A DNA stretch of 64,000 bases from Hyphomicrobiales bacterium (GTDB lineage: Bacteria > Pseudomonadota > Alphaproteobacteria > Rhizobiales > Rhizobiaceae). Where the stretch lies: positions 1 to 64,000 of the forward strand of contig JAJFHT010000205.1 of the NCBI GenBank assembly GCA_021775495.1, in the 5' to 3' direction. Below are positions 1-64,000 of the stretch, piece after piece (the stretch's first letter is position 1; each line of letters starts with the position of its first letter). The position numbers were made by a program, and so were the translations under genes. The notes beneath the pieces are model-generated. The model was not told the origin of the DNA. It ran no database searches and saw only the letters and a list, made by a program, of their open reading frames with translations.

Positions 1-739
1 GCTTCGCCGACATGTGCACGATGCCGATATTGACGCGCCGGAATTTCTGGTGCGCCACAACCGTGATCTGCCGGCGGTTCCAGGCGGAATAAGAGATGCT
101 GACGGGCAGGTCATTGCGCCTGATCCGGCGTCGCTTCCTGACGACAATCTCGATGTCGAGGTGCTCTGGCGCCATCCCGAATTATTGCTGGCCCAGACTT
201 GCTGGGGGCCGCTGTCGCGTGGACTGGAGCAACATGTCCGGGTGCTTGCCCAACCCTCCTACGATGCGTTCGAGGGCGGGCAGGGGACCTTCTATTCGAG
301 CGCCATCGTCATGCATCGCCGATCCGGAGTGGATGCGGTACCCGCGCCAGTCGATGGTGCAGCCTGCATCCCCTGGGCTCTGCTGCAGAACCGGGTGTTT
401 GCGTTCAATGCTCCGGACTCCCTGTCCGGCACGATTGCGTTGTGTGAGGATTATCAGGCGGCAGGGAAGACCGGCCCGGATCTGGATACCGGTATTCGGA
501 CCGGAGGCCATCGTGAGTCGATCCGCGCTTTGGCGGATGGGACAGGCGATTTCGCTGCCATCGATTGCAGAAGCTGGCAGCTTGCACTCGAACATGAGCC
601 CGGAGCCGGGGAACTGGTCACGGTCGGCTGGACCCGGCGACGTCCGGGCCTGCCGATCATCACCTCGTCAGGGCGAAGCGAAGACGAGGTCCGACGCCTT
701 AAACAGGCATTGGCTGCAGCGCAGTACGAATTGATCTAA
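1..739 (+). CDS. PhnD-like ABC transporter substrate-binding protein, 5' partial
   Basis: The reading frame is open from the window edge, and the first in-window start (GTG at 14) is probably internal. Relatives of this family (PhnD/SsuA-type binding proteins annotated for phosphate or phosphonate uptake) have about 25-30 more N-terminal residues. Recognisable family blocks are the segment around LLLAQTCWGPL, the central YSSAIVMHR, the TGGHRESIRALADG block with AAIDCRSWQLA after it, and the C-terminal GLPIITS. No signal peptide can be judged because the N-terminus is missing. The gene is convergent with the oxidoreductase on the other strand, and the two stop codons overlap by 4 nt. The ligand is unknown; phosphonate binding is only a family label. 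Confidence 0.7.
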   Translation, partial: LRRHVHDADIDAPEFLVRHNRDLPAVPGGIRDADGQVIAPDPASLPDDNLDVEVLWRHPELLLAQTCWGPLSRGLEQHVRVLAQPSYDAFEGGQGTFYSSAIVMHRRSGVDAVPAPVDGAACIPWALLQNRVFAFNAPDSLSGTIALCEDYQAAGKTGPDLDTGIRTGGHRESIRALADGTGDFAAIDCRSWQLALEHEPGAGELVTVGWTRRRPGLPIITSSGRSEDEVRRLKQALAAAQYELI

Positions 740-3318
740 CTCCGCATTTTCTCGCCGGATGGATCGAACGGAGCTTCCGTTACAATCCGCGCCGGGAGGC
801 GGTTTCCGAGGATCTCGATCTCGAACAGGCCATCCTGCTCACTGTCGCCGAGCTCCGCCGGGACATATCCCTGCGCCATCGAACGTTTGATGGTGTGGGC
901 GTAACCGCCTGACGTGACCCAGCCGACCACCCGCCACTCGCCGTCGCGGGCACCTTTTCCGCTCCAGTTCCGGTCATGGCCATCGGTCTCCAGCTGCGGC
1001 TCCGTCGAGCCGGTGTTTTGTGACGGCCGCGAAGCCCCAAATCCGTGTGGCGGCTCGATCGTGCCGTAGTCCTTGTCGCCGACCCTGGCCCAGACCGGCT
1101 CGTCGCCCATGACATCTGCATCATCGGCATCGATGAAGAATGATACGCGTTTGAGTTTGGGACCGTCGGCATGCTCCCGTGCCGCAGCCTCCCTGCCGAC
1201 AAACTCGTTTTTGGACAATTTGATGAAACGCTCCATTGCACCTTCGAACGGACCGTAGATGGGACGCAACTCGCGGAACCAGGTCGGGAAGTTCTTTTCA
1301 AGACGCATGGAGAGCAGGGCGCGCATGCCGAAATCGACAATGTTGAATTCGGCTCCTGCCTGCTTGATCGCTTCGTAGACGAGCCGTTCGTAGGCTGGTT
1401 GCATCCAGATCTCGTATCCGAGATCGCCGGTATAGGACATCCGGTTGACCATGCACGGCGCGCCGCCCACCGCCATCTCGCGAAAATCCATGAAGCGGAA
1501 GGCCGCGCCCGACACGTCGTCATCGCAAAGCTTTTCCAGCACCTTGCGCGAATTCGGTCCGGCGATGGACAATCCGACCAGCGTCTGATCGTAGCGATGA
1601 ATGCGCAGCTTACCATCGGTCGGAAGATGGGTTTCGAACCAGCGCATATGGTAGATTTGCGCGGCTGACGATCCGAATATGATGAAACGCTCGTCGGAAG
1701 CCTTTGCAATGGTGAAATCGCCAATCAGTTTGCCGGTCTCGTTCAGCATCGGTGTCAAAATGATGCGTCCGGTCCTCGGCATGGTGTTGGTCATCAAACG
1801 GGACAGGAACGCCTCCGCGCCCGAGCCCGAGACTTCATATTTGGCGAAATTGGCGATTTCAGTGACGCCGACACTTTCGCGAACGCCGCGAACCTCGTTG
1901 CCGACCTGCTGAAAATCGTTGGACCGGTGGAATGACAGAATGTCGACCGGTTCCTTACCCTCGGGAGCAAACCAGAGCGGTGTTTCAAGCCCCCAGCTGT
2001 CACCCATGACGGCATTTTGCCTGAGCATCGTCTCATAGAGCGGGGTGGTCTGTTGCGGTCGGGCCGCCGGCAGTTCCTCATTGGGGAAGCGGATGGAGAA
2101 ACGCCGCGAATAGTTTTCCCGAACTTTGGCATTGGTGTAGCGCAGGGTTGCCCATTCGCCGTAGCGCGCGACATCCATGCCCCAGATATCGAAGCCCGGA
2201 TCGCCATCGACCATCCAATTGGCCAGCGCCAGCCCGACGCCGCCGCCCTGGCTGAAACCGGCCATGACGCCGCAGGCCGTCCAGTAGTTGGTCAATCCCT
2301 GAACCGGCCCGACCAGCGGATTGCCGTCCGGTGCAAATGTGAACGGTCCGTTGACGATCTGCTTGATGCCGGCGCTTTCAATCGCCGGAAAGTGCCGGAA
2401 ACCGACCTCCAGGGATGGCGCTATACGGTCAATATCGGGCGCCAGCAGCTCATGGCCGAAATCCCACGGCGTATCGACCGGCGACCAGGGGACGCAGGCC
2501 TTTTCATAGGTGCCCAGAAGCATGCCCTTGCGCTCCTGCCGGGTGTAGATCTCTCCCTTGAAATCGATGACACCACAGATTTCACGGCCGGTTGCCTCGT
2601 TGTATTCGGCAATTTCGGGCATGTCGTCGGTCAGCAGGTACATGTGCTCCATGGCCAGAATCGGCAGTTCGAGGCCGACCATGCGCCCGACCTCGCGTGC
2701 CCACAAACCGCCGGCATTGATCACATGCTCGGCTTTGACGGTGCCGGTTTCGGTCACTACATTCCAGGTGCCATCCGATTGCTGAGTCAGCTCGACAACA
2801 CGGTTGCGCAGCTCGATTGTGGCGCCCAGCTTGCGGGCGGCCTTGGCGTAGGCATGGGTCGTACCGGAGGGGTCGAGGTGGCCTTCGACCGGGTCCCACA
2901 TCGCGCCGACGAAGTTGCTCTCGTCCATCAACGGAAACATTTCCTTGGCTTCCGACGGGGTGATCAGCTCGGTCTCGATGCCGAGGTAACGGCCCTTGGC
3001 GTGGGTCAGCCTGAGGAAATCCATGCGTTCGGGGGAATCTGCGAGCATCATGCCGCCGGTCAGGTGCAGCCCGCAGGATTGGCCGGAAAGCTCTTCGATC
3101 TCCTTGTAGGGAGACACTGTATAGGCCTGCAGCCGTGCGACATTCGGATCGCCGTTCAGCGTATGAAACCCGCCGGCTGCGTGCCATGACGATCCGCTTG
3201 TGAGCTCGGAGCGTTCGATCAGCATGACATCCGTCCAGCCGGCCCGGGCAAGGTGATAGAGCACCGAACAGCCAACGACGCCGCCTCCGATAACAACCGC
3301 TTTTGTGTGAGATTTCAT
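736..3318 (-). CDS. FAD-dependent oxidoreductase with GCV_T domain (dimethylglycine/sarcosine dehydrogenase-like)
   Basis: A protein of 860 residues with the two-part architecture of dimethylglycine and sarcosine dehydrogenases. The N-terminal DAO-type FAD domain (about 5-400) starts with the dinucleotide motif VIGGGVVGCS. The C-terminal half (about 430-855) is a folate-binding aminomethyltransferase (GCV_T) domain. His46 in GSSWHAAGG sits where this family attaches FAD covalently. The expected role is oxidative N-demethylation of a methylated glycine, passing the one-carbon unit to tetrahydrofolate. It lies 62 nt after the MttB-like gene on the same strand and downstream of a betaine-type transporter, which supports a role in methylated amine breakdown. 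The exact substrate (dimethylglycine, sarcosine, or another N-methyl amino acid) is not resolved. Confidence 0.85.
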   Translation of the reverse strand: MKSHTKAVVIGGGVVGCSVLYHLARAGWTDVMLIERSELTSGSSWHAAGGFHTLNGDPNVARLQAYTVSPYKEIEELSGQSCGLHLTGGMMLADSPERMDFLRLTHAKGRYLGIETELITPSEAKEMFPLMDESNFVGAMWDPVEGHLDPSGTTHAYAKAARKLGATIELRNRVVELTQQSDGTWNVVTETGTVKAEHVINAGGLWAREVGRMVGLELPILAMEHMYLLTDDMPEIAEYNEATGREICGVIDFKGEIYTRQERKGMLLGTYEKACVPWSPVDTPWDFGHELLAPDIDRIAPSLEVGFRHFPAIESAGIKQIVNGPFTFAPDGNPLVGPVQGLTNYWTACGVMAGFSQGGGVGLALANWMVDGDPGFDIWGMDVARYGEWATLRYTNAKVRENYSRRFSIRFPNEELPAARPQQTTPLYETMLRQNAVMGDSWGLETPLWFAPEGKEPVDILSFHRSNDFQQVGNEVRGVRESVGVTEIANFAKYEVSGSGAEAFLSRLMTNTMPRTGRIILTPMLNETGKLIGDFTIAKASDERFIIFGSSAAQIYHMRWFETHLPTDGKLRIHRYDQTLVGLSIAGPNSRKVLEKLCDDDVSGAAFRFMDFREMAVGGAPCMVNRMSYTGDLGYEIWMQPAYERLVYEAIKQAGAEFNIVDFGMRALLSMRLEKNFPTWFRELRPIYGPFEGAMERFIKLSKNEFVGREAAAREHADGPKLKRVSFFIDADDADVMGDEPVWARVGDKDYGTIEPPHGFGASRPSQNTGSTEPQLETDGHDRNWSGKGARDGEWRVVGWVTSGGYAHTIKRSMAQGYVPAELGDSEQDGLFEIEILGNRLPARIVTEAPFDPSGEKMRS

Positions 3319-3380
3319 GATGTTGCTTCCGTTTGTATCAGGACTGATTCAAGCAATTGGAGTGACTGGATCGCTTCTCT

Positions 3381-4946
3381 TCAGAAATCGGTTGGCACGC
3401 CGCCTTCGCCAACCCGCCGTTCCACGAAGCTTTTGAGCTCCTCGGCGGCCGCCGGGTCGATCGGCGGCGGCTGATATTCGCGAAGGCGTTGTTTCCAGAC
3501 CTGATTGGCCTTTTCGGTCGCGGTCGGGGAACCGGCTTCTGCCCAGGTTTCAAAATTGCGCCAGTCTGAAATCACGGGTGCGTAGAAAGCATCCCTGAAA
3601 CGGGCCTGGGTCTGTTCGGTTCCGAAATAGTGACCGCCCGGTCCAACCTCGCGTATCGCGTCCAGCGCCAGGCCATCTGGAGACAGGTCGAGCGGTGTCA
3701 GGAACTCACTGACCATCTGCAGCAGATCGACGTCGATGATGGTCTTTTCATAGGAACAGGTCAGCCCACCCTCCAGCCAGCCGGCCGCATGTTTGATGTG
3801 ATGACCGCCCGCGGTCACCGCGCCCCATAGCGAAAATACCGATTCATAAGCCGCCTGGGCATCAGTGGTGTTGGCCGCGCAGACATTCGATGTGCGGTAT
3901 GGGATTTGATAGCGGCGCGCCAGCTGGCCGCCAACGAGTTGGGCTTTCATATATTCAGGGGTTCCGAAAGCCGGTGCTCCGGACTTCATGTCAACATTGG
4001 AGGTAAATCCGCCATAGATGCACGGAGCGCCTGGTTTGACCGTTTGTGCGAAGGCAAGCCCGGCAAGCGCCTCGGCATTTTGCTGCACAAGTGCTCCGGC
4101 AATTGTCACCGGTGCCATTGCGCCGGCGAGCGTGAATGGCGTCAAAACGATAACCTGGCCCCGCGACGACATCTGGATGATGCCTTCGAGCATCGGTGTA
4201 TCCAGACGCAGGGGGGAAGAGGAATTGATGATTGTGAATACGGACGGTTCCCGGGCGAACTGCTCGTGAGACACACCGCGTGCGATGCGGGCGATCTCCA
4301 TCCCGTCTAGATTTCGTTCCTTGCCCAGTGAGTAGATCGAGAAAACCTTGTCGGTCATCGAGACCGTATCAGCCAGACACTCGAGATGCCGGATGCCGGC
4401 ATGCAGATCGACCGGTTCCACCGGATAGCCCCCGACCGCATGCAGGACGTTGTGCATCTGGTTGAGTTTCAACAGGTTCTGGAAGTCCTGCCGGTTTCCA
4501 GGGCGTCGGCCATTGTCGGCATCCGAACAGTTGGGAGCACTGGCCATCATAGTGAAGAACATGTTGTTTCCGCCAACCTGGATATCGTGAAGCGGATTGC
4601 GGGCACGCATCCTGAACTGCGGCGGACAGGTCTTGATGGCGTCCAGTACGAAACCACGGTCGAACCGGACGCGGTCGGAACCGGGTGTCAGCGTAACGCC
4701 GGCTTGCTTGAGAATCTGCTTGGCGCCGTCGTGGATGAAATCGATGCCGATGTCTTCAAGCACCTCAAGTGATGCATTGTGTATGGCCTCAAGCTCATCG
4801 GCTGAGACGAACTCGGTTGGCGGGAAAGGAAGGCGAGGTTGAGAAAACGCCGGCTGTTCGAACGAACCGGCAGCATCACTGCGTTTTCCGGCGCGTCCCC
4901 CGCGGCGTTGTTTGCCCATGGCCTGGGCCTGTTCTGCCTCGCTCAT
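3381..4946 (-). CDS. Trimethylamine methyltransferase (MttB) family protein, non-pyrrolysine type
   Basis: A protein of 521 residues from ATG at 4946, which has a good purine-rich ribosome site (CGGGGA about 8 nt upstream); a longer frame reaching 4997 has no comparable site. The body (SADELEAIHNASLEVLEDIG, GGNNMFF, APCIYGGFTSN, GGHYFGTEQTQARF) is that of the MttB superfamily. The frame contains no internal UAG, so it is one of the common homologues lacking pyrrolysine. Characterised non-Pyl members demethylate quaternary amines such as glycine betaine with a corrinoid protein. No corrinoid-binding partner (MttC-type) is seen in the window. Neighbours are the betaine-type transporter upstream and the DMGDH-like enzyme downstream, suggesting a quaternary amine substrate. 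An Arg/Lys/Gly-rich N-terminal stretch precedes the conserved domain. Confidence 0.82.
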   Translation of the reverse strand: MSEAEQAQAMGKQRRGGRAGKRSDAAGSFEQPAFSQPRLPFPPTEFVSADELEAIHNASLEVLEDIGIDFIHDGAKQILKQAGVTLTPGSDRVRFDRGFVLDAIKTCPPQFRMRARNPLHDIQVGGNNMFFTMMASAPNCSDADNGRRPGNRQDFQNLLKLNQMHNVLHAVGGYPVEPVDLHAGIRHLECLADTVSMTDKVFSIYSLGKERNLDGMEIARIARGVSHEQFAREPSVFTIINSSSPLRLDTPMLEGIIQMSSRGQVIVLTPFTLAGAMAPVTIAGALVQQNAEALAGLAFAQTVKPGAPCIYGGFTSNVDMKSGAPAFGTPEYMKAQLVGGQLARRYQIPYRTSNVCAANTTDAQAAYESVFSLWGAVTAGGHHIKHAAGWLEGGLTCSYEKTIIDVDLLQMVSEFLTPLDLSPDGLALDAIREVGPGGHYFGTEQTQARFRDAFYAPVISDWRNFETWAEAGSPTATEKANQVWKQRLREYQPPPIDPAAAEELKSFVERRVGEGGVPTDF

Positions 4947-5100
4947 CAAACATCCCCGATTTCCTGCGATGACGCTGATTATCGGGGTCGCGGGCAAATG
5001 ACACCGCCATCTTGACGACCCGAAGGGTCAGGGATGCGACATGCAAAAAACGCTGGATTTTCGGTGTTCAGGCAGCATGTCGAGTGAATTTTCGACAAAA

Positions 5101-5127
5101 AAAGAGCGCGCCGTCGGCACGCTCTTT
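5101..5127 (-). terminator. Rho-independent terminator after proV
   Basis: An 8-bp stem (5101-5108 with 5120-5127) encloses a loop with an inner GCC/GGC pairing. On the minus strand it is followed by a run of T (complement of the A run at 5096-5103). It lies 22 nt beyond the proV stop and separates the transporter genes from the MttB-like gene. Confidence 0.8.
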
Positions 5128-5148
5128 TGCCTGAAGTGTCAGGTACCG

Positions 5149-6222
5149 TCAGGCGGCGACCGACTCATCATCGTCATGCCGGATCGGGGTGACCATGGCG
5201 GAGATCACGTCGTGGATATCAAGTACCCCAGCCATTTTGCCCTTCTCATCGACAACATGCGCTTTTTGCATGTTTCCGTCGGTCATGATCTTGGCCGCGC
5301 TTTCCAGATGGGTGCCGAGTGCAATCGGTGCGCCTTCTTTCTTGGTGCCGCGTTTTGCCGGTTTCATGATCGTATCAACGAGAACGACACGGCCGCGATT
5401 GACCTCTCTGACGAAGTTGGAAATGTATTCGTCGGCCGGGTTGAGGACGATATCCTGACCGGTTCCCTGCTGGACAACTTCGCCATCGCGCAGGATGGCG
5501 ATCCGGTCACCAAGCCTCAGGGCCTCATCGAGGTCATGGGTAATGAAGACGACGGTTTTCCGGATCTCCTTTTGCAGGCCCAAAAGCACCGATTGCATAT
5601 CCATGCGAATAAGCGGATCGAGTGCCGAAAAGGCTTCGTCCATCAGCAGGATCGGCGCGTCATTGGTCAGCGCCCGTGCCAATCCGACACGTTGTTGCAT
5701 GCCGCCGGACAGTTGATTGGGATAGTGTTCCTCGAATCCCGACAGACCGACCCGATCGATCCAGCGCCGTGCCGATTCTTCCTGCATTTCCCGCGATATG
5801 CCCTGAATCTCCAGGCCATAGACCGCGTTGTTCAGAACCGTCCGGTGCGGCAGCAGCGCGAATTTCTGGAACACCATCGCAGTCTGGTGCCGGCGAAATT
5901 CGCGAAGCTGGTTCTTGTTCATCTTGCAGACATCGGTTCCGTCGACAAGAACCTCGCCGACGGTTGGATCGATAAGCCGGTTTATGTGGCGAATCAGGGT
6001 GGATTTGCCGGAGCCCGAGAGCCCCATCACCACCTGAATTCCACCGCCCGGCATGTCGATGTTGATGTCCTTGAGACCCAGGACATGGCCATGTTTTTCG
6101 TTCAACTCGGCCTTGGTCATGCCGGCCTTCACCTGGTCGACATAACGCTCCGGATTGGTGCCGAATATCTTGTACAGGCCTTTGACCTGAATGCCGCCAC
6201 CGAGTTCTGCTGAATCAACCAT
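5149..6222 (-). CDS. proV: Glycine betaine/proline-type ABC transporter, ATP-binding protein
   Basis: A protein of 357 residues starting at ATG 6222 (a longer frame to 6312 is inside the permease gene). It shows Walker A GLSGSGKST, signature LSGGMQQR, Walker B ILLMDEAFSALD, and a C-terminal region with CBS-type sequence (IMTDGNMQKAHVVDEKGKMAGVLD). This is the ProV/OpuAA layout, in which CBS domains can sense ionic strength. It energises uptake of a quaternary amine such as glycine betaine, choline or proline betaine. The start codon overlaps the end of the permease gene by 8 nt, so translation is probably coupled. The nearby amine-catabolism genes suggest nutritional as well as osmotic use. 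Confidence 0.92.
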   Translation of the reverse strand: MVDSAELGGGIQVKGLYKIFGTNPERYVDQVKAGMTKAELNEKHGHVLGLKDINIDMPGGGIQVVMGLSGSGKSTLIRHINRLIDPTVGEVLVDGTDVCKMNKNQLREFRRHQTAMVFQKFALLPHRTVLNNAVYGLEIQGISREMQEESARRWIDRVGLSGFEEHYPNQLSGGMQQRVGLARALTNDAPILLMDEAFSALDPLIRMDMQSVLLGLQKEIRKTVVFITHDLDEALRLGDRIAILRDGEVVQQGTGQDIVLNPADEYISNFVREVNRGRVVLVDTIMKPAKRGTKKEGAPIALGTHLESAAKIMTDGNMQKAHVVDEKGKMAGVLDIHDVISAMVTPIRHDDDESVAA

Positions 6223-7123
6223 GGACAACCTCCTGATGTTTTTGAAGGCGCTTGCCATAAGCCTGGCTGACCCGGTCGAAGATGATGGCGATGCCGACAA
6301 TGGCCAGACCATTGAACATGCCGAGGGTGAAGTACTGATTGGCGATTGCCTTGAGAACCGGTTGACCCAGTCCCTGGACGCCGATCATCGAGGCGACGAC
6401 GACCATGGCGAGAGCCATCATGATGGTCTGGTTGATACCGGCCATGATGGTCGGCAGCGCAAGCGGCATCTGAACGTTTCTCAGCCGTTGCCAGTTTGAG
6501 GAACCAAACGCATCCGCGGCTTCGAGAACATCCTTGTCCACCAGCCGGATACCTAGATTTGTCAGCCTTATGATTGGCGGAATGGCGTAGATGACGACCG
6601 CCAGAAGGCCCGGGACCTTGCCAATTCCAAGCAGCATGACCACGGGGATCAGATACACAAAACTCGGCATGGTCTGCATGATGTCCAGTATTGGACTGAC
6701 GACGCTTTGCAATCGATTTGACCGGGACATGCCGATCCCGATGGGGATGCCGATGACAATCGACAGGAGTGTGCAGACGAAGGTCATGGCGATCGTCTTC
6801 ATCGTGTCATCCCACATATCGAAATAACCGATGAGGATGAGTGTGACGACGGAACCGAGGGTGATTTTCCAGTTGCGGCTGGCTACCCAGGCCAGTGCAG
6901 CGACGATCAGGAGAATAATCGGCCAGGGCGTGCCGGTCATGAATTTCTCGGACTGGATCAGGAACCATTTGACCGGTTCGAAAAACCATTCGATCACATC
7001 GCCATATTCCCTGGTGAATCCCCGAAAGCCTTCATCGATGCCCTTTTTCAGGGCCCGAAGGGCCGTTTTGTCCATGCTTGGAAAGTCAGTTAGCCATTCC
7101 ACCGCTGTTTTCCCCCATTTCAT
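6215..7123 (-). CDS. proW: Glycine betaine/proline-type ABC transporter, permease
   Basis: A protein of 302 residues with at least six hydrophobic segments and the binding-protein-dependent permease block EAADAFGSSNWQRLRNVQMPLALPTIMAGINQ, which contacts the ATPase. The N-terminal 65 residues are soluble or amphipathic before the first membrane segment (PIILLIVAALAWVAS). It sits between proX and proV. A strong hairpin terminator lies between this gene and proX, so it either depends on read-through or has its own promoter in the 150-nt gap. Confidence 0.92.
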   Translation of the reverse strand: MKWGKTAVEWLTDFPSMDKTALRALKKGIDEGFRGFTREYGDVIEWFFEPVKWFLIQSEKFMTGTPWPIILLIVAALAWVASRNWKITLGSVVTLILIGYFDMWDDTMKTIAMTFVCTLLSIVIGIPIGIGMSRSNRLQSVVSPILDIMQTMPSFVYLIPVVMLLGIGKVPGLLAVVIYAIPPIIRLTNLGIRLVDKDVLEAADAFGSSNWQRLRNVQMPLALPTIMAGINQTIMMALAMVVVASMIGVQGLGQPVLKAIANQYFTLGMFNGLAIVGIAIIFDRVSQAYGKRLQKHQEVVHG

Positions 7124-7277
7124 TTTTCAGAGCAAAATGCCTAGGCACTCCGCACAAACTCGTTTTGCTGATTCAAATCGTCCCGTTTGCCGCGCCCCGT
7201 TCTCCGGGTGTTCTGTTCGCCGCTTCCCAAAAGTGGCGCGGTCACAATTTTATAGCCCGAACCGCACGAACAAAAAA

Positions 7278-7301
7278 GGGCGACGGTAAACACCGTCGCC
7301 C
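7278..7301 (-). terminator. Strong terminator between proX and proW
   Basis: A perfect 10-bp GC-rich stem (7278-7287 with 7292-7301) with a 4-nt loop. Flanking A runs on one side and T runs on the other make it work on either strand; on the minus strand it is followed by six T. It starts about 20 nt after the proX stop. The likely effect is more binding protein than permease and ATPase. Confidence 0.88.
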
Positions 7302-7321
7302 CTTTTTCACAGTCTAGAGCG

Positions 7322-8320
7322 TTAGCTCGCTGCCTTTTTTACTTTGGCAGCAACTTCGGGGCTGACCCATTTGGACCACAGGTTTTCCGAATTCTGGATG
7401 AAGTATTCTGCACCCTCGACACCAGTTGCCTGGTTGTCGCTCATCCAAGCGGTCAGCTTTCCGAGCTCCAGATTGGTCATCGAGCGGTTCTTGAAATACT
7501 CAGCCGCGACCGGCAGACGATCGACCAGATCCTTGACCGCTACCGTGTAGACCTCAGAAACGGCCCAGGCATTCTTCTTCGGATCTTCACAGTCGATTAC
7601 AGCCGTGCATTTGTCCCAGTGATCCTTGTCGTGCGGCACACCGTGATCAAGCCGGACCATTTCATATTTGCCGAGGATCGATGTCGGTGCCCAGTAATAG
7701 CCCATCCAGCCTTTTTTGCCTTCGTAAGCCTTGGCGATCGAGCCGTCGAGGCCGGCAGCCGAACCTGTATCAACCAGGCGGAAGCCCTTGTCTTCGGCAC
7801 CATAGGCCTTGAACAGGTTGCCGGTCGAAATCTGGCAATTCCAGCCCGACGGGCAGTTGTGCACGGCGCCGTTGGAATCGTCTTCTGGATCCGGAAACAG
7901 TTCAGGATGTGCCAGCGCATCGTCGATCGTCTTGATGTTCGGATGAGCTTCAGCGAGATATTTTGGAATCCACCAGCCCTCGACACCGCCTTCGGCAAAC
8001 ACTTTGCCGGCATAGACCAGCTTGCCTTCATTGACTGCCTTGTCGAGCGGCTCGCGAACCGCGTTGATCCAGGCTTCCGGTGCAACGTCCGGCTGGCCTT
8101 TTTCCATCATGGCCGTAAGTGTCGGCATTGTGTCGCCGGGAACGATTTCAACTTCACATCCCATCGCCTCAAGCATGATCTTGTCGATCTGAGACAGAAC
8201 TTCAGCAGTCTGCCAGTTCATGCTGGCGACGGTGATGCTGCCGCAGTCTTCGGCGGATGCCGAACCTGCGAATGCCGTCAATCCAACAGCAAGTATTGTG
8301 GAAGCAAGAAGCTTCTTCAT
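7322..8320 (-). CDS. proX: Glycine betaine-type ABC transporter, substrate-binding protein
   Basis: A protein of 332 residues with a clear Sec signal peptide ending at ASA-ED (about residue 23), so the mature protein is periplasmic. The OpuAC/ProX fold is indicated by ITVASMNWQTAEVLSQID, WINAVREPL, WWIPKYLAEAHP and GWMGYYWAPTSI. Aromatic residues (Trp and Tyr clusters) fit binding of a quaternary ammonium by a Trp cage. Four Cys (VHNCPSGWNCQ and KCTAVIDCED) could form two disulphides in the periplasm. A GGGAG ribosome site precedes the ATG. It is the first gene of the transporter block. Confidence 0.92.
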   Translation of the reverse strand: MKKLLASTILAVGLTAFAGSASAEDCGSITVASMNWQTAEVLSQIDKIMLEAMGCEVEIVPGDTMPTLTAMMEKGQPDVAPEAWINAVREPLDKAVNEGKLVYAGKVFAEGGVEGWWIPKYLAEAHPNIKTIDDALAHPELFPDPEDDSNGAVHNCPSGWNCQISTGNLFKAYGAEDKGFRLVDTGSAAGLDGSIAKAYEGKKGWMGYYWAPTSILGKYEMVRLDHGVPHDKDHWDKCTAVIDCEDPKKNAWAVSEVYTVAVKDLVDRLPVAAEYFKNRSMTNLELGKLTAWMSDNQATGVEGAEYFIQNSENLWSKWVSPEVAAKVKKAAS

Positions 8321-8341
8321 TTAGTCATCTCCCATTTGTGT

Positions 8342-8347
8342 ATTATA
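8342..8347 (-). promoter_or_regulatory. Candidate -10 element for proX
   Basis: On the minus strand a perfect TATAAT lies 22-27 nt upstream of the proX ATG, leaving a very short leader that still holds the GGGAG ribosome site. No convincing -35 hexamer was found 16-18 nt further up. Confidence 0.4.
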
Positions 8348-8775
8348 GTCCAACTATCCAACATTCTCCGCAGTGCCGGGAACGTCAAGAGAAACATAGC
8401 CTAGCGGCTTGAACTCTCGGGCGCAACGCAAGCGCGCATTGTTTGGTAAATCCGGCGCATTGGCGACGCAGTATGGTCTATTTGCGACAGTACGGACTAT
8501 GACGACAATTTACGCCGGGAATGTGACACCCGTTCAAATTGGTTCCGTTAGGTCATGCAGGACCAATTGAATTGGCCTCTGAGGACCAATGAAAAATCGA
8601 TTGGCGACTGGCGACATTGTCGCGCCAAATACCGACAGGTGGCAGGATCGCGACGGTCTTTGCCGCTGACTGGAAAGTTCACATTCCGCCGGAAAGCTAG
8701 AAACGGGTTATGGTGATTGTCGCTTGATGGCTTATCACCGACAATTGTGCCGGTCGGGCGGCATGGAGGATCCAG
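8348..8775. other. Intergenic region between divergent proX and fdhB
   Basis: A gap of about 430 nt that must carry the promoters of both divergent units. The only clear elements are the -10-like hexamer of proX at its left end and a GGAGG ribosome site (8764-8768) for fdhB at its right end. No convincing coding frame or strong hairpin was found. Confidence 0.5.
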
Positions 8776-10449
8776 ATGAACAGGCACGTCATTCCACCAA
8801 GAGGAAAGACTCCCAAAGGCCGCCAGCTTGAAGAGGGCGCAAGGGAAGAGGTTCTGAGCCTGCTGGGTCCGGGCCCGCGCAAACGCGACCTGCTGATCGA
8901 GTATCTGCATCTGGTTCAGGACACCTATGGATGCCTGGAAGCCCGGCAACTGAAGGCCCTTGCCGATGAGGTAGGCATCGCCCAGGCGGAAGTGTACGAA
9001 GTCGCCTCCTTTTACGACCATTTTGATATCGTCAAAGAGGGCGAGGACCGTCCGGCGCCGCTGACCATCAGGGTCTGTGATTCCATTGCCTGTATGATGG
9101 CCGGATCGGAAAAGCTGATCAAAGAGCTGAATGAGGGTGCCGATCCGGATATGATCCGCGTCATGCGCGCTCCCTGCGTCGGCCGTTGCGCCGGGGCACC
9201 TGCCGCCAGGATCGGCAACCGGGAAGTCGATCATGCCAGTGCAAATGAGCTGCTGAAGATGGCCGCGTCCGGGGAATTCGACGTCCTTGTACCAGAATAC
9301 GTAAGTCTGTCCGCTTATCGCGCCGCCGGAGGTTATGCGGCGTTGCAACGCGTACGTTCGGGTGAACTGTCGGCAGAGGAACTGATCAGGCAATTTTCCG
9401 ATGCCGGGTTGCGCGGCCTCGGCGGTGCCGGGTTTCCCGCAGGGAAAAAATGGGAGTTTGTCCGCTCCTATGCCGGACCGCGATTGATGACCATCAATGG
9501 TGATGAAGGCGAACCCGGTACGTTCAAGGACCGGTACTATCTTGAAAGCGATCCACACCGCATGTTCGAGGGCGCATTGATCGCCGCGCATGCGGTCGAG
9601 GCGCAGCGGATCTACCTTTACATGCGCGACGAATACCCGGCCGTGCTGGAAATCCTGCGCACCGAGATTGCGGCCCTGGAAGAGGCCGGACTGGCAGAGC
9701 CGGGGTTCATCGAACTCAGACGAGGGGCGGGAGCTTATATCTGCGGTGAAGAGTCCGCGATGATTGAAAGCATCGAAGGCAAACGCGGCCTGCCGCGTCA
9801 TCGGCCGCCCTATATCGCCGAGGTCGGCGTGTTCGGCCGTCCGACATTGAACCACAATGTCGAAACCCTGTGGTGGATTCGGGATATCATTGACAATGGT
9901 TTTGAATGGTTCGCCAGTCAGGGCAGGGAAGACCATCTCGGTCCGCGCTCATGGTCGGTCTCGGGCCGGGTGAAAGAGCCAGGCGTCAAACTGGCGCCCG
10001 CCGGCATCACCGTTCGTGAGTTGATCGACGAGTATTGCGGCGGCATGGCCGACGGTCACAGTTTCAGGGCCTACCTGCCAGGCGGCGCATCTGGCGGTAT
10101 TCTGCCGGCGTCGCTTGGTGATCTGCCGCTTAATTTCGGGGGGCCGCTTGCCGAAGTCGGCGCGTTTGTCGGCAGCCACGCGATTGTGGTGCTTTCGGAC
10201 AAGGACAGTGTCAAGGATGCGACGTTGAACCTGCTGCGGTTTTTCAAACATGAGAGTTGTGGCCAGTGCACGCCCTGCCGGTCCGGAACGGAAAAGATGG
10301 TGGCGCTGCTTGAGAAGACAGGGCCATTGGATGAAGAGGCTATTCGCGATCTGGAGGCCGTCATGCGCGATGCGTCGATCTGCGGCCTTGGACAGGCGGC
10401 GCCAAATCCGATGAATCATCTGCTGACCTATTTTCGGGATGACCTTTGA
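8776..10449 (+). CDS. NAD-dependent formate dehydrogenase beta subunit (NuoE-NuoF fusion)
   Basis: A protein of 557 residues joining a NuoE-like and a NuoF-like domain. The N-terminal part (about 20-165) has the [2Fe-2S] cysteines C101, C106, C134 and C138. The C-terminal part has the FMN-site motif GLGGAGFPAGKKW (213-225), the NADH-site segment GDEGEPGTFKDR, and the N3-type [4Fe-4S] cysteines C495, C498, C501 and C536. This arrangement matches the fused beta subunit of the Methylobacterium FDH1 type; other FDHs keep the two as separate FdsG and FdsB. It moves electrons from the alpha subunit to NAD+ in the cytoplasm. GGAGG precedes the ATG. The alpha gene overlaps or directly abuts its 3' end. 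Confidence 0.9.
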   Translation: MNRHVIPPRGKTPKGRQLEEGAREEVLSLLGPGPRKRDLLIEYLHLVQDTYGCLEARQLKALADEVGIAQAEVYEVASFYDHFDIVKEGEDRPAPLTIRVCDSIACMMAGSEKLIKELNEGADPDMIRVMRAPCVGRCAGAPAARIGNREVDHASANELLKMAASGEFDVLVPEYVSLSAYRAAGGYAALQRVRSGELSAEELIRQFSDAGLRGLGGAGFPAGKKWEFVRSYAGPRLMTINGDEGEPGTFKDRYYLESDPHRMFEGALIAAHAVEAQRIYLYMRDEYPAVLEILRTEIAALEEAGLAEPGFIELRRGAGAYICGEESAMIESIEGKRGLPRHRPPYIAEVGVFGRPTLNHNVETLWWIRDIIDNGFEWFASQGREDHLGPRSWSVSGRVKEPGVKLAPAGITVRELIDEYCGGMADGHSFRAYLPGGASGGILPASLGDLPLNFGGPLAEVGAFVGSHAIVVLSDKDSVKDATLNLLRFFKHESCGQCTPCRSGTEKMVALLEKTGPLDEEAIRDLEAVMRDASICGLGQAAPNPMNHLLTYFRDDL

Positions 10450-10450
10450 G

Positions 10451-13258
10451 ATGACCAAGACCATCAGCTTCACACTAGACGGCGAAACGGTTTCGGCGTC
10501 ATCCGACGACACGATCTGGCAAGTTGCCAAACGTGAGGGCAACCGCATTCCGCATCTTTGCCACCTCGATGAACCGGGGTACCGGCCGGACGGCAATTGC
10601 CGCGCCTGTATGGTGGAAGTTGAGGGCGAGCGGGTGCTTGCCGCATCCTGTGTCCGCAAGGTCACCGATGGAATGGTGGTCAGGACCGACACCGAACGGG
10701 CCGACAAATCGCGCCGAATGGTGTTCGAAATGATGGCAGGAGACATGCCGGCCAAGGAACAGTCGCCGGACAATCAGTCGGCTTTCTGGGAATGGGCCGG
10801 CAGCATGGGGATATCCGGTTCCGATCGGTTTGGTTCCAAGCATGCCGCTGCGGTGGAAGCTGAGAATGCCAGTACGCCCGGTCTGCATGACGTCACCAAT
10901 CCGGCCATCGCCGTCAATCTGGATGCCTGTATTGCCTGTGGGCTCTGTGTTCGCGCCTGCCGCGAAGTGCAGGTCAATGATGTCATCGGCATGGGTCTGC
11001 GCGGCAGCCACGCGGTCCCGGTGTTCGACATCCACGATCCGATGGGGCTTTCCACCTGCGTGTCCTGCGGTGAATGTGTTCAGGCCTGTCCGACCGGTGC
11101 GCTCTTCGAAAAGCAGATGTTGGATCAGGACAATCGCACCCGCGCGGTTCAGGAGTTCGACAAGGTCGTCGACAGTGTCTGTCCGTTCTGTGGGGTAGGC
11201 TGCCAGACGAAAGTCTTCGTCATGGACGATCAGATCATCAAGGTCGACGGGCGCGATGGACCGGCCAACGAAAACCGACTTTGCGTCAAGGGTCGTTTCG
11301 GATTTGACTATGTCCGCTCACCGGACCGGCTGACCAAACCACTGATCCGCCGCGATGATGCGCTGAAGGCCGGGGACATCGATCTGCGCGGTGCCGACCC
11401 GATGACCGTGTTTCGTGAAGCCAGTTGGGAAGAAGCCCTGGAGAAGGCCGCCGGCGGCTTGAGGACCGTTATCGATCGTGACGGCGGTCAAGCGTTGGCC
11501 GGTTTCGGTTCCGCCAAGGGGTCGAATGAGGAAGCCTATCTGTTCCAGAAGCTGGTGCGCCAGGGTTTTGGCACCAATAATGTCGATCATTGTACAAGGC
11601 TCTGCCACGCGTCCTCGGTGGCCGCGCTGCTGGAAGGAGTCGGATCGGGCGCTGTATCGGCTCCATTCACCGATGCCCTGAAGTCCGATTGCATCGTGAT
11701 CATCGGGGCGAGACCCGGACAGAACCATCCGGTTGCCGCGACCTATTTCAAGCAGGCGGCCAAACAGGGCAAGAAACTCATCGTGCTTGATCCGCGCCGG
11801 CAGGAAATGATGCGGCATGCAACGCATGCCCTGCAATTCAAGCCGGGGACGGATGTTGCGCTGCTGAACGCGCTGCTCAACGTCATCATCAGCGAAAAAC
11901 TTTATGACGAGCAATACATCCAGGCCAATGTTTCGGGCTTCGAAGCGCTGAAGGAAAAGGTTTGCGATTTCACTCCCGAAGCGATGGCCGACGTTTGCGG
12001 CATCGATGCTGAAATGCTGCGCGACACGGCAAGAACCTATGCCACGGCGGAACGGTCGATCATCTTCTGGGGCATGGGCGTTTCACAGCACACTCACGGA
12101 ACCGACAATTCCCGCTGCCTGATCGCGTTGGCGCTGACCACCGGCCATGTTGGCCGGCCCGGTACCGGCCTGCACCCGCTGCGCGGACAGAACAATGTGC
12201 AGGGCGCGTCGGATGCCGGGCTGGTGCCGATGTTTTTTCCGGACTACCGGTCTGTCGAGCAAACCGATATTCGCGGCGAATTCGAAGATGCCTGGGGTCG
12301 CACGCTTGATCCCAAGCGCGGCCTGACGGTGGTCGAAATCATGGATGCGGTGCATGATGACCAGATCAAGGGCATGTATATCATGGGTGAGAACCCGGCC
12401 ATGTCTGATCCCGACCAGATCCATGCCCGCTCGGCGCTGGCAAAACTCGAACATCTGGTCGTGCAGGACATTTTCCTCACGGAGACTGCCTGGCATGCCG
12501 ATGTTGTCCTGCCGGCCTCGGCGCATGCCGAAAAACTCGGAACCTATACCAATACCAACCGTCAGGTGCAGCTTGGTCGCCCGGCGATCAGCCTTCCCGG
12601 CGACGCACGGCAGGATTGGGAACTGATTGTCGATCTGGCGGGAAGACTGGGACTGGAATGGACATATGGCGGCGTCGGTGATGTCTACCGTGAAATGTCG
12701 TCAGTCATGAGATCCCTGAACAATATCTCCTGGGAACGGCTGACAAAGGAAGATGTGGTGACCTACCCGGCCGACGCACCGGACAAGCCGGGCAATGAAA
12801 TCCTGTTTTCGAGCGGTTTTCCGACCGCGGACAAACGCGGCAAGATCGTTCCTGCGGATCTTCTTGCGCCCGACGAATTGCCCGACGAGGCGTTTCCGAT
12901 GGTGTTGACCACCGGCCGCCTGCTGGAGCATTGGCACACCGGAGCCATGACGCGCCGGTCGGAAGTGTTGAATGCGATCGAGCCTGAAGGCATCGCCGCG
13001 ATGAACCCGCGCGAGATCGCGCGCCTCGGTCTGGCCGCCGGCGACATGATCAAGGTGTCGACCCGCCGCGGAGATGTGACGGCGATGTTACGCGTCGATC
13101 GCGATGTTGCGGACGGAATGATCTTCATGCCATTCTGTTTTAATGAAAGTCCGGCCAACCGTCTTACCAACCCACAGCTTGATCCATTCGGGAAAATTCC
13201 GGAGTTCAAGTTCTGTGCTGCACGGATCGAAACGGCGGCGGCTGAAGCGGCGGAATAA
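10451..13258 (+). CDS. NAD-dependent formate dehydrogenase alpha subunit, Mo/W-bisPGD
   Basis: A protein of 935 residues from ATG 10451 (ATG 10439 in the same frame is also possible and would overlap fdhB). Domains in order: N-terminal [2Fe-2S] ferredoxin (C37, C50, C53, C67), two [4Fe-4S] clusters (CIACGLCVRAC and CVSCGECVQAC), then the catalytic domain with its own cluster (CPFCGVGC plus a later LCVKGRFG). The metal ligand and active-site pair is Cys385-His386 in CTRLCHASS, so it is a cysteine, not selenocysteine, enzyme. This is the FdsA/Fdh1A type, a soluble, usually oxygen-tolerant formate oxidiser. It supplies NADH from formate, which could come from demethylation reactions encoded nearby. 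Whether it carries Mo or W cannot be read from the sequence. Confidence 0.92.
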   Translation: MTKTISFTLDGETVSASSDDTIWQVAKREGNRIPHLCHLDEPGYRPDGNCRACMVEVEGERVLAASCVRKVTDGMVVRTDTERADKSRRMVFEMMAGDMPAKEQSPDNQSAFWEWAGSMGISGSDRFGSKHAAAVEAENASTPGLHDVTNPAIAVNLDACIACGLCVRACREVQVNDVIGMGLRGSHAVPVFDIHDPMGLSTCVSCGECVQACPTGALFEKQMLDQDNRTRAVQEFDKVVDSVCPFCGVGCQTKVFVMDDQIIKVDGRDGPANENRLCVKGRFGFDYVRSPDRLTKPLIRRDDALKAGDIDLRGADPMTVFREASWEEALEKAAGGLRTVIDRDGGQALAGFGSAKGSNEEAYLFQKLVRQGFGTNNVDHCTRLCHASSVAALLEGVGSGAVSAPFTDALKSDCIVIIGARPGQNHPVAATYFKQAAKQGKKLIVLDPRRQEMMRHATHALQFKPGTDVALLNALLNVIISEKLYDEQYIQANVSGFEALKEKVCDFTPEAMADVCGIDAEMLRDTARTYATAERSIIFWGMGVSQHTHGTDNSRCLIALALTTGHVGRPGTGLHPLRGQNNVQGASDAGLVPMFFPDYRSVEQTDIRGEFEDAWGRTLDPKRGLTVVEIMDAVHDDQIKGMYIMGENPAMSDPDQIHARSALAKLEHLVVQDIFLTETAWHADVVLPASAHAEKLGTYTNTNRQVQLGRPAISLPGDARQDWELIVDLAGRLGLEWTYGGVGDVYREMSSVMRSLNNISWERLTKEDVVTYPADAPDKPGNEILFSSGFPTADKRGKIVPADLLAPDELPDEAFPMVLTTGRLLEHWHTGAMTRRSEVLNAIEPEGIAAMNPREIARLGLAAGDMIKVSTRRGDVTAMLRVDRDVADGMIFMPFCFNESPANRLTNPQLDPFGKIPEFKFCAARIETAAAEAAE

Positions 13259-13475
13259 TCCGTCCGTCAGATCGGATTTCATGTCGAACTGTCAGCCAGA
13301 TGCATCCACTGAAAGGCCCGGTAACGTGATCGGCGGACCGGCCGTGACCGTTTCGCGGCGGACTTTGCATGACGATCTGCTGCTGCTCTGTGCCCGCATA
13401 GGGTATTCTCCGCCAATCCATTTCTGACATCGCACTGGCTGTTGCCGGATTGAGTCAAGAAATGGAGTGAACCCT

Positions 13476-14852
13476 ATGACATATCAGAACTATTCGACTG
13501 CCCAACTACAAGCTATCGACGCTGCACACCATCTTCATCCCTTCACCGATCACAAGGAACTTCGCACTTCGGGAACGCGGATCATCAGCCGCGCCGAGGG
13601 AGCCTATGTCTACGATATCGACGGCCGGAAAATTCTCGACGGAATGGCCGGATTGTGGTGCGTGAACATTGGTTACGGGCGCAACGAACTGGCCGATGCG
13701 GCACATGCGCAGATGACGGAACTGCCTTACTACAATTCGTTTTTCCGCTGCTCGACACCGTCTCCGATACTTCTGGCGGAGAAGCTGGCCGAACTTGCGC
13801 CCAAGCATATCAACCAGGTGTTTTTCGGATCATCCGGCTCCGAATCGAACGACACCGCTCTTCGGTTGGCCAGACATTACTGGGCGCTGAAGGGCCAGCC
13901 GGAGAAAAACCGTATCATTTCGCGCGAATGGGCCTACCACGGATCAACCATAGCCGGCACATCGCTCGGCGGTATGGAGGCTATGCACGGACAGCTTTAC
14001 GGCGCGGTCCCGAATATTGTTCATGTGATGCCGCCTTATGCCTATGAGTTGGCTGAGCCGGGCGAGAGCGACGAGGCTTTTGGATTGCGCGCCGCACGCG
14101 CGGTTGAGGAAGCTATCCTTGAGGCCGGACCGGAAAATGTCGCAGCGTTCATCGGTGAAGCCATCATGGGTGCCGGCGGGGTCAAGGTTCCGCCGGAAAG
14201 CTACTGGCCTGAGATTCAGCGCATCTGCGCCAAATACGACGTCCTGCTGATGCTTGACGAAGTGATCACCGGCTTCGGCCGGACGGGCGAGTGGTTTGCG
14301 GCACAAACGATGGACATCCACGCGGATATGATCACAACCGCGAAAGCACTGACGTCGGGATACCTGCCGCTGTCGGCATTGCTGGTGTCGGATCGAATTG
14401 CCGAAGTGCTGGTCGACAAGGGTGGTGAGTTTTATCATGGCTACACCTATACCGGTCACCCGGTGGCCTGCGCCGTCGCGCTGAAGAATCTGGAATTGAT
14501 GGAACGTGAAGGGCTGGTGGAAAAGACCAGGACCGAGACCGCCCCATATTTTGCAAAAGCGCTGTCGGAACGCCTATCCGGTCATGAGATTGTCGGCGAG
14601 GTTCGAACTTTTGGCCTGCTGGCCGGAATAGAGATCGTCAAAGACAAGAAAAGCCGCGAGCGGTTCGATGACGGGGCGGCCTGTGTTCGTGATCACGCCA
14701 TTGCCAATGACATAATGATCCGCGCGGTCGGCGAAACCATCATTTTGTCACCGCCGCTGATATGGACCGCGGACATCATCGATCAGGCGTGTGATCGGAT
14801 ATCCGCCGCGCTTGATCTTGCCACAAGCGAATTGGGCTTGGCGCAGGACTGA
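13476..14852 (+). CDS. Class III PLP-dependent omega-aminotransferase
   Basis: A protein of 458 residues from ATG 13476, chosen because GGAG lies 8 nt upstream; a GTG at 13467 overlaps that ribosome site. Family marks are the LDGMAGLWCVNIGYGR block, GSSGSESNDTALRLAR, LMLDEVITGFGRTG, and the PLP lysine K290 in TTAKALTSGYLPLS. It resembles putrescine/taurine/beta-alanine:pyruvate transaminases; the amino donor cannot be set from sequence. It stands between the FDH genes and the exported-protein cluster, all on the plus strand, without obvious functional ties to either. Confidence 0.88.
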   Translation: MTYQNYSTAQLQAIDAAHHLHPFTDHKELRTSGTRIISRAEGAYVYDIDGRKILDGMAGLWCVNIGYGRNELADAAHAQMTELPYYNSFFRCSTPSPILLAEKLAELAPKHINQVFFGSSGSESNDTALRLARHYWALKGQPEKNRIISREWAYHGSTIAGTSLGGMEAMHGQLYGAVPNIVHVMPPYAYELAEPGESDEAFGLRAARAVEEAILEAGPENVAAFIGEAIMGAGGVKVPPESYWPEIQRICAKYDVLLMLDEVITGFGRTGEWFAAQTMDIHADMITTAKALTSGYLPLSALLVSDRIAEVLVDKGGEFYHGYTYTGHPVACAVALKNLELMEREGLVEKTRTETAPYFAKALSERLSGHEIVGEVRTFGLLAGIEIVKDKKSRERFDDGAACVRDHAIANDIMIRAVGETIILSPPLIWTADIIDQACDRISAALDLATSELGLAQD

Positions 14853-14872
14853 GCAATAGCTACCATTTGCCG

Positions 14873-17101
14873 ATGGCTTGTTTTGGCGTGGGATTTCGGC
14901 TGGGCTTTAAAGCGGATCGGGGCGGCCTTGCCCTGTTCGTTGCGATTGTAGCCCTGACTTTGGTTGCATCCCCGCAGTGGGCTGCAGCGCGCAGCTACGC
15001 GCTGCTCGTTGGCGTTTCCAATTACCGTTCGGACTCGATCCCGGATCTCAAGGGACCGGTCAACGACGTGCGATTGATGAAGGCCGCATTGCAGACCCGT
15101 GGCGTCGACCAGATCAAGGTGCTGGCAGACGGCCATGACGGAGAGCCGACCCGTGCGGCAATCGGTGAGGCGATGGCGGCACTGGCCGGATCCGCAGAGG
15201 CCGGCGACCTGATCGTGCTTTACTTCTCCGGCCACGGGACTCGCCAGGCCGATGACGGCGAAGACGAAACCGATGGGTTCGATGAAGTCTTTCTTCCTTC
15301 CGACGCCAGCGTCGGTTCTGGCGAGCAAGGCAGCAAGAAGCTCGAAAACGCTCTGATTGACGATGACATTGGTAAGGCTGTCGATGCCATTCGCCAAAAG
15401 GGCGCCGATGTCTGGCTGATCGTCGACAGTTGCAGCTCGGGAACCTCGTTGCGCTCGGGTGGAAGCGCTGTAAGGGCGCGCTGGGTCAATCCGGTCGGCC
15501 TTGGCATTGCAACCACGAGAGCGGGGCCGGGCAGGGATGCATTGGTCGATACGGCGACGCTTTCGAATCCTGCCGCCGGCAAGGTGTTTGCCTTCTATGC
15601 GGCTCAATCGGGAGAGGAAGCGCAGGAGGTCAATTTCGCTGCCGCCGACGGCGATTCAAAAGCGGAACCGGCCTGGTTCGGATTGATGACCGCGAAGCTG
15701 GCGGCGCGGCTTTCGGCCGGGAGTGCATACACATACGGTTCATTGTTTCACGCCGTGCTGGCTGACATGAATTTGGCGCGGCTGCCTGGCACCCTGCGAC
15801 GGCAAACACCGCTTCGCGAGGGAAATATGGGCGATGCGCTGATCGTCGGCAGCAGCGAGACGGAACAACGGGGCGGTTCGGTATATCGGATTGTCAGAGG
15901 CAAGCTGCAAGCGGGTCTGATCCAGGGATTGCGAACCGGGGATGTGTTGTCACTGCACGAGGATGCCAATTTGAACGATACGTCGATCGGAATGGCGAAA
16001 GTAAAAATTGCGGCAGCGCTTGATTCCCGAATTGAGGTGGTCGCGACCAAATGTGGTGACAAGCTCACTGCTGACGACTGCGAATCCTCCCGGCAATTGT
16101 TGAAGAGGGCGCGGTTTGCCCGCCTGTCGGCGCCGGCGGTCCGGAGCGATGTCAAGGTCGCGCCTATTCCAGCCGGATCGAATTCCGATAACGTGCCGGA
16201 CTGGTCGGGTCACTTGACAGCGGCGTCACAGAGAGCTGGTTCCGATGTCAAGATAACATCAATGAATCCCGATATCGCAATCGTCCGCCAGGGCGAGCGT
16301 CTGGGGTTCCTCAGAGCCGGCGAACCGGTGCCAGCAAGGGGGGCCGCACTGGTCTGGGATCCTTCGGATATCGCCGAGGCCGACCGTGCCGGGGCACTGG
16401 CCGACGTCCTTGGCCGGATCGGGCGAGCCATTCGAGTCGGTCACCTTGGAAAGGCGGTCGTGGCGGTTTCAAGGTCGCGACTCGGTGGTGGTCTTGGTCC
16501 CAAACTGGCAGTGATCGGCGAAGTGGAAACGGTTGAAGCCGCGGTGCTCGATTCCGACCCGGATGCACCGGATTATGATCCCGGCGCTGAATGCCGCCGG
16601 GTGAAGAAGCTCCGTCACAAGGCGCGGCCGATAGTTGACGGAGACCGATTCAAACAATGCGAGAGGGTCACCTTGCGTGTTCGCAACCCGCTGGACAGGG
16701 CCTTCGACGTCAACGTCATCCACATAGCATCTGATTTTTCCATCCGTGTGTACCACAAACGCATAGACGGCAAGCTGGACGCCGCAAGCAAGGCTGCCGT
16801 TCTTGCAAAATGGACAGTCTGTTCCGATTGTCCGGCGCCATCGATCGGCCCGGAAACGCTGCTGACGGTCGTGTCTCCGGCTCGCGAGGGAAGCGATCGG
16901 CTGGATTTGTCTGCTCTTGCACAGAAGGTCATTCCGAAGGTTACGCGTGCAGACCAGAATCCGATGTTTGCGGCTTTTCTCGATATGGCTGCCGGGAGGA
17001 TGCCGAAACGTGGAGCCCTCGCGCCTGCACATAGCAGCGATGTCGTGGTTTCGACGTTGCATTGGCAGGTCATTTCACGCGATGGTGTCGTTGCAAACTA
17101 G
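14873..17101 (+). CDS. Exported caspase-fold (peptidase C14) protein
   Basis: A protein of 742 residues. The start is set at ATG 14873 (a TTG lies two codons earlier; no strong ribosome site for either). A hydrophobic stretch (LALFVAIVALTLVAS) ending near ASPQWAAA is a signal peptide or N-terminal anchor. The caspase-like domain follows at once (RSYALLVGVSNY to about residue 290) with the catalytic dyad His121 (YFSGHG) and Cys187 (IVDSCSSGT). The remaining 400 residues are not assigned; a late segment (LRVRNPLDRAFDVNVIHI, then IRVYHKR) resembles the beta-rich DUF4384-type tail of bacterial caspase proteins. It heads a three-gene block of exported proteins and starts 20 nt after the transaminase stop. 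The substrate is unknown. Confidence 0.82.
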   Translation: MACFGVGFRLGFKADRGGLALFVAIVALTLVASPQWAAARSYALLVGVSNYRSDSIPDLKGPVNDVRLMKAALQTRGVDQIKVLADGHDGEPTRAAIGEAMAALAGSAEAGDLIVLYFSGHGTRQADDGEDETDGFDEVFLPSDASVGSGEQGSKKLENALIDDDIGKAVDAIRQKGADVWLIVDSCSSGTSLRSGGSAVRARWVNPVGLGIATTRAGPGRDALVDTATLSNPAAGKVFAFYAAQSGEEAQEVNFAAADGDSKAEPAWFGLMTAKLAARLSAGSAYTYGSLFHAVLADMNLARLPGTLRRQTPLREGNMGDALIVGSSETEQRGGSVYRIVRGKLQAGLIQGLRTGDVLSLHEDANLNDTSIGMAKVKIAAALDSRIEVVATKCGDKLTADDCESSRQLLKRARFARLSAPAVRSDVKVAPIPAGSNSDNVPDWSGHLTAASQRAGSDVKITSMNPDIAIVRQGERLGFLRAGEPVPARGAALVWDPSDIAEADRAGALADVLGRIGRAIRVGHLGKAVVAVSRSRLGGGLGPKLAVIGEVETVEAAVLDSDPDAPDYDPGAECRRVKKLRHKARPIVDGDRFKQCERVTLRVRNPLDRAFDVNVIHIASDFSIRVYHKRIDGKLDAASKAAVLAKWTVCSDCPAPSIGPETLLTVVSPAREGSDRLDLSALAQKVIPKVTRADQNPMFAAFLDMAAGRMPKRGALAPAHSSDVVVSTLHWQVISRDGVVAN

Positions 17102-17181
17102 ATTTTTTAATACAGGCTTCATGGACTTTCCGCACATGTTTGTTGCGGTTTCCGGGGCCATTGACGGGCGGATGGCACGGC

Positions 17182-19002
17182 ATGAAAGATAATCTTCGCA
17201 ATCGGTTTCGACATTGCATCTCAATGGTTTTGGGCGGCATTTTTCTGTCCATTGTGGCGCCAACGGGTATTGCATCGGCACAAGCGCTTTCGCCGCAGCA
17301 GTTGGAGATGGCGATCAATGCCCACACCAGTGCCGGGAACATGTCGGCGGCCGCCGAACTGGTCCGCGAACAACTCGACCACGTGTCGGATCCGAGATTT
17401 CAGACCGATCTATTGCGCCGCCTGGCCGAACTCAGCGAGGCGGCCGGCGATCCCGCCGTCGCGGCGGAAGCCCTCGCGGCGCTTGCCGACTATCTTGGAC
17501 AACAACAGCCGCCCTCGGGCGAAAGGGCTCTGTTGCTGATAAAGGCCGGTGATCTCTATGCAAACGCAGGCGACGGGCGGTTGGCACTTGAAGCCTGGCG
17601 GCAGGGATTGCGCATCGCAGCGGAATCTGGCCAGCGGCCCCTCGCAGATGATTTAGCCGGTCGGCTCGAAGCGATTGCGCAGAACAAGGATGTGTCAAAC
17701 CCGGCTGACAGAAGCTTTCTCGCCCAGGCAAAAGACGATCCGGATCTTGCGGTGGAAGCCGGCGAACTTGCGGCAAGCTACCGGGAAATCGGGACGGCCG
17801 CCGACAAAGTCTTCAATGCACGTGACATCACCCGGTTTTCGGACAAAGGCTATGCCAGGGTCAAAATCTACTATGCGACCGACCGCGCGCGCGAGGACTC
17901 CGAACTGCCGGACGAATTCTATGGCGGCCGCCGTGGAGAACTGGAATACGGCACCGCCACGGTAACGGTGCCGTTGTCACACGAACCGGGACAGATCGAA
18001 GCCCCGTCGATATTTTCCTTCACGATCAATGAGGACCCAAGCCGGCATATTGTTCTGACATCCGTCGATCCTGCGCCCGGTAAAGACGTGTTTGCCGGAA
18101 TGCGTGCACATCTTGCGGCGTCTGACAGCAAGGAAGCGTTCGTTTTCGTACACGGATTCAATGTCACGTTTTCGGAGGCGACAAAGCGTACGGCCCAGAT
18201 GGCCTATGACATGGAGTTCCAGGGGCTGCCAATCCTGTTTTCCTGGCCATCGCGCGGCAGTACGCTCAGTTACATTGCCGACACCGCGGTGGTGCGATTG
18301 AGCGGCCGACGGCTGTATTCCGTCCTGCAGCGCGTGGCATCCGAATCCGGTGCAAGCCGAATTCATCTCATCGCCCACTCGATGGGCAACCGCGCAATGA
18401 CTGATGCTCTGGAACTTTTTGCCTTGAGCCACCAGGGAGACGAACCGGTTTTCGACCAAGTTCTCTTCACGGCGCCCGACTTAGATGCCGGGCTGTTCAG
18501 CGAGATGGTTCGGACGATTCGACGCGTTGCGGCCCGTGTGACGCTTTACGCATCCAACAATGACTGGGCGCTGGTGGTGTCGCGGCAATTGCATGGCGAC
18601 TCGGCACGGGCCGGACAGGGTGGCGAGGAAATTCTGAAAGCCGAGGACGTCGATAGTGTCGAGATGTCAGCGCTGGGAGATGACATGCTGGCGCACAGCT
18701 ATTATGCCAACAACGCCTCCGCGTTGACCGATATCCTCTCGTTGTTCTGGCGCGATGTGCCGCCGGAACAACGCTGCGGCATGAAAAGAACCGCTGGGGC
18801 GAAAGGCGAATTCTGGCAATACGATCCCAGTCTTTGCGATGGTGATGCGATGCTCGCGGCCTTGCGGGTATTGCACCGCGGCGGCGCTCGAACGCTCGAA
18901 CAGGCGCGCGCCCTGCTGAAAAAGTCGCTTGGCCCGAATGTTCTTGAGACGATCGGCAATGAACGTATCGAGGCTGCGCTGGCGAAGCTGTACAACCGAT
19001 AA
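17182..19002 (+). CDS. Exported alpha/beta hydrolase, DUF900 type, with helical N-terminal repeats
   Basis: A protein of 606 residues from ATG 17182; an upstream extension to 17062 overlaps the previous gene and does not look like protein. A signal peptide (SMVLGGIFLSIVAPTGIASAQA) precedes an Ala/Leu-rich helical region of about 180 residues that looks TPR-like. The hydrolase domain follows (VKIYYATDRARE to the end) with FVHGFN (322-327), nucleophile Ser400 in AHSMGN, acidic candidates in APDLDAGLF (433, 435) and a His candidate in AHSYYAN (505). DUF900 enzymes are esterase-like with few known substrates. It lies 80 nt after the caspase gene and 14 nt before the CHAT gene, suggesting one transcript and a joint extracytoplasmic role. 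Confidence 0.83.
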   Translation: MKDNLRNRFRHCISMVLGGIFLSIVAPTGIASAQALSPQQLEMAINAHTSAGNMSAAAELVREQLDHVSDPRFQTDLLRRLAELSEAAGDPAVAAEALAALADYLGQQQPPSGERALLLIKAGDLYANAGDGRLALEAWRQGLRIAAESGQRPLADDLAGRLEAIAQNKDVSNPADRSFLAQAKDDPDLAVEAGELAASYREIGTAADKVFNARDITRFSDKGYARVKIYYATDRAREDSELPDEFYGGRRGELEYGTATVTVPLSHEPGQIEAPSIFSFTINEDPSRHIVLTSVDPAPGKDVFAGMRAHLAASDSKEAFVFVHGFNVTFSEATKRTAQMAYDMEFQGLPILFSWPSRGSTLSYIADTAVVRLSGRRLYSVLQRVASESGASRIHLIAHSMGNRAMTDALELFALSHQGDEPVFDQVLFTAPDLDAGLFSEMVRTIRRVAARVTLYASNNDWALVVSRQLHGDSARAGQGGEEILKAEDVDSVEMSALGDDMLAHSYYANNASALTDILSLFWRDVPPEQRCGMKRTAGAKGEFWQYDPSLCDGDAMLAALRVLHRGGARTLEQARALLKKSLGPNVLETIGNERIEAALAKLYNR

Positions 19003-19016
19003 CGGGTTTGGCGCTG

Positions 19017-22000
19017 GTGATAAGAAATATCGCTCTGATTATCTTATTGCTTGCCGGCCCGTTCCCGGCAGTTGCCGATCAGCGACTGGATGGACTCGTC
19101 ACGAAGACTATCGAGCATTTGAATTCCGGAGACAATGAAGCGGCGCTTGCCGTTGCCAGTGAAGCAACCGCTCTCGCCAGATCCTTGCAGCGACCCGACC
19201 CTGCAACCTTTGCCAATGCGTTGAACAATCATGCCTATTTGCTGTTTCTGCTTGGTCGGGAACCACAGATGGCAGATCGGCTATGGCAGGATGGTCTGGA
19301 TGTTCTCGCCGAAAACGAACTCAACTTCACTGATGTTTGGTTCCGCACAATTTACAATATTTCGGCAGCACTGATTGCCCGAGGAGATCGTCAGACGGCC
19401 GATTCCCGCATCGCGAAAATGATCAAAGATGCGGAACAGGGCGGCAAACAGGGAATGGCGCTGGCACAGGCTGCATCGTTCTACTACTCCCATCAGGACT
19501 TCCAAGAGGCCGCCCGGCTGGCGATGCGCGTGATGGATGTCGAGCCTGAATTGCTGCGTCCGGCCGCAACACAGATTTACCTGGAATACGTCAAGACCAC
19601 CGACAGGTTGTACGAAACGGGGGATGTACCGGGTGCTGCCGCTTTGGCGGATGCCTTGCTCAAGCTTGCCGAGACCTATTTTCCTGGCGAGGCGCAGATG
19701 ATCCGTAACGCCCATTTTCGAATTCATTCCCAGGCATTCCAGGCCAAGGATTATCTGCGCGCCGCCAATGCCCTGACCGGATGGGTTGCAGTCGGAGGAC
19801 TGGCCGAGAACGAACTGGCCTACGTCGACGAGATGGCGAGCTCGATGGTTACGGCCGCCCAACTGAGCTACTACAAGGAAAAACGTGACGTGCAGCTGGA
19901 TTATGCATTTCTTGCCATCGCATTTGCACGGGCGCTTGGCCGGACGGATGATCCACGCCTCGGCTGGGCGCTTCGCGAGCTGGCTGCGGCTCAATCGAAC
20001 TTGCAGCAATCCGAAGAAGCGGCAAAGAGTTTGCGGCAGGCGCTTGCGGTGCTGCATAGATCGGCCGAAGGCCGCCAGGGTGCTCATCTGATTTACGCCG
20101 ATATGGCAAGCAATGCCTGGCTTGCCGGTGATTTCCCGCTTGCGCTGAACATGTTTGCCAAGGCAGAGGCGAGCTATGACGCGGGTGGTGATCGGCACCG
20201 GCTGTCCGATACCGATCAGGCCATATTCCTGTTCAACCGGGCCGGGCTGCATGTCGAACTGAAGGAATTCGAAAAAGCAGTCGAACTTCTGGAAAGAGCG
20301 ATACCCCTGCATGAGGGTTCGCGCCGCGAGCGGGCGTTCAAGTGGAATGATGAAACACTAATCGCGACATTTCTGGACAGGCTGGCACTCGTGCGATCAG
20401 AACTCGGTGACGATGATGAGGCGCTTAGACAGAGCGATCGGGCAATCGATCTGAGCCGCCGGTTCTATCCGGAACAACATCCCGATCGTGCTAGGCGGCT
20501 GGCTAACGCTGCCGACCTGCGCGGCGTTTACGGAATGAAAGACGAGGCAGAACAATTGTTGCGCGAGGCGGTCGCGATTTACCGCGAAGCGCTTCCGGAC
20601 GATGTCCCGGACCTGGTTGAAACCGAGTTCAAACTGGCGTTGACGCTGCTGTCAAAGGGCAAATTCAATGAGGCCTCGGTCCTTTTGGAACGCATTGTCG
20701 AAGCCAGGAAATCACCTGCGTACAGAGAACGGATTGGTGACGCTGCCTGGGAGTTCGAACTGTTTGCCTGGGCGCGGCTGATTGCCGATCAGCCGGGAGC
20801 CGGCGAAGCGGCATTCGAAGCGTTGCAGTGGACCCAGATTGCCAGTTCGGCGAGAGCCCTCTCCGGTGCGGCAGAACGCCTCTCGGTGTCGGATAATAAT
20901 CTGTCCGCCCTGATCCGGGAGCGGCAGGATCTGTTACTGGAAAACACGATCCGGACAAAGGCGCTGATGGCATCGCTGGCTTCGAGCGATACGACAGGAT
21001 CGGACCTGGCGTCGGGTCGCGGCAGGCTTTCAGCAATTGAGCAACGCCTTCAGGAGATCGACGGGCAACTATCCGACGGTGGTTTCGATCTGATCGGTCT
21101 TGGTGCAGTACGTCCGATCGGAATTCAGGCTGTTCAGCGCCTGTTGAAGGCCGATGAGGTGCTGGTGACATTTCTGCTTCCGAGCCTGAAGCCGGGTGTT
21201 TTTCCGGAAACCACCGGCTCTTCGAACCGCGTTGTCGCGATCTCGAGAGATTCCTTCAAATGGGGGAAGATCGGAGAAATCAGCCGGCGTAAGCTGGCGG
21301 CTCGCGGGCGGGCATTTCGATGTCAGATGGCCATCGCCGATGCGGGGTGTCGCAGCGGCGAAAATAAAATTCTGCGCGCGGTTCTCGATGAAGGGGATGA
21401 ACAACCGGAGGCATCGGCGACAGAATCCTCCGAATTTGAATTATCCGAGGCACGAGCTCTGTACCGGGACCTGTTCGGTTCGGTGGAGGAACTCGTTTCC
21501 GACAAAGAACACCTTATTGTCGTTCCGCCGGGCGACCTGCTGTCATTGCCGTTCCACGCGCTGGTTGTCGATGGCGGTGGCGACAGTCTGAAACAGGCAA
21601 ATTGGTTGATACGGCGCCAGGCGGTTTCGATATTGCCGTCCGTTCCCAGTCTCAGAGCCTTGCGAAGCGAAGTGGCCGTCCGCCAGCCGGCTGAGCGAAA
21701 TTTTCTCGGTATCGGCGATCCGGTGATCGGATCACCTGCGTCTGTCGACTGCGGTACCATCAATATTGCAGCGCTGCGTGCTGCGCCGCCCGATATTGCG
21801 CTTTTTGATCAGGACGGGTCCGTGGGATTGCCGGTTGCCGATGTCACCAGAATCGCTTCGCTGCCTCGGCTTCCCGATACCGTTTGCGAGTTGCAGGCCC
21901 TTCGATCCGCATTGGGCGGGAGTGAGCAGGACCTCTTGCTGGCAGAAGACGCAACGGAACGTCGGCTGAAGAAGCTCGATTTGGACGGCGTATTGGCAAA

Positions 22001-22469
22001 CTACCGCGTTCTCGCCTTCGCGACACACGGCCTCGTTGCCGGCGAAGGCGGAGGTACTGAACCGGGACTGGTCCTGACACCGCCGCAAGAGGGAAGCGTT
22101 GACGATGACGGGCTTTTGACGGCCAGTGAAGTATCCGCATTGAAACTCAATGCTGATTTTGTCGTTCTGTCTGCGTGCAATACGGCGGCGGGGGATCGGT
22201 CTGATGCGCAAGGACTTTCCGGCCTTGCCCGAGCTTTTTTTCACGCCGGCGCGCGGGCGCTGCTCGTCACCCACTGGTCGGTCTACTCCGAGGCAGCAGT
22301 CCGGCTGACGACCGCGACGTTTGCCGCGCGGCGCAAGAACCCCGATATCGGGCGTGCCGAGGCGCTTCGCAGCGCGATGCTGTCGATCATCGATGATCCG
22401 GCGGCATCGGCGGAACAATTGCATCCCGCTTATTGGGCTCCGTTTGCGGTTGTCGGCGAAGGCGGATAA
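19017..22469 (+). CDS. Exported TPR-CHAT protein (caspase-like protease domain)
   Basis: About 1150 residues. Translation probably starts at GTG 19017 (CGGG 10 nt upstream); a TTG at 19008 is in frame. The N-terminus (IALIILLLAGPFPAVADQ) is a signal peptide. Residues about 25-650 are helical repeats of TPR type (for example ANALNNHAYLLFLLG, LANAADLRGVYGMKDEAEQLLREAVAIYREALP). The C-terminal CHAT domain has the dyad His1004 (FATHGLV) and Cys1054 (VLSACNT), then the HWSVYSEAAVRL region that closes CHAT domains. CHAT domains belong to peptidase clan CD, like the caspase two genes upstream. TPR-CHAT proteins act as proteases in several bacterial systems, but those are cytoplasmic; here export is predicted. 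Function unknown. Confidence 0.87.
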   Translation: MIRNIALIILLLAGPFPAVADQRLDGLVTKTIEHLNSGDNEAALAVASEATALARSLQRPDPATFANALNNHAYLLFLLGREPQMADRLWQDGLDVLAENELNFTDVWFRTIYNISAALIARGDRQTADSRIAKMIKDAEQGGKQGMALAQAASFYYSHQDFQEAARLAMRVMDVEPELLRPAATQIYLEYVKTTDRLYETGDVPGAAALADALLKLAETYFPGEAQMIRNAHFRIHSQAFQAKDYLRAANALTGWVAVGGLAENELAYVDEMASSMVTAAQLSYYKEKRDVQLDYAFLAIAFARALGRTDDPRLGWALRELAAAQSNLQQSEEAAKSLRQALAVLHRSAEGRQGAHLIYADMASNAWLAGDFPLALNMFAKAEASYDAGGDRHRLSDTDQAIFLFNRAGLHVELKEFEKAVELLERAIPLHEGSRRERAFKWNDETLIATFLDRLALVRSELGDDDEALRQSDRAIDLSRRFYPEQHPDRARRLANAADLRGVYGMKDEAEQLLREAVAIYREALPDDVPDLVETEFKLALTLLSKGKFNEASVLLERIVEARKSPAYRERIGDAAWEFELFAWARLIADQPGAGEAAFEALQWTQIASSARALSGAAERLSVSDNNLSALIRERQDLLLENTIRTKALMASLASSDTTGSDLASGRGRLSAIEQRLQEIDGQLSDGGFDLIGLGAVRPIGIQAVQRLLKADEVLVTFLLPSLKPGVFPETTGSSNRVVAISRDSFKWGKIGEISRRKLAARGRAFRCQMAIADAGCRSGENKILRAVLDEGDEQPEASATESSEFELSEARALYRDLFGSVEELVSDKEHLIVVPPGDLLSLPFHALVVDGGGDSLKQANWLIRRQAVSILPSVPSLRALRSEVAVRQPAERNFLGIGDPVIGSPASVDCGTINIAALRAAPPDIALFDQDGSVGLPVADVTRIASLPRLPDTVCELQALRSALGGSEQDLLLAEDATERRLKKLDLDGVLANYRVLAFATHGLVAGEGGGTEPGLVLTPPQEGSVDDDGLLTASEVSALKLNADFVVLSACNTAAGDRSDAQGLSGLARAFFHAGARALLVTHWSVYSEAAVRLTTATFAARRKNPDIGRAEALRSAMLSIIDDPAASAEQLHPAYWAPFAVVGEGG

Positions 22470-22615
22470 CGACCACCGGTACAGCATTTGTTTCGAAACC
22501 TCCTTGTGGCTCACGCCAATCGGGGCTACTCGACCTGAGCTTCCGTCGACGAATGCTGTCGGTTATTGTGAATGGCCTGTGCGGGTAGCTATTTCAAAAT
22601 ATGAAAGAGAGATCG

Positions 22616-23788
22616 ATGTCCGAACGTGAATTTGATGTCATCGTATTTGGTGCGACAGGTTTCACCGGCAAGCTGGTGGCGGAATACCTTGCGGCCAACT
22701 ACCGCGATGATCTGAAGTGGGCGATGGCCGGACGCTCCGAAGAAAAACTCGGGCAGGTACGCGATGAGATCAAAGCGCCCGCGGATATTCCGCTCATCGT
22801 GGCTGATTCCGCTGATGACAATTCACTGTCCTCAATGGCTGCCCGGACCAAGGTTGTGCTGACGACAGTCGGTCCTTATCAACTTTACGGCACACCGCTG
22901 GTCAAGGCCTGCGTGGCGGTGGGAACCGACTATGTCGACCTTTGCGGCGAGCCGGCATGGATGCACGACATCGTTGGCGATTATGTCGATGCCGCCAGGG
23001 CATCAGGTGCCCGGATCGTGCTGTCATGCGGCTTTGATTCCGTACCGTTCGATCTCGGCGTTTTCCATCTTCAACAGCATGCGATCGAAAAAACCGGATC
23101 GCCGTTGCAGCGGGTCAAGGGCCGTGTCCGCAAGATGAAAGGCACGTCATCGGGAGGAACAGTTGAAAGTTTCCGCCAGACGATGGCGCGGGCCCAGCGC
23201 GAACCGGAAATCCTGCAATGGCTGAAGGATCCATTCTCCCTGGTTCCGGATTTCGAGGGCCCGAAGCAGCCATCCGGTTCCCGGCCGGTTTATGATGATG
23301 ATCTGGGAAGCTGGTCAGCGCCGTTCATCATGGCATCGATCAATACTAAGAACGTGCATCGTTCAAACGCGCTGCTCGGTCACCGTTACGGTGATGACTT
23401 CGTCTATGACGAAATGATCCTGACCGGACCGGGAGAAAAGGGCGAGGCGGTTGCCAAGCACATCGCCAGCGACAAATCGATGGCGCAGAGCACGGCGAAG
23501 CCGGGCGACGGACCGAGCAAAGAAGAACGTGACGCCGGTTTCTACGACCTCATCTTCACCGGGGTCTCATCCGAGGGCAAACGGCTGACAGCCGCGGTTA
23601 CCGGTGACAAGGATCCCGGATATGGCTCGACATCAAAAATGATTTCTGAATCGGCTTTGTGCCTTGCAAATGATGTCGATCGTGCCGCCACACCTGGTGG
23701 GGTTTACACGACGGCGCCGGCGATGGGAGAAGCCCTGATCAAGCGACTGGTTGCTCATGCAGGACTGACATTCGAGATGGAAGCATAG
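22616..23788 (+). CDS. Saccharopine dehydrogenase-like NAD(P)-binding protein / trans-acting enoyl reductase family
   Basis: A protein of 390 residues from ATG 22616 (purine-rich site GAAAGAGAG before it; an in-frame ATG at 22601 is part of that site). The Rossmann motif VIVFGATGFTGKLVAEYL opens the protein and VVLTTVGPYQLYG follows. This family includes the trans-acting enoyl reductases of lipid synthesis and short saccharopine-reductase-like enzymes; neither role can be assigned. It is monocistronic, convergent with the DUF2270 gene 27 nt downstream. Confidence 0.75.
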   Translation: MSEREFDVIVFGATGFTGKLVAEYLAANYRDDLKWAMAGRSEEKLGQVRDEIKAPADIPLIVADSADDNSLSSMAARTKVVLTTVGPYQLYGTPLVKACVAVGTDYVDLCGEPAWMHDIVGDYVDAARASGARIVLSCGFDSVPFDLGVFHLQQHAIEKTGSPLQRVKGRVRKMKGTSSGGTVESFRQTMARAQREPEILQWLKDPFSLVPDFEGPKQPSGSRPVYDDDLGSWSAPFIMASINTKNVHRSNALLGHRYGDDFVYDEMILTGPGEKGEAVAKHIASDKSMAQSTAKPGDGPSKEERDAGFYDLIFTGVSSEGKRLTAAVTGDKDPGYGSTSKMISESALCLANDVDRAATPGGVYTTAPAMGEALIKRLVAHAGLTFEMEA

Positions 23789-23815
23789 ATTGTAATCCGG
23801 CGGCCAATGGTTCCG

Positions 23816-24565
23816 TCATTCATGCTGCATCGGTGAGTGTCGGTGGCTGCGGTGAATCTGGTCCAGCTTATACGTGATTGCAGCGAAAACGATCCAGCCG
23901 GCGTGGAACAGGATGCCGGCAAGAATGACCAGTTCGCCTGAGATCGGGCCGATCGCGGCACGGGTGATCGCGTCTTCGACATTGACCAGTGGAACTGGAT
24001 GAATTGCCAGTTTGCCGTAATAGGCAATGGCCTGGATCGACAGGATCCAGGAATAATTGTTGCGCAGCCGCCGACCGACCGCGCGGACGAAACTGATGTG
24101 GTAGTGCGGCGTGCGGTAGTCTTCCGACAGCATCGCTGTCCAGTCGCCAGTCGATTTGATCGGCTCGCCGCTCAACATTGGCACGTAGAAATCGGTTTCG
24201 AGCAATCGCGCCCGGGCGCGAAACAGATTGTAATACCGATAGCGCCGCGCCTCGAACATCAGGAAGAAAGTGACCAGAAATCCGACCAGTACCATTGGCA
24301 GCGGTGATGCTTCGACTGTGCTGAAGGTTGCCGACAATGCGATCCCGGTGGTGACAACGGCCCAGTTGGTGGTGTTGTCCAGTCGGGAGCGCCAGTGTGT
24401 GCTTCGGTACACTTCGCCGCGATAGAGATGGGCGATCGCACCCATCACGGCAGGGTCGAAATCCTGCGTTGTTCCGTTTTGTCTGGCCGCGTACTGCTTC
24501 AAACCAACCCCTTGTTCGGGTTTTTCCTTTTCGTGTCCCGCATCGGCTGAAGCAAATATTATCAC
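23816..24565 (-). CDS. DUF2270 family integral membrane protein
   Basis: A protein of 249 residues that matches my recollection of DUF2270: a soluble N-terminus with AIAHLYRGEVYRSTHWRSRLD, then hydrophobic segments (WAVVTTGIALSATF, LPMVLVGFLVTFFLMFEARRYRYY), a central soluble block with FYVPMLSGEP, and a C-terminal membrane segment (ELVILAGILFHAGWIVFAAI). The function of the family is unknown. The very C-terminus is His-rich. It is transcribed away from the DMT transporter gene. Confidence 0.75.
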   Translation of the reverse strand: MIIFASADAGHEKEKPEQGVGLKQYAARQNGTTQDFDPAVMGAIAHLYRGEVYRSTHWRSRLDNTTNWAVVTTGIALSATFSTVEASPLPMVLVGFLVTFFLMFEARRYRYYNLFRARARLLETDFYVPMLSGEPIKSTGDWTAMLSEDYRTPHYHISFVRAVGRRLRNNYSWILSIQAIAYYGKLAIHPVPLVNVEDAITRAAIGPISGELVILAGILFHAGWIVFAAITYKLDQIHRSHRHSPMQHE

Positions 24566-25051
24566 AACTCAGCCGACTCTGTTGAAAAACAGAGTGATGC
24601 GAACGCAGAACTGGACCCTGGGCGGCGGTGGACGTGCCTTTCTTCGCAGAACGTTCGCGGTTTCTGCGGTGCCAGAAAGATCTCCACCTGTTTGCGGAGG
24701 TTCTGGCAACGTAGAAGGTGTGTAGTCGATGAGATGACCAAAAATTTTGGTGACGACGTTGGTAATCAGCGCACGGATTGTCGTGGCGTCATGCTTGATG
24801 GCACGCCGATTTTCGGTCACTGGGAGACCTTTTTGACCGCCAACTGCAACGAAACCTTCATTCAGGAAAGTAGTTCACATGTCCGGACCGATTGGATGCG
24901 ATTGCCGACTGAATGATGAAACCTGCACTTCGCCGAAATTCGTTTCGTTCCGCATTGCGGACATGCGACAAATTTGTTGCCAAGGTCTGCTTTAAAAAGC
25001 CCGCACCCGAAGTACTGTCACTCTGGAGTTTGCTGGAGTAGAAGCTTCGCC
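24566..25051. other. Non-coding gap with two hairpins
   Basis: Nearly 490 nt without a convincing gene. A perfect 8-bp hairpin with GAAA loop lies at 24576-24595, just upstream of the DUF2270 start. A second stem (TGCCAGAA with TTCTGGCA, with inner CTCC/GGAG pairing) spans about 24669-24707. Short open frames across the gap look random in composition. The right part must hold the promoter of the DMT transporter gene. It may be an eroded mobile element, but no transposase fragment is recognisable. Confidence 0.4.
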
Positions 25052-25969
25052 ATGACGGGTGTTGGCCATCATTCAAAGACTGGTGAGCGTTCCGGGATCA
25101 GCTTCATGATTGCCGCGGGCGCTCTTGTCGCAATGGCGTCTCTACTGGCAAAGACTCTTGGACTCACCTTGTCTGAGCAGCCGGGGCTGCATCCCTTTCA
25201 GGTAAGCGCGGGCCGCTTTGTATTTGCTTTCGTTACCGTTTTTGTTGTCCTCCTGCTGCTCCGCAATAGCCGCCCGACAATAAAGGGTGCAAACTGGAAA
25301 TGGCATATTTCGAGGTCGATCTGCGGCTGGCTTGGGGTTACTGCGATGTTCACTGCCGTCGCCAGGATGCCTGTCGCGGATGCCACTGCGATCAGCTTTC
25401 TCAGCCCTGTCGTAACAATGGGATTCGCTGTTCTGCTTCTAGGCGAACGTTTGGGCTTTAGGAAAATGATCGCTGCCGGTGTGGCATTGGCGGGAGCAAT
25501 CCTGGTTCTCAAGCCTGGCACCGATGCTTTCCAGATAGCGGGATTTTATGCTCTGGCGGCAGCGGGCTTGATGGGGCTCGAAGCGATATTCGTAAAACGT
25601 CTCAGCGATACCGAGCCCGCGCTCCGAGTGTTGATCATCAACAATGGGATCGGGTCGTTGGTTTCGCTTGCCGTCGCAAGCCTCTTCTGGATATGGCCGT
25701 CCGCAACACAATGGTTTTTTATGGTTGCATTGGGTTTGGTCATGGTTTCTGGACAGGCGATGTTTATACAGGCCATGAAACGAGGCGAAGCCAGTCTCGT
25801 GATTCCGGCGTTCTATTCGGTGCTGGTTTTTGCGGCTTTGTACGACTTCGCGCTTTATCGCGTAGTACCGCAGTGGACAGCTCTTGTCGGCGCGGCATTC
25901 ATTATGTCCGGCGCCCTTGACCTTGCCCGTCGTCATCGTGGTGTGAATCATCGGCAACTGAAAACATAA
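25052..25969 (+). CDS. DMT/EamA family transporter
   Basis: A protein of 305 residues from ATG 25052 (GGAG about 14 nt upstream; an extension to 24974 adds non-hydrophobic sequence). It has about ten hydrophobic segments in two EamA repeats; the motif WLGVTAMFTAVARMPVADAT with AISFLSPVVTMGFAVLLLGE is typical of the first repeat end. Members export or import small metabolites, with S-adenosylmethionine uptake one known case of this subgroup. The substrate here is unknown. Apparently monocistronic. Confidence 0.8.
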   Translation: MTGVGHHSKTGERSGISFMIAAGALVAMASLLAKTLGLTLSEQPGLHPFQVSAGRFVFAFVTVFVVLLLLRNSRPTIKGANWKWHISRSICGWLGVTAMFTAVARMPVADATAISFLSPVVTMGFAVLLLGERLGFRKMIAAGVALAGAILVLKPGTDAFQIAGFYALAAAGLMGLEAIFVKRLSDTEPALRVLIINNGIGSLVSLAVASLFWIWPSATQWFFMVALGLVMVSGQAMFIQAMKRGEASLVIPAFYSVLVFAALYDFALYRVVPQWTALVGAAFIMSGALDLARRHRGVNHRQLKT

Positions 25970-26186
25970 GATTCTACAGTGTCAGTCCGCCAAAACCGGC
26001 TTTTTGGAGGGCTCAATCTTTCGGGAGCGGGTACACCTCTTCGAAGTTTCGCATTCATCTTTGGCTAACCAAAAAATGCGGAGGGCGAAAAAACGACAGG
26101 AGATGGCGTGTTTTTTTGATTGTCTGCGTTTGAAAAGGCGCAAGAGGCATAGATGTTATCAACCGGTCATTCGAAGGAATTCGGCC

Positions 26187-26327
26187 ATGCTTTACGTCTT
26201 TAACCGCCAGAACGGCGTTCATATTTCCTGGAACGGCAAAGAAACCCGCGACGTCCGCAAGAACGAAACCGCGCCCTATGGGGCTGTTCAGCCGGCCCTG
26301 CTGATAAAGACGGCCTCGGCTGGCTAA
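26187..26327 (+). CDS. Small hypothetical protein (46 aa) with its own terminator
   Basis: A 46-residue frame starting MLYVFNRQNGVHISWNGKE, with a good Shine-Dalgarno (AAGGA, 9 nt before ATG) and a strong hairpin plus T-rich run about 30 nt after the stop. This suggests a real short transcript. The protein is polar with no signal peptide or membrane segment. I do not recognise a family. Upstream in-frame sequence to 26004 lacks a ribosome site and is Arg/Lys-rich, so it was not included. Confidence 0.5.
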   Translation: MLYVFNRQNGVHISWNGKETRDVRKNETAPYGAVQPALLIKTASAG

Positions 26328-26355
26328 CACGCCCGACAGACTGACGAATGAATCG

Positions 26356-26390
26356 TGCCCGTCGTTCCTTTGGAGCGGCGGGCATTTTCT
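26356..26390 (+). terminator. Terminator after the small ORF
   Basis: A 13-bp stem with two G-U pairs (26356-26368 with 26372-26384), a 3-nt loop and a following T-rich tract (TTTTCTTTTC). Confidence 0.75.
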
Positions 26391-26414
26391 TTTCGTGTTC
26401 ATGCTGAAAACGAC

Positions 26415-26450
26415 AAACCGCGCTTCCGGATTTCTCCCGAAGCGCGGTTT
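26415..26450 (-). terminator. Perfect 12-bp hairpin, probable terminator of the mmsB transcript
   Basis: Arms 26415-26426 and 26439-26450 are exact inverted repeats with a 12-nt loop, AAA on one side and TTT on the other, so it may act on both strands. It lies about 210 nt beyond the mmsB stop. The region between (26451-26663) shows no gene. Confidence 0.6.
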
Positions 26451-26663
26451 TGCCACAATAACGCTTGGCCCTGCGCGACGCGATACTCTGCGCAGGCAAC
26501 GCGCTCCGGTACGCAATACCTGATCCGGAGCGTCTGAACGGCGCGTTGTCCGTCCGTGTTTTCCTTTCTAAAGGCACAACCTTACTGAGCGGTTAGCGAG
26601 TGCTTAACCAAGTCTAAACTTGACGAATTTTTTGAAGGGGCTTCCGGCCGGCAGGAGGCCCGG

Positions 26664-27554
26664 TCAGTCTGCCGGCTGGTTTCCTCTGAGGAAATTGATG
26701 ATTCCGGAAAAATCTGTGTCTTGGTGTCCGAGTGCGTTGAACAGGGCATAAAGCTGTGTTGCCTCGGCCCCGAGCGGTGTGACGGCACCGGACTTTTGCG
26801 CTGCTTCCTGGGCGAGGCGCAGGTCTTTCAGCATAAGTGCGGCGGCAAAACCGGGTTTGTAATCATTGTTGGCAGGCGAGGTCGGAACCGGGCCTGGCAC
26901 CGGGCAGTATGTGTTGATCGACCAGCATTGGCCTGACGATGTGGAGGCGACATCGAACAGCGCCTGATGCGACAGTCCCAGTTTTTCGGCCAGTACGAAG
27001 GCCTCACCGACTCCGATCATCGAGATACCAAGGATCATGTTGTTGCAGATCTTGGCAGCCTGTCCGGAACCGCCGGTGCCGCAATGGACAATGCGTCCGG
27101 CCATCGGCTGCAGTATCGGTTCGGCCCTGGCAAATGCCTCGTCCGAGCCACCGGCCATGAAGGTCAGCGTTCCGGCTGATGCACCGCCGACACCGCCTGA
27201 TACCGGCGCGTCTATGGTCAGCATGCCCTGGGCTGTCGCCAGTTCATGCGCTTCGCGAGCCGAAGCAACGTCGATCGTGGAGGAATCAATGAACAGGCAG
27301 CCTGCCTTGGCCGCTGACACGATGTCCTTGTACACGGCCAGAACATGTGCTCCGGCGGGCAGCATGGTGATGACGACATCTGCGCCGTCGACCGCGCCTG
27401 TACCGCTCTCAGCGATGATCACGCTGTTCTGCGAGGCCGTTTCAAGGTTTTCGGCTACCAGATCGAACCCGCGAACAGTGTGCCCCGCCTTGACCAGATT
27501 CGCGGCCATCGGGTTGCCCATATTGCCGAGGCCGATAAATGCGATTGTTGCCAT
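26664..27554 (-). CDS. mmsB: 3-hydroxyisobutyrate dehydrogenase
   Basis: A protein of 296 residues from ATG 27554. NAD site IAFIGLGNMGNPMAANL, substrate-binding motif DAPVSGGVGGA, and catalytic Lys in GSGQAAKICNNM identify the beta-hydroxyacid dehydrogenase family. The downstream isobutyryl-CoA step is encoded by the gene just upstream on the same strand, so valine catabolism is the likely pathway. The conserved C-terminus (KDLRLAQEAA) is intact. A 45-nt gap separates it from the acyl-CoA dehydrogenase gene. Confidence 0.92.
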   Translation of the reverse strand: MATIAFIGLGNMGNPMAANLVKAGHTVRGFDLVAENLETASQNSVIIAESGTGAVDGADVVITMLPAGAHVLAVYKDIVSAAKAGCLFIDSSTIDVASAREAHELATAQGMLTIDAPVSGGVGGASAGTLTFMAGGSDEAFARAEPILQPMAGRIVHCGTGGSGQAAKICNNMILGISMIGVGEAFVLAEKLGLSHQALFDVASTSSGQCWSINTYCPVPGPVPTSPANNDYKPGFAAALMLKDLRLAQEAAQKSGAVTPLGAEATQLYALFNALGHQDTDFSGIINFLRGNQPAD

Positions 27555-27599
27555 CAAGGCATCCTTTCAGGTGTGCTGTTGTAGTCGAACAGATGTGGA

Positions 27600-28766
27600 T
27601 CAGCGGCCGATCATATGGCGCGAAATGATGACCCGCATGATTTCGTTTGTGCCTTCCAGAATCTGGTGCACACGCAGGTCGCGTACCAGTTTCTCAACGC
27701 CATAATCATGCAGATAACCGTAGCCGCCGTGCAATTGCAGCGCCTGATTGGCGACATCAAATCCAACATCGGTGACAAATCGTTTGGCCATGGCCGACCA
27801 TTTCGATGCGTCGAATGCCTTTTTGTCGAGTTTTGAAGCGGCGGCGTAAAGCAGCAGCCGAGCCGCCGACAGTTCGGTTTCCATGTCGGCCATCTTGAAC
27901 TGAAGCGCCTGAAACTGATTGATGGTTTTACCAAATGCCTTGCGTTCGGCTGTATAGGCAACGGCCTTGTCGAGCGCCGACTGGGCGCCGCCAAGGGAAC
28001 AGGCCGCGATGTTGAGCCGGCCACCGTCAAGACCGGCCATGGCAATGCGAAAGCCCTGGCCTTCATCGGACAACCGGTTTTCCACCGGCACCCGGCAGTC
28101 CTCGAAGATCACCTGGCGGGTAGCCTGTGCATGCCATCCCATCTTGATTTCATTGGCACCGAAAGACAGGCCGGGCGCGTCTTTCGGGATGACCAGGGTC
28201 GAGATTCCCTTGGGGCCATCTTCACCGGTGCGCACCATGGTGACATACACATCGCTGTCACCGGCGCCGGAAATGAACTGCTTGGTCCCGTTCAGGACAT
28301 AATGATCACCGTCGAGCACCGCCCGGGTTTTCAATGCAGCAGCGTCGGATCCGGACGATGGTTCGGTCAGACAGTAACTGGCGAGCAGTTCCATCGATGT
28401 CAGTTTCGGCAGGAAACGCCGACGCTGCTCGTCATTGCCGAACAGATCGATCATCCACGCTGCCATGTTATGAATTGAAACGAACGATGAAAACGCGGGG
28501 CAGGCCGCCGATAGCGCCTCGAATATCAATACCGCATCCAGCCTGCCGAGTGCCGACCCACCGACGTCTTCGCGAACATAAATGCCACCCATGCCCAGGG
28601 GGCCGGTTTCGCGGATTGTCTGATCCGGAAAGATCTTGTCACGATCCCATTCAAGTGCGTGTGGGGCGACCCGGTCCGTGGCAAAGCTGCGCGCCATCTC
28701 CTGAATTGCGCGCTGATCTTCGTTCAGTTCGAATTGCCCTGACGTGGCGTCTATCGCGGCGTCCAT
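27600..28766 (-). CDS. Acyl-CoA dehydrogenase, isobutyryl-CoA dehydrogenase type
   Basis: A protein of 388 residues from ATG 28766; the longer frame to 28874 runs into the divergent cobQ promoter. Typical ACAD blocks are YCLTEPSSGSDAAALKT, GHYVLNGTKQFISGAG-like sequence, RKAFGKTINQFQALQFKMADM and the C-terminal HQILEGTNEIMRVIISR. It resembles ACAD8-type enzymes that oxidise isobutyryl-CoA to methacrylyl-CoA, and the linked mmsB supports that reading. The promoter region is shared with divergent cobQ (95 nt gap). Confidence 0.88.
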   Translation of the reverse strand: MDAAIDATSGQFELNEDQRAIQEMARSFATDRVAPHALEWDRDKIFPDQTIRETGPLGMGGIYVREDVGGSALGRLDAVLIFEALSAACPAFSSFVSIHNMAAWMIDLFGNDEQRRRFLPKLTSMELLASYCLTEPSSGSDAAALKTRAVLDGDHYVLNGTKQFISGAGDSDVYVTMVRTGEDGPKGISTLVIPKDAPGLSFGANEIKMGWHAQATRQVIFEDCRVPVENRLSDEGQGFRIAMAGLDGGRLNIAACSLGGAQSALDKAVAYTAERKAFGKTINQFQALQFKMADMETELSAARLLLYAAASKLDKKAFDASKWSAMAKRFVTDVGFDVANQALQLHGGYGYLHDYGVEKLVRDLRVHQILEGTNEIMRVIISRHMIGR

Positions 28767-28861
28767 ATCGGTTTCGCGCTCCCTGCGGCTTGCATCATGC
28801 TGCAATCTATCCGATTGCTGCCGACGCGCAAACGCTGGCGCGTGGTTTGAGAGGCGAAATA

Positions 28862-30337
28862 ATGTCGCGTGCAATCATGTTGCAGGGGACCGGGTCGGAT
28901 GTCGGCAAAACCGTGCTGGTTGCCGGACTGTGCCGCATGGCGCGCAATCGAGGCCTGATCGTGCGGCCGTTCAAACCGCAGAACATGTCGAACAATGCGG
29001 CAGTTACAGAAGATGGTGGTGAAATCGGACGGGCGCAGTGGTTGCAGGCGTTTGCCAGCAGCGTCGCGCCCTCGGTTCATATGAATCCGGTGCTTTTGAA
29101 ACCGCAGACCGAGACCGGCAGCCAGATCGTGGTTCAGGGCAAGGTTGTTGGGGAAGCACGTGGGCGCGACTACCAGGCCTGGAAGCCGCGTCTGCTTGAA
29201 AATGTGCTGGAGTCCTACCGGATCGTCAGCGACGGCGCGGATATCGTCTTTGTCGAAGGCGCTGGTTCGCCGGCGGAAATCAATCTCAGGGACGGCGACA
29301 TCGCCAATATGGGTTTCGCCCGCGCTGCGGATGTCCCGGTGATCCTGGTTGGCGATATCGACCGTGGCGGGGTGATTGCCTCGATCGTCGGAACCCACAC
29401 GATTCTGCCTGCTGAAGACCTGCGGATGATTGCCGGCTACCTGATCAACAAGTTTCGAGGCGATGTTTCTCTTTTCGATTCGGGGATCGAGGCAATTGAA
29501 AGATTTACCGGCTGGCCCTGTCTCGGCGTGGTGCCGTGGCTCAACGATGCACGGCGTTTGCCTGCCGAAGACTCGGTGGCTCTCGAACGGATTGCCGGGC
29601 TTGAAACGGGAGCCGTCAAGGTTGCCGTTCCGGTTTTGGAGCGCATCGCAAATTTTGATGACCTGGATCCGCTGACTGCCGAACCCGGACTCGATATCAT
29701 CATGGTTCGTCCGGGTGAACGGCTGCCGCGGGATGCGGCGCTGGTGATCATTCCCGGTTCGAAATCGACAATCGGCGATCTTGCCGCATTTCGCCGCAAT
29801 GGGTGGGATATAGACATCGAGGCCCATCGCCGACGTGGCGGGCATGTGTTCGGCATTTGCGGCGGTTTCCAGATGCTGGGTCGCTCGGTTTGCGATCCTG
29901 ACGGATTGGAAGGCCCGGCATCCGAGGTTCCGGGGCTTGGCCTACTGGATATTGAAACGGTGATGGAGCCGGAAAAATCCGTGCGCAACGTGACCGCACA
30001 TTCATGCCTGTTCGACGTGCCAATGACAGGTTACGAGATCCATCTGGGCAGGACGACCGGTGCTGATTGCGACAGGCCCGCGGCAATCGTCGATGGCCAT
30101 CCGGACGGCGCCGTGTCCCCGGATGGCAAGGTGGTCGGCACCTACATGCATGGCGTGTTCGAAGCAGCGGAATTTAGAACGCGTTTTCTTGCCTCATTCG
30201 ATGTTTCCGGAGGCGGATTCGATCATCGTGCCGAAGTGGATTCGGCGCTTGATGCGATAGCCGACCGTCTCGAGCAGTTGATTGACTTTGATCAGCTGAT
30301 GAAAATTGCGTCATCAACCTGTCGCAATCCTGATTGA
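28862..30337 (+). CDS. cobQ: Cobyric acid synthase (glutamine-hydrolysing)
   Basis: A protein of 491 residues from ATG 28862 (GAGAGG upstream). The ATP site QGTGSDVGKTVLVAGLCR and the PFKPQNMSNNA motif are diagnostic. The C-terminal class I amidotransferase domain has its Cys in GICGGFQMLG and His in TYMHGVFE. It amidates the b, d, e and g carboxylates of adenosyl-cobyrinic acid a,c-diamide. It is separate from the other cob genes of this block because the riboswitch lies downstream of it. A longer frame to 28334 is antisense to the acyl-CoA dehydrogenase and was rejected. Confidence 0.95.
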   Translation: MSRAIMLQGTGSDVGKTVLVAGLCRMARNRGLIVRPFKPQNMSNNAAVTEDGGEIGRAQWLQAFASSVAPSVHMNPVLLKPQTETGSQIVVQGKVVGEARGRDYQAWKPRLLENVLESYRIVSDGADIVFVEGAGSPAEINLRDGDIANMGFARAADVPVILVGDIDRGGVIASIVGTHTILPAEDLRMIAGYLINKFRGDVSLFDSGIEAIERFTGWPCLGVVPWLNDARRLPAEDSVALERIAGLETGAVKVAVPVLERIANFDDLDPLTAEPGLDIIMVRPGERLPRDAALVIIPGSKSTIGDLAAFRRNGWDIDIEAHRRRGGHVFGICGGFQMLGRSVCDPDGLEGPASEVPGLGLLDIETVMEPEKSVRNVTAHSCLFDVPMTGYEIHLGRTTGADCDRPAAIVDGHPDGAVSPDGKVVGTYMHGVFEAAEFRTRFLASFDVSGGGFDHRAEVDSALDAIADRLEQLIDFDQLMKIASSTCRNPD

Positions 30338-30370
30338 CGCAGCAACCGCCGAAGCCTATCAATTGCAACT

Positions 30371-30640
30371 GGAATGGTTCCCAGCGGGCAATCGCCCAAG
30401 GGATCAAAAGGGAATGCAACGGGTGGACCCAATTCGGGCGCCCATATTGCAGCCGACCCCGCGACTGTAGATCGACGAGGCGCTTTCCGCCGCAAAGGGA
30501 ATTTTCCCGGAGCGAGCCCACTGGAACCGGGAAATCCGGAACTGGGAAGGGGGAACAGCACCGAGGCATCGGGCTTTTTGAGGCCGTGATGCGAGAGTCG
30601 AGAGCCAGGAGACCTGCCATTCGCTGTGGGCAATGTTGCC
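30371..30640 (+). ncRNA. Cobalamin riboswitch upstream of cbtB
   Basis: Conserved blocks occur in the right order: GGGATCAAAAGGGAATGC near 30400, CCCCGCGACTGTAG at 30457-30470, CCCACTGG-type block at 30517-30524 with GGGAAGGGGG after it, and the B12 box AGAGCCAGGAGACCTGCC at 30601-30618. A short hairpin (about 30650-30670) between the B12 box and the cbtB ribosome site may be the expression platform. It is expected to repress cbtB, cbtA, cobP, cobW, cobN and cobO when adenosylcobalamin is plentiful. Confidence 0.92.
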
Positions 30641-30689
30641 CGGGAAATGAAAAGGGACCGAAACCCCTTTGGCCAACACGGAGGTTGTC

Positions 30690-30869
30690 ATGGCTGCACA
30701 TACTGTTTCCACCGCGCTACCGATTTCAGGTTCGCAACGCTTGTTGACGGCAACTGCCGCGCTGCTTCTCGGGGCATTTTTTGTATGGGGTGTCGGTCTG
30801 GCCAATTCGAGTGCGCTGCATGATACCGCGCACGATACCCGCCACTCATATGGATTTCCCTGCCACTGA
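30690..30869 (+). CDS. cbtB: Cobalt transporter subunit CbtB
   Basis: A 59-residue protein from ATG 30690 with a perfect GGAGG site. One membrane segment (LLTATAALLLGAFFVWGVGLA) is followed by the His-rich C-terminal signature HDTAHDTRHSYGFPCH. CbtB with CbtA forms a predicted B12-regulated cobalt uptake system. The 6-7 bp hairpin that covers its stop codon lies just before cbtA. Confidence 0.9.
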   Translation: MAAHTVSTALPISGSQRLLTATAALLLGAFFVWGVGLANSSALHDTAHDTRHSYGFPCH

Positions 30870-30878
30870 TTTCAGTGG
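30863..30878 (+). other. Small hairpin over the cbtB stop codon
   Basis: CCACTGA and TCAGTGG form a compact palindrome spanning the cbtB stop, 18 nt before the cbtA start. No T run follows, so it is not a terminator; it may affect coupling or mRNA stability. Confidence 0.35.
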
Positions 30879-30896
30879 TCCGAAGGACATAAAATC

Positions 30897-31652
30897 ATGA
30901 TTGTCAGGACCTTGCTGGTCGCGATTGCGGCCGGGCTGGTTGCCGGTATTTTGATGACTGGCGCCCAGCATGTGAAAGTCGTTCCTCTGATCCTCCATGC
31001 CGAGCAATATGAAAATGGCGGTGCGGGTGAGCAGCAATCGCTGTTGCCGCTTTCCTCGGCACATGAAGCTGTAGCCGCGTTGTTTTCACCTGTTGTTTCC
31101 GCTCATGCGCATGGCGACAAACACGCGGACACGACCGGTGATGCCGGTGGCATCCTGTTCGGTCTCAACCGGTTTGGCGGCACACTTGTCGCCAATCTCG
31201 TCGCCGGTGCAGGATTTGGCTTGCTGCTGGTTGCAGTCAGTCTGTTGACCGGACAGACGATCACCCTTGCCAACGGCATTTACTGGGGCGCTGCCGCATG
31301 GCTTGCAGTTCAGTTTCTGCCGGCAATTGGATTGCCCCCAGAATTGCCGGGGTTTCCATATGCCGACCTGCAGGCGCGTCAGATCTGGTGGAGTGCCGCA
31401 GTGATATCTTCCGCCGCGGGGATTTATCTGCTGGCCTTGCGAACGGAACCTTGGGCGAAATTTGCGGGATTGGCCGCGCTTGCTGCGCCGCACATAATTG
31501 GTGCGCCACAGCCCGGCGATATCGAAAGCGCGGTTCCGGCATTGCTGGCCGCCGAATATTCGGTCGCGGCGCTGGCCACCACGCTGTTTTTCTGGCTGGT
31601 GCTTGGGTTGTCGCTGGGATTCCTGTCGGACAGGTATGGCAGGCCGGAATGA
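30897..31652 (+). CDS. cbtA: Cobalt transporter subunit CbtA
   Basis: A protein of 251 residues with about five to six hydrophobic segments, a first helix at once ([20 protein letters not shown]), and a periplasmic-looking His-rich stretch (SAHAHGDKH) that could bind Co or Ni. It matches CbtA in size and arrangement and follows cbtB under the cobalamin riboswitch. The stop overlaps the cobP start (ATGA). Confidence 0.88.
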
Positions 31653-32176
31653 GCGTCGCGGCGGCCGGTGGTGTTACGCTGGTACTCGGCGGTGCGCGCT
31701 CCGGCAAATCGGCATATGCCGAGTGGCTGGTCGAGAACAGCGGGCTGAAGCCGGTCTATCTGGCGACAGGACGGGCCTTTGACGGTGAAATGGAAGAACG
31801 GATCGCTTCCCACAGGCAGCGTCGGGGTGACATCTGGCAAACAATCGAGGAACCGTTCGACCTGAGCGGCGTACTGGAAGACCTTTCGGGGAACGGACAG
31901 GCGGTGCTGGTGGACTGCCTGACGCTTTGGTTGACCAATCTGATGTTGGATCAGCGTGACATCGGCGGTGAAACCGGACGGTTCTGCCACAGCCTGAACA
32001 CATACAACGGAACCGTCGTACTGGTCTCCAACGAAGTGGGTCTGGGAATTGTTCCGGAAAACGACATGGCACGGGCGTTTCGCGATCATGCGGGCCGCTT
32101 GCATCAACACATCGCAAGCCTGGCGGAAACAGTCTGGTTTGTCGCGGCTGGATTGCCGCTGAAAATGAAAGGATAG
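31649..32176 (+). CDS. cobP: Bifunctional adenosylcobinamide kinase / adenosylcobinamide-phosphate guanylyltransferase
   Basis: A protein of 175 residues from ATG 31649, overlapping the cbtA stop by 4 nt. The P-loop GGARSGKS (14-21), the RIASHRQRR segment with the guanylylated His, [10 protein letters not shown] and [11 protein letters not shown] are CobU/CobP signatures. It activates adenosylcobinamide for nucleotide-loop assembly. Length is normal. Confidence 0.94.
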
Positions 32177-32180
32177 GGGC

Positions 32181-33239
32181 ATGCAGGGTCAGAAAATTCC
32201 CGCGACAGTCATTACCGGTTTCCTGGGAGCCGGAAAAACAACACTTATTCGCAACCTGCTCGAAAATGCCGGTGGCAAGCGCATTGCCCTCATCATCAAT
32301 GAGTTTGGTGATCTCGGCGTCGATGGCGGCCTGATCAAGGGCTGCGGCATCGAAAATTGTGACGAAGACGATGTCATCGAACTCAACAATGGCTGCATCT
32401 GCTGCACCGTGGCGGACGATTTCATTCCGACAATGAAAAAGCTGCTCGATCGTGACGAGGCGCCAGACCACATTGTCATAGAAACCTCCGGTCTGGCTCT
32501 GCCGCAACCGCTTGTCGCGGCCTTCAACTGGCCCGAAATCAAGACCCGAGTAACGGTCGACGGTGTCGTGACAGTGGTCGACAGCGCGGCAGTCTCGGAT
32601 GGCCGGTTTGCCGATGATGAAGAACGGGTCGCCGCCCAGCGCACAGCGGATGAGGCGCTCGACCATGAAAGCCCGCTTGAAGAATTGTTTGAGGACCAGA
32701 TCACAGCGGCCGACCTGATCGTCCTGTCAAAAGCCGATCTCGTCGGTGCTTCAGGTATGGAAGCGGTGAAAGAGAATGTTGCAAGCCGGATCAATCGGCG
32801 CCCGAAGATGGTCACATCGGACAAAGGCCGAATTCCGGCAAATGTCCTGCTCGGCCTGGAATCGGCGACGGAGGAGGACATCTCCAACCGGCGCTCGCAC
32901 CATGAGGTCGCGCACGACAACGGCGCGGATCATGACCATGATCATGACGAATTCGAGAGCTTTGTTGCCATCCGCGATGCGATCGAGGATCCGGCCGCTT
33001 TCACCTCTCACCTTCGCGGCGTCATCGAGCAGCACGATGTGCTTCGGGTGAAGGGCTTTGCCGATGTTCGCGGAAAGCCGATGCGGCTTGTGGTGCAAGC
33101 GGTCGGTGGACGCATCGATCACTATTATGACCGTCCCTGGCAGCCCGGCGAAAAGCGGGAGACCCGTCTTGTGGTGATCGGACTGCACGACATGGATGCG
33201 CCGGCGATAAGTGGCGCGATCGAAACGATATCCGTCTGA
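32181..33239 (+). CDS. cobW: CobW family GTP-binding metallochaperone
   Basis: A protein of 352 residues. G1 motif GFLGAGKTT (13-21), metal-binding C72-I-C74-C75 (NNGCICCTV), a G-domain NKxD-like element (LSKADL), and a His/Asp-rich linker (DHDHDHDEF) before the C-terminal CobW_C domain. CobW delivers Co2+ in a GTP-dependent way in the late-insertion pathway. It lies directly before cobN, the chelatase it is thought to serve. The cobN start is 10 nt after its stop. Confidence 0.94.
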   Translation: MQGQKIPATVITGFLGAGKTTLIRNLLENAGGKRIALIINEFGDLGVDGGLIKGCGIENCDEDDVIELNNGCICCTVADDFIPTMKKLLDRDEAPDHIVIETSGLALPQPLVAAFNWPEIKTRVTVDGVVTVVDSAAVSDGRFADDEERVAAQRTADEALDHESPLEELFEDQITAADLIVLSKADLVGASGMEAVKENVASRINRRPKMVTSDKGRIPANVLLGLESATEEDISNRRSHHEVAHDNGADHDHDHDEFESFVAIRDAIEDPAAFTSHLRGVIEQHDVLRVKGFADVRGKPMRLVVQAVGGRIDHYYDRPWQPGEKRETRLVVIGLHDMDAPAISGAIETISV

Positions 33240-33249
33240 CGGCGAAGCA

Positions 33250-36200
33250 ATGCATCTGCTGCTGGCACAAAAGGGAACGATAGCGGATGGTGACGAGGCC
33301 GTTGACCTCGGCCAGGACCCGGCGGATGTGCTGTTTTTGTCCTCTGCGGACACCGAAATCGCCTCTCTGGCGGCGGCCTTTGCCGCTGACCAGGAAAACC
33401 TGCCGAGCCTGAGGCTTGCAAGCTTCCTGCAACTCAAACATCCCATGTCGGTGGATGCATATGTTGAACGCACGGCGCGGCATGCGAAACTGATAGTCGT
33501 CCGCCTGCTCGGCGGTGAGAGTTACTGGCCCTACGGTGTTGAGGCATTGCACGCAACTGCGGTGGCAAACGGTATCCAGCTGGCAGTGCTGCCGGGTGAC
33601 GACAAACCGGATCCCGGGCTTGAACGGTTTCAAACGGTCTCCCTGGAGGATCGGCAGGCGCTGTGGTCATACCTGATCGAGGGAGGCGCTGCGAACGCCC
33701 TGCGGTTCTTGCAATACTGCCGCGCTTTGACGATTGGTACAGAAAAGCCGCAGGCGGCAACACCATTGCTAAAAGCCGGACTATGGTCGCAAGACAATCC
33801 GGAACCGTCGGTTGAAGACCTGCAGAAGGAGTGGATGGCCGGGGCGCCGGTGGTTGCGGTTTGTTTTTACCGCGCTCTGGTCCAGAGCGGCCAGACAATT
33901 CCGGTAGCCGCGCTGTGTGCCGCGCTGCGCGAGAATGGCCTGAACCCGCTACCGGTTTTCGTCTCGAGCCTGAAGGATCCGGTTTCCGCCGCAACGGTTG
34001 AAACCGTCTTTCAACAGGCGCGGCCGGACGTGGTTCTGAACGCTACCGGATTTGCCGTTTCCTCTCCTTCCGGCGAACGGAAACCGACGGTGCTCGAAAG
34101 CAGCGGCGCCACGGTTCTGCAGGTCATCTTTTCCGGTTCTGCCGAGTCCGTCTGGTCGAGGTCGCAACAGGGGCTGACGGCACGGGACTTGGCCATGAAT
34201 GTGGCTCTGCCCGAGGTCGATGGCCGTGTGCTTGCCCGGGCGGTGTCGTTCAAATCAGCCTCCGCGTTCGACGACGCAACGCAAACCAGCCTTGTCACCC
34301 ATCAACCGCGACCCGATCGCATGGCGTTCGTAGCGCGGCTTGCAGCCGGGTGGGCGAGGTTGCGGGGGGCGCCCCCGGACAAACGTACTGTTGCGCTTGT
34401 TCTTGCAAATTATCCAAACCGCGACGGGCGGCTTGCCAATGGGGTAGGGCTGGATACACCGGCGGGCACGGTTGAAGTTCTAAATGCCATGTCTGCGGCC
34501 GGATACGCGGTTTCCGGCGTTCCCGCCGACGGCGATGCGCTGATACGCCATCTTCAGGCTGGCCCGACCAATGCGGCCGTGACCGGTCGCGAGATTCGCG
34601 AAACGATTTCCCTGAATCAATACAAGGCGTTCCTTGAGAGTCTTCCGGCAGAGATTCAGCGGGAGGTAACGGCCCGTTGGGGCAGGCCGGAAGATGATCC
34701 GTTCTTTGTCGGGGATCTGTCGGCATTCGCGCTGCCGCTGACAAGATATGGATCTGTGCTTGTCGGAATTCAGCCGGCGCGCGGCTACAATATCGATCCC
34801 AAGGATAGCTATCATTCGCCGGACCTCGTGCCGCCGCATGGCTATTTCGCCTTTTACGCCTTCCTGCGCAAATCAGCTGAAATCGACGCTGTCGTGCATA
34901 TGGGCAAACATGGCAATCTGGAATGGCTGCCTGGCAAGGCGCTGGCGCTTTCGGAGGCCTGTTATCCGGAGGCGGTGCTGGGGCCTGTGCCGCATATCTA
35001 TCCGTTCATCGTCAATGATCCGGGCGAGGGGACCCAGGCGAAGCGACGGACGTCGGCGGTTATCATCGACCACCTGACACCACCGCTGACCCGTGCCGAG
35101 AGCCATGGCGTGATGAAGGATCTGGAAGCGCTGGTGGACGAATATTACGAAGCCGCCGGCGGCGATCCGCGCCGGCTGATGTTCCTGAAACCGCGCATCC
35201 TCGATCTGGTGCGTGATGCCGGCCTCGATCAGGATGCCGGAATTGCGGCTTCGGATGACGAAGACATCGCGCTGGAAAAGCTCGATGCCTATCTTTGCGA
35301 ATTGAAGGAACTGCAGATCCGTGACGGATTGCACATTTTCGGCCGGGCTCCGGAAGGACGTTTGCTTGACGACCTGGTGGTGGCGCTGGCGCGTGTGCCG
35401 CGCGGCCTCGGTGAAGGAGCGGACCAGAGCCTGCAGCGGGCCATCGCAATCGACCTGGAACTCGATGCTTCCGGCAATTTCGATCCGCTGGATTGTGCGA
35501 TGGGAGAACTCTGGACCGGACAGAAACCGAAGGCGTTGCAGGCAGTCTGCGACGATCCGTGGCGCAGCAACGGGGATACGGTCGAACGCCTTGAACTTCT
35601 TTCAGCCCGGCTGGTTGCCGGAGAAATCGACTGTCCGAAGAATTGGACGGCGACCTCTCAGGTGCTCGACGGCATTTCGAAGACCATACGCCCCTCCGTC
35701 GAGGACTGCGGAGCCGCGGAGATCGACGGATTGCTGACCGGTCTTGACGGACGGTTTGTGACGCCGGGGCCGTCCGGCGCGCCGACGCGCGGCCGACCGG
35801 ACGTCCTGCCGACCGGCCGCAACTTCTTTTCCATCGACAGCCGTGCGGTGCCGACCGAGGCGGCCTGGGAACTTGGCCGCAGGTCAGCCGAACTCCTGGT
35901 GGTGCGGCATTGTCAGGACCATGGCGACTGGCCGACCTCTCTTGGGTTGACTGCCTGGGGCACGTCCAACATGCGCACCGGCGGCGATGACATCGCCCAG
36001 GCGCTGGCCCTGATTGGAGCCAAACCTGTCTGGGACAATCTGTCACGACGGGTCACCGGATACGAAATCATCCCGCTGGCGCTGCTCGGGCGTCCCCGCG
36101 TGGACGTCACATTGCGCATTTCCGGATTCTTCCGTGATGCGTTTCCTGATCAGATAGCCTTGTTTGATCGCGCTGTCCGGGCGGTCGGTGCATTGGAAGA

Positions 36201-37035
36201 AGATGCCGGAGACAACCCGATTGCCATGCGCATGGCAGAAGAGCAGGCATCCCTGCTTGCATCGGGAGTGAGCCTGGAGGATGCGCGTCAGCGTGCTGGC
36301 TATCGGGTGTTCGGTTCCAAACCCGGTGCCTATGGCGCCGGCCTGCAGGCATTGATCGACGAACGCGGCTGGAGCGAGCGGTCGGACCTCGCCGAAGCAT
36401 GGCTGATCTGGGGACAATATGCATACGGCGCCGGCGCGGAGGGCGTTGCTGAACGGGAGGTGCTGGAACACCGGCTCGGTTCGGTCGAGGCGGTGGTGCA
36501 GAACCAGGACAACCGTGAACACGATCTGCTGGACAGCGATGATTATTACCAGTTCGAGGGTGGCATGACTGCCGCGGTCGAACATCTTTCCGGCAAGCGG
36601 CCGACGGTCTATCACAATGATCATTCACGGCCGGAACGACCGGTCATTCGCACGTTGGAAGAGGAAATTGGCAGAATCGTCCGGGGCCGCGTGACCAATC
36701 CGAAATGGATCGCCGGGGTCATGCGGCATGGTTACAAGGGGGCCTTCGAGATCGCTGCGACCGTCGATTATCTTTTTGCGTTTTCGGCCACGACCGGTGC
36801 CGTACGCAATCATCATTTCGAGGCCGTCTACCAGGCGTTCCTCGGTGACGAACGCGTGCGTGACTTTCTTGAACAGAACAACCCGCATGCTCTTGTCGAA
36901 ATGTCCGAGAAGCTGGATGAGGCGATTGAGCGGGGCCTGTGGCAGCCGCGCTCGAATTCGGCGCGGTTTGATCTTGCGCGGTTCGCCGGGCACAATTTTG
37001 AAAACAAGCTTCCGGAGGAGCAGGCAAATGGCTGA
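33250..37035 (+). CDS. cobN: Cobaltochelatase, CobN subunit
   Basis: A protein of 1261 residues from ATG 33250; an upstream extension overlaps cobW. Hallmarks include PARGYNIDPKDSYHSPDLVPP-type sequence, DAVVHMGKHGNLEWLPGK, GLHIFGRAPEGRLLDDLV, and RVFGSKPGAYGAGLQALID. It is the large porphyrin-binding subunit that inserts cobalt into hydrogenobyrinic acid a,c-diamide together with CobS and CobT. The CobS and CobT genes are not in the window; in alphaproteobacteria they are commonly elsewhere. It overlaps cobO by 8 nt. Confidence 0.96.
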   Translation: MHLLLAQKGTIADGDEAVDLGQDPADVLFLSSADTEIASLAAAFAADQENLPSLRLASFLQLKHPMSVDAYVERTARHAKLIVVRLLGGESYWPYGVEALHATAVANGIQLAVLPGDDKPDPGLERFQTVSLEDRQALWSYLIEGGAANALRFLQYCRALTIGTEKPQAATPLLKAGLWSQDNPEPSVEDLQKEWMAGAPVVAVCFYRALVQSGQTIPVAALCAALRENGLNPLPVFVSSLKDPVSAATVETVFQQARPDVVLNATGFAVSSPSGERKPTVLESSGATVLQVIFSGSAESVWSRSQQGLTARDLAMNVALPEVDGRVLARAVSFKSASAFDDATQTSLVTHQPRPDRMAFVARLAAGWARLRGAPPDKRTVALVLANYPNRDGRLANGVGLDTPAGTVEVLNAMSAAGYAVSGVPADGDALIRHLQAGPTNAAVTGREIRETISLNQYKAFLESLPAEIQREVTARWGRPEDDPFFVGDLSAFALPLTRYGSVLVGIQPARGYNIDPKDSYHSPDLVPPHGYFAFYAFLRKSAEIDAVVHMGKHGNLEWLPGKALALSEACYPEAVLGPVPHIYPFIVNDPGEGTQAKRRTSAVIIDHLTPPLTRAESHGVMKDLEALVDEYYEAAGGDPRRLMFLKPRILDLVRDAGLDQDAGIAASDDEDIALEKLDAYLCELKELQIRDGLHIFGRAPEGRLLDDLVVALARVPRGLGEGADQSLQRAIAIDLELDASGNFDPLDCAMGELWTGQKPKALQAVCDDPWRSNGDTVERLELLSARLVAGEIDCPKNWTATSQVLDGISKTIRPSVEDCGAAEIDGLLTGLDGRFVTPGPSGAPTRGRPDVLPTGRNFFSIDSRAVPTEAAWELGRRSAELLVVRHCQDHGDWPTSLGLTAWGTSNMRTGGDDIAQALALIGAKPVWDNLSRRVTGYEIIPLALLGRPRVDVTLRISGFFRDAFPDQIALFDRAVRAVGALEEDAGDNPIAMRMAEEQASLLASGVSLEDARQRAGYRVFGSKPGAYGAGLQALIDERGWSERSDLAEAWLIWGQYAYGAGAEGVAEREVLEHRLGSVEAVVQNQDNREHDLLDSDDYYQFEGGMTAAVEHLSGKRPTVYHNDHSRPERPVIRTLEEEIGRIVRGRVTNPKWIAGVMRHGYKGAFEIAATVDYLFAFSATTGAVRNHHFEAVYQAFLGDERVRDFLEQNNPHALVEMSEKLDEAIERGLWQPRSNSARFDLARFAGHNFENKLPEEQANG

Positions 37036-37666
37036 GAAATCGGAAAAACTGAAAAACATGAGTGAAGCCGAGTTGAATGCGCGACACGCCGAAAAGATGA
37101 AGAAGAAGAAGGCCGCGCGCGACAAGATTATTGCGACCAAGACCGAGGAAAAGGGCCTGATCATGGTCCACACCGGTAAGGGCAAAGGCAAGTCGACGGC
37201 CGGCTTCGGGGTGATCTTCCGAGCGCTTGGCCATGGCATGAAGGTCGGCATTGTGCAGTTCGTCAAGGGCGCCTGGCAAACCGGCGAGCGCCATGTTTTG
37301 GAAAAATTCCCCGATCTGGTGACCATCACTGCAATGGGTGAGGGGTTCACCTGGGAGACCCAGGACCGCCAGCGCGATATCGCCGCCGCCCGCACCGCCT
37401 GGGACAAGGCGGCGGCCATGATCCTCAGTGGCGATTACGACATCGTCCTGTGCGATGAACTGAACATTGTACTGCGCTACGATTACTTGCCGCTGGAGGA
37501 AATCCTCGACGTTCTGCGGCGTAAGCCGGAAATGACCCACGTCATCATCACCGGCCGCAATGCCAAGGACGAATTGATCGAACTGGCCGATCTGGTGACG
37601 GAAATGGAAATGGTCAAACATCCATTCCGCAGCGGTATCAAGGCGCAGAAGGGAATAGAGTTTTAG
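37028..37666 (+). CDS. cobO: Cob(I)yrinic acid a,c-diamide adenosyltransferase
   Basis: A protein of 212 residues from ATG 37028 (GGAGGAG site inside cobN). The N-terminus is a Lys/Glu-rich helix; the ATP site HTGKGKGKSTAGFG and QFVKGAWQTGE, then DIVLCDELNIVLRYDYL, define CobA/CobO-type adenosyltransferases. It transfers the 5'-deoxyadenosyl group to the cobalt. It is the last gene of this cobalamin transcript; base composition drops sharply after it. Confidence 0.95.
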   Translation: MAEKSEKLKNMSEAELNARHAEKMKKKKAARDKIIATKTEEKGLIMVHTGKGKGKSTAGFGVIFRALGHGMKVGIVQFVKGAWQTGERHVLEKFPDLVTITAMGEGFTWETQDRQRDIAAARTAWDKAAAMILSGDYDIVLCDELNIVLRYDYLPLEEILDVLRRKPEMTHVIITGRNAKDELIELADLVTEMEMVKHPFRSGIKAQKGIEF

Positions 37667-37693
37667 GTCTATGACCTAGGCTCAGGGCCGTGG

Positions 37694-38344
37694 CTAGCCG
37701 GCAAACATTGGCGTATGATTGGAAAAGGGCTTTGCTTGCTCAACCGCATCCAAGATCAATCTCGCAACTTCTCCTTTGGTGATTTTTGAAGTTAGTCCAT
37801 AGAACGGAACAGTTTTGGCTGTATTGGTTGGGCCTCCATCCTTGAGAGTAGTCGGGCGAATGGCTAACCAATCCAGCTCACTATTCGCATAGATTTCTTC
37901 CATCGCCATCAAGTCTGCATGAGATATGGATATGTTTCTACGGGTGAATAAAAACCTTAACAGCCAATGAGTTTGTGCAAAACTGTCAGCAACTCCTCCG
38001 GAGCTAATAGAAATAACCCGTTGAACATCACAAGTTGGCATGGCATTACACAGTCTCTTGGCTGTGGATGACATTAAGTCTGGCGGAGAACGATGGGTGA
38101 AGAAAGGATTGCCAGATTTACTGAGGCTCATACCCAGGCAGGTAATGACGGCCTGGTGGCCTGGCAAAATTCGTTCGAGAATCCCATCACTCAGGATTTC
38201 TTCGCCAATCAATGAGACTCCATCTGGGGCGAAATATGATGAAGCAGGACGAACCAATGCGGTGACTTCATGGCCCCGTTGTTGAGCCAGTTTAACTACT
38301 CATTGGCCACAACCACCAGACGCTCCAAGAACTAATATTTTCAT
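37694..38344 (-). pseudogene. NAD(P)-binding oxidoreductase (NmrA/SDR-like) with in-frame stop
   Basis: From ATG 38344 the frame reads MKILVLGASGGCGQ, then a TGA at 38302-38300, then continues VVKLAQQRGHEVTALVRPASS and on to a stop at 37694 (about 215 codons). The GxxGxxG nucleotide site is thus split from the rest. The simplest reading is a single base change of TGG (Trp) to TGA. The remainder (AVITCLGMSLS, DVQRVISISSGGVADSF, LDWLAIRPTTLKDG) is a normal NAD(P)H-binding family protein. GC content is clearly below that of the cob genes. It is the last gene of the decayed MarR-linked operon. A TTG restart at 38257 would lack the cofactor site. Confidence 0.82.
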
Positions 38345-38439
38345 TGCCTAGTGTTCTTTCTCCTGGTCTAGATTTCCTGACGGCCCTACCAACGGATTGA
38401 TCAAGAGACGATGTTATCGGTCCTGTTATTCGGACGTCC

Positions 38440-38869
38440 CTAATTGGCTATCGCAAGCACACCGAAGACAGAGGCGAGCATGGCAAGGGAAAAAGAATCC
38501 ATTGGTTCAGCTTGTCGGTAACTTTGCCAATTTCAACGCTGCCATTTGCAAAAGCTGTAGTGGCAGGAAGATAGTAAACTGCCGTAATGACTGCGACGGT
38601 CGCAATGCACAGTGTGCTGAGAGCCAAAAGCCTAAAGTCGGGAGATTTCCAACTTGTCCATAGTGACCCAACCACACCGATTGTCGCCGGAGGGACAATC
38701 AACGTAATCACAGTCTGAGAAACTGATCATTGGTGGCGAACCAATCCAGAAATTCCTGGGGCGGCAGACTTTGCCAATAGCCGCCCAAAGTGACGCCAAT
38801 GCAAAGCATGACGCCTGAAAAACCAGCGGTTCCACAGATTGCAAGAATGTTGAAAAAGGTCTTGGTCAT
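38440..38869 (-). pseudogene. DUF1772-like membrane protein with two frameshifts
   Basis: ATG 38869 overlaps the cytochrome b561 stop (ATGA). The first frame gives MTKTFFNILAICGTAGFSG to about LDWFATNDQF and then stops. The family-like continuation (TVITLIVPPATIGVVGSLW onward) is in another frame from about 38711, so a shift lies near 38715-38730. A second shift near the T run at 38487-38495 restores a hydrophobic C-terminus ending LASVFGVLAIAN at 38440. DUF1772/anthrone-oxygenase-like proteins have four membrane helices, and all four can be traced across the shifts. Low GC. Confidence 0.72.
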
Positions 38870-39417
38870 GACCGCTCTCGTTGGGTTTTTTGCCTGAACC
38901 ACATGCGCCAGATAAGGCCGTCTTTCTTGATGAAGTGGTGATAAAGGGCCGCGCCGATGTGAAGGGCGAGCAACGCAATCATGACACGCGCACCGATGCC
39001 GTGAGGAACACGAGGAAGATAGTCCCAGAAATCAGGTAGAGGCGCATCCGATCCTGCGAACAGAATGCTGCCCGCGCCCGATAGGATCATCATGCCGATC
39101 CCGCTCGCAGCCATTCCGAAGATCACAACATAGAACAGGATATGAACAGCCTTCGCGCTCATAGTCTGCCAGGCTGGATCACCAGTCGGGTGGCTTGGTT
39201 TGCTGTCGGCAAAGACCCACCAAGCGACACGTACCAATGTCAGCAACAGGATAGTAATGCCTAGGGGAACATGCACCGACAGAACCGAGGCTTTGGCCGC
39301 GCTATCCACGAACGAGCTTGCGCGGAACCCTGATCCCAGCAAAGCGAGGATAAGAATAGCGCTTAGCCAGTGAATAGTGACGGCTACTGTTCCGTATCCG
39401 GTAGCTGTGCTTTTCAC
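38866..39417 (-). CDS. Cytochrome b561 family protein
   Basis: A protein of 183 residues from GTG 39417, chosen for the AAGGGGCAGG site just before it; a longer ATG frame at 39456 runs into the IS element. Four membrane helices with heme-ligand-type histidines (AVTIHWLSAILIL, LSVHVPLGITILL, MIALLALHIGAALYHH) mark a di-heme b561 protein that moves electrons from quinol, for example to superoxide. The IS5 copy has inserted immediately upstream of its ribosome site, so it is now cut off from the operon promoter unless the IS supplies one. It overlaps the DUF1772 pseudogene by 4 nt. Confidence 0.82.
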   Translation of the reverse strand: MKSTATGYGTVAVTIHWLSAILILALLGSGFRASSFVDSAAKASVLSVHVPLGITILLLTLVRVAWWVFADSKPSHPTGDPAWQTMSAKAVHILFYVVIFGMAASGIGMMILSGAGSILFAGSDAPLPDFWDYLPRVPHGIGARVMIALLALHIGAALYHHFIKKDGLIWRMWFRQKTQRERS

Positions 39418-39432
39418 GATCCTGCCCCTTAG

Positions 39433-40362
39433 TGTCTGAATCAGAAAGAGCGTCATGATTTCATGCTCTTGCGAGGCGGCGGGTTAGCATTCGGATTTGA
39501 GCGATGTAGACCCAGGCCTCGGCGGAAGCGACGGTGCGTTCGAAGTCCTTTGCCAGCCTTCGGCATCGTCCCAGCCATGCGAAGGTTCGCTCGACGACCC
39601 AACGGCGTGGCAGGACCTCGAAGCCCCTGGCGCTATCCGATCGCTTGACGATTTCCAGCGTGAACTTGCCGACCTTTTGCAGGGCGTGCCGCAGTTTCGG
39701 TCCACCATAGCCGCCATCAGCGAAGACATGACGCAGCCATGGCCAGCGTTTGAGGATTGATCTCAGGACGGCTGGCGCGCCGTCGCGGTCCTGAATATCG
39801 GCGGGGTGAACGACCACGCCGACCAGCAGGCCCAACGTGTCGACGACAATGTGGCGCTTGCGACCCATGATCTTCTTGCCGGCATCGAAGCCCCGTATTC
39901 CGCCGCTTTCGGTGGTCTTGACCGACTGGCTGTCGATCACGCCGGCCGTGGGGCTTGCCTGCCGGCCTTCCCGTTCGCGCGCCGCCATGACAAGCTCATT
40001 GTTGATGGTGCGCAGCAGACCATCGTCACGCCAGCGCCAGAAGTATTTCTGCACCGTCGAGAACGGCGGAAAGTCCTTCGGCAACATCCGCCACGCGCCG
40101 CCCGACGAGGCCAGATACAGAAGCGCGTTCACGACTTCGCGCAAATCTGTCTTGCGCGGCCGGCCGATGCGGTTCGGCAACGGCATCAGCGGCGCAACAA
40201 GCGCCCACTCAGCATCCGTGAGGTCGCTTGCATAGCGCGGGCAACGTCGTTCATAGTGCGGGCGGGTGATTTCGGTCCAAGGCATCGTGATCTCCGTCGA
40301 ATCTCAGCAATCCGATAGAATCACAACCCGCTGAAATCACTCGCCTCTTTTTGGAACAGACA
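39433..40362. mobile_element. IS5-family insertion sequence, apparently intact
   Basis: About 930 bp with imperfect terminal inverted repeats of about 20 bp (starting TGTCTG at the left and ending CAGACA at the right, with AAAGAG further in on both sides). CTTAG flanks both ends (39428-39432 and 40363-40367), so a duplicated target of up to 5 nt lies there; the exact edge is ambiguous by 1-2 nt. It holds one complete transposase gene. Insertion falls at the stop codon of the monooxygenase gene and just before the ribosome site of the b561 gene. Confidence 0.82.
39461..40285 (-). CDS. IS5-family transposase
   Basis: A protein of 274 residues in a single frame. The N-terminal domain reads DLTDAEWALVAPLMPLPN and the DDE catalytic core is visible: Asp in GVIDSQSVKTTESGG, Asp in HVFADGGYGGPKL, and Glu in RRWVVERTFAWLGRCRRL. 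It fills almost the whole element. No frameshift is needed, so the copy may still be active. Confidence 0.93.
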   Translation of the reverse strand: MPWTEITRPHYERRCPRYASDLTDAEWALVAPLMPLPNRIGRPRKTDLREVVNALLYLASSGGAWRMLPKDFPPFSTVQKYFWRWRDDGLLRTINNELVMAAREREGRQASPTAGVIDSQSVKTTESGGIRGFDAGKKIMGRKRHIVVDTLGLLVGVVVHPADIQDRDGAPAVLRSILKRWPWLRHVFADGGYGGPKLRHALQKVGKFTLEIVKRSDSARGFEVLPRRWVVERTFAWLGRCRRLAKDFERTVASAEAWVYIAQIRMLTRRLARA

Positions 40363-40363
40363 C

Positions 40364-40690
40364 TTAGTCTCTTGCGACAATCGTGTAGAGGCCGGGCGTG
40401 AAGGAAAGCCCCTCGATCTGTGGAGCGGCGCCTCCTGCATGCATTGCAGCGCTCGCCGCCTTAAACGTTTCAACACTTTCCCAGATCGCGATGTTGATCA
40501 ATGCAAACCTGGCATCCGGCGCGATAGACTGGTGAAGCGCAGTGGAAACGTAGCCCGGCTGCGTTTGCAGAAAATCGCGGCCTTTGGCCCACGCGTCGAT
40601 GGCCTCTTCGAGCGCACCCTTAGGTACTTCAAATACGTTGATAAGAGTGACTTCGGTTGTGGAGTTAACTGCATCGTTCATTTCAGCCAT
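40364..40690 (-). CDS. Antibiotic biosynthesis monooxygenase (ABM) domain protein
   Basis: A protein of 108 residues from ATG 40690 (AAGGATC before it). The ABM-type ferredoxin-like fold is indicated by VTLINVFEVPKGALEEAIDAW, QPGYVSTALHQS and FALINIAIWESVETFKAA. These small dimeric proteins are often quinol or heme-like substrate oxygenases; the substrate here is unknown. Its TAA stop lies in the 5-nt sequence shared by both IS ends. It follows the EF-hand gene by 5 nt. Confidence 0.82.
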   Translation of the reverse strand: MAEMNDAVNSTTEVTLINVFEVPKGALEEAIDAWAKGRDFLQTQPGYVSTALHQSIAPDARFALINIAIWESVETFKAASAAMHAGGAAPQIEGLSFTPGLYTIVARD

Positions 40691-40695
40691 GATCC

Positions 40696-41130
40696 TTAGG
40701 TTCGATTTAAATGCCTCGAAATTGAGAGGCATGTTGCTGTGATTAGCGCGGTGTAAAAATCCCTTGATTGCGAGAGGGTCTGTTCTTCTTTGTCGAGAAC
40801 CCCATCGTGGTTGGTGTCCCATGCGTCGAAAACACGTTGACGCGCTTGCCGGTACAGATCAGCAACACCACGCGTCTCAGCAAGATGGTTCCAGCCCATG
40901 TCCCACTCCAGATGTTCCTCGGCGGTAACGACTCCATCGTCGTCGTAGTCTTGGGAGATCATTACATCCTGCCGAAAAAGATCGACTTCCCGCAGTGAAA
41001 GCACCCCATTCCTGTTCAGGTCCACCGATTGGAAGACGGTGCGGTTAAGCTCTTCCAGTTCACGATCAAGGGCGAACGCAGGCGCGGTCAGCAGACAAAG
41101 AGCGACGCAGGTCAGTCCGATGTTTTTCAT
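40696..41130 (-). CDS. Exported EF-hand calcium-binding protein
   Basis: A protein of 144 residues with a signal peptide (MKNIGLTCVALCLLTAPAFA). At least three EF-hand loops are seen: DLNRNGVLSLRE, DYDDDGVVTAEE and DTNHDGVLDKEE, each with the usual D-x-[DN]-x-[DN]-G pattern. It is the first gene after the divergent promoter, so it should be the best-expressed member of the operon. Its role beside a b561 protein and an ABM oxygenase is unknown. Confidence 0.85.
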   Translation of the reverse strand: MKNIGLTCVALCLLTAPAFALDRELEELNRTVFQSVDLNRNGVLSLREVDLFRQDVMISQDYDDDGVVTAEEHLEWDMGWNHLAETRGVADLYRQARQRVFDAWDTNHDGVLDKEEQTLSQSRDFYTALITATCLSISRHLNRT

Positions 41131-41155
41131 TGTCGATCATTCCTCATGGTTCAAT

Positions 41156-41197
41156 TTGCATAGTTTGCTATTTAACAGTACATAGCGTGCAATGCAA
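41156..41197. promoter_or_regulatory. Divergent overlapping promoters with MarR-type palindrome
   Basis: Plus strand: TTGCAT (41156-41161), 17-nt spacer, TACATA (41179-41184), driving marR. Minus strand: TTGCAT (41197-41192), 17-nt spacer, TAAATA (41174-41169), driving the EF-hand operon. The palindrome ATAGTTTGCTAT (41160-41171) lies over the plus spacer and minus -10. A MarR dimer bound here would block both promoters. Promoter hexamers are seen directly; occupancy by MarR is inferred. Confidence 0.6.
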
Positions 41198-41211
41198 TGC
41201 TAAACAAGAGC

Positions 41212-41646
41212 ATGGATTTTGATCGTATGAACTCCGCTGGTTATCTGGTGAACAACTTAGCCCGTCTGTTCTGGGCAGGCTTGCGACACCGGATCGAGCC
41301 TTTGGGCATTGTTCCGGGGCAATTCGCCGCGCTTCTGGAACTCTGGATAAATGATGGGCAAACGCAAAAGGAACTTGTTAAGAAGTTGGACATCGAACAG
41401 GCAACGCTCGCAAACACGCTTGCGCGGATGGAGCGAGACGGCCTGATAACAAGGAAGGAACATCCAACGGATGGCCGCGCGCGGATCATCAGATTGACGG
41501 AAAAAGCTTGGGCCATCCGCGAGGATGCTTACAAAGCTGCAAATGCGACGAACGAGAAAGCACTGTCGACCTTGTCGGGCGAAGAACGAGAGCAGTTCAT
41601 CAGTATCATGCGCAAGGTCATCGATGAGATGCGCGGCAACGATTGA
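41212..41646 (+). CDS. MarR-family transcriptional regulator
   Basis: A protein of 144 residues from ATG 41212 (AAGAG upstream); an ATG at 41197 lies on the putative transcription start. The winged helix is QTQKELVKKLDIEQATLANTLARMERDGLITRK with wing HPTDGRARIIRLT. It is divergent from the EF-hand/ABM/b561 operon and probably controls it and itself through the shared palindrome. The inducing ligand is unknown; quinone or phenolic compounds would suit the operon. Confidence 0.88.
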   Translation: MDFDRMNSAGYLVNNLARLFWAGLRHRIEPLGIVPGQFAALLELWINDGQTQKELVKKLDIEQATLANTLARMERDGLITRKEHPTDGRARIIRLTEKAWAIREDAYKAANATNEKALSTLSGEEREQFISIMRKVIDEMRGND

Positions 41647-41748
41647 GGCGAAAAAAAATCGCGCCGTATGGTGGCTGGCAAAAAAGTACGAGAGCTTTGA
41701 CCGGGCTAATAATCTGCGAACAAAAACCCGTAGGTTTTGTCTGGCTCT

Positions 41749-42105
41749 CGTCCAATCCGACTATTCCTAGCAGCGGGGAACGTCAGCGACTACATCGGTG
41801 CACGGGCACTTTTGGCGTCGCTACCCGCTGCGGAATGGATGCTCGCGGATCGCGGATCGTGGATATGATGCTTGTTGGTTCCGCGAAGGATTGAAAGAAA
41901 GAAACATTGAACCTTGCATCCCATCGCGCCGGAACCGCAAAAACATCACCCCACATGACACCAAGATTTGTCGAGGCCGTTGAAGGATTGAGAACATGTT
42001 CGGACGGCTGAAAAACTGGCGCAGGGGCGCGACCCGCTATGGCAGATGCCAACAATATTCCTTTCTGCCACCGCCCCCGCTGCAACGGTATTGTTTTGGT
42101 CATGA
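41749..42105 (+). pseudogene. Remnant of a second IS5-type transposase (3' part)
   Basis: Joining three frames gives the C-terminal half of a transposase unlike the intact one nearby: PIRLFLAAGNVSDYIGARAL, then LADRGYDACWFREGLKER, CIPSRRNRKN, then after an in-frame TGA RIENMFGRLKNWRRGATRY, then IFLSATAPAATVLFWS. The first shift is explained by a tandem copy of 8 nt (GCGGATCG) near 41850. At least two frameshifts and one stop are needed. It fills the gap between marR and the two-component genes. No end repeats were recognised. Confidence 0.75.
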
Positions 42106-42114
42106 GACCAGTGC

Positions 42115-42789
42115 CTAGTCGGAATCCTCGATAAGTTGGCGGTTGCGGATTGCGAATTGCAGCAGGCTGTTGGACCCGCGCAATTCCAGTTTCTCGCAAA
42201 TATTGCGGCGATGGGTCTGCACCGTACGTACACTGATACCCAATACTTCGGAGATTTCCCGGCTGGTTTTGGATTGTGCCACCGACTTCAGCACATTCAT
42301 CTCAGCCCGCGAAAGACCGGGTAACATCTGTTTTGGAATGTCTTCAGCAGCCGGAGCGAGCGATGTCGGCTCGGCGCGTCCGGCCGAACTGCTCATATAG
42401 AATTCCGCTGATTGGCCAAGTGCGGCGATCAGCTCAGATCCGGCGTCTTCCTTCGAGACGAACGCTCTTGCGCCAGCGTCTCTTGCTTCGGCCACGAACT
42501 CCTTGCCTGAATACATCGTCAGGATGATGGTCGTCGTGGCGGGAAGATGTTTGCCGGCCCAGCGCGCCACGTCGAAACCGTCCATTGGCGGCATGGACAG
42601 ATCGACGACCAGAATGTCCGGCCGCAGCAACTCAGCCTGGGCAATGCATGTTTCCCCATCAGAGACTTCCCCGATGACTTCGTAACCATCCTGCTCTTCA
42701 ATCAGCGCCCGAATGCCGGCGCGGAAGATCGGGTGATTGTCCGCCAGTAGAACTGTCTTTGCAGATTGAACCAGTTCCCTTGCCCCCAC
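42115..42789 (-). CDS. NarL/FixJ-type response regulator
   Basis: A protein of about 224 residues from GTG 42789. The receiver domain has phospho-Asp 63 (ILVVDLSMPPMDG), Thr/Ser and Lys switch residues (IILTMYSG, AFVSKED), and the C-terminal LuxR-type HTH reads LSRAEMNVLKSVAQSKTSREISEVLG with VRTVQTHRRNICEKLEL. Its partner kinase is encoded just upstream on the same strand and the genes overlap by 92 nt. No later Met, Val or Leu start would keep the receiver intact, so the overlap seems real. The targets are unknown. Confidence 0.87.
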   Translation of the reverse strand: MGARELVQSAKTVLLADNHPIFRAGIRALIEEQDGYEVIGEVSDGETCIAQAELLRPDILVVDLSMPPMDGFDVARWAGKHLPATTTIILTMYSGKEFVAEARDAGARAFVSKEDAGSELIAALGQSAEFYMSSSAGRAEPTSLAPAAEDIPKQMLPGLSRAEMNVLKSVAQSKTSREISEVLGISVRTVQTHRRNICEKLELRGSNSLLQFAIRNRQLIEDSD

Positions 42790-44698
42790 CCGTCAGCGGG
42801 AAAGTCAGCCTGATCGTTGTGCCGCCTGTTCCGGATTCGATGTTCCAGTCGGCGTTCAACATTGCTGCGCGCTGCCCGGTAAAGCTCAAACCCAATCCGC
42901 TTCCGGTACCACTGGCAGCAGCTGGCATTCCCTGCCCATTGTCCACGACGGTGAGAATGGCCATTTCACCCTGCTTTTTCAAGCTGGTATGCACGATGGA
43001 AGCGCTGGAATGCTTGTTAATATTAATGAGCAATTCCTGGATTATCCGATAAAGGTGCAGTTTCTGCTCGGGAGAAAAGACATCTTCCGGCGCATTCATT
43101 TCAAATGGATCGGCAGCAATTCCAGCGGCCCGAAGGTGATCTAACTGGCCTTCAATCGCTTTTTTGAGGCCGAGATGATCGAGTGCCCCAGTGTGCAGAT
43201 CATGCGAGATTCGCCTGATTTCTCCAACCAGCACACCGGACATTTCCGAAATTTCGTCAAGCTCATCACTTATCCGTGTAGGGAGCTTGGTATGGCCTGA
43301 AATGTGTGCCAACCGGGAGGCGACCGCAAGAAGTCCGTGCCCTGCAGTTTCATGCAGGTCCACTGCGATTCGAGTGCGCTCGTCGTCAACCGCTTTGAGC
43401 AGGTTCTCACGGGAACGGACATTGGTTCGATCGAGTGCTGCGTGTGCGGTCTCACGCTCCTGTTCGTTCAGTCGAATGCGATAGGCTAGGGCAAACGAAA
43501 ACAGCAGCGCTTCAAGAGTGAGCGTGATTTCAAGTATATGATGATCGAGGTCGCTGAAATCGACACCATAGATTTTCTGAAGTGCCACAATCGCAATGCC
43601 CGGCACAACAGCAATCAAAAGCGGTACCAGAAGAACCTTGGCGCGTGTGCGACCCTGCCAGGCATAGATGCCGCATCTCACGGCCATAAGCAGCATCACA
43701 GCGATGCCAAGCAGCAGAATCACAGGCTGGATTATCCAGTACGGCGCGAAAATCAGCGACAGCAATGCCAGAACAGACAGCACAGGCAAGACGAAGAATA
43801 TGCCCTGGTGCCAAAATCCGGTTTCATTTCGCTCGCGCACGAACAGATAGAAGAAAATGCTGCCGAAGATCACCGGGCCGGAGAGCGAAATCGGCAGCAG
43901 CAGATTTGAAAGCCAGGGAAAATCGCCCCAAAGATAGGCGGCGCCAATTCCAGACAAATAGAGATCGAGCAGCAGCAGACTGGAAATGGTCAGGCAGTTG
44001 AACAGGAAAGTTGCGTCGCGAGTGATTGCGGACAAGACGAGATTGTAGAGGATGATGATCAGGATGCCGCCGATCAGGAATGCGCGAAGCGTATCCATCC
44101 GGCCTTCCAGCATCGAAAAATACTTCTCCGCCATTCCGTTGAAGCGCAGGACGATCTGAGTCGGTTGGACAATTTGCATGTATAGGTCGGCGCCGGTGTC
44201 TGCCTCGGTAAGCGGAAAGGCCAGACGAGCAGAAACCAATTCACGGCTTGAAACCGGAACGGTGTCGCCGAGGCGGCTGATGCGGACAGACCCGGTGACC
44301 GGATTTCGCACATGAAGCACTGCTTCATCGACCATCGCAGTCAGAACCAGAATTGAAGGCCGGGCCGGTTCGGAGAATTTGATCCAGTGGGCATCGCCGC
44401 CGTAGCCGGTATCCAGGGACGTTCGTAGCGCTCCGTCATCTTGCTGAGTGCCCGTACAACATATGTCAGCAAAAACCGCTTTGGGGTCTGGTACCCGCAG
44501 GACATGAAATGACAGACGCTCCGGTTCGTCACCTGCGGCCGGACGATCTTCAGCCGTTATCGCAGCAGAGCCAGATGCTGATATCAGGACAAATACCGCA
44601 AGGATCGCGGTTGCTATCCGGCGGGTGATTTCCAAATGGTGTCCAATCCAACCTTCATTCATTGCGAAAAGATACCGCAACGGTCGTTGGCGCAACAT
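42698..44698 (-). CDS. Membrane sensor histidine kinase (7TMR-DISM type, HisKA_3)
   Basis: About 666 residues. A signal or first helix (IATAILAVFVLISASGSA) leads to a periplasmic sensory domain of about 160 residues of the 7TMR-DISM extracellular type, then seven hydrophobic segments (about 203-410), a coiled coil, the HisKA_3 domain with His449 (RTRIAVDLHETAGHG), and an ATPase domain (IIQELLININKHSS, DNGQGMP, GSGLGLSFTG). The last 30 residues after TFPLTGG come from reading into the response regulator gene in another frame and are unlike kinase sequence. A start at ATG 44662 is also possible. Confidence 0.85.
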   Translation of the reverse strand: MLRQRPLRYLFAMNEGWIGHHLEITRRIATAILAVFVLISASGSAAITAEDRPAAGDEPERLSFHVLRVPDPKAVFADICCTGTQQDDGALRTSLDTGYGGDAHWIKFSEPARPSILVLTAMVDEAVLHVRNPVTGSVRISRLGDTVPVSSRELVSARLAFPLTEADTGADLYMQIVQPTQIVLRFNGMAEKYFSMLEGRMDTLRAFLIGGILIIILYNLVLSAITRDATFLFNCLTISSLLLLDLYLSGIGAAYLWGDFPWLSNLLLPISLSGPVIFGSIFFYLFVRERNETGFWHQGIFFVLPVLSVLALLSLIFAPYWIIQPVILLLGIAVMLLMAVRCGIYAWQGRTRAKVLLVPLLIAVVPGIAIVALQKIYGVDFSDLDHHILEITLTLEALLFSFALAYRIRLNEQERETAHAALDRTNVRSRENLLKAVDDERTRIAVDLHETAGHGLLAVASRLAHISGHTKLPTRISDELDEISEMSGVLVGEIRRISHDLHTGALDHLGLKKAIEGQLDHLRAAGIAADPFEMNAPEDVFSPEQKLHLYRIIQELLININKHSSASIVHTSLKKQGEMAILTVVDNGQGMPAAASGTGSGLGLSFTGQRAAMLNADWNIESGTGGTTIRLTFPLTGGGKGTGSICKDSSTGGQSPDLPRRHSGAD

Positions 44699-44749
44699 AG
44701 GCAGGACTGAGTAGTTTTCTACGCACCCTTGCTGATTTTCACAGGACCT

Positions 44750-45283
44750 CTAATCTTCACGAAATGCGCGCTGAACCTGATCCGACAAGGGTTTTAGGAG
44801 ATAGCTCATCGCTATGCGTGATCCTGTTTCGAAAAAGACCTCGGCCGGCATGCCGGGGATCAGCGTTTTTCCTGCAAGATTGTCGATTTCGCCTTCGTTG
44901 AGGGCTGCACGAACGAGGTAGTGAGGCACGCCGGTCTTTTCGTCTATGGCAAGGTCGGCGGAAACTCTGATGATTTTTGCCCGAAACTCGGGTGTTTCCC
45001 GCTGGTTGAATGCTGGCAGGCGCACCGTCGCAGGCTGACCGAGTCTGATCTGGTCGATATCTGTCGGTGAAATGCGTGCCTCGACAACCAGCGCGTCAAG
45101 ATTTGGCACGATCTGCATCAGCTCGCTGCCGGGTTCAATGACACCGCCAATCGTATGCAGGGCCAGCTTGTGCACAAATCCCTGCTGTGGCGCCCGGACC
45201 TCAATGCGTTTCGATTGATCCTCGGCTGCGACCCGGTGTTCGCGCAATTCATCGGTCCCAGTCTTCAACTGAGATTCTCGAAT
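44750..45283 (-). pseudogene. C-terminal remnant of an HlyD-type secretion adaptor
   Basis: About 175 codons corresponding to the C-terminal third of a type I secretion membrane-fusion protein: end of the coiled coil (ELREHRVAAEDQSKRIEVRA), the lipoyl-like half motif (APQQGFVHKLALHTIGGVI), then the beta-barrel and FFETGSRIAMSYLLKPLSDQ at the end. A full-length protein has about 430 residues. The frame is closed by a TGA just upstream of 45283, and nothing upstream resembles the missing part or the ABC partner. It has no good start codon or ribosome site. Confidence 0.75.
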
Positions 45284-45589
45284 TCAAATTCCCGCTTATG
45301 GGGAATTTACGGTCCGTGACACCTGCGACCTATCGGCAGCCATGCGCAGAAAACTACGCAATGGTGCGTATTTACCCGGTCACGGTGACGCGTAGTCTGT
45401 TGCCATGAGCAAAACCCCCAGTCAGCCCTGCGGATCAGCCTAATGGCGGTGGGACGGCCAGCAAGTGAGGGCGTTGGTACAGATGTACTACGACAGCGAG
45501 ACATTCAGCCGGGAAATCAGTTGTAGGTTAACGCGCCGCTTTGAGTGGATCTGGGACTCAGACCGGTATGATCGAAACGGGCTGAGCCA
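45284..45589. other. Intergenic region with perfect TACGCA/TGCGTA palindrome
   Basis: Just over 300 nt with no gene. The palindrome TACGCA-ATGG-TGCGTA (45355-45370) is a plausible binding site for a LuxR/NarL-type dimer, with such regulators encoded on both sides. The right end carries the promoter of the downstream LuxR-type gene, but no clear hexamers were seen. Confidence 0.4.
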
Positions 45590-46681
45590 GTGAAATCGAA
45601 CGACATCTATTCGATCCACGAGCAACTGTTAGCGGCAGCTGCCGGCGATATTCCGTTTGCTGCGGCGTTGGAAAAAATTACCGCCGCATTTGGAGGTGCG
45701 GGTGGGGTTGTGTTCGAACTCAACAGGAAGACTGGTGCGTTCGCGAACTGGGTCGGCCCCGGCCTGGAGGCCGGCCAGGATGAATATATGAATCACTTGA
45801 ATTCGATCAATCCTCGAATGGCCTATTCCATGCGGCATGCGACTGGCCGGATTGTCTATGAAGCCATGCTGATCGACGACCGTGGTATTGAAAAGCATGA
45901 GTTCTACAACTGGCTGGATCAGACCCATGGGTTCAGGTATTTTCTCGGGTCACGTGTCTATGATGATGGCGACCTTTCCCTGTTCCACTCGGTTGAATTT
46001 GCAACGGAACATGGACATCCGGATGCCGATAAAATCGAAGCGTTCAAGCGGTTAGCACCTGCTGTCGGAAACGCATGGCGACTTGCCAACCGAACCGCGT
46101 CCGGTCCGGTCGCTACCGGCACAGGGTTGTGGGTTCCCGATCATCTGCCATGGGCGATCTTTGCACTGTCTGGAACCGGTGAACTCACTGACATGAACAT
46201 TGCTGCACAAACGTTGCTGGAGCGTGCCGACGTACTCAGCCTGGATGACGGCAAGCTGGTCACCCTGGATTCCCGCTCCTCGGAGGATTTCAACAGGATC
46301 ATCGGTACGGGGATGGCGGGTCAGACCGCTGAAACCCTGTTGCAGGGTTCGATGGCAATGCCTCTGATTGCGCAGGTCGTTCCCGTAAATCCGGCCAGGA
46401 TTGCCGCACCGACGTCGGTGGCCATGATCGTCTATGTCTGGCACCCGCGGCAACATTCCGATGAATGGGGCCGCACCCTGGAACGGCTGTTCCATTTCAC
46501 CAAGGCCGAATACCGTTTGGCTTGTGTGATGGCGGGTGGCGTGGATCTCAATTTTGCGGCGGAACAGCTCGGGATTTCGCGCAATACCGCACGGAACCAG
46601 CTTCAAAGCATGTTTGCAAAAACCGGAACACGTCGGCAGAATGAGTTTCTGGTGCAGATATTGGGGGTATTGGATGTCTAG
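45590..46681 (+). CDS. LuxR-type HTH regulator, tandem pair 1, first copy
   Basis: A protein of 363 residues starting at GTG 45590. The C-terminal HTH is FTKAEYRLACVMAGGVDLNFAAEQLGISRNTARNQLQSMFAKTG, the LuxR/GerE fold with a SRNTARNQL recognition helix. The N-terminal 200 residues have no family I recognise; conserved points shared with the next gene are SINPRM.YSMRHATG, EFYNWL and RYFLGSR. A middle segment (LPWAIFALSGTGELTDMNIAAQTLLERAD) looks PAS-like. It and the next gene are clear paralogues. Targets and signal unknown. Confidence 0.8.
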   Translation: MKSNDIYSIHEQLLAAAAGDIPFAAALEKITAAFGGAGGVVFELNRKTGAFANWVGPGLEAGQDEYMNHLNSINPRMAYSMRHATGRIVYEAMLIDDRGIEKHEFYNWLDQTHGFRYFLGSRVYDDGDLSLFHSVEFATEHGHPDADKIEAFKRLAPAVGNAWRLANRTASGPVATGTGLWVPDHLPWAIFALSGTGELTDMNIAAQTLLERADVLSLDDGKLVTLDSRSSEDFNRIIGTGMAGQTAETLLQGSMAMPLIAQVVPVNPARIAAPTSVAMIVYVWHPRQHSDEWGRTLERLFHFTKAEYRLACVMAGGVDLNFAAEQLGISRNTARNQLQSMFAKTGTRRQNEFLVQILGVLDV

Positions 46682-46755
46682 CGACTATTATTCAAATTGC
46701 CCGCCGGTGAATATTTCAGGTTGGGCAGCACGCTTATCGGCTGCAACGCTGTAAT

Positions 46756-47850
46756 TTGAAACAGGAACAGCTTCACACATCTTACGAACAACTGCTCAGC
46801 GCCGCGGCGGGCGAAGGGTCGTTCGTGGATGCGGTCGAGTCGATGACGGGTGCATTTGGCGGCGGCGGCGGCGCGGTGTTCGAAATGAACCGAAAAACCG
46901 GTACCATCACCTCTTGGGCCAGCCGCTCTCTGTTCATCGGTGACGACGCCTATAGCGCTCACGTCAATTCCATCAATCCGCGCATGCATTACTCGATGCG
47001 ACACGCTACCGGTCATCTGATATTTGAAGGCAGATTTACCAGTGACCGATCGATGGATCGGCATGAATTTTATGACTGGCTGGAGAGATTTGCCGGTTTT
47101 CGGTATTTCCTCGGGTCAAGAATTTACGAAGACGGCGATGTTTCGCTGTTTCATTCGATAGAATTCAGCAGGCGGCATGGCCATCCGGACCCGGCTAAAA
47201 TCGCTGCATTTGGCCGGGCTTCGAGGGCCGTCGGAAATGCCTGGCGTGCCGCCGCCCGGCGCGGCCTTTCCGATGAACACGATCCCCTGGCTGCATGGGT
47301 GCCTGAGCATCTGCCCTGGTCAATTTTTGCGCTTTCGGCAGGCGGTCAGGTTCTGCGCATGAACGGTCATGCCCGCGCGCTCATAGACCAGGGAACCGCA
47401 TTATCTATGGAAGATGGGGCGCTTTGCGCGCTGGACAGGAATTCAGGGGATGGGCTGAGGCGTGCCATAGGAGCGGCAATCTCCGGCGTTTCATCCGAGG
47501 CACTTGTGGCCAGGCGGGATGGACCGGCCCCGCTGATCGCTCAACTGGTGCCGATGAGCAGCAGTCCGAATGCCGGGCCGCTACCGATTGCAGCCCTGCT
47601 TTATGTTTCAAGTTCGATCGGCAAAGCACGCGCTGATGCCGGAGCAGCGTCACGCATTTGGGGATTTACCAGCGCCGAGGCGCGATTGGCCAACATACTG
47701 GCGTCGGGAGCCGATCTGACCGAAGCCGCTGAACGTCTCGGCATCTCCCGCAATACGGCCCGCAACCAGTTGCAGCGGCTTTTTGCAAAAACAGGAACGC
47801 GGCGGCAATCCGAACTCCTCGTCCAGATTCTTGGGGTTCTTGAGACTTGA
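46756..47850 (+). CDS. LuxR-type HTH regulator, tandem pair 1, second copy
   Basis: A protein of 364 residues, start TTG 46756 (weak ribosome site). It is aligned end to end with the preceding protein: same NRKTG, SINPRM.YSMRHATG, RYFLGSR, VSLFHS.EF, LPWSIFALS and C-terminal SRNTARNQLQRLFAKTGTRRQSELLVQILGVL. Identity by eye is near one half, highest in the HTH. The nearly identical recognition helices suggest both copies bind the same sites while sensing different inputs. Confidence 0.8.
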   Translation: MKQEQLHTSYEQLLSAAAGEGSFVDAVESMTGAFGGGGGAVFEMNRKTGTITSWASRSLFIGDDAYSAHVNSINPRMHYSMRHATGHLIFEGRFTSDRSMDRHEFYDWLERFAGFRYFLGSRIYEDGDVSLFHSIEFSRRHGHPDPAKIAAFGRASRAVGNAWRAAARRGLSDEHDPLAAWVPEHLPWSIFALSAGGQVLRMNGHARALIDQGTALSMEDGALCALDRNSGDGLRRAIGAAISGVSSEALVARRDGPAPLIAQLVPMSSSPNAGPLPIAALLYVSSSIGKARADAGAASRIWGFTSAEARLANILASGADLTEAAERLGISRNTARNQLQRLFAKTGTRRQSELLVQILGVLET

Positions 47851-47971
47851 GCATCCCGGATATCCGCTGGATTGAATTCCATCCCATCACTTCGTTTGCT
47901 CACGGGGATTTTCCAAACCAACTTTTCGCTGTAACACTAAGCCGGATCAACGTTTCACAGGGGGAACGACG

Positions 47972-48406
47972 ATGGCGATCGGGATAATTGAGTCCATCAA
48001 AAACCTGTTTGAGGGGGATCCGGCAGTGCGCCGGGTGGCTGATGATCCGGTACTGACGGCGGAATTGCTGCTGCTGTTTCGGATGATCCTGGCCGATGGC
48101 CAGGTCGACAAGAACGAACTGGCAAGCTTCAAACGCATCTGCCGGGAGTCTTTCGGAATGACCGAAGGTAGCCTGAACGGTGTGGTGAAATATCTTCAGG
48201 AGTTCGGTTACGAGACAACCGGAACCCAGGCTTTGCGAACGTTTTCGGAGCTTGATGAGGAGCGCAAGAATGTGCTGGTCAAGCACCTGCTGCAGATTGC
48301 CAAGGCCGACAATGAACTGCACAGTCAGGAGGTTCGACTGTTGCGCAGGACCATCGAAGTTCTGGGGCTTGAACCGCCAAAATCCAAGCCTGCGCCGGAA
48401 GCGTGA
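47972..48406 (+). CDS. TerB-family protein
   Basis: A protein of 144 residues, all helical, with the TerB pattern: LLLFRMILADGQVDKNELASFKRICRE and a matching second half ADNELHSQEVRLLRRTIEVLGL. The paired acidic D-G-x-V-D/D-N-E-L motifs are the usual TerB metal-binding positions. It was first linked to tellurite resistance, but isolated copies such as this have no settled role. GGGGGA-like site upstream. It is monocistronic by position. Confidence 0.8.
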   Translation: MAIGIIESIKNLFEGDPAVRRVADDPVLTAELLLLFRMILADGQVDKNELASFKRICRESFGMTEGSLNGVVKYLQEFGYETTGTQALRTFSELDEERKNVLVKHLLQIAKADNELHSQEVRLLRRTIEVLGLEPPKSKPAPEA

Positions 48407-48488
48407 CCGGTCGGCAATAAATTGTCTGATACAAACGATAATTCGGTTTGACCGGCCTGATATGAAGGCATAAGGTCCGGCCCAATTT

Positions 48489-48640
48489 CGACGGCGCCTG
48501 GCAACAGGCTGAAAGCAATTCCGGTGAGGCCGACCCAATCTGGGGGTCCAAAATTCCGGAGCTGTCCTTGCAGAGTACGGGCCTCGTCTGCGGTCCGTCT
48601 CCCGGTTCTCCGGCGTCTCGATATTTGTCCATGCGCGGAG
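48489..48640 (+). ncRNA. Divergent cobalamin-riboswitch-like leader upstream of cbiX
   Basis: The 5' half follows the cobalamin riboswitch pattern closely: a short hairpin CCTGGCAACAGG (48497-48508), CTGAAAGCAATTCCGGTG (48509-48526) where the norm is near TTAAAAGGGAATCCGGTG, a variable stem-loop, then ATTCCGGAGCTGTCCTTGCA (48553-48572) and GAGTACGG where the norm is CCGGAGCTGCCCCCGCAACTGT. The 3' half is unusual: I find neither the GCCACTGG block nor a B12 box before the GAGAGG ribosome site at 48639. It may be a variant class, a decayed riboswitch, or one with a changed ligand. Confidence 0.5.
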
Positions 48641-48647
48641 AGGACCC

Positions 48648-48905
48648 ATGAATCAGTTCCATTGCTATTTTGCATCCCTTGGCGGCCTTGCCGTCTTCCT
48701 GCCAGCGCCGGCGCTTGCACATGGTGGTCATCTGGGGGAGCTTGCCGGGCACAGCCACTGGGCCGGTCTCGCCGCTGTCCTCGGTGCAGCTGCTCTGGGC
48801 GTCGCGGCTGCGAAGATGCGGAAACGGCGGCGCTCGAAAAGCAATACTGAATCAGAAGAAAATGAACCGGCCTCGGGCGATGCCCCAAAACCGGCAAAAG
48901 GCTGA
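48648..48905 (+). CDS. Small His-containing membrane protein (DUF6732-like) of the cobalamin locus
   Basis: An 85-residue protein with a signal peptide or first helix (YFASLGGLAVFLPAPALA), a periplasmic His cluster (HGGHLGELAGHSHWAG), one membrane helix (LAAVLGAAALGVAAAKM) and a charged cytoplasmic tail. It resembles short proteins found beside cobalamin genes in related bacteria, which I recall as DUF6732. A role in cobalt or nickel handling at the membrane is a guess from the His cluster and position. GAGAGG site before the ATG. Confidence 0.7.
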   Translation: MNQFHCYFASLGGLAVFLPAPALAHGGHLGELAGHSHWAGLAAVLGAAALGVAAAKMRKRRRSKSNTESEENEPASGDAPKPAKG

Positions 48906-48912
48906 TCTCCCG

Positions 48913-50028
48913 ATGGAAAAAAAATATGGAATCATGGTCTGCGGCCATGGCAGCCGCAATCAAAATGCGGTTGGCGAATTTTCAATCCTGTCCGAGCGGC
49001 TGCGGGAACGGTTTCCGCAATGGCCGGTCGATTACGGCTATCTCGAATTTGCCAATCCGGTGATCCATCACGGGCTCGACGCATTACGGGAGAAGGGTGC
49101 CCGGAACATTCTTGCCGTGCCGGGGATGCTGTTTGCTGCCGGCCACGCCAAGAATGACATTCCGTCCGTGCTCAATACCTATGCGGCGAAACATCCGGAT
49201 ATTACAATCGAGTACGGCCGCGAACTCGGCATCGACCTGAAAATGATCCGGGCAGCCGGCACGCGCATTCGCGAGGCGCTCGAGGCGTCGGGCTGGAAGG
49301 AAGGGGAGTCGCTGTACGACACGCTGCTGGTTGTCGTTGGCCGTGGTGCATCCGATCCGGATGCCAATTCCAATGTTGCCAAAGTCATGCGGATGTTGTG
49401 GGAAGGCATGGGTTTTGGATGGGCCGAGACAGCCTATTCCGGTGTGACCTTTCCGCTTGTCGAGCCGGCGTTGGAACATGTTGCCAAGCTCGGTTATCGG
49501 CGGGTCGTGGTGTTCCCTTATTTCCTGTTCACCGGCGTACTGGTCAAGCGGATCTATTCGCAGACCGACGCTGTGGCCGAACGCCATCCCGATATCTCGT
49601 TCATCAAGGCCGGCTATCTCAATGACCATGATCTGGTCATCGATACATTTGTCGACCGCGTGCACGAGATCATCGACGGCGCCAACAACATGAACTGTCA
49701 GATGTGCAAATATCGCGAACAGGTTCTCGGTTTCGAGGCTGATGTCGGACAGGCGCAGGAAAGCCATCATCATCACGTCGAGGGGATTGGCGGCGGATTG
49801 GAGAATTGTCCCTGCAAGGGCGATTGCGACGCATCATGCCGCGATGAGGAATTTTGCGCCAAACACGGTCTGCCGTTCACACCGCTACACACGCACGACC
49901 ATCATCATGGGCATGATGATCACCATGGACACGATCATGCCCATGATCACGGCCATCATCACCATCCCTATCCGCAGGCTGATCATCCGCTCGGGCCGGT
50001 CTCGATGCAAAAGCCGAAAACACAGTGA
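48913..50028 (+). CDS. cbiX: Sirohydrochlorin cobaltochelatase CbiX with Cys- and His-rich tail
   Basis: A protein of 371 residues from ATG 48913. Two CbiX/CbiK-type halves: the first with His12 (VCGHGSRN) and GMLFAAGHAKNDIP, the second with VVGRGASDPDANSNV and FPYFLFTGVLV. The tail holds MNCQMC (260-265), matching the MxCxxC Fe-S motif of long CbiX proteins, a second cysteine group (C299, C301, C305, C309, C315), and about 18 His in residues 326-358. It inserts Co2+ into sirohydrochlorin at the start of the early-cobalt route. It opens the run cobH-cobL-cobI-cobJ-cobM. Confidence 0.93.
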   Translation: MEKKYGIMVCGHGSRNQNAVGEFSILSERLRERFPQWPVDYGYLEFANPVIHHGLDALREKGARNILAVPGMLFAAGHAKNDIPSVLNTYAAKHPDITIEYGRELGIDLKMIRAAGTRIREALEASGWKEGESLYDTLLVVVGRGASDPDANSNVAKVMRMLWEGMGFGWAETAYSGVTFPLVEPALEHVAKLGYRRVVVFPYFLFTGVLVKRIYSQTDAVAERHPDISFIKAGYLNDHDLVIDTFVDRVHEIIDGANNMNCQMCKYREQVLGFEADVGQAQESHHHHVEGIGGGLENCPCKGDCDASCRDEEFCAKHGLPFTPLHTHDHHHGHDDHHGHDHAHDHGHHHHPYPQADHPLGPVSMQKPKTQ

Positions 50029-50059
50029 CCCCTGTCCGGTCCAATCGGTGAGCGCCGCC

Positions 50060-50683
50060 ATGGACTATGTCCGGGAACCGTCCGAAATCTACCGAAAGTC
50101 GTTTCAGACCGTGCGGCGCGAAGCCGATCTGGCGCGTTTTGGCGGAAACGAACGCGAATTGGCGATCCGCCTGATCCATGCAAGCGGCATGATCGATATC
50201 GTCGATGATTTGGTTGTCTCGCCTACAGCCATCGAGGCAGGCCGCGCCGCGCTTGCGGCTGGCAAACCCGTCATCTGCGACGTCAGAATGGTCGAGCATG
50301 GGATTATCCGTCGCCACCTGTCGGCGGGCAACCAGGTGCTCTGCCGGGTGGATACGGAGGAAACCGAGTCCGTTGCGCGTGAGCAAAAGACGACGCGGTC
50401 CGCCGCCGGTATCGAGGTCCTGAAACGGCAGATTGCTGGCTCCATTGTGGCAATCGGCAATGCACCGACGGCACTGTTTCATCTGCTGGAATTGCTGGAT
50501 GCGGGGATCGATCCGCCGGCCCTGATCATTGGCATCCCGGTCGGGTTTGTCGGAGCGGTGGAATCGAAGGTCGAACTGGAGCGCAATCCACGCGGTTGCC
50601 CGTTCATTACGGTGCATGGCCGGCGCGGCGGAAGCGCGCTGGCCTGTGCAGCCGTCAATGCTGTCGCGGGAGGGCTGTCATGA
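50060..50683 (+). CDS. cobH: Precorrin-8X methylmutase
   Basis: A protein of 207 residues from ATG 50060 (GTG 50048 is also possible; ribosome site weak). YVREPSEIYRKSF at the start, His40 in RLIHASGM at the catalytic position, CDVRMVEHGI, and GIPVGFVGAVESKVEL define CobH/CbiC. It moves the methyl group from C-11 to C-12 to form hydrogenobyrinate (or cobyrinate). It overlaps cobL by 4 nt. Confidence 0.95.
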   Translation: MDYVREPSEIYRKSFQTVRREADLARFGGNERELAIRLIHASGMIDIVDDLVVSPTAIEAGRAALAAGKPVICDVRMVEHGIIRRHLSAGNQVLCRVDTEETESVAREQKTTRSAAGIEVLKRQIAGSIVAIGNAPTALFHLLELLDAGIDPPALIIGIPVGFVGAVESKVELERNPRGCPFITVHGRRGGSALACAAVNAVAGGLS

Positions 50684-51915
50684 TGGCAGGCAGTGCCCCA
50701 ATCCGGCCATGGCTGACGATCATTGGCGTTGGTGACGATGGAACCGATGGTCTGACCGGAGCGGCGCTCGCCATGTTGGAAGACGCCAAGACAGTGATCG
50801 CGCCGGAACGGGTGATTGCCGAACTGGATCTGCCAGGCAAGCACATCGAGCCCTGGACCGGTAAGTTTCACGACTCGGTTGAAAAACTCCTCAAACGGCG
50901 CGGCGAACCAATCACCATTCTCGCAACGGGCGATCCGATGCATTTTGGCGTCGGCACGACCATGGCCCGGCATATTCCGCCGGAAGAAATGCGTGTGTTG
51001 CCGTCGCCGTCGGCCTTTTCGCTTGCCGCGGCACGACTTGGCTGGGCGCTGCAGGACACGGACTGCTTCTCGATGCATGGTCGTTCCGTATCGAAGCTGG
51101 CCCTGTTTCTGGCGCCTGGAAACCGGATTCTGGCGCTGACTTCGAGTGGCGATACGGTCAGGCATGCAGCCCGGCTGCTTGTCGAATGCGGGTTTGGCCA
51201 ATCCGAACTGACAGTGCTCGAACATATGGGCGGCACGGCTGAACGGCAGATCCGGTTTGTCGCAGAAGATGCTGACCGCCAGTCATTCGGCGATTTCAAC
51301 ACGCTGGCCATTGCCTGTGTCGCGGGCGAGGGCGCAAAGGTGATGTCCCGCGCTGCAGGTCTGGCAAATGATGTGTTTTCCCATGACGGCCAGATCACCA
51401 AGCGGGAGGTGCGGGCGGCGACCATTGGCGCGCTGATGCCTTATCCCGAAGCGGTGCTTTGGGATATCGGCGCCGGCTGCGGATCGGTTTCGATCGAGTG
51501 GATGCGCCTTGCCCGCGGCGCCAGCGCCATTGCCATTGAACCGCGTGAAGACCGTCGCGCCCATATTGCCGACAACAGTCTTGCACTCGGGACACCCGGC
51601 ATCAGGATCGTTGCCGGGACGGCGCCGAAAGCACTGGATGATCTGGTGCGACCGGATGCGGTTTTTATCGGCGGCGGCATCAGCCGGGAAGGCGTTTTTG
51701 AGGCCGCCTGGCAGGCTTTGCGTCCGGCCGGACGGCTTGTCGCCAATGCGGTGACTTTGGAAAGCGAAGCGCGATTGCTTGCTCTGCGGTCCAGCTATGG
51801 CGGGGAATTGTCACGCCTGTCGATTGCACATGCCGAACCTGTCGGACCCTATCATGGCTGGAAAACGGCGATGCCGGTGACGATGTGGAGCATCGCGAAA
51901 GGTGCGGCGACATGA
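50680..51915 (+). CDS. cobL: Precorrin-6Y C5,15-methyltransferase (decarboxylating)
   Basis: A protein of 411 residues; ATG 50680 overlaps the cobH stop and GGGAGG precedes it. The N-terminal CbiE-like methylase (IIGVGDDGTDGLT, ATGDPMHFGVG) is fused to the C-terminal CbiT-like domain (VLWDIGAGCGSVSIEW, FIGGGISREG). It methylates C-5 and C-15 and decarboxylates the acetate on ring C. This is the fused form usual in aerobic-type pathways. Confidence 0.95.
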   Translation: MMAGSAPIRPWLTIIGVGDDGTDGLTGAALAMLEDAKTVIAPERVIAELDLPGKHIEPWTGKFHDSVEKLLKRRGEPITILATGDPMHFGVGTTMARHIPPEEMRVLPSPSAFSLAAARLGWALQDTDCFSMHGRSVSKLALFLAPGNRILALTSSGDTVRHAARLLVECGFGQSELTVLEHMGGTAERQIRFVAEDADRQSFGDFNTLAIACVAGEGAKVMSRAAGLANDVFSHDGQITKREVRAATIGALMPYPEAVLWDIGAGCGSVSIEWMRLARGASAIAIEPREDRRAHIADNSLALGTPGIRIVAGTAPKALDDLVRPDAVFIGGGISREGVFEAAWQALRPAGRLVANAVTLESEARLLALRSSYGGELSRLSIAHAEPVGPYHGWKTAMPVTMWSIAKGAAT

Positions 51916-52652
51916 CCGGGACTCTTTATGGGATTGGTGTCGGGCCGGGCGATCCGGAACTGTTGACACTGAAAGCGCACCGGCTGTTGCGGGAAGCCTA
52001 TGTGGTTGCCTATCCGGCGCCGGATACCGGTGAAAGTTTTGCCCGACAGATCGTTTCGTCCTTCCTGTCACCCGATCAGCTAGAAATTCCGATCATTGTG
52101 CCGATGCGAACGAAGCGTTTTCCGGCCAAAGCGGTCTATGACACATCCGCAGCGGAAATATCCCGTCATCTTGACGCCGGCTCGAATGTCGTCGTGCTTT
52201 GTGAGGGAGATCCATTTTTCTACGGTTCTTTCATGTATCTTTTCGAGCGCCTTGCCGACCGTTATCGCTGTGAGGTCGTGCCGGGCGTGTCCTCGGTGAT
52301 GGCCGCCGGCGCAGGTCTGAAACGGCCGCTGGCCGCCCGGAACGATGTGCTGAGCGTCATTCCCGGGCCGCTTGAAGATGAAGATATCCTGCGCCACCTG
52401 AAAGCGGCCGATGCCGCCGCCATTATCAAGATCGGGCGCCATTTCAACCGGATCCGGGCGCTGCTTGAACAGCACGGGCTTGCCTCGGAAGCCTATTATC
52501 TGGAGCGCCTGACGCTGCGCAATGAACGCATCATGGCGCTGAAAGACGTGCCGGAAGACACAGCCCCCTACTTTTCGATGATCCTGATCTACAAGGGCGC
52601 GGAGAGCTGGGTTTCGCAGCTTCCGGAAATCAACAAGGCAGATCCCTCATGA
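51912..52652 (+). CDS. cobI: Precorrin-2 C20-methyltransferase
   Basis: A protein of 246 residues, ATG overlapping the cobL stop by 4 nt. Motifs GIGVGPGDPELLTLKAHRLL, CEGDPFFYGSFMYLFERL and VVPGVSSVMAAGA belong to the CobI/CbiL group of SAM-dependent tetrapyrrole methylases. It makes precorrin-3A, or the cobalt form if cobalt has entered early. The final codon region overlaps the next start by 4 nt. Confidence 0.94.
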   Translation: MTGTLYGIGVGPGDPELLTLKAHRLLREAYVVAYPAPDTGESFARQIVSSFLSPDQLEIPIIVPMRTKRFPAKAVYDTSAAEISRHLDAGSNVVVLCEGDPFFYGSFMYLFERLADRYRCEVVPGVSSVMAAGAGLKRPLAARNDVLSVIPGPLEDEDILRHLKAADAAAIIKIGRHFNRIRALLEQHGLASEAYYLERLTLRNERIMALKDVPEDTAPYFSMILIYKGAESWVSQLPEINKADPS

Positions 52653-54475
52653 AACCGGTTGTTGTCATCCTGTCTCCTTCGTCGCTGGACCTGGCCACAC
52701 GGATTTCCGGCCTTCTGGACGGCGAGATCCACGGTCTTGCCGCACGGTTGCCGGACGCGCCGGTGACATTTGCCGATGCCGGCGCCCATCTGGCCCGATT
52801 GTTTGCGGAAGGCCGGCCAATTGTTGCGATCATGGCATCGGGGATCGTCATCCGGCTGCTTGCTCCCGTGTTGCAGGACAAAACCGGCGAACCGGCGGTT
52901 GTTGCAGTTTCCGAGGATGGCGCTTCGGCGGTTCCGCTGCTTGGCGGTCACCACGGCGCAAACCGGATGGCGCGGGTGATTGCTGCGGGAATCGGCGGCC
53001 ACGCCGCAATTACGACGGCCGGCGATGTCCGGTTTTCTGTCGCCCTCGATGATCCTCCGGATGGCTATCGGCTGGTCAATCCAGGCAATGCGAAAACCGT
53101 GATGGCCGAACTGCTTGCCGGCGCTTCAGCTCGGCTCGAGGGCGAGGCTGCCTGGCTCAGTGACAGTAATATTCTACTTGCTCACAATGGGCAGGTGACA
53201 CTCAGTGTATCCGAGCGGGCCATCAGCCCGGATCCGCTTCGACTTCATTTCGCTCCGCGGGTGCTGACACTGGGATTGGGCTGCGCGCGTGGCTGTGATC
53301 CGCAGGAGATGATCGAGCTAGCCGAAAAGGCGCTTTCGGACGGTGGTTTTTCGCCAACCGCTCTTGCCGGTGTCTATTCGATAGATGTCAAGTCCGACGA
53401 AACAGCGGTTCACGCGACGGCCCGGCATTTTGGTGTGCCGGCGCGGTTTTTCGATGCCGAGACGCTCGAGGCTGAATCGCAGCGGCTGCAAAACCCGTCC
53501 GAAGTGGTGTTTGCAGAAGTCGGTTGCCACGGCGTTTCGGAAGGGGCAGCACTCGCCGCGGCGGGGCAAGATGCGGAACTTGTGGTCGGCAAGACCAAAT
53601 CGGCAAATGCCACGGTTGCGGTGGCAAGGGCGAATGCCGTGATTGATGGGTCAGAGCAAGGCCGAACCCGGGGGCGGTTGTTCGTGATCGGTATCGGACC
53701 CGGTTCTGAAGGCTGGCGGTCACCGGAGGTCAGCCGAATGGTGTCGGCCGCGACGGACCTTGTTGGCTACAGTCTCTATCTCGATCTGCTCGGTGACCTT
53801 GCCGCGGGCAAGAACCGACACGACTTTCCGCTTGGCGCCGAGGAACGCCGGGTCGAACATGCCATGGAACTTGCAGGTGAGGGCCGGGATGTGGCGCTTG
53901 TCTGTTCCGGCGATGCCGGCATCTATGCGATGGCGACGCTGGTGTTCCAATTGCTCGACGACGGTGAATTGAGCCCTCCGGCCCGCCGGATCGGCATTGA
54001 GGTCTCCCCGGGAATATCGGCGCTTCAGGCCGCTGCCGCCCGTGCCGGAGCTCCGCTTGGACATGATTTTTGCACCATCTCTCTATCTGACCTGCTGACA
54101 CCCTGGGATGTGATCCGGCAGCGCGTACAAGCGGCGGCGGAAGCCGATTTTGTCATCGCTTTTTACAACCCGGTTTCAAAGCGACGCCGCACCCAGCTTG
54201 CCGCTGCACGCGATGTGTTGCTGGGCCACCGACCAGCCGATACGCCGGTGATCCTTGGCAACAATCTTGGCCGTCCAGGAGAAAATGTGCGTGTCGTGGC
54301 GCTGCGAGACCTGAACGTCGACGAAGTCGATATGCTGACGGTGGTCATAGTCGGCTCGTCCGAAAGCCGTGTGGTGGCAACAGGCGACGGCAAGAACTGG
54401 GTCTATACGCCGCGCGGTTATGCCGCCAAACCCGGAACCACAATAGCCGGCCGAAACAACGAGGCAGCAGAATGA
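52649..54475 (+). CDS. cobJ: CbiG-CobJ fusion: precorrin-5A hydrolase-like plus precorrin-3B C17-methyltransferase
   Basis: A protein of 608 residues. The first 335 residues are CbiG: CbiG_N with ARLFAEGRPIVAIMASGIVIR and LGGHHGANRMA, then CbiG_C (the CobE-like part) with LGLGCARGCDPQEMIELAE and HATARHFGVPARFF. From about 342 the CobJ/CbiH methylase begins (LFVIGIGPGSEGWRSPE) with VCSGDAGIYAMA, VSPGISALQAAAARAGAPLG and FVIAFYNPVSKRR. CobJ methylates C-17 and contracts the ring; CbiG opens the lactone formed in the early-cobalt route. No cobG or cobZ is in the window. The gene overlaps cobI and cobM by 4 nt each. Confidence 0.93.
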   Translation: MKPVVVILSPSSLDLATRISGLLDGEIHGLAARLPDAPVTFADAGAHLARLFAEGRPIVAIMASGIVIRLLAPVLQDKTGEPAVVAVSEDGASAVPLLGGHHGANRMARVIAAGIGGHAAITTAGDVRFSVALDDPPDGYRLVNPGNAKTVMAELLAGASARLEGEAAWLSDSNILLAHNGQVTLSVSERAISPDPLRLHFAPRVLTLGLGCARGCDPQEMIELAEKALSDGGFSPTALAGVYSIDVKSDETAVHATARHFGVPARFFDAETLEAESQRLQNPSEVVFAEVGCHGVSEGAALAAAGQDAELVVGKTKSANATVAVARANAVIDGSEQGRTRGRLFVIGIGPGSEGWRSPEVSRMVSAATDLVGYSLYLDLLGDLAAGKNRHDFPLGAEERRVEHAMELAGEGRDVALVCSGDAGIYAMATLVFQLLDDGELSPPARRIGIEVSPGISALQAAAARAGAPLGHDFCTISLSDLLTPWDVIRQRVQAAAEADFVIAFYNPVSKRRRTQLAAARDVLLGHRPADTPVILGNNLGRPGENVRVVALRDLNVDEVDMLTVVIVGSSESRVVATGDGKNWVYTPRGYAAKPGTTIAGRNNEAAE

Positions 54476-55281
54476 CCGTGTATTTCATTGGGGCCGGACC
54501 CGGTGCGCCCGATCTGATCACCGTGCGCGGCCTGAAGCTGATAGAGCGATGCCCGGTCTGCCTCTATGCCGGTTCGCTGGTTCCAGAAGAAATCGTGGCG
54601 GCGGCGCCGGAAGGTGCGCAGGTCATGGATACCGCGTCGATGCATCTGGATGAAATTATCGCCGAAATCGAAAAGGCGTCCCGGAACGGCGACGATGTGG
54701 CGCGCGTTCACTCGGGCGACCCCTCCATCTACGGGGCGACAGCCGAGCAGATGCGGCGGCTGGATGAAATCGGCATCGCCTACGAGGTCGTCCCGGGCGT
54801 TCCGGCCTTCGCCGGAGCTGCGGCACGTCTCAACACCGAGCTGACGCTGCCGGAAATCGCCCAGACCGTCATTGTCACCCGCACCGGGATGAAAGCATCC
54901 GGCATGCCGGAAGGCGAACAACTGGAAATTCTTGGACAGTCGGGCGCGACGCTGGCAATCCACCTTTCGATCCGCAATCTGGTCTATGTGCGTGAAGCGC
55001 TGGAACCGTTTTACGGCGCGGATTGTCCGGTCGTCATTGCCTATCGCGCCACCTGGCCGGATGAACTCTATATCAAGACCAATTTGGCGGAAATGAAGGA
55101 CCGGGTGCGCGAAGCCAAGATCACCCGTACGGCGCTGATCCTGGTCGGTCCGGTATTCGGTGAGGTGAATTTTCGTGAATCGGCGCTCTACGATGCCGAC
55201 TATGCCCATGTGTTGCGTAACAAGGGTAAGAAAAAGCCGCCGGCTAGACCTGCCGGACCGAGCGATAGGCCAGGTCAATGA
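54472..55281 (+). CDS. cobM: Precorrin-4 C11-methyltransferase
   Basis: A protein of 269 residues. FIGAGPGAPDLITVRGLKLI, LYAGSLVPEE, RVHSGDPSIYGATAEQM and VVPGVPAFAGAAARL are CobM/CbiF motifs. The C-terminus has a basic Pro/Lys tail (KGKKKPPARPAGP) whose codons overlap the 3' end of convergent cobK by 38 nt. It is the last gene of the plus-strand run that starts at the small membrane protein. Confidence 0.94.
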   Translation: MTVYFIGAGPGAPDLITVRGLKLIERCPVCLYAGSLVPEEIVAAAPEGAQVMDTASMHLDEIIAEIEKASRNGDDVARVHSGDPSIYGATAEQMRRLDEIGIAYEVVPGVPAFAGAAARLNTELTLPEIAQTVIVTRTGMKASGMPEGEQLEILGQSGATLAIHLSIRNLVYVREALEPFYGADCPVVIAYRATWPDELYIKTNLAEMKDRVREAKITRTALILVGPVFGEVNFRESALYDADYAHVLRNKGKKKPPARPAGPSDRPGQ

Positions 55282-56047
55282 ACGCCAGCACCTGGTTGAC
55301 CGAAGATAGGTGCGGTGGCTGGGGAGCAGGGGGCCGCTCGATCAATATGACCGGCAGACCAAGTTGCCGGGCAGCGGCGATCTTGGCGTATCCGGCCGAA
55401 CCGCCGGAATTGCGGCAGACCAGATGGGTAATTTCCAGTTCGGTGAACAATCGAACTTCCTCATCCGCGGTTGTCCCCGGTTTCCCGGTGATGATCCCGC
55501 AATTTTCAAGTGGCAAAGTCTCGGGTCGGTCGATCATGCGCAGCGTGAAACCGACGTCGGTTCGTTGCGCGAAGCCGGCGACATACTGGCTTCCGAGAGC
55601 GAGAAAGGCATGTGCACCGGCCGGCAGGACACGTGCCGCCTCTTCGAGCGATGACACCGTGTGCCAGAGATCCTGCAGATCCGGAACCCACAACGGTCGA
55701 ACCAGAGCAATGCGCGCGGCGCCGGTATATTTTGCCGCGGCAAACGCGTTTTCTGAAATCTGGGTGGCAAAGGGATGCGTTGCGTCGACAACGAGGGCGA
55801 TGTCGTTTTTTAAAAGAAACAACTCCAGACCCTCGGTGCCGCCGAATCCGCCGACGCGGACCTCGCAATTCGGCAAATCGGGTTCCCTTGTTCGCCCCGC
55901 AAGTGAATATATCAGCGGAAACCTGCCGTCCTGCGCAAGCCGGTCTGCAAGTTCGCTTGCTTCTGCCGTGCCGCCAAGCAGCAGGATTGGCTTATCAGAC
56001 GCGGGCAAGGATTTCTCCGGTGCGATCGGTAACAATGATTTCGACAT
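55244..56047 (-). CDS. cobK: Precorrin-6A reductase
   Basis: Up to 267 residues. PILLLGGTAEASELADRL at the N-terminus, VVDATHPFATQISENA, and GSAGYAKIAAARQLGLPVILIERPP at the C-terminus define CobK/CbiJ. It reduces the macrocycle with NADPH. The annotated ATG 56047 overlaps cbiD by 53 nt; a TTG at 56008 with GGAG seven nt upstream is a strong alternative that leaves only a 14-nt overlap and keeps the whole domain. It is co-transcribed with cbiD. Confidence 0.93.
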   Translation of the reverse strand: MSKSLLPIAPEKSLPASDKPILLLGGTAEASELADRLAQDGRFPLIYSLAGRTREPDLPNCEVRVGGFGGTEGLELFLLKNDIALVVDATHPFATQISENAFAAAKYTGAARIALVRPLWVPDLQDLWHTVSSLEEAARVLPAGAHAFLALGSQYVAGFAQRTDVGFTLRMIDRPETLPLENCGIITGKPGTTADEEVRLFTELEITHLVCRNSGGSAGYAKIAAARQLGLPVILIERPPAPQPPHLSSVNQVLAFIDLAYRSVRQV

Positions 56048-57113
56048 CGACCGGTGCCCCCCTCAGGTTCGCAAGCGCCACCTGGCGCGCTCGCGAAGCG
56101 ATATCAGGGGCGAGCTCAACTCCATGTTCGCCTGCGATTTCAAGCGCTTCCTGCGCAGTGTTCGCATTCAGAATCCGGTTCTTCATGGAATGAGTCAATC
56201 CTCGAGTTTCCGCCAGACTCCACAGGAACTGCATATTCACCTGACTGCGTGCCGAATGCAGATCAAGAGCGCCCTGTGCAAGTTTGGACAGCTTGGCGAA
56301 CCCTCCGGCAATGGTCAACTTGTCGATGGGATGCGCGCGCAGATATTTCAGCAGACCGCCGGCAAAATCGCCCATGTCGAGCATCGCGATCAGCGGTGTT
56401 TCGTAGAGTGCCTGTGCCGCGGTTTCGGAGGTCGAGCCGGTCGACCCGATCACATGGGTGAGACCTGCCGCACGCGCGACATCGATACCGCGGTGAATGG
56501 AGTGTATCCAGGAAGAACACGAAAAAGGATGCACGATGCCGGTGGTCCCGAGAATCGAGATGCCACCTTCTATGCCGAGCCGGGGATTCCATGTCTGTTT
56601 CGCCATCTCGTCGCCACCGGGAACGGATATGGTGATGGCAATATCCGCCGGGAGGCCGTGTTCGGCACAAACGGATTGCACTGTTTCCGACATCATCTTA
56701 CGCGGCACCGGATTGATGGCCGCTTGTCCAGGTTCAATCGGCAGACCGGGCCGGGTAACCGTCCCGACACCGCTGCCAGCGGCAAAGACAACTCCGGTGC
56801 CGGGCGGCGCCGGCGAGACCATGGAAATTATCGTGGCGCCATGGGTAACGTCAGGATCATCGCCGGCATCCTTGATGATTCCGGCCGTTGCATAGCCGTT
56901 TCCGGCGGACTCGAATGCCAGCGCAAACGACGGGGTTTCGCCTTTTGGCAATTCGATCTCGACAGGATCTGGAAATTCACCCGTTATCAGCGCAGTCAAA
57001 GCCGCCTTGGTCGCGGCGGTGGCACAGGCTCCGGTCGTCCAGCCGCGTCGCAACGGCTGATCGGGCCGCCTAGTTCCGGCATCTGGCTCGTCGCTGGCTG
57101 TCTCTGCGGTCAT
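55995..57113 (-). CDS. cbiD: Cobalt-precorrin-5B C1-methyltransferase
   Basis: A protein of 372 residues. LRRGWTTGACATAATKAAL near the N-terminus is the CbiD signature, followed by GIIKDAGDDPDVTHGA, INPVPRKMM, GISILGTTGIVHPFS and TIAGGFAKLSKLAQG. It does the C-1 methylation that CobF performs in the Pseudomonas-type aerobic pathway; CobF is not seen here. It is divergent from cobA, with the nested inverted-repeat element in between. Confidence 0.94.
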   Translation of the reverse strand: MTAETASDEPDAGTRRPDQPLRRGWTTGACATAATKAALTALITGEFPDPVEIELPKGETPSFALAFESAGNGYATAGIIKDAGDDPDVTHGATIISMVSPAPPGTGVVFAAGSGVGTVTRPGLPIEPGQAAINPVPRKMMSETVQSVCAEHGLPADIAITISVPGGDEMAKQTWNPRLGIEGGISILGTTGIVHPFSCSSWIHSIHRGIDVARAAGLTHVIGSTGSTSETAAQALYETPLIAMLDMGDFAGGLLKYLRAHPIDKLTIAGGFAKLSKLAQGALDLHSARSQVNMQFLWSLAETRGLTHSMKNRILNANTAQEALEIAGEHGVELAPDIASRARQVALANLRGAPVDVEIIVTDRTGEILARV

Positions 57114-57157
57114 CGCCGGGTTATATGCGAGCCCGTACTGGCGCGAAAGCCCGTGCT

Positions 57158-57420
57158 AGAGCCCATCTTGTTGATACGGAAGCATTTGACTGGAATTACG
57201 GGTTTGCTGGCTAGGCGCGTTCCATGCCGTGGTCTATATGACCACAAATGGAGTGCAACGCAGTCCAGCGGACCCGTAAATCCAGCCTTCGGTGGGCCAT
57301 ATCGGTTCGTCGGCGTCGTTGCGGAGCTTGCCCGATGAACCACATCGCGCTGCGCTCCGCGCCTAGACGAGCAAACCGATATGGCCCATCAAATACTTCC
57401 GTATCAACAAGATGGGCTCT
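57158..57420. repeat. 263-bp nested inverted-repeat element between cbiD and cobA
   Basis: The outer arms (57158-57182 and 57396-57420) are a perfect 25-bp inverted repeat that extends inward to 32 bp with one mismatch. Inside lie a 9-bp pair (CTAGGCGCG at 57211-57219 with CGCGCCTAG at 57357-57365), a 15-bp pair (TGGGCCATATCGGTT near 57293-57307 with its complement near 57374-57388), and a local palindrome GTGGTC-TATAT-GACCAC (57229-57245). The right end touches the GGAGG site of cobA. No clear target duplication or coding frame. It resembles a miniature inverted-repeat element or a large structured leader. Confidence 0.75.
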
Positions 57421-57438
57421 GGAGGTAGATTTGGCTCC

Positions 57439-58278
57439 ATGAGCGATTGGCAAAAAAAACTGCCGGACATGCAACCCGGCCAGGTCTGGCTGGTTGGGGC
57501 GGGGCCGGGCGATCCGGGCCTGTTGACCCTGCATGCGGCCAAGGCGCTTGGTGAAGCCGATGTGATCGTCTACGACGCTCTGGTCAATGCCGACTGCCTG
57601 TCGTTGGCGCAATCCGATGCCGTGCTGGAATATGCCGGCAAACGCGGTGGCAAACCATCGCCGGTTCAGCGCGATATTTCATTGCGCCTGGTGGAACTTG
57701 CCCAACAGAACTTGCGTGTGTTGCGCCTCAAGGGCGGCGATCCGTTTGTATTCGGACGTGGCGGCGAAGAAGCACTGACCTTGGTAGAGCATGGCGTTCC
57801 ATTCCGGATCGTGCCGGGCGTGACGGCCGGAATTGGCGCTCTGGCCTATGCGGGTATTCCGGCAACCCACCGCGACACCAATCACAATGTGACGTTTTTG
57901 ACCGGACATGACGCCAGCGGACTGGTTCCTGATGCAATCGACTGGGAAAGTGTCGCACGCGGTTCACCGGTCATCGTCATGTACATGGCGATGAAACATA
58001 TCGCCATGATCACGCGGCGCCTGATGTCGGCCGGACGTAGTCCGGATGAGCCGATGGCCTTTGTCTGCAACGGCACGACCGACAGCCAGCAGGTGCTGGT
58101 GACGACGCTTGGTGCGGCCGAAGAAGATTTGAAGACGTCGGGTCTCAACCCGCCCGCCATTGTTGTCGTCGGCGAGGTTGTCCGGCTTCGACAGGCACTC
58201 GACTGGGCCGGAGCGGCGGCGGGCCGCAAACTTGTGGCCGACCCGCTTGGTCACCGCAAGGCGCGTGACGCCGGATGA
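57439..58278 (+). CDS. cobA: Uroporphyrinogen-III C-methyltransferase
   Basis: A protein of 279 residues from ATG 57439 (GGAGG 13 nt upstream; an in-frame ATG at 57412 lies inside the inverted repeat). WLVGAGPGDPGLLTLHAAKAL, AGKRGGKPSPVQ-type sequence, LKGGDPFVFGRGGEE, and PGVTAGIGALAYAGIPATHR define SUMT. It makes precorrin-2, the first dedicated step for B12 (and siroheme). It has no CysG-type oxidase/chelatase domain. It overlaps cobB by 4 nt. Confidence 0.96.
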   Translation: MSDWQKKLPDMQPGQVWLVGAGPGDPGLLTLHAAKALGEADVIVYDALVNADCLSLAQSDAVLEYAGKRGGKPSPVQRDISLRLVELAQQNLRVLRLKGGDPFVFGRGGEEALTLVEHGVPFRIVPGVTAGIGALAYAGIPATHRDTNHNVTFLTGHDASGLVPDAIDWESVARGSPVIVMYMAMKHIAMITRRLMSAGRSPDEPMAFVCNGTTDSQQVLVTTLGAAEEDLKTSGLNPPAIVVVGEVVRLRQALDWAGAAAGRKLVADPLGHRKARDAG

Positions 58279-59579
58279 AGGGCCTGCTTGTTTCGGCGCC
58301 GCAATCGGGATCAGGCAAGACAACGGTGACACTTGGCCTGCTGCGTGCTTTGCGCAATCAGGGCCTGGACCTGGCGCCGGCAAAGGCCGGCCCGGACTAT
58401 ATCGATCCGGCATTTCATGAAGCCGCAAGCGGGCGCGCCTGCGTCAATCTTGATCCCTGGGCCATGCGACCGGACCTGATCAGCGCGTTGGCTGCCCGTG
58501 CCTGTTCGGGCGGTGCTCTCCTGGTCGTCGAGGGCATGATGGGGCTCTATGATGCGGCGTTTGACGGATCGGGTTCGGCGGCGGATCTTGCCGCGCACCT
58601 GTCGCTGCCGGTACTGATGGTCGTCGACTGCCGCAGCATGTCGCATTCCATCGCGGCTCTTGTTCGCGGTTTTCGCGACCATCGAGATGATGTTGCGCTT
58701 GGCGGGTTGATCCTCAATCGGGTCGCCAGTCAACGCCATGAGTCGATGCTGCGCAAGGCGCTTGATCCGCTCGGCATCCCGGTACTTGGCGCCATACCCA
58801 GCGACCGCGGGCTTGAATTGCCGGAGCGTCATCTGGGCCTGGTTCAGGCTGCAGAGCACCAGGAACTGGAAACGCTCATCGAGGCAGCTGCTGAAACGGT
58901 GGGGTCGCTGGTCGATCTAGACCTTGCCCGGCGGATTGCACAGCGTTTTCCGGAATTCGAGGCCGCCGCCGCAGTGCCACGGTTTCGACCATTAGGGCAA
59001 AAGATAGCGGTTGCCCGGGACATCGCCTTTGCATTTTCCTACCCGCACATTCTTGATGGTTGGCGGCGGCAAGGGGCGAGCATCAGCTTTTTTTCACCAC
59101 TTGGCGACGAGGCTCCCGATCCGGATGCGGACGCGATTTACCTGCCGGGCGGCTATCCGGAACTGCACGCCGGACAATTGACAGAGGCAGGTGTTTTTGC
59201 CGGGGCCATGCGTGCTGCGGCCGGACGAAATGTGCCGATTTTCGGCGAATGCGGCGGATACATGATGATGGGCGAAACACTGATTGACGCGTCCGGCACC
59301 AAGCATCCGATGCTCGGACTTTTGCCGCTGGTCACCAGCTTTGCCGACAGGAAACGCCATCTGGGATACCGGCGGCTGGAGGCACTGAAGGGTGGGCCAT
59401 TTACCGGTACGCTGATGGCCCACGAATTCCACTACGCATCGACCGTGCACGAGGGCAAAGCGGAAAAACTGTTTCAAGTGACCGATGCAGCCGGGACCGA
59501 TCTGGGAAAATCCGGCATGCGGCTCGGCTCGGCCTGCGGTTCCTTCATGCACATCATAGACTTCGCCGGCAACGCCTGA
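58275..59579 (+). CDS. cobB: Cobyrinate / hydrogenobyrinate a,c-diamide synthase
   Basis: A protein of 434 residues. ATP site VSAPQSGSGKTTVTLGLL, KAGPDYIDPAFH, VVEGMMGLYDA in the first half; amidotransferase half with Cys in FGECGGYMMMG and the HEFHYAS histidines. It amidates the a and c acetates using glutamine. Whether it prefers the cobalt-free or cobalt-bound form decides which route is used and cannot be read from the sequence. It abuts cobC. Confidence 0.95.
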   Translation: MKGLLVSAPQSGSGKTTVTLGLLRALRNQGLDLAPAKAGPDYIDPAFHEAASGRACVNLDPWAMRPDLISALAARACSGGALLVVEGMMGLYDAAFDGSGSAADLAAHLSLPVLMVVDCRSMSHSIAALVRGFRDHRDDVALGGLILNRVASQRHESMLRKALDPLGIPVLGAIPSDRGLELPERHLGLVQAAEHQELETLIEAAAETVGSLVDLDLARRIAQRFPEFEAAAAVPRFRPLGQKIAVARDIAFAFSYPHILDGWRRQGASISFFSPLGDEAPDPDADAIYLPGGYPELHAGQLTEAGVFAGAMRAAAGRNVPIFGECGGYMMMGETLIDASGTKHPMLGLLPLVTSFADRKRHLGYRRLEALKGGPFTGTLMAHEFHYASTVHEGKAEKLFQVTDAAGTDLGKSGMRLGSACGSFMHIIDFAGNA

Positions 59580-60592
59580 TGGACGTGCTTGAACATGGTG
59601 GCCGGCTGGACCGAATGGTCGGACAGTACGGCGGTCGGCGGGACACGTGGCTTGATCTGTCCACCGGCATCAATCCCGTTCCATACGAGCTGCCGGTGTT
59701 GGCGGATGATGTGTGGCGCCGGCTGCCTGAACGCACTCTGCTGGATGAGACATTGGTGGCGGCACGAAATTTCTACGGTGTTCCCGATAGTGCCGGCATC
59801 GCCGCTGCTCCGGGCACTCAATCGCTCATCCAGTTGCTGCCGGATCTGCTGCCGGCCGGGCCGGTTGCCGTGGTTTCTCCGACCTATGGCGAGCACGCCC
59901 ATTCGTTTCGTCAGGACGGCCGCTCAGTTGTCGCAGTTGGGGCTCTCGCGGACATCCCTGGCGACTGCGCCGTTGCAGTGGTCGTCAATCCGAACAATCC
60001 CGACGGACGGGTGTTTTCCGTGCCGGAATTGCTAAAGATCCGAAAACGATTGGCCGATCGCGGCGGGTGCCTGATTGTCGACGAAGCCTTCGCGGATTGC
60101 GGTGATGTGCAAAGCATTGTTTCGGAGACCGCCGCACCCGGCCTTGTCGTTCTGAAATCTTTCGGCAAGTTTTTTGGGCTTGCCGGATTGCGGCTTGGTT
60201 TTGTGGTCGCCGATGCCGCTCTGGCCGCGCGGTTCGAAACCAGGCTTGGACCCTGGGCGGTCTCCGGACCGGCGCTTGCCGTTGCGCACAAGGCGCTGAG
60301 AGATGTTGCTGCCGTTACGGCGATACGGCGGTCATTACGCGACAATTCCAGAACATTGGAAGACTTGCTGCGAACAAGCGGACTGGAAATCGCTGGATGC
60401 ACACGGTTCTTCACTCTGGTTGACCACCCGAAAGCGGCGGATCTTCATGAAGGCCTTTGCCGTCGCGGCATCTATGTCCGCAAATTTGAATATGCGCCGC
60501 GCTGGCTGCGGTTCGGACTGCCGCCATCGGACCGGCAGCACAGGCGGCTCGCCGATGCCCTGACGCATTTGCTGCCGGGATTGTCGGGATGA
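59579..60592 (+). CDS. cobC: Threonine-phosphate decarboxylase-like aminotransferase
   Basis: A protein of 337 residues of the PLP fold-type I family. LDLSTGINPVPYELP near the start, VVNPNNPDGR, IVDEAFAD, and the PLP Lys in VLKSFGKFFGLAGLRLGF are typical of CobC (alphaproteobacterial) and CobD (Salmonella). It provides the aminopropanol phosphate linker. Stop overlaps the cobD start by 4 nt. Confidence 0.92.
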   Translation: MDVLEHGGRLDRMVGQYGGRRDTWLDLSTGINPVPYELPVLADDVWRRLPERTLLDETLVAARNFYGVPDSAGIAAAPGTQSLIQLLPDLLPAGPVAVVSPTYGEHAHSFRQDGRSVVAVGALADIPGDCAVAVVVNPNNPDGRVFSVPELLKIRKRLADRGGCLIVDEAFADCGDVQSIVSETAAPGLVVLKSFGKFFGLAGLRLGFVVADAALAARFETRLGPWAVSGPALAVAHKALRDVAAVTAIRRSLRDNSRTLEDLLRTSGLEIAGCTRFFTLVDHPKAADLHEGLCRRGIYVRKFEYAPRWLRFGLPPSDRQHRRLADALTHLLPGLSG

Positions 60593-61560
60593 ACATGTCG
60601 TTTGCTGTTCTTTTCGCAGCCCTTCTGCTGGACCGATATTGGTCGGGACAGGGCAAGCTCTGGCAGCGTTACTCGCATCCGGTGGTTCTGTTCGGCAGGG
60701 CCATTGGTTTGGCGGAAAGCGTCATGCGGCGGCCAAGTGCCGGTCGCCAAGGAAACCGGACCAGCGGCTTGATGTCGATCCTTGTTTTGCTTGCGCTCGC
60801 TGCCTTTGCCGGTTGGGCGATCACTTTTTTCACGCGATCCATTCCGATCGTGGGCCTGGCAGCAGAGGTGCTGATTGTTGCGGTCTTGCTGGCTCAACGC
60901 AGCCTGGCGGATCATGTTGGAGCCGTGGCGAAGGCCTTGAAGAGCGAAGGTCTTTCCGGCGGCCGCCGCGAGGTTGCGAAAATCGTCGGACGTGATCCGG
61001 AACAGCTCGATCATGCCGGTGTGGCCCGCTCGGCAATCGAAAGCCTGGCCGAAAATACCTCGGATGGAATTGTCGCACCGGCTTTCTGGTACGCAATTCT
61101 GGGGCTGCCCGGCCTGTTTGCCTACAAGATGCTGAACACTGCGGATTCCATGATCGGACACAAGAATGAGCGCTATCTCGACTTCGGACGCGCATCGGCA
61201 AAATTCGATGATGCGGCGAACTGGATTCCGGCCCGACTGACCGGTTTGGTCATTGTGATCGCCGCCGCAAGCAGTATTGGCAGCATTCGCGCCGGAACAG
61301 CGCTGATGACCATGATGCGGGATGCACGTCTTCACCGCTCGCCCAATGCCGGCTGGCCGGAGGCGGCTTTTGCCGGAGCGCTTGGAATCCAACTCAGTGG
61401 TCCGCGGATCTATGACGGCTCGATCGCCAATGAGCCCGTCGTAAATGCTGCGGGCAGGGTGGTCACGGGCGCCTCCGACATCCAGTCAGCCTTGCGTCTT
61501 TTTGATCGTATCTGCATCGTGCTGGCTGTAGTTGTGGCAGTATCGGCACTGACCATATGA
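60589..61560 (+). CDS. cobD: Adenosylcobinamide-phosphate synthase (CbiB type)
   Basis: A protein of 323 residues with several membrane helices. HPVVLFGRAIGLAE, REVAKIVGRDPEQLD, ARSAIESLAENTSDGIVAPAFWY and MLNTADSMIGHKNERYLDFGRASAKFDD are CbiB/CobD signatures. It attaches the aminopropanol phosphate to adenosylcobyric acid in the inner membrane. It ends the plus-strand cobA-B-C-D run. Confidence 0.94.
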   Translation: MNMSFAVLFAALLLDRYWSGQGKLWQRYSHPVVLFGRAIGLAESVMRRPSAGRQGNRTSGLMSILVLLALAAFAGWAITFFTRSIPIVGLAAEVLIVAVLLAQRSLADHVGAVAKALKSEGLSGGRREVAKIVGRDPEQLDHAGVARSAIESLAENTSDGIVAPAFWYAILGLPGLFAYKMLNTADSMIGHKNERYLDFGRASAKFDDAANWIPARLTGLVIVIAAASSIGSIRAGTALMTMMRDARLHRSPNAGWPEAAFAGALGIQLSGPRIYDGSIANEPVVNAAGRVVTGASDIQSALRLFDRICIVLAVVVAVSALTI

Positions 61561-61673
61561 GCTTTTTCAACCCGCCTTTCACGCGAGATTCGAACCCACT
61601 CCCGAAAAATTGAATACGCTCAACGCCGGGAGGTGGAGTAATCTGATTGCCGGTTTACGGGTGGGGAAACCTG

Positions 61674-62747
61674 ATGACGCTTGCTGACAGTGACCACGCA
61701 GCAATCAACCGCGCGTTGGAGAATATATACAGGCTTCGGGATCTCGACGGCTTTGTTGTTGCGGCAATGAAGGAACTCCCGCCGCTCGTCGATGCCGACA
61801 TATCGGCCTATAACGAGGTTGATTATGCAGGCCGACGGATGATGTCGATCATTGACTCGGACAAAGCCCAACGGAATTTCCATGAAATCCAGGTGTTGTT
61901 GGAATCGATTATGAACCAGAATCCCCTGATCGAATACAGTGCTGGGGGGTCAGGCACTCCAAAGATGATCTCCGACTTTCTCACCCATGATCAGTGGCGG
62001 GCGACCGGAATTTATCAATCGATCTACGGCAACATTGGCGGCGAGTTTCAACTTGCGGTTACGCTGCCGGTTGACGATGCAACAATCGTTGCCTTTGCCT
62101 TCAATCGAGCTGCGAGCAATTTTACCGAACGTCACCGGAAAATACTGACAATCATGCAGCCGCATCTGACCAGGGCCTATGAGAATGCAAGGCATCATAC
62201 AAGGGAATCAATGCAGCTGGAACGCAATCAGCGGGTCATGGAAACGATCGGCGCCGGCTGGCTGGATCTCGATCCCGATTTGAGAATCCAGCAGGCGGCG
62301 CCGCTGGCCAGTTCCATATTGGAAACATTCTTTGATCAATCCTATCCCGAGGAGGACTGCTTACCAGTTCAGCTGCATTCCTGGGTACACAGCAATTTCG
62401 AGCAACTGCAAGAAGGCGGTCCAGTTGAACCGCTGGTGATTTCGAACAGCACGGGACGTTTGATTGTGCGGCTATTGCCGGGAGGCGACCGCAAAGGCTG
62501 CAGTTTGCTGATGGAACAGTTTCTTGCGGTCGCTCCTGCAGATTTGCTTGAGCGATTGGGGCTGACCGGCCGACAGGCAGAAGTCCTCTATTGGGTTTGC
62601 CAAGGCAAATCGAATGCGGAAATTGCTGTGATCCTGAAAATTTCTGTTCGGACGGTGACCTTCCATATATCAGGTATTCTTGAGGCTCTTGGGGTTACCA
62701 ATCGCACCGAAGCCGCGAAAATCGCAACGTCTCACCTGCTTTCCTGA
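61674..62747 (+). CDS. LuxR-type HTH regulator, tandem pair 2, first copy
   Basis: A protein of 357 residues from ATG 61674 (GGGGAAA site). The C-terminal HTH reads GLTGRQAEVLYWVCQGKSNAEIAVILKISVRTVTFHISGILEALG. The N-terminal 200 residues show AYNEVDYAGRRMMSIIDS, ESIMNQNPLIEY, ISDFLTHDQWRATGIYQ and FAFNRAASNFTERHRKIL, a pattern I know from LuxR proteins with GAF/PAS-like sensory domains but cannot name. The following gene is a paralogue. It lies 113 nt after cobD and may be unrelated to B12. Confidence 0.8.
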   Translation: MTLADSDHAAINRALENIYRLRDLDGFVVAAMKELPPLVDADISAYNEVDYAGRRMMSIIDSDKAQRNFHEIQVLLESIMNQNPLIEYSAGGSGTPKMISDFLTHDQWRATGIYQSIYGNIGGEFQLAVTLPVDDATIVAFAFNRAASNFTERHRKILTIMQPHLTRAYENARHHTRESMQLERNQRVMETIGAGWLDLDPDLRIQQAAPLASSILETFFDQSYPEEDCLPVQLHSWVHSNFEQLQEGGPVEPLVISNSTGRLIVRLLPGGDRKGCSLLMEQFLAVAPADLLERLGLTGRQAEVLYWVCQGKSNAEIAVILKISVRTVTFHISGILEALGVTNRTEAAKIATSHLLS

Positions 62748-62926
62748 GGTAAAACAGGAGCCGTCAATCAATGCTGGCGCATTTGCCAGCGATTGAATGA
62801 GACCTGTAGATTCCTACAGTTGCAGTGCCGTTGGAGATTTCCAGAATCGGTTCGGGGATGGCACAGGCCGGGACTGATACCAATGGCTCCGGGTGTTCCC
62901 AATCCTTATGGTGTCGGGGGGCTATG

Positions 62927-64000
62927 ATGCTCACGCAGGATGATCACGCGGCGATTGGGCTGGTCCTTGAGGAAATCTACACTCTTGGGGATCTGGATGA
63001 TTTTGTCGTCACGGCGATGAAACTGCTTCCTCCGCTCATCGGTTCCGACAAGGCATCTTACAATGAAGTGGATTACGCCGAGCGCCGCATGATGACGGTC
63101 ATAGACTCACCGTTTGCTCAGCGCCGCTATCATGAAAAACAGTTGGTTTTCGAGTCGATCATGAACCAAAATCCACTGATCGAACATTATTCGAACGTGC
63201 TTGATGGCCCAAGGAGAATTTCCGACTTCTTGACCGTCGAACAATGGCGGTCAACGGGCATCTATCAGGCCTATTATGGTGATATCGAGGGAGACTATCA
63301 GATTGCAGTTGCCTTGCCGATTGACCGAACGACGATCGTCGCCTTCGCCTTCAATCGCACTGTTTCGGACTTTGATGACCGGCAATTGGAAATTCTGACC
63401 ATTCTGCAGCCGCACCTGACGCAGGCTTACAAAAATGCCAGGCAGCACACACGTCTAGGAAGACATTTGAGGCGCAGCAAACAGGTGCTGGAGACCATGG
63501 GTGCCGCCTGGATGGACCTGGATGAGAACCGAGTGATTGTCACCGCCATGCCGGGTTCGGTAGCCATTCTGGAGACCTTTTTCGATCAAAGCTTTTCCGT
63601 CGGCGACCGATTGCCGCCCGCGCTTGACCGATGGGTCGTACAAAGCCGTGGTCAGGCGCTCCAGGCAGGCGCTGTGGATCCGATGGTCGTCAGTACTGAG
63701 GCGGGCCGGTTGATCCTGCGTCTTCTGCCACCCGGCAAAACCGGTGATACCAGTTTGATGATGGAGCGATTTCTTGCCGCTGCGTCGCCGGAACCGCTTG
63801 AGAAGCTTGGCCTGACGAGCCGGCAAGCGGAGGTATTGTATTGGATTTGCCAGGGCAAATCGAATGCTGAAATTGCCGTCATCTTGAAGGTTGCGGTTCG
63901 TACAGTGGTGTTTCACGTATCGCGCATCCTGGAGGCGCTTGGGGCATCGAACCGCACGGAGGCTGCAAACCTTGCAGTTCCGCACCTGATGACAAGAGGC
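62927..64000 (+). CDS. LuxR-type HTH regulator, tandem pair 2, second copy, 3' partial
   Basis: Open from ATG 62924 or 62927 to the window edge, 358 codons, so probably only a few residues are missing. It matches the preceding protein all along: SYNEVDYAERRMMTVIDS, ESIMNQNPLIEHY, ISDFLTVEQWRSTGIYQ, FAFNRTVSDFDDRQLEIL, and the HTH LTSRQAEVLYWICQGKSNAEIAVILKVAVRTVVFHVSRILEALG. A GGGGGG-rich stretch precedes the start. Roughly 60 percent identity to the first copy by eye. Confidence 0.82.
   Translation, partial: MLTQDDHAAIGLVLEEIYTLGDLDDFVVTAMKLLPPLIGSDKASYNEVDYAERRMMTVIDSPFAQRRYHEKQLVFESIMNQNPLIEHYSNVLDGPRRISDFLTVEQWRSTGIYQAYYGDIEGDYQIAVALPIDRTTIVAFAFNRTVSDFDDRQLEILTILQPHLTQAYKNARQHTRLGRHLRRSKQVLETMGAAWMDLDENRVIVTAMPGSVAILETFFDQSFSVGDRLPPALDRWVVQSRGQALQAGAVDPMVVSTEAGRLILRLLPPGKTGDTSLMMERFLAAASPEPLEKLGLTSRQAEVLYWICQGKSNAEIAVILKVAVRTVVFHVSRILEALGASNRTEAANLAVPHLMTRG

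Follow-up and report, generated by a model that had tools for sequence, protein, structure and literature searches.

The DNA analysed here (the window) is a stretch of 64,000 nucleotides from a Hyphomicrobiales bacterium of the Rhizobiaceae (assembly GCA_021775495.1, contig JAJFHT010000205.1). A preliminary description had reported three plus-strand genes in succession, and the open reading frame list shows the same arrangement, with Pfam matches of the products to Peptidase_C14 (73 bits), DUF900 (150 bits) and CHAT (187 bits), plus TPR. The genes, here CASP, DUF900 and CHAT, and their features are as follows.

14873..17101, + strand: CASP, a metacaspase-type caspase (C14) of 742 aa, predicted to be exported (ORF, Pfam, homologue alignment)
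14873..14989, + strand: predicted signal peptide of CASP, cut placed by eye after AAA at residue 39
14993..15811, + strand: Peptidase_C14 caspase domain of CASP (Pfam)
17182..19002, + strand: DUF900, an alpha/beta hydrolase of 606 aa, predicted to be exported (Pfam, alignment, model)
17182..17280, + strand: predicted signal peptide of the DUF900 protein, cut placed by eye after ASA at residue 33
18100..18723, + strand: DUF900 hydrolase domain (Pfam)
19008..22469, + strand: CHAT, a TPR-CHAT protein, predicted to be exported, 1153 aa from TTG (1150 aa from GTG at 19017)
19008..19076, + strand: predicted signal peptide of the TPR-CHAT protein, cut after AVA at residue 23
20361..20588, + strand: best TPR_12 stretch, TPR arm of CHAT (Pfam)
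21450..22460, + strand: CHAT protease domain (Pfam)

As described earlier, catalytic residues are intact in all three proteins: His121/Cys187 in CASP, Ser400 in DUF900 and a His/Cys dyad in CHAT, which is His1007/Cys1057 counted from the TTG at 19008 and 1004/1054, the numbering used before, counted from the GTG at 19017. The large TPR scaffolds of that description were recovered in part, since CHAT has a TPR arm and DUF900 a TPR or TPR-like N-terminal arm, but no TPR was detected in CASP by Pfam. The block resembles its flanks in GC and GC3, so a recent foreign island is unsupported by composition. Scans for promoters and terminators gave sites no more numerous than in shuffled sequences, and the eight flanking window genes inspected are metabolic in the main.

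The CASP dyad was kept in 34 of 34 homologue rows (at least 120 bits), as were Asp65 and Asp185 of the S1 pocket; the conservation rows for CASP, CHAT and DUF900 include a few duplicates, in which one gene was fetched twice. The stretch around Asp65 aligns to metacaspases including TbMCA2, and that around Asp185 to metacaspase-4 and Yca1 only. Acidic S1 residues of metacaspases are said, in the relevant parts of two papers, to accommodate basic substrate residues (PMC4357240, PMC6426788). Because both S1 aspartates are kept, as in metacaspases, CASP is predicted to cut after Arg or Lys. Among solved structures, it comes nearest to metacaspases and to GSU0716 of Geobacter. The CASP model (mean pLDDT 67, moderate) has a beta-rich C-terminal half, and all three cysteine pairs (394/403, 574/596 and 650/653) fall within this half. 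Among the non-catalytic cysteines of mature CASP, 394 and 403 are present in 20 of 20 rows and the remaining four in 19 of 20, the exception being a gap.

The catalytic set of DUF900 comprises Ser400, Asp433/Asp461 and His505, and these Ser, Asp, Asp and His positions are unchanged in 41 of 41 rows (at least 350 bits). Ser400 is the nucleophile proposed before, although its motif is A-H-S-M-G and not a strict GxSxG. The N-terminal arm is modelled as helical and TPR-like. Cys532 and Cys552, the two cysteines of the mature protein, are likewise kept in all 41 rows. Matches to solved folds (PETase/cutinase and lipases) are weak, with a best E of 7.1e-4, and they suggest an esterase-like enzyme and nothing finer. 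In CHAT, the His/Cys dyad is kept in 27 of 27 rows (at least 170 bits). Cys772, Cys781, Cys915 and Cys960 behave as an all-or-none set, with all four in 14 of the 27 rows and none in the other 13, which include linked loci (L035, L036, L066, L067 and L071). CHAT subtypes vary from locus to locus.

A Sec-signal-peptide-like N-terminus was found on all three block proteins. We scored such starts with a simple rule and not with SignalP; the rule picked out 25 of 27 CASP, 16 of 18 DUF900 and 19 of 22 CHAT homologues, but among the 35 other window ORFs that reach 200 aa it picked out 7. The conserved non-catalytic cysteines fall into predicted pairs, three in CASP, one in DUF900 and two in CHAT. 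Together, the recurring signal-peptide-like starts and the paired-cysteine conservation make export of the three proteins a well supported prediction. The preliminary description had allowed that the signal peptides might be misannotated N-termini of cytoplasmic proteins. CHAT begins with TTG or GTG, and start codons are predicted only, which would suit three cytoplasmic effectors with misread signal peptides; we regard that reading as very improbable, because these starts recur in homologue after homologue and the conserved non-catalytic cysteines are even in number. A cytoplasmic abortive-infection system was judged unlikely on the same two lines of evidence.

Rarity of adjacency in related genomes had been named beforehand as an argument against a joint system, and here the outcome is divided: the triad recurs in another genus and in Rhodobacterales, whereas many Rhizobiales carry DUF900 alone. 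CASP, DUF900 and CHAT occur in the order seen in the window in one other genome of the family (G599, of another genus), and this triad carries the nearest DUF900 found, 57% identical to that of the window. A further genome of the family sample (G673) has the full cluster, rearranged. Rearranged triads are also present in many Rhodobacterales and some Rhizobiales, usually with CASP and DUF900 divergent and CHAT on either side, and two plasmids of Sulfitobacter carry an annotated triad. CASP is divergent from and adjacent to DUF900 at 15 of 80 DUF900 loci, and CHAT is also present at 14 of these 15. The window DUF900 clusters with 13 Rhizobiales proteins, in whose fetched stretches there is no CASP or CHAT match, and most close Rhizobiales relatives stand alone. 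Since DUF900 is solo in so many relatives, these gene contexts indicate that it can act without CASP or CHAT.

The distribution is patchy as well, with matches in 3 of 385 genomes of the class at E<=1e-25 (the window's own included) and in 37 of 297 genomes of the family at E<=1e-20, only 3 of which hold a match of at least 250 bits. In all three family-sample genomes with a CASP of at least 250 bits it is linked; at the lower-scoring CASP places (eight examined of 47) it is linked in none. CASP, CHAT and a trypsin occur without an adjacent DUF900 at two loci (L020 and L022), and CASP-like genes have no partner at all in the fetched stretch at L031 and L147-L154. Taken over these genomes, a real and non-random but patchy linkage of the three genes is well supported.

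Fuller loci add an exported trypsin with a predicted Arg/Lys zymogen site, an exported rhodanese-like protein related to PQQ_CXXCW proteins with a score below the cut-off, and a small, apparently membrane-spanning protein. Strains that have CASP together with the trypsin include Maritimibacter alkaliphilus HTCC2654 and Actibacterium naphthalenivorans DSM 105040. Signal-peptide-like starts were scored in 14 of 15 partner trypsins and 7 of 7 rhodanese-like partners. In 15 of the 16 trypsin rows with a TAAHC motif, the residue before the predicted N-terminus is basic (13 Arg, 2 Lys), and one further trypsin row has Arg at this place. The predicted zymogen site fits the predicted Arg/Lys specificity of CASP, an indirect lead for the earlier suggestion that one protease may activate another. 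Trypsin zymogens often self-activate at Arg or Lys, and the match is thus not specific to the caspase. A genome search gave no close relative of the partner trypsin in the window's genome (best 22-24 bits), and a search that had no positive control gave no rhodanese-like match there. A distant, unlinked trypsin on another contig (L125 on C391) has Arg-Ile-Val-Asp-Ala at the position of the zymogen site, a stretch that the pattern from the TAAHC rows could not match; it is a candidate unlinked partner. The other three trypsin-family matches of this genome did not match the partner trypsin in the search comparison.

We tentatively read the block as a compact form of a protease module that recurs outside the cytoplasm, in the periplasm or after secretion, and that works as a relay, a reading to which we give somewhat less than an even chance. 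The evidence is good for export and linkage, while order of action, trigger and role are our inference. Points against the relay are the solo DUF900 genes, the CASP-CHAT-trypsin loci without DUF900, the CASP-like genes without partners, the variable CHAT subtypes, and the absence of a close partner-trypsin relative and of a rhodanese-like match in the window's genome. The TPR-CHAT protein would sense or dock an envelope client and turn active, and it would form a relay with the Arg/Lys metacaspase-type caspase. At fuller loci, the caspase or the CHAT protease would cut the basic bond before the new N-terminus of the trypsin zymogen and thereby free it. The TPR-armed DUF900 esterase or lipase may deliver the output by attacking lipids of the envelope or other esters; alternatively, the DUF900 protein may itself be switched by cleavage. 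In the window, with no linked trypsin, CHAT and CASP might act on DUF900, on other envelope proteins or on an unlinked serine protease. In its boldest form, which we think unlikely but worth stating, the module would be a counterpart in principle of clotting- or complement-type zymogen cascades outside the cytoplasm, in which an exported TPR-CHAT sensor protease and an exported Arg/Lys metacaspase turn on an exported trypsin zymogen as well as an esterase with a TPR arm, serving as an alarm or a defence at the envelope. The window would then hold a short form, in which no trypsin is linked.

Other functions can be assigned to the same exported enzymes. They could be co-located digestive hydrolases that use extracellular protein and lipid as food with no relay, as suggested by the exported, hydrolytic look of all the proteins, by the mainly metabolic genes that flank the block, and by Pseudosulfitobacter, where caspases sit with trypsin-like peptidases and a patatin-like phospholipase. 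Digestive enzymes would however not usually carry docking arms of TPR or TPR-like type, as CHAT and DUF900 do. The predicted Arg/Lys pocket and the zymogen site suit regulated cleavage, and neither the rhodanese-like partner nor the small membrane-like one is digestive; on balance we doubt this explanation while giving it some weight. Envelope quality control or a stress response, with TPR arms picking clients and damaged or oxidised proteins or lipids being trimmed, would accommodate the predicted disulfides of envelope proteins, the PQQ_CXXCW-related partner and a mechanosensitive channel gene nearby in Sulfitobacter THAF37. The patchy distribution and the plasmid location of the Sulfitobacter copies speak against such a housekeeping role, which we consider improbable.

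The same enzyme classes are predicted effectors of bacterial conflict systems in the account given in PMC8195603, and the patchy, partly plasmid-borne distribution and shuffled gene orders would also suit an envelope defence or conflict module directed against phage, predators or rival bacteria, like the cytoplasmic caspase/trypsin systems. Against this, PADLOC gave no match in the eight flanking window genes, its models were matched by the caspase domain only among the three block proteins, and no NTPase domain was found in these proteins by Pfam; we accord this possibility little probability. By the same PADLOC matches, a known anti-phage system was rejected. Among seven homologue and partner proteins, PADLOC models matched one caspase and, weakly, the partner trypsin at L058 (LmuA, 22 bits).

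The gene set recurs in further Alphaproteobacteria, in many cases accompanied by a trypsin precursor, which suggests that the preferred reading describes an unstudied bacterial protease relay. Bacterial caspase and CHAT proteases have been treated mainly as cytoplasmic effectors of death or immunity. PMC8195603, in the parts that concern them, likewise sets caspase-class proteases mainly among such effectors in the cytoplasm, and its main text does not use the words 'periplasm' or 'signal peptide'. If such a set is indeed exported and conserved and brings its own trypsin zymogen, it would carry caspase and CHAT chemistry into the envelope, provide a multi-step protease relay that can be tested directly in Roseobacter-group strains that grow in culture, and supply a context for DUF900 hydrolases. 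Among the matches listed from the open-licence literature, a scope outside which most subscription papers fall, we found no description of this cluster. This literature likewise yielded no paper joining DUF900 with a caspase, and none combining at least four of the caspase, CHAT domain, trypsin-like, rhodanese and operon themes or uniting all themes of such a cascade.

The EACC1, NucA-trypsin and related conflict systems, EAD- and NTPase-centred in the account of PMC8195603, use caspase-like, trypsin-like and alpha/beta hydrolase domains, which these loci also have, as effectors or activators; the window caspase scores 50.2 bits with the model of the EACC1-associated caspase (NCBIfam NF047832), below its cut-off of 140. 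With prokaryotic caspase homologues and orthocaspases CASP shares the p20 fold, the His-Cys dyad and two S1 aspartates, and it differs from them in its signal peptide, its long beta-rich C-terminal half with three conserved cysteine pairs, and its conserved partners, which are exported too. An exported caspase homologue is in itself no novelty, since the YS pseudo-orthocaspases of cyanobacteria are reported in PMC6426788 to have a TAT-like leader. DUF900 alpha/beta hydrolases (PF05990) are given an unknown function, and an N-terminal leader is noted for a Rhizobium meliloti member, in PMC11878206. The window protein shares their domain match and catalytic residues and adds the TPR-like arm, the C-terminal cysteine pair and the link to caspase and CHAT. 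Known TPR-CHAT proteases include HetF and the TPR-CHAT of type III-E CRISPR (Craspase), which is adjoined by a Cas effector and a CRISPR array. A TPR arm and a CHAT domain with a His-Cys dyad are common to these proteases and the window CHAT, but the latter is predicted to be exported, has two predicted disulfides and lies beside a caspase and a DUF900 hydrolase.

Three genes follow one another on the plus strand:

14873-17101, plus strand, caspase (CASP; Pfam C14 caspase domain)
17182-19002, plus strand, alpha/beta hydrolase (Pfam DUF900)
19008-22469, plus strand, TPR-CHAT protein (CHAT; Pfam TPR and CHAT)

The gaps within the block are 80 bases (CASP/DUF900) and 5 bases (DUF900/CHAT; 14 if CHAT starts at GTG 19017), and those outside it are 20 bases to an upstream aminotransferase gene and 131 bases to the downstream gene. 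The eight flanking genes examined have mostly metabolic functions (formate-dehydrogenase-like subunits, a class-III aminotransferase, a saccharopine-dehydrogenase-like protein, DUF2270, an EamA transporter and two dehydrogenases), and PADLOC gave no matches among them. The genome assembly comprises 444 contigs and 6.03 Mb, with a completeness of 94.9%; named relatives from the DUF900 contig scan suggest that it probably belongs to Rhizobiaceae as GTDB defines that family.

The preliminary description proposed that these three genes belong together. Genome contigs were scanned with a DUF900 alignment and the best 80 loci taken. A CASP homologue adjoins the DUF900 gene divergently in 15 of these (L052, L058-L071), and CHAT is also present in 14 of the 15; at the remaining locus, L063, the contig ends close by. 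CHAT is in pieces at L058, where an ORF at 13865-14722, which we take to resemble an IS3-type transposase, sits within the fragmented region. Weaker caspase matches were found at eight more loci (L057, L076-L079, L082, L083, L108). L077-L079, L082 and L083, from gammaproteobacterial or proteobacterial MAGs, carry a distant DUF900 relative; the caspase there, at most about 7 kb away, is a different and shorter one. The other 57 of the best 80 gave no caspase match, some of their contigs being short; one of them, L111, has a CHAT match. Since a caspase was detected in only 3 of 385 genomes of the class sample at E<=1e-25, the window's own included, this adjacency rate is, judged from rarity, far from chance.

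Within the window's family, caspase matches at E<=1e-20 occurred in 37 of 297 genomes (51 places), and matches of at least 250 bits in three: the window's genome (two places), G599 and G673. Partners were examined at the G599 and G673 places and at 8 of the 47 lower-scoring ones. Both of the former were linked to partners, and all eight of the latter were devoid of partner matches within 17-18 kb. G599 keeps the order CASP-DUF900-CHAT, with identities of 43%, 57% and 45%; its CHAT (L145, 6104-9603) reads as a pair of ORFs that overlap in different frames, either a real split or a sequencing error. In G673, the CHAT, trypsin, rhodanese-like, CASP and DUF900 genes lie together with the gene for the small partner protein described below.

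The linkage does not appear to be uniformly conserved. In the DUF900 tree, from which G599 and G673 are absent, the window's protein clusters with 13 stand-alone Rhizobiales proteins (support 95), so there has been more than one gain or loss of the linkage. The window's CHAT clusters with six trypsin-linked CHATs (quick tree, support 100), and its CASP forms one clade with 19 others (100/99), 17 of them from DUF900 or trypsin loci. In the order sample, CASP-like genes accompany CHAT or trypsin, with no adjoining DUF900, at L020, L022, L032 and L038, and L031 has a CASP-like gene with none of the partners. At L022 (genome G038) a pair of caspase genes, one TPR-CHAT gene and three trypsin genes are consecutive, again with no adjoining DUF900 match.

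The annotated triad is also found on two Sulfitobacter plasmids, in two arrangements. On pTHAF37_d of Sulfitobacter THAF37 (L035, 14259-20763) it precedes a gene for a mechanosensitive channel and one for a 1472-aa protein that combines WD40-like with caspase domains. A Pseudosulfitobacter plasmid (L037) has two caspase genes along with trypsin-like and serine peptidases; it also encodes a patatin-like phospholipase and a histidine kinase/regulator pair, and CHAT lies at another place on this record. Pseudosulfitobacter accounts for 46 of the 57 plasmid records matched by CASP.

The catalytic residues are invariant, in row counts that include a few duplicates: CASP His121/Cys187 and S1 Asp65/Asp185 in 34/34 homologue rows, CHAT His1007/Cys1057 in 27/27, and DUF900 Ser400, Asp433, Asp461 and His505 in 41/41. 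The DUF900 structure model (mean pLDDT 86.5) weakly resembles cutinases and lipases. Among solved structures, the relatives of CASP are metacaspases and GSU0716 from Geobacter; TbMCA2, metacaspase-4 and Yca1 align over the Asp65 stretch, and only the latter two over the Asp185 stretch. PMC6426788 describes the two acidic residues as accommodating basic residues in the substrate, with high conservation among prokaryotic pseudo-orthocaspases. Because CASP keeps them, aligned to metacaspases, we predict Arg/Lys specificity.

To assess export, we applied a simple rule for signal peptides that asks for a charged start, a hydrophobic stretch and a small-x-small site and permits alternative starts; it was passed by CASP in 25/27, DUF900 in 16/18, CHAT in 19/22, trypsin in 14/15 and rhodanese-like proteins in 7/7, and by 7 of the 35 remaining window ORFs with 200 aa or more. 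Among the failures, several appear to be fragments or over-long ORFs. Besides its catalytic cysteine, mature CASP contains six more, of which two are kept in 20/20 rows and four in 19/20 (one gap). Both cysteines of mature DUF900 are present in 41/41 close rows, and in 51 and 50 of 81 rows when distant relatives are included. The four non-catalytic CHAT cysteines are all present in 14 of 27 rows and all absent from 13. The syntenic relative L145 retains these cysteine sets. Disulfides outside the cytoplasm would give such pairwise conservation, and the cysteines support export independently of the signal-peptide rule.

Fuller loci add a trypsin and a rhodanese-like protein, both exported, and a small protein, as identified by domain searches and neighbour clustering among the matches listed. 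Of the 15 linked loci, eight have the trypsin and one more a fragment of it, six have the rhodanese-like protein and eight the small protein. The rhodanese-like protein is related to PQQ_CXXCW (74 and 93 bits, under the cut-off of 128); the small protein (about 150-215 aa) has apparent membrane helices by eye, and three tested gave no Pfam match. A basic residue directly precedes the predicted classical-zymogen N-terminus in 15 of the 16 TAAHC-containing trypsin rows (13 Arg, 2 Lys; 13 with xxGG, 2 with xxNG). The sixteenth is L125, from the window's genome; the L063 fragment was not countable. The G673 trypsin adds one further zymogen site with Arg.

We favour an extracytoplasmic relay in which the TPR-CHAT protein would act as sensor and protease, the metacaspase-type CASP as the Arg/Lys protease, the trypsin zymogen, in loci that have one, as amplifier, and the DUF900 enzyme as an output. 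The relay's elements are observed as presence, intact sites, predicted export, linkage and compatible cleavage chemistry; their interactions, order, trigger and purpose we infer. Trypsin self-activation would explain the basic zymogen site without any caspase.

The window's genome has four trypsin-family matches, of which only L125 (contig C391, 1465-2412, minus strand) matches the partner trypsin, distantly, at 22-24 bits. It may have a leader, and an Arg-Ile-Val-Asp-Ala stretch occupies the zymogen-site position; an unlinked zymogen-like serine protease is therefore possible, which would make the proposed relay slightly easier here. A search of this genome for the rhodanese-like partner, run with no positive control genome, gave no match. 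The short contig C361 (L024, 3487 bases) carries a second CASP, a paralogue with 41% identity over residues 30-443; it is divergent from a TPR protein truncated by the contig end.

A description of this cluster was not found among openly licensed papers, among the matches listed, and PMC11878206 terms DUF900 function unknown. The enzyme classes are already known: bacterial conflict systems employ effectors of the caspase, trypsin and alpha/beta hydrolase types (PMC8195603), and neither 'signal peptide' nor 'periplasm' occurs in the main text of that paper. The zymogen-cascade reading of the cluster is kept as a bold case.
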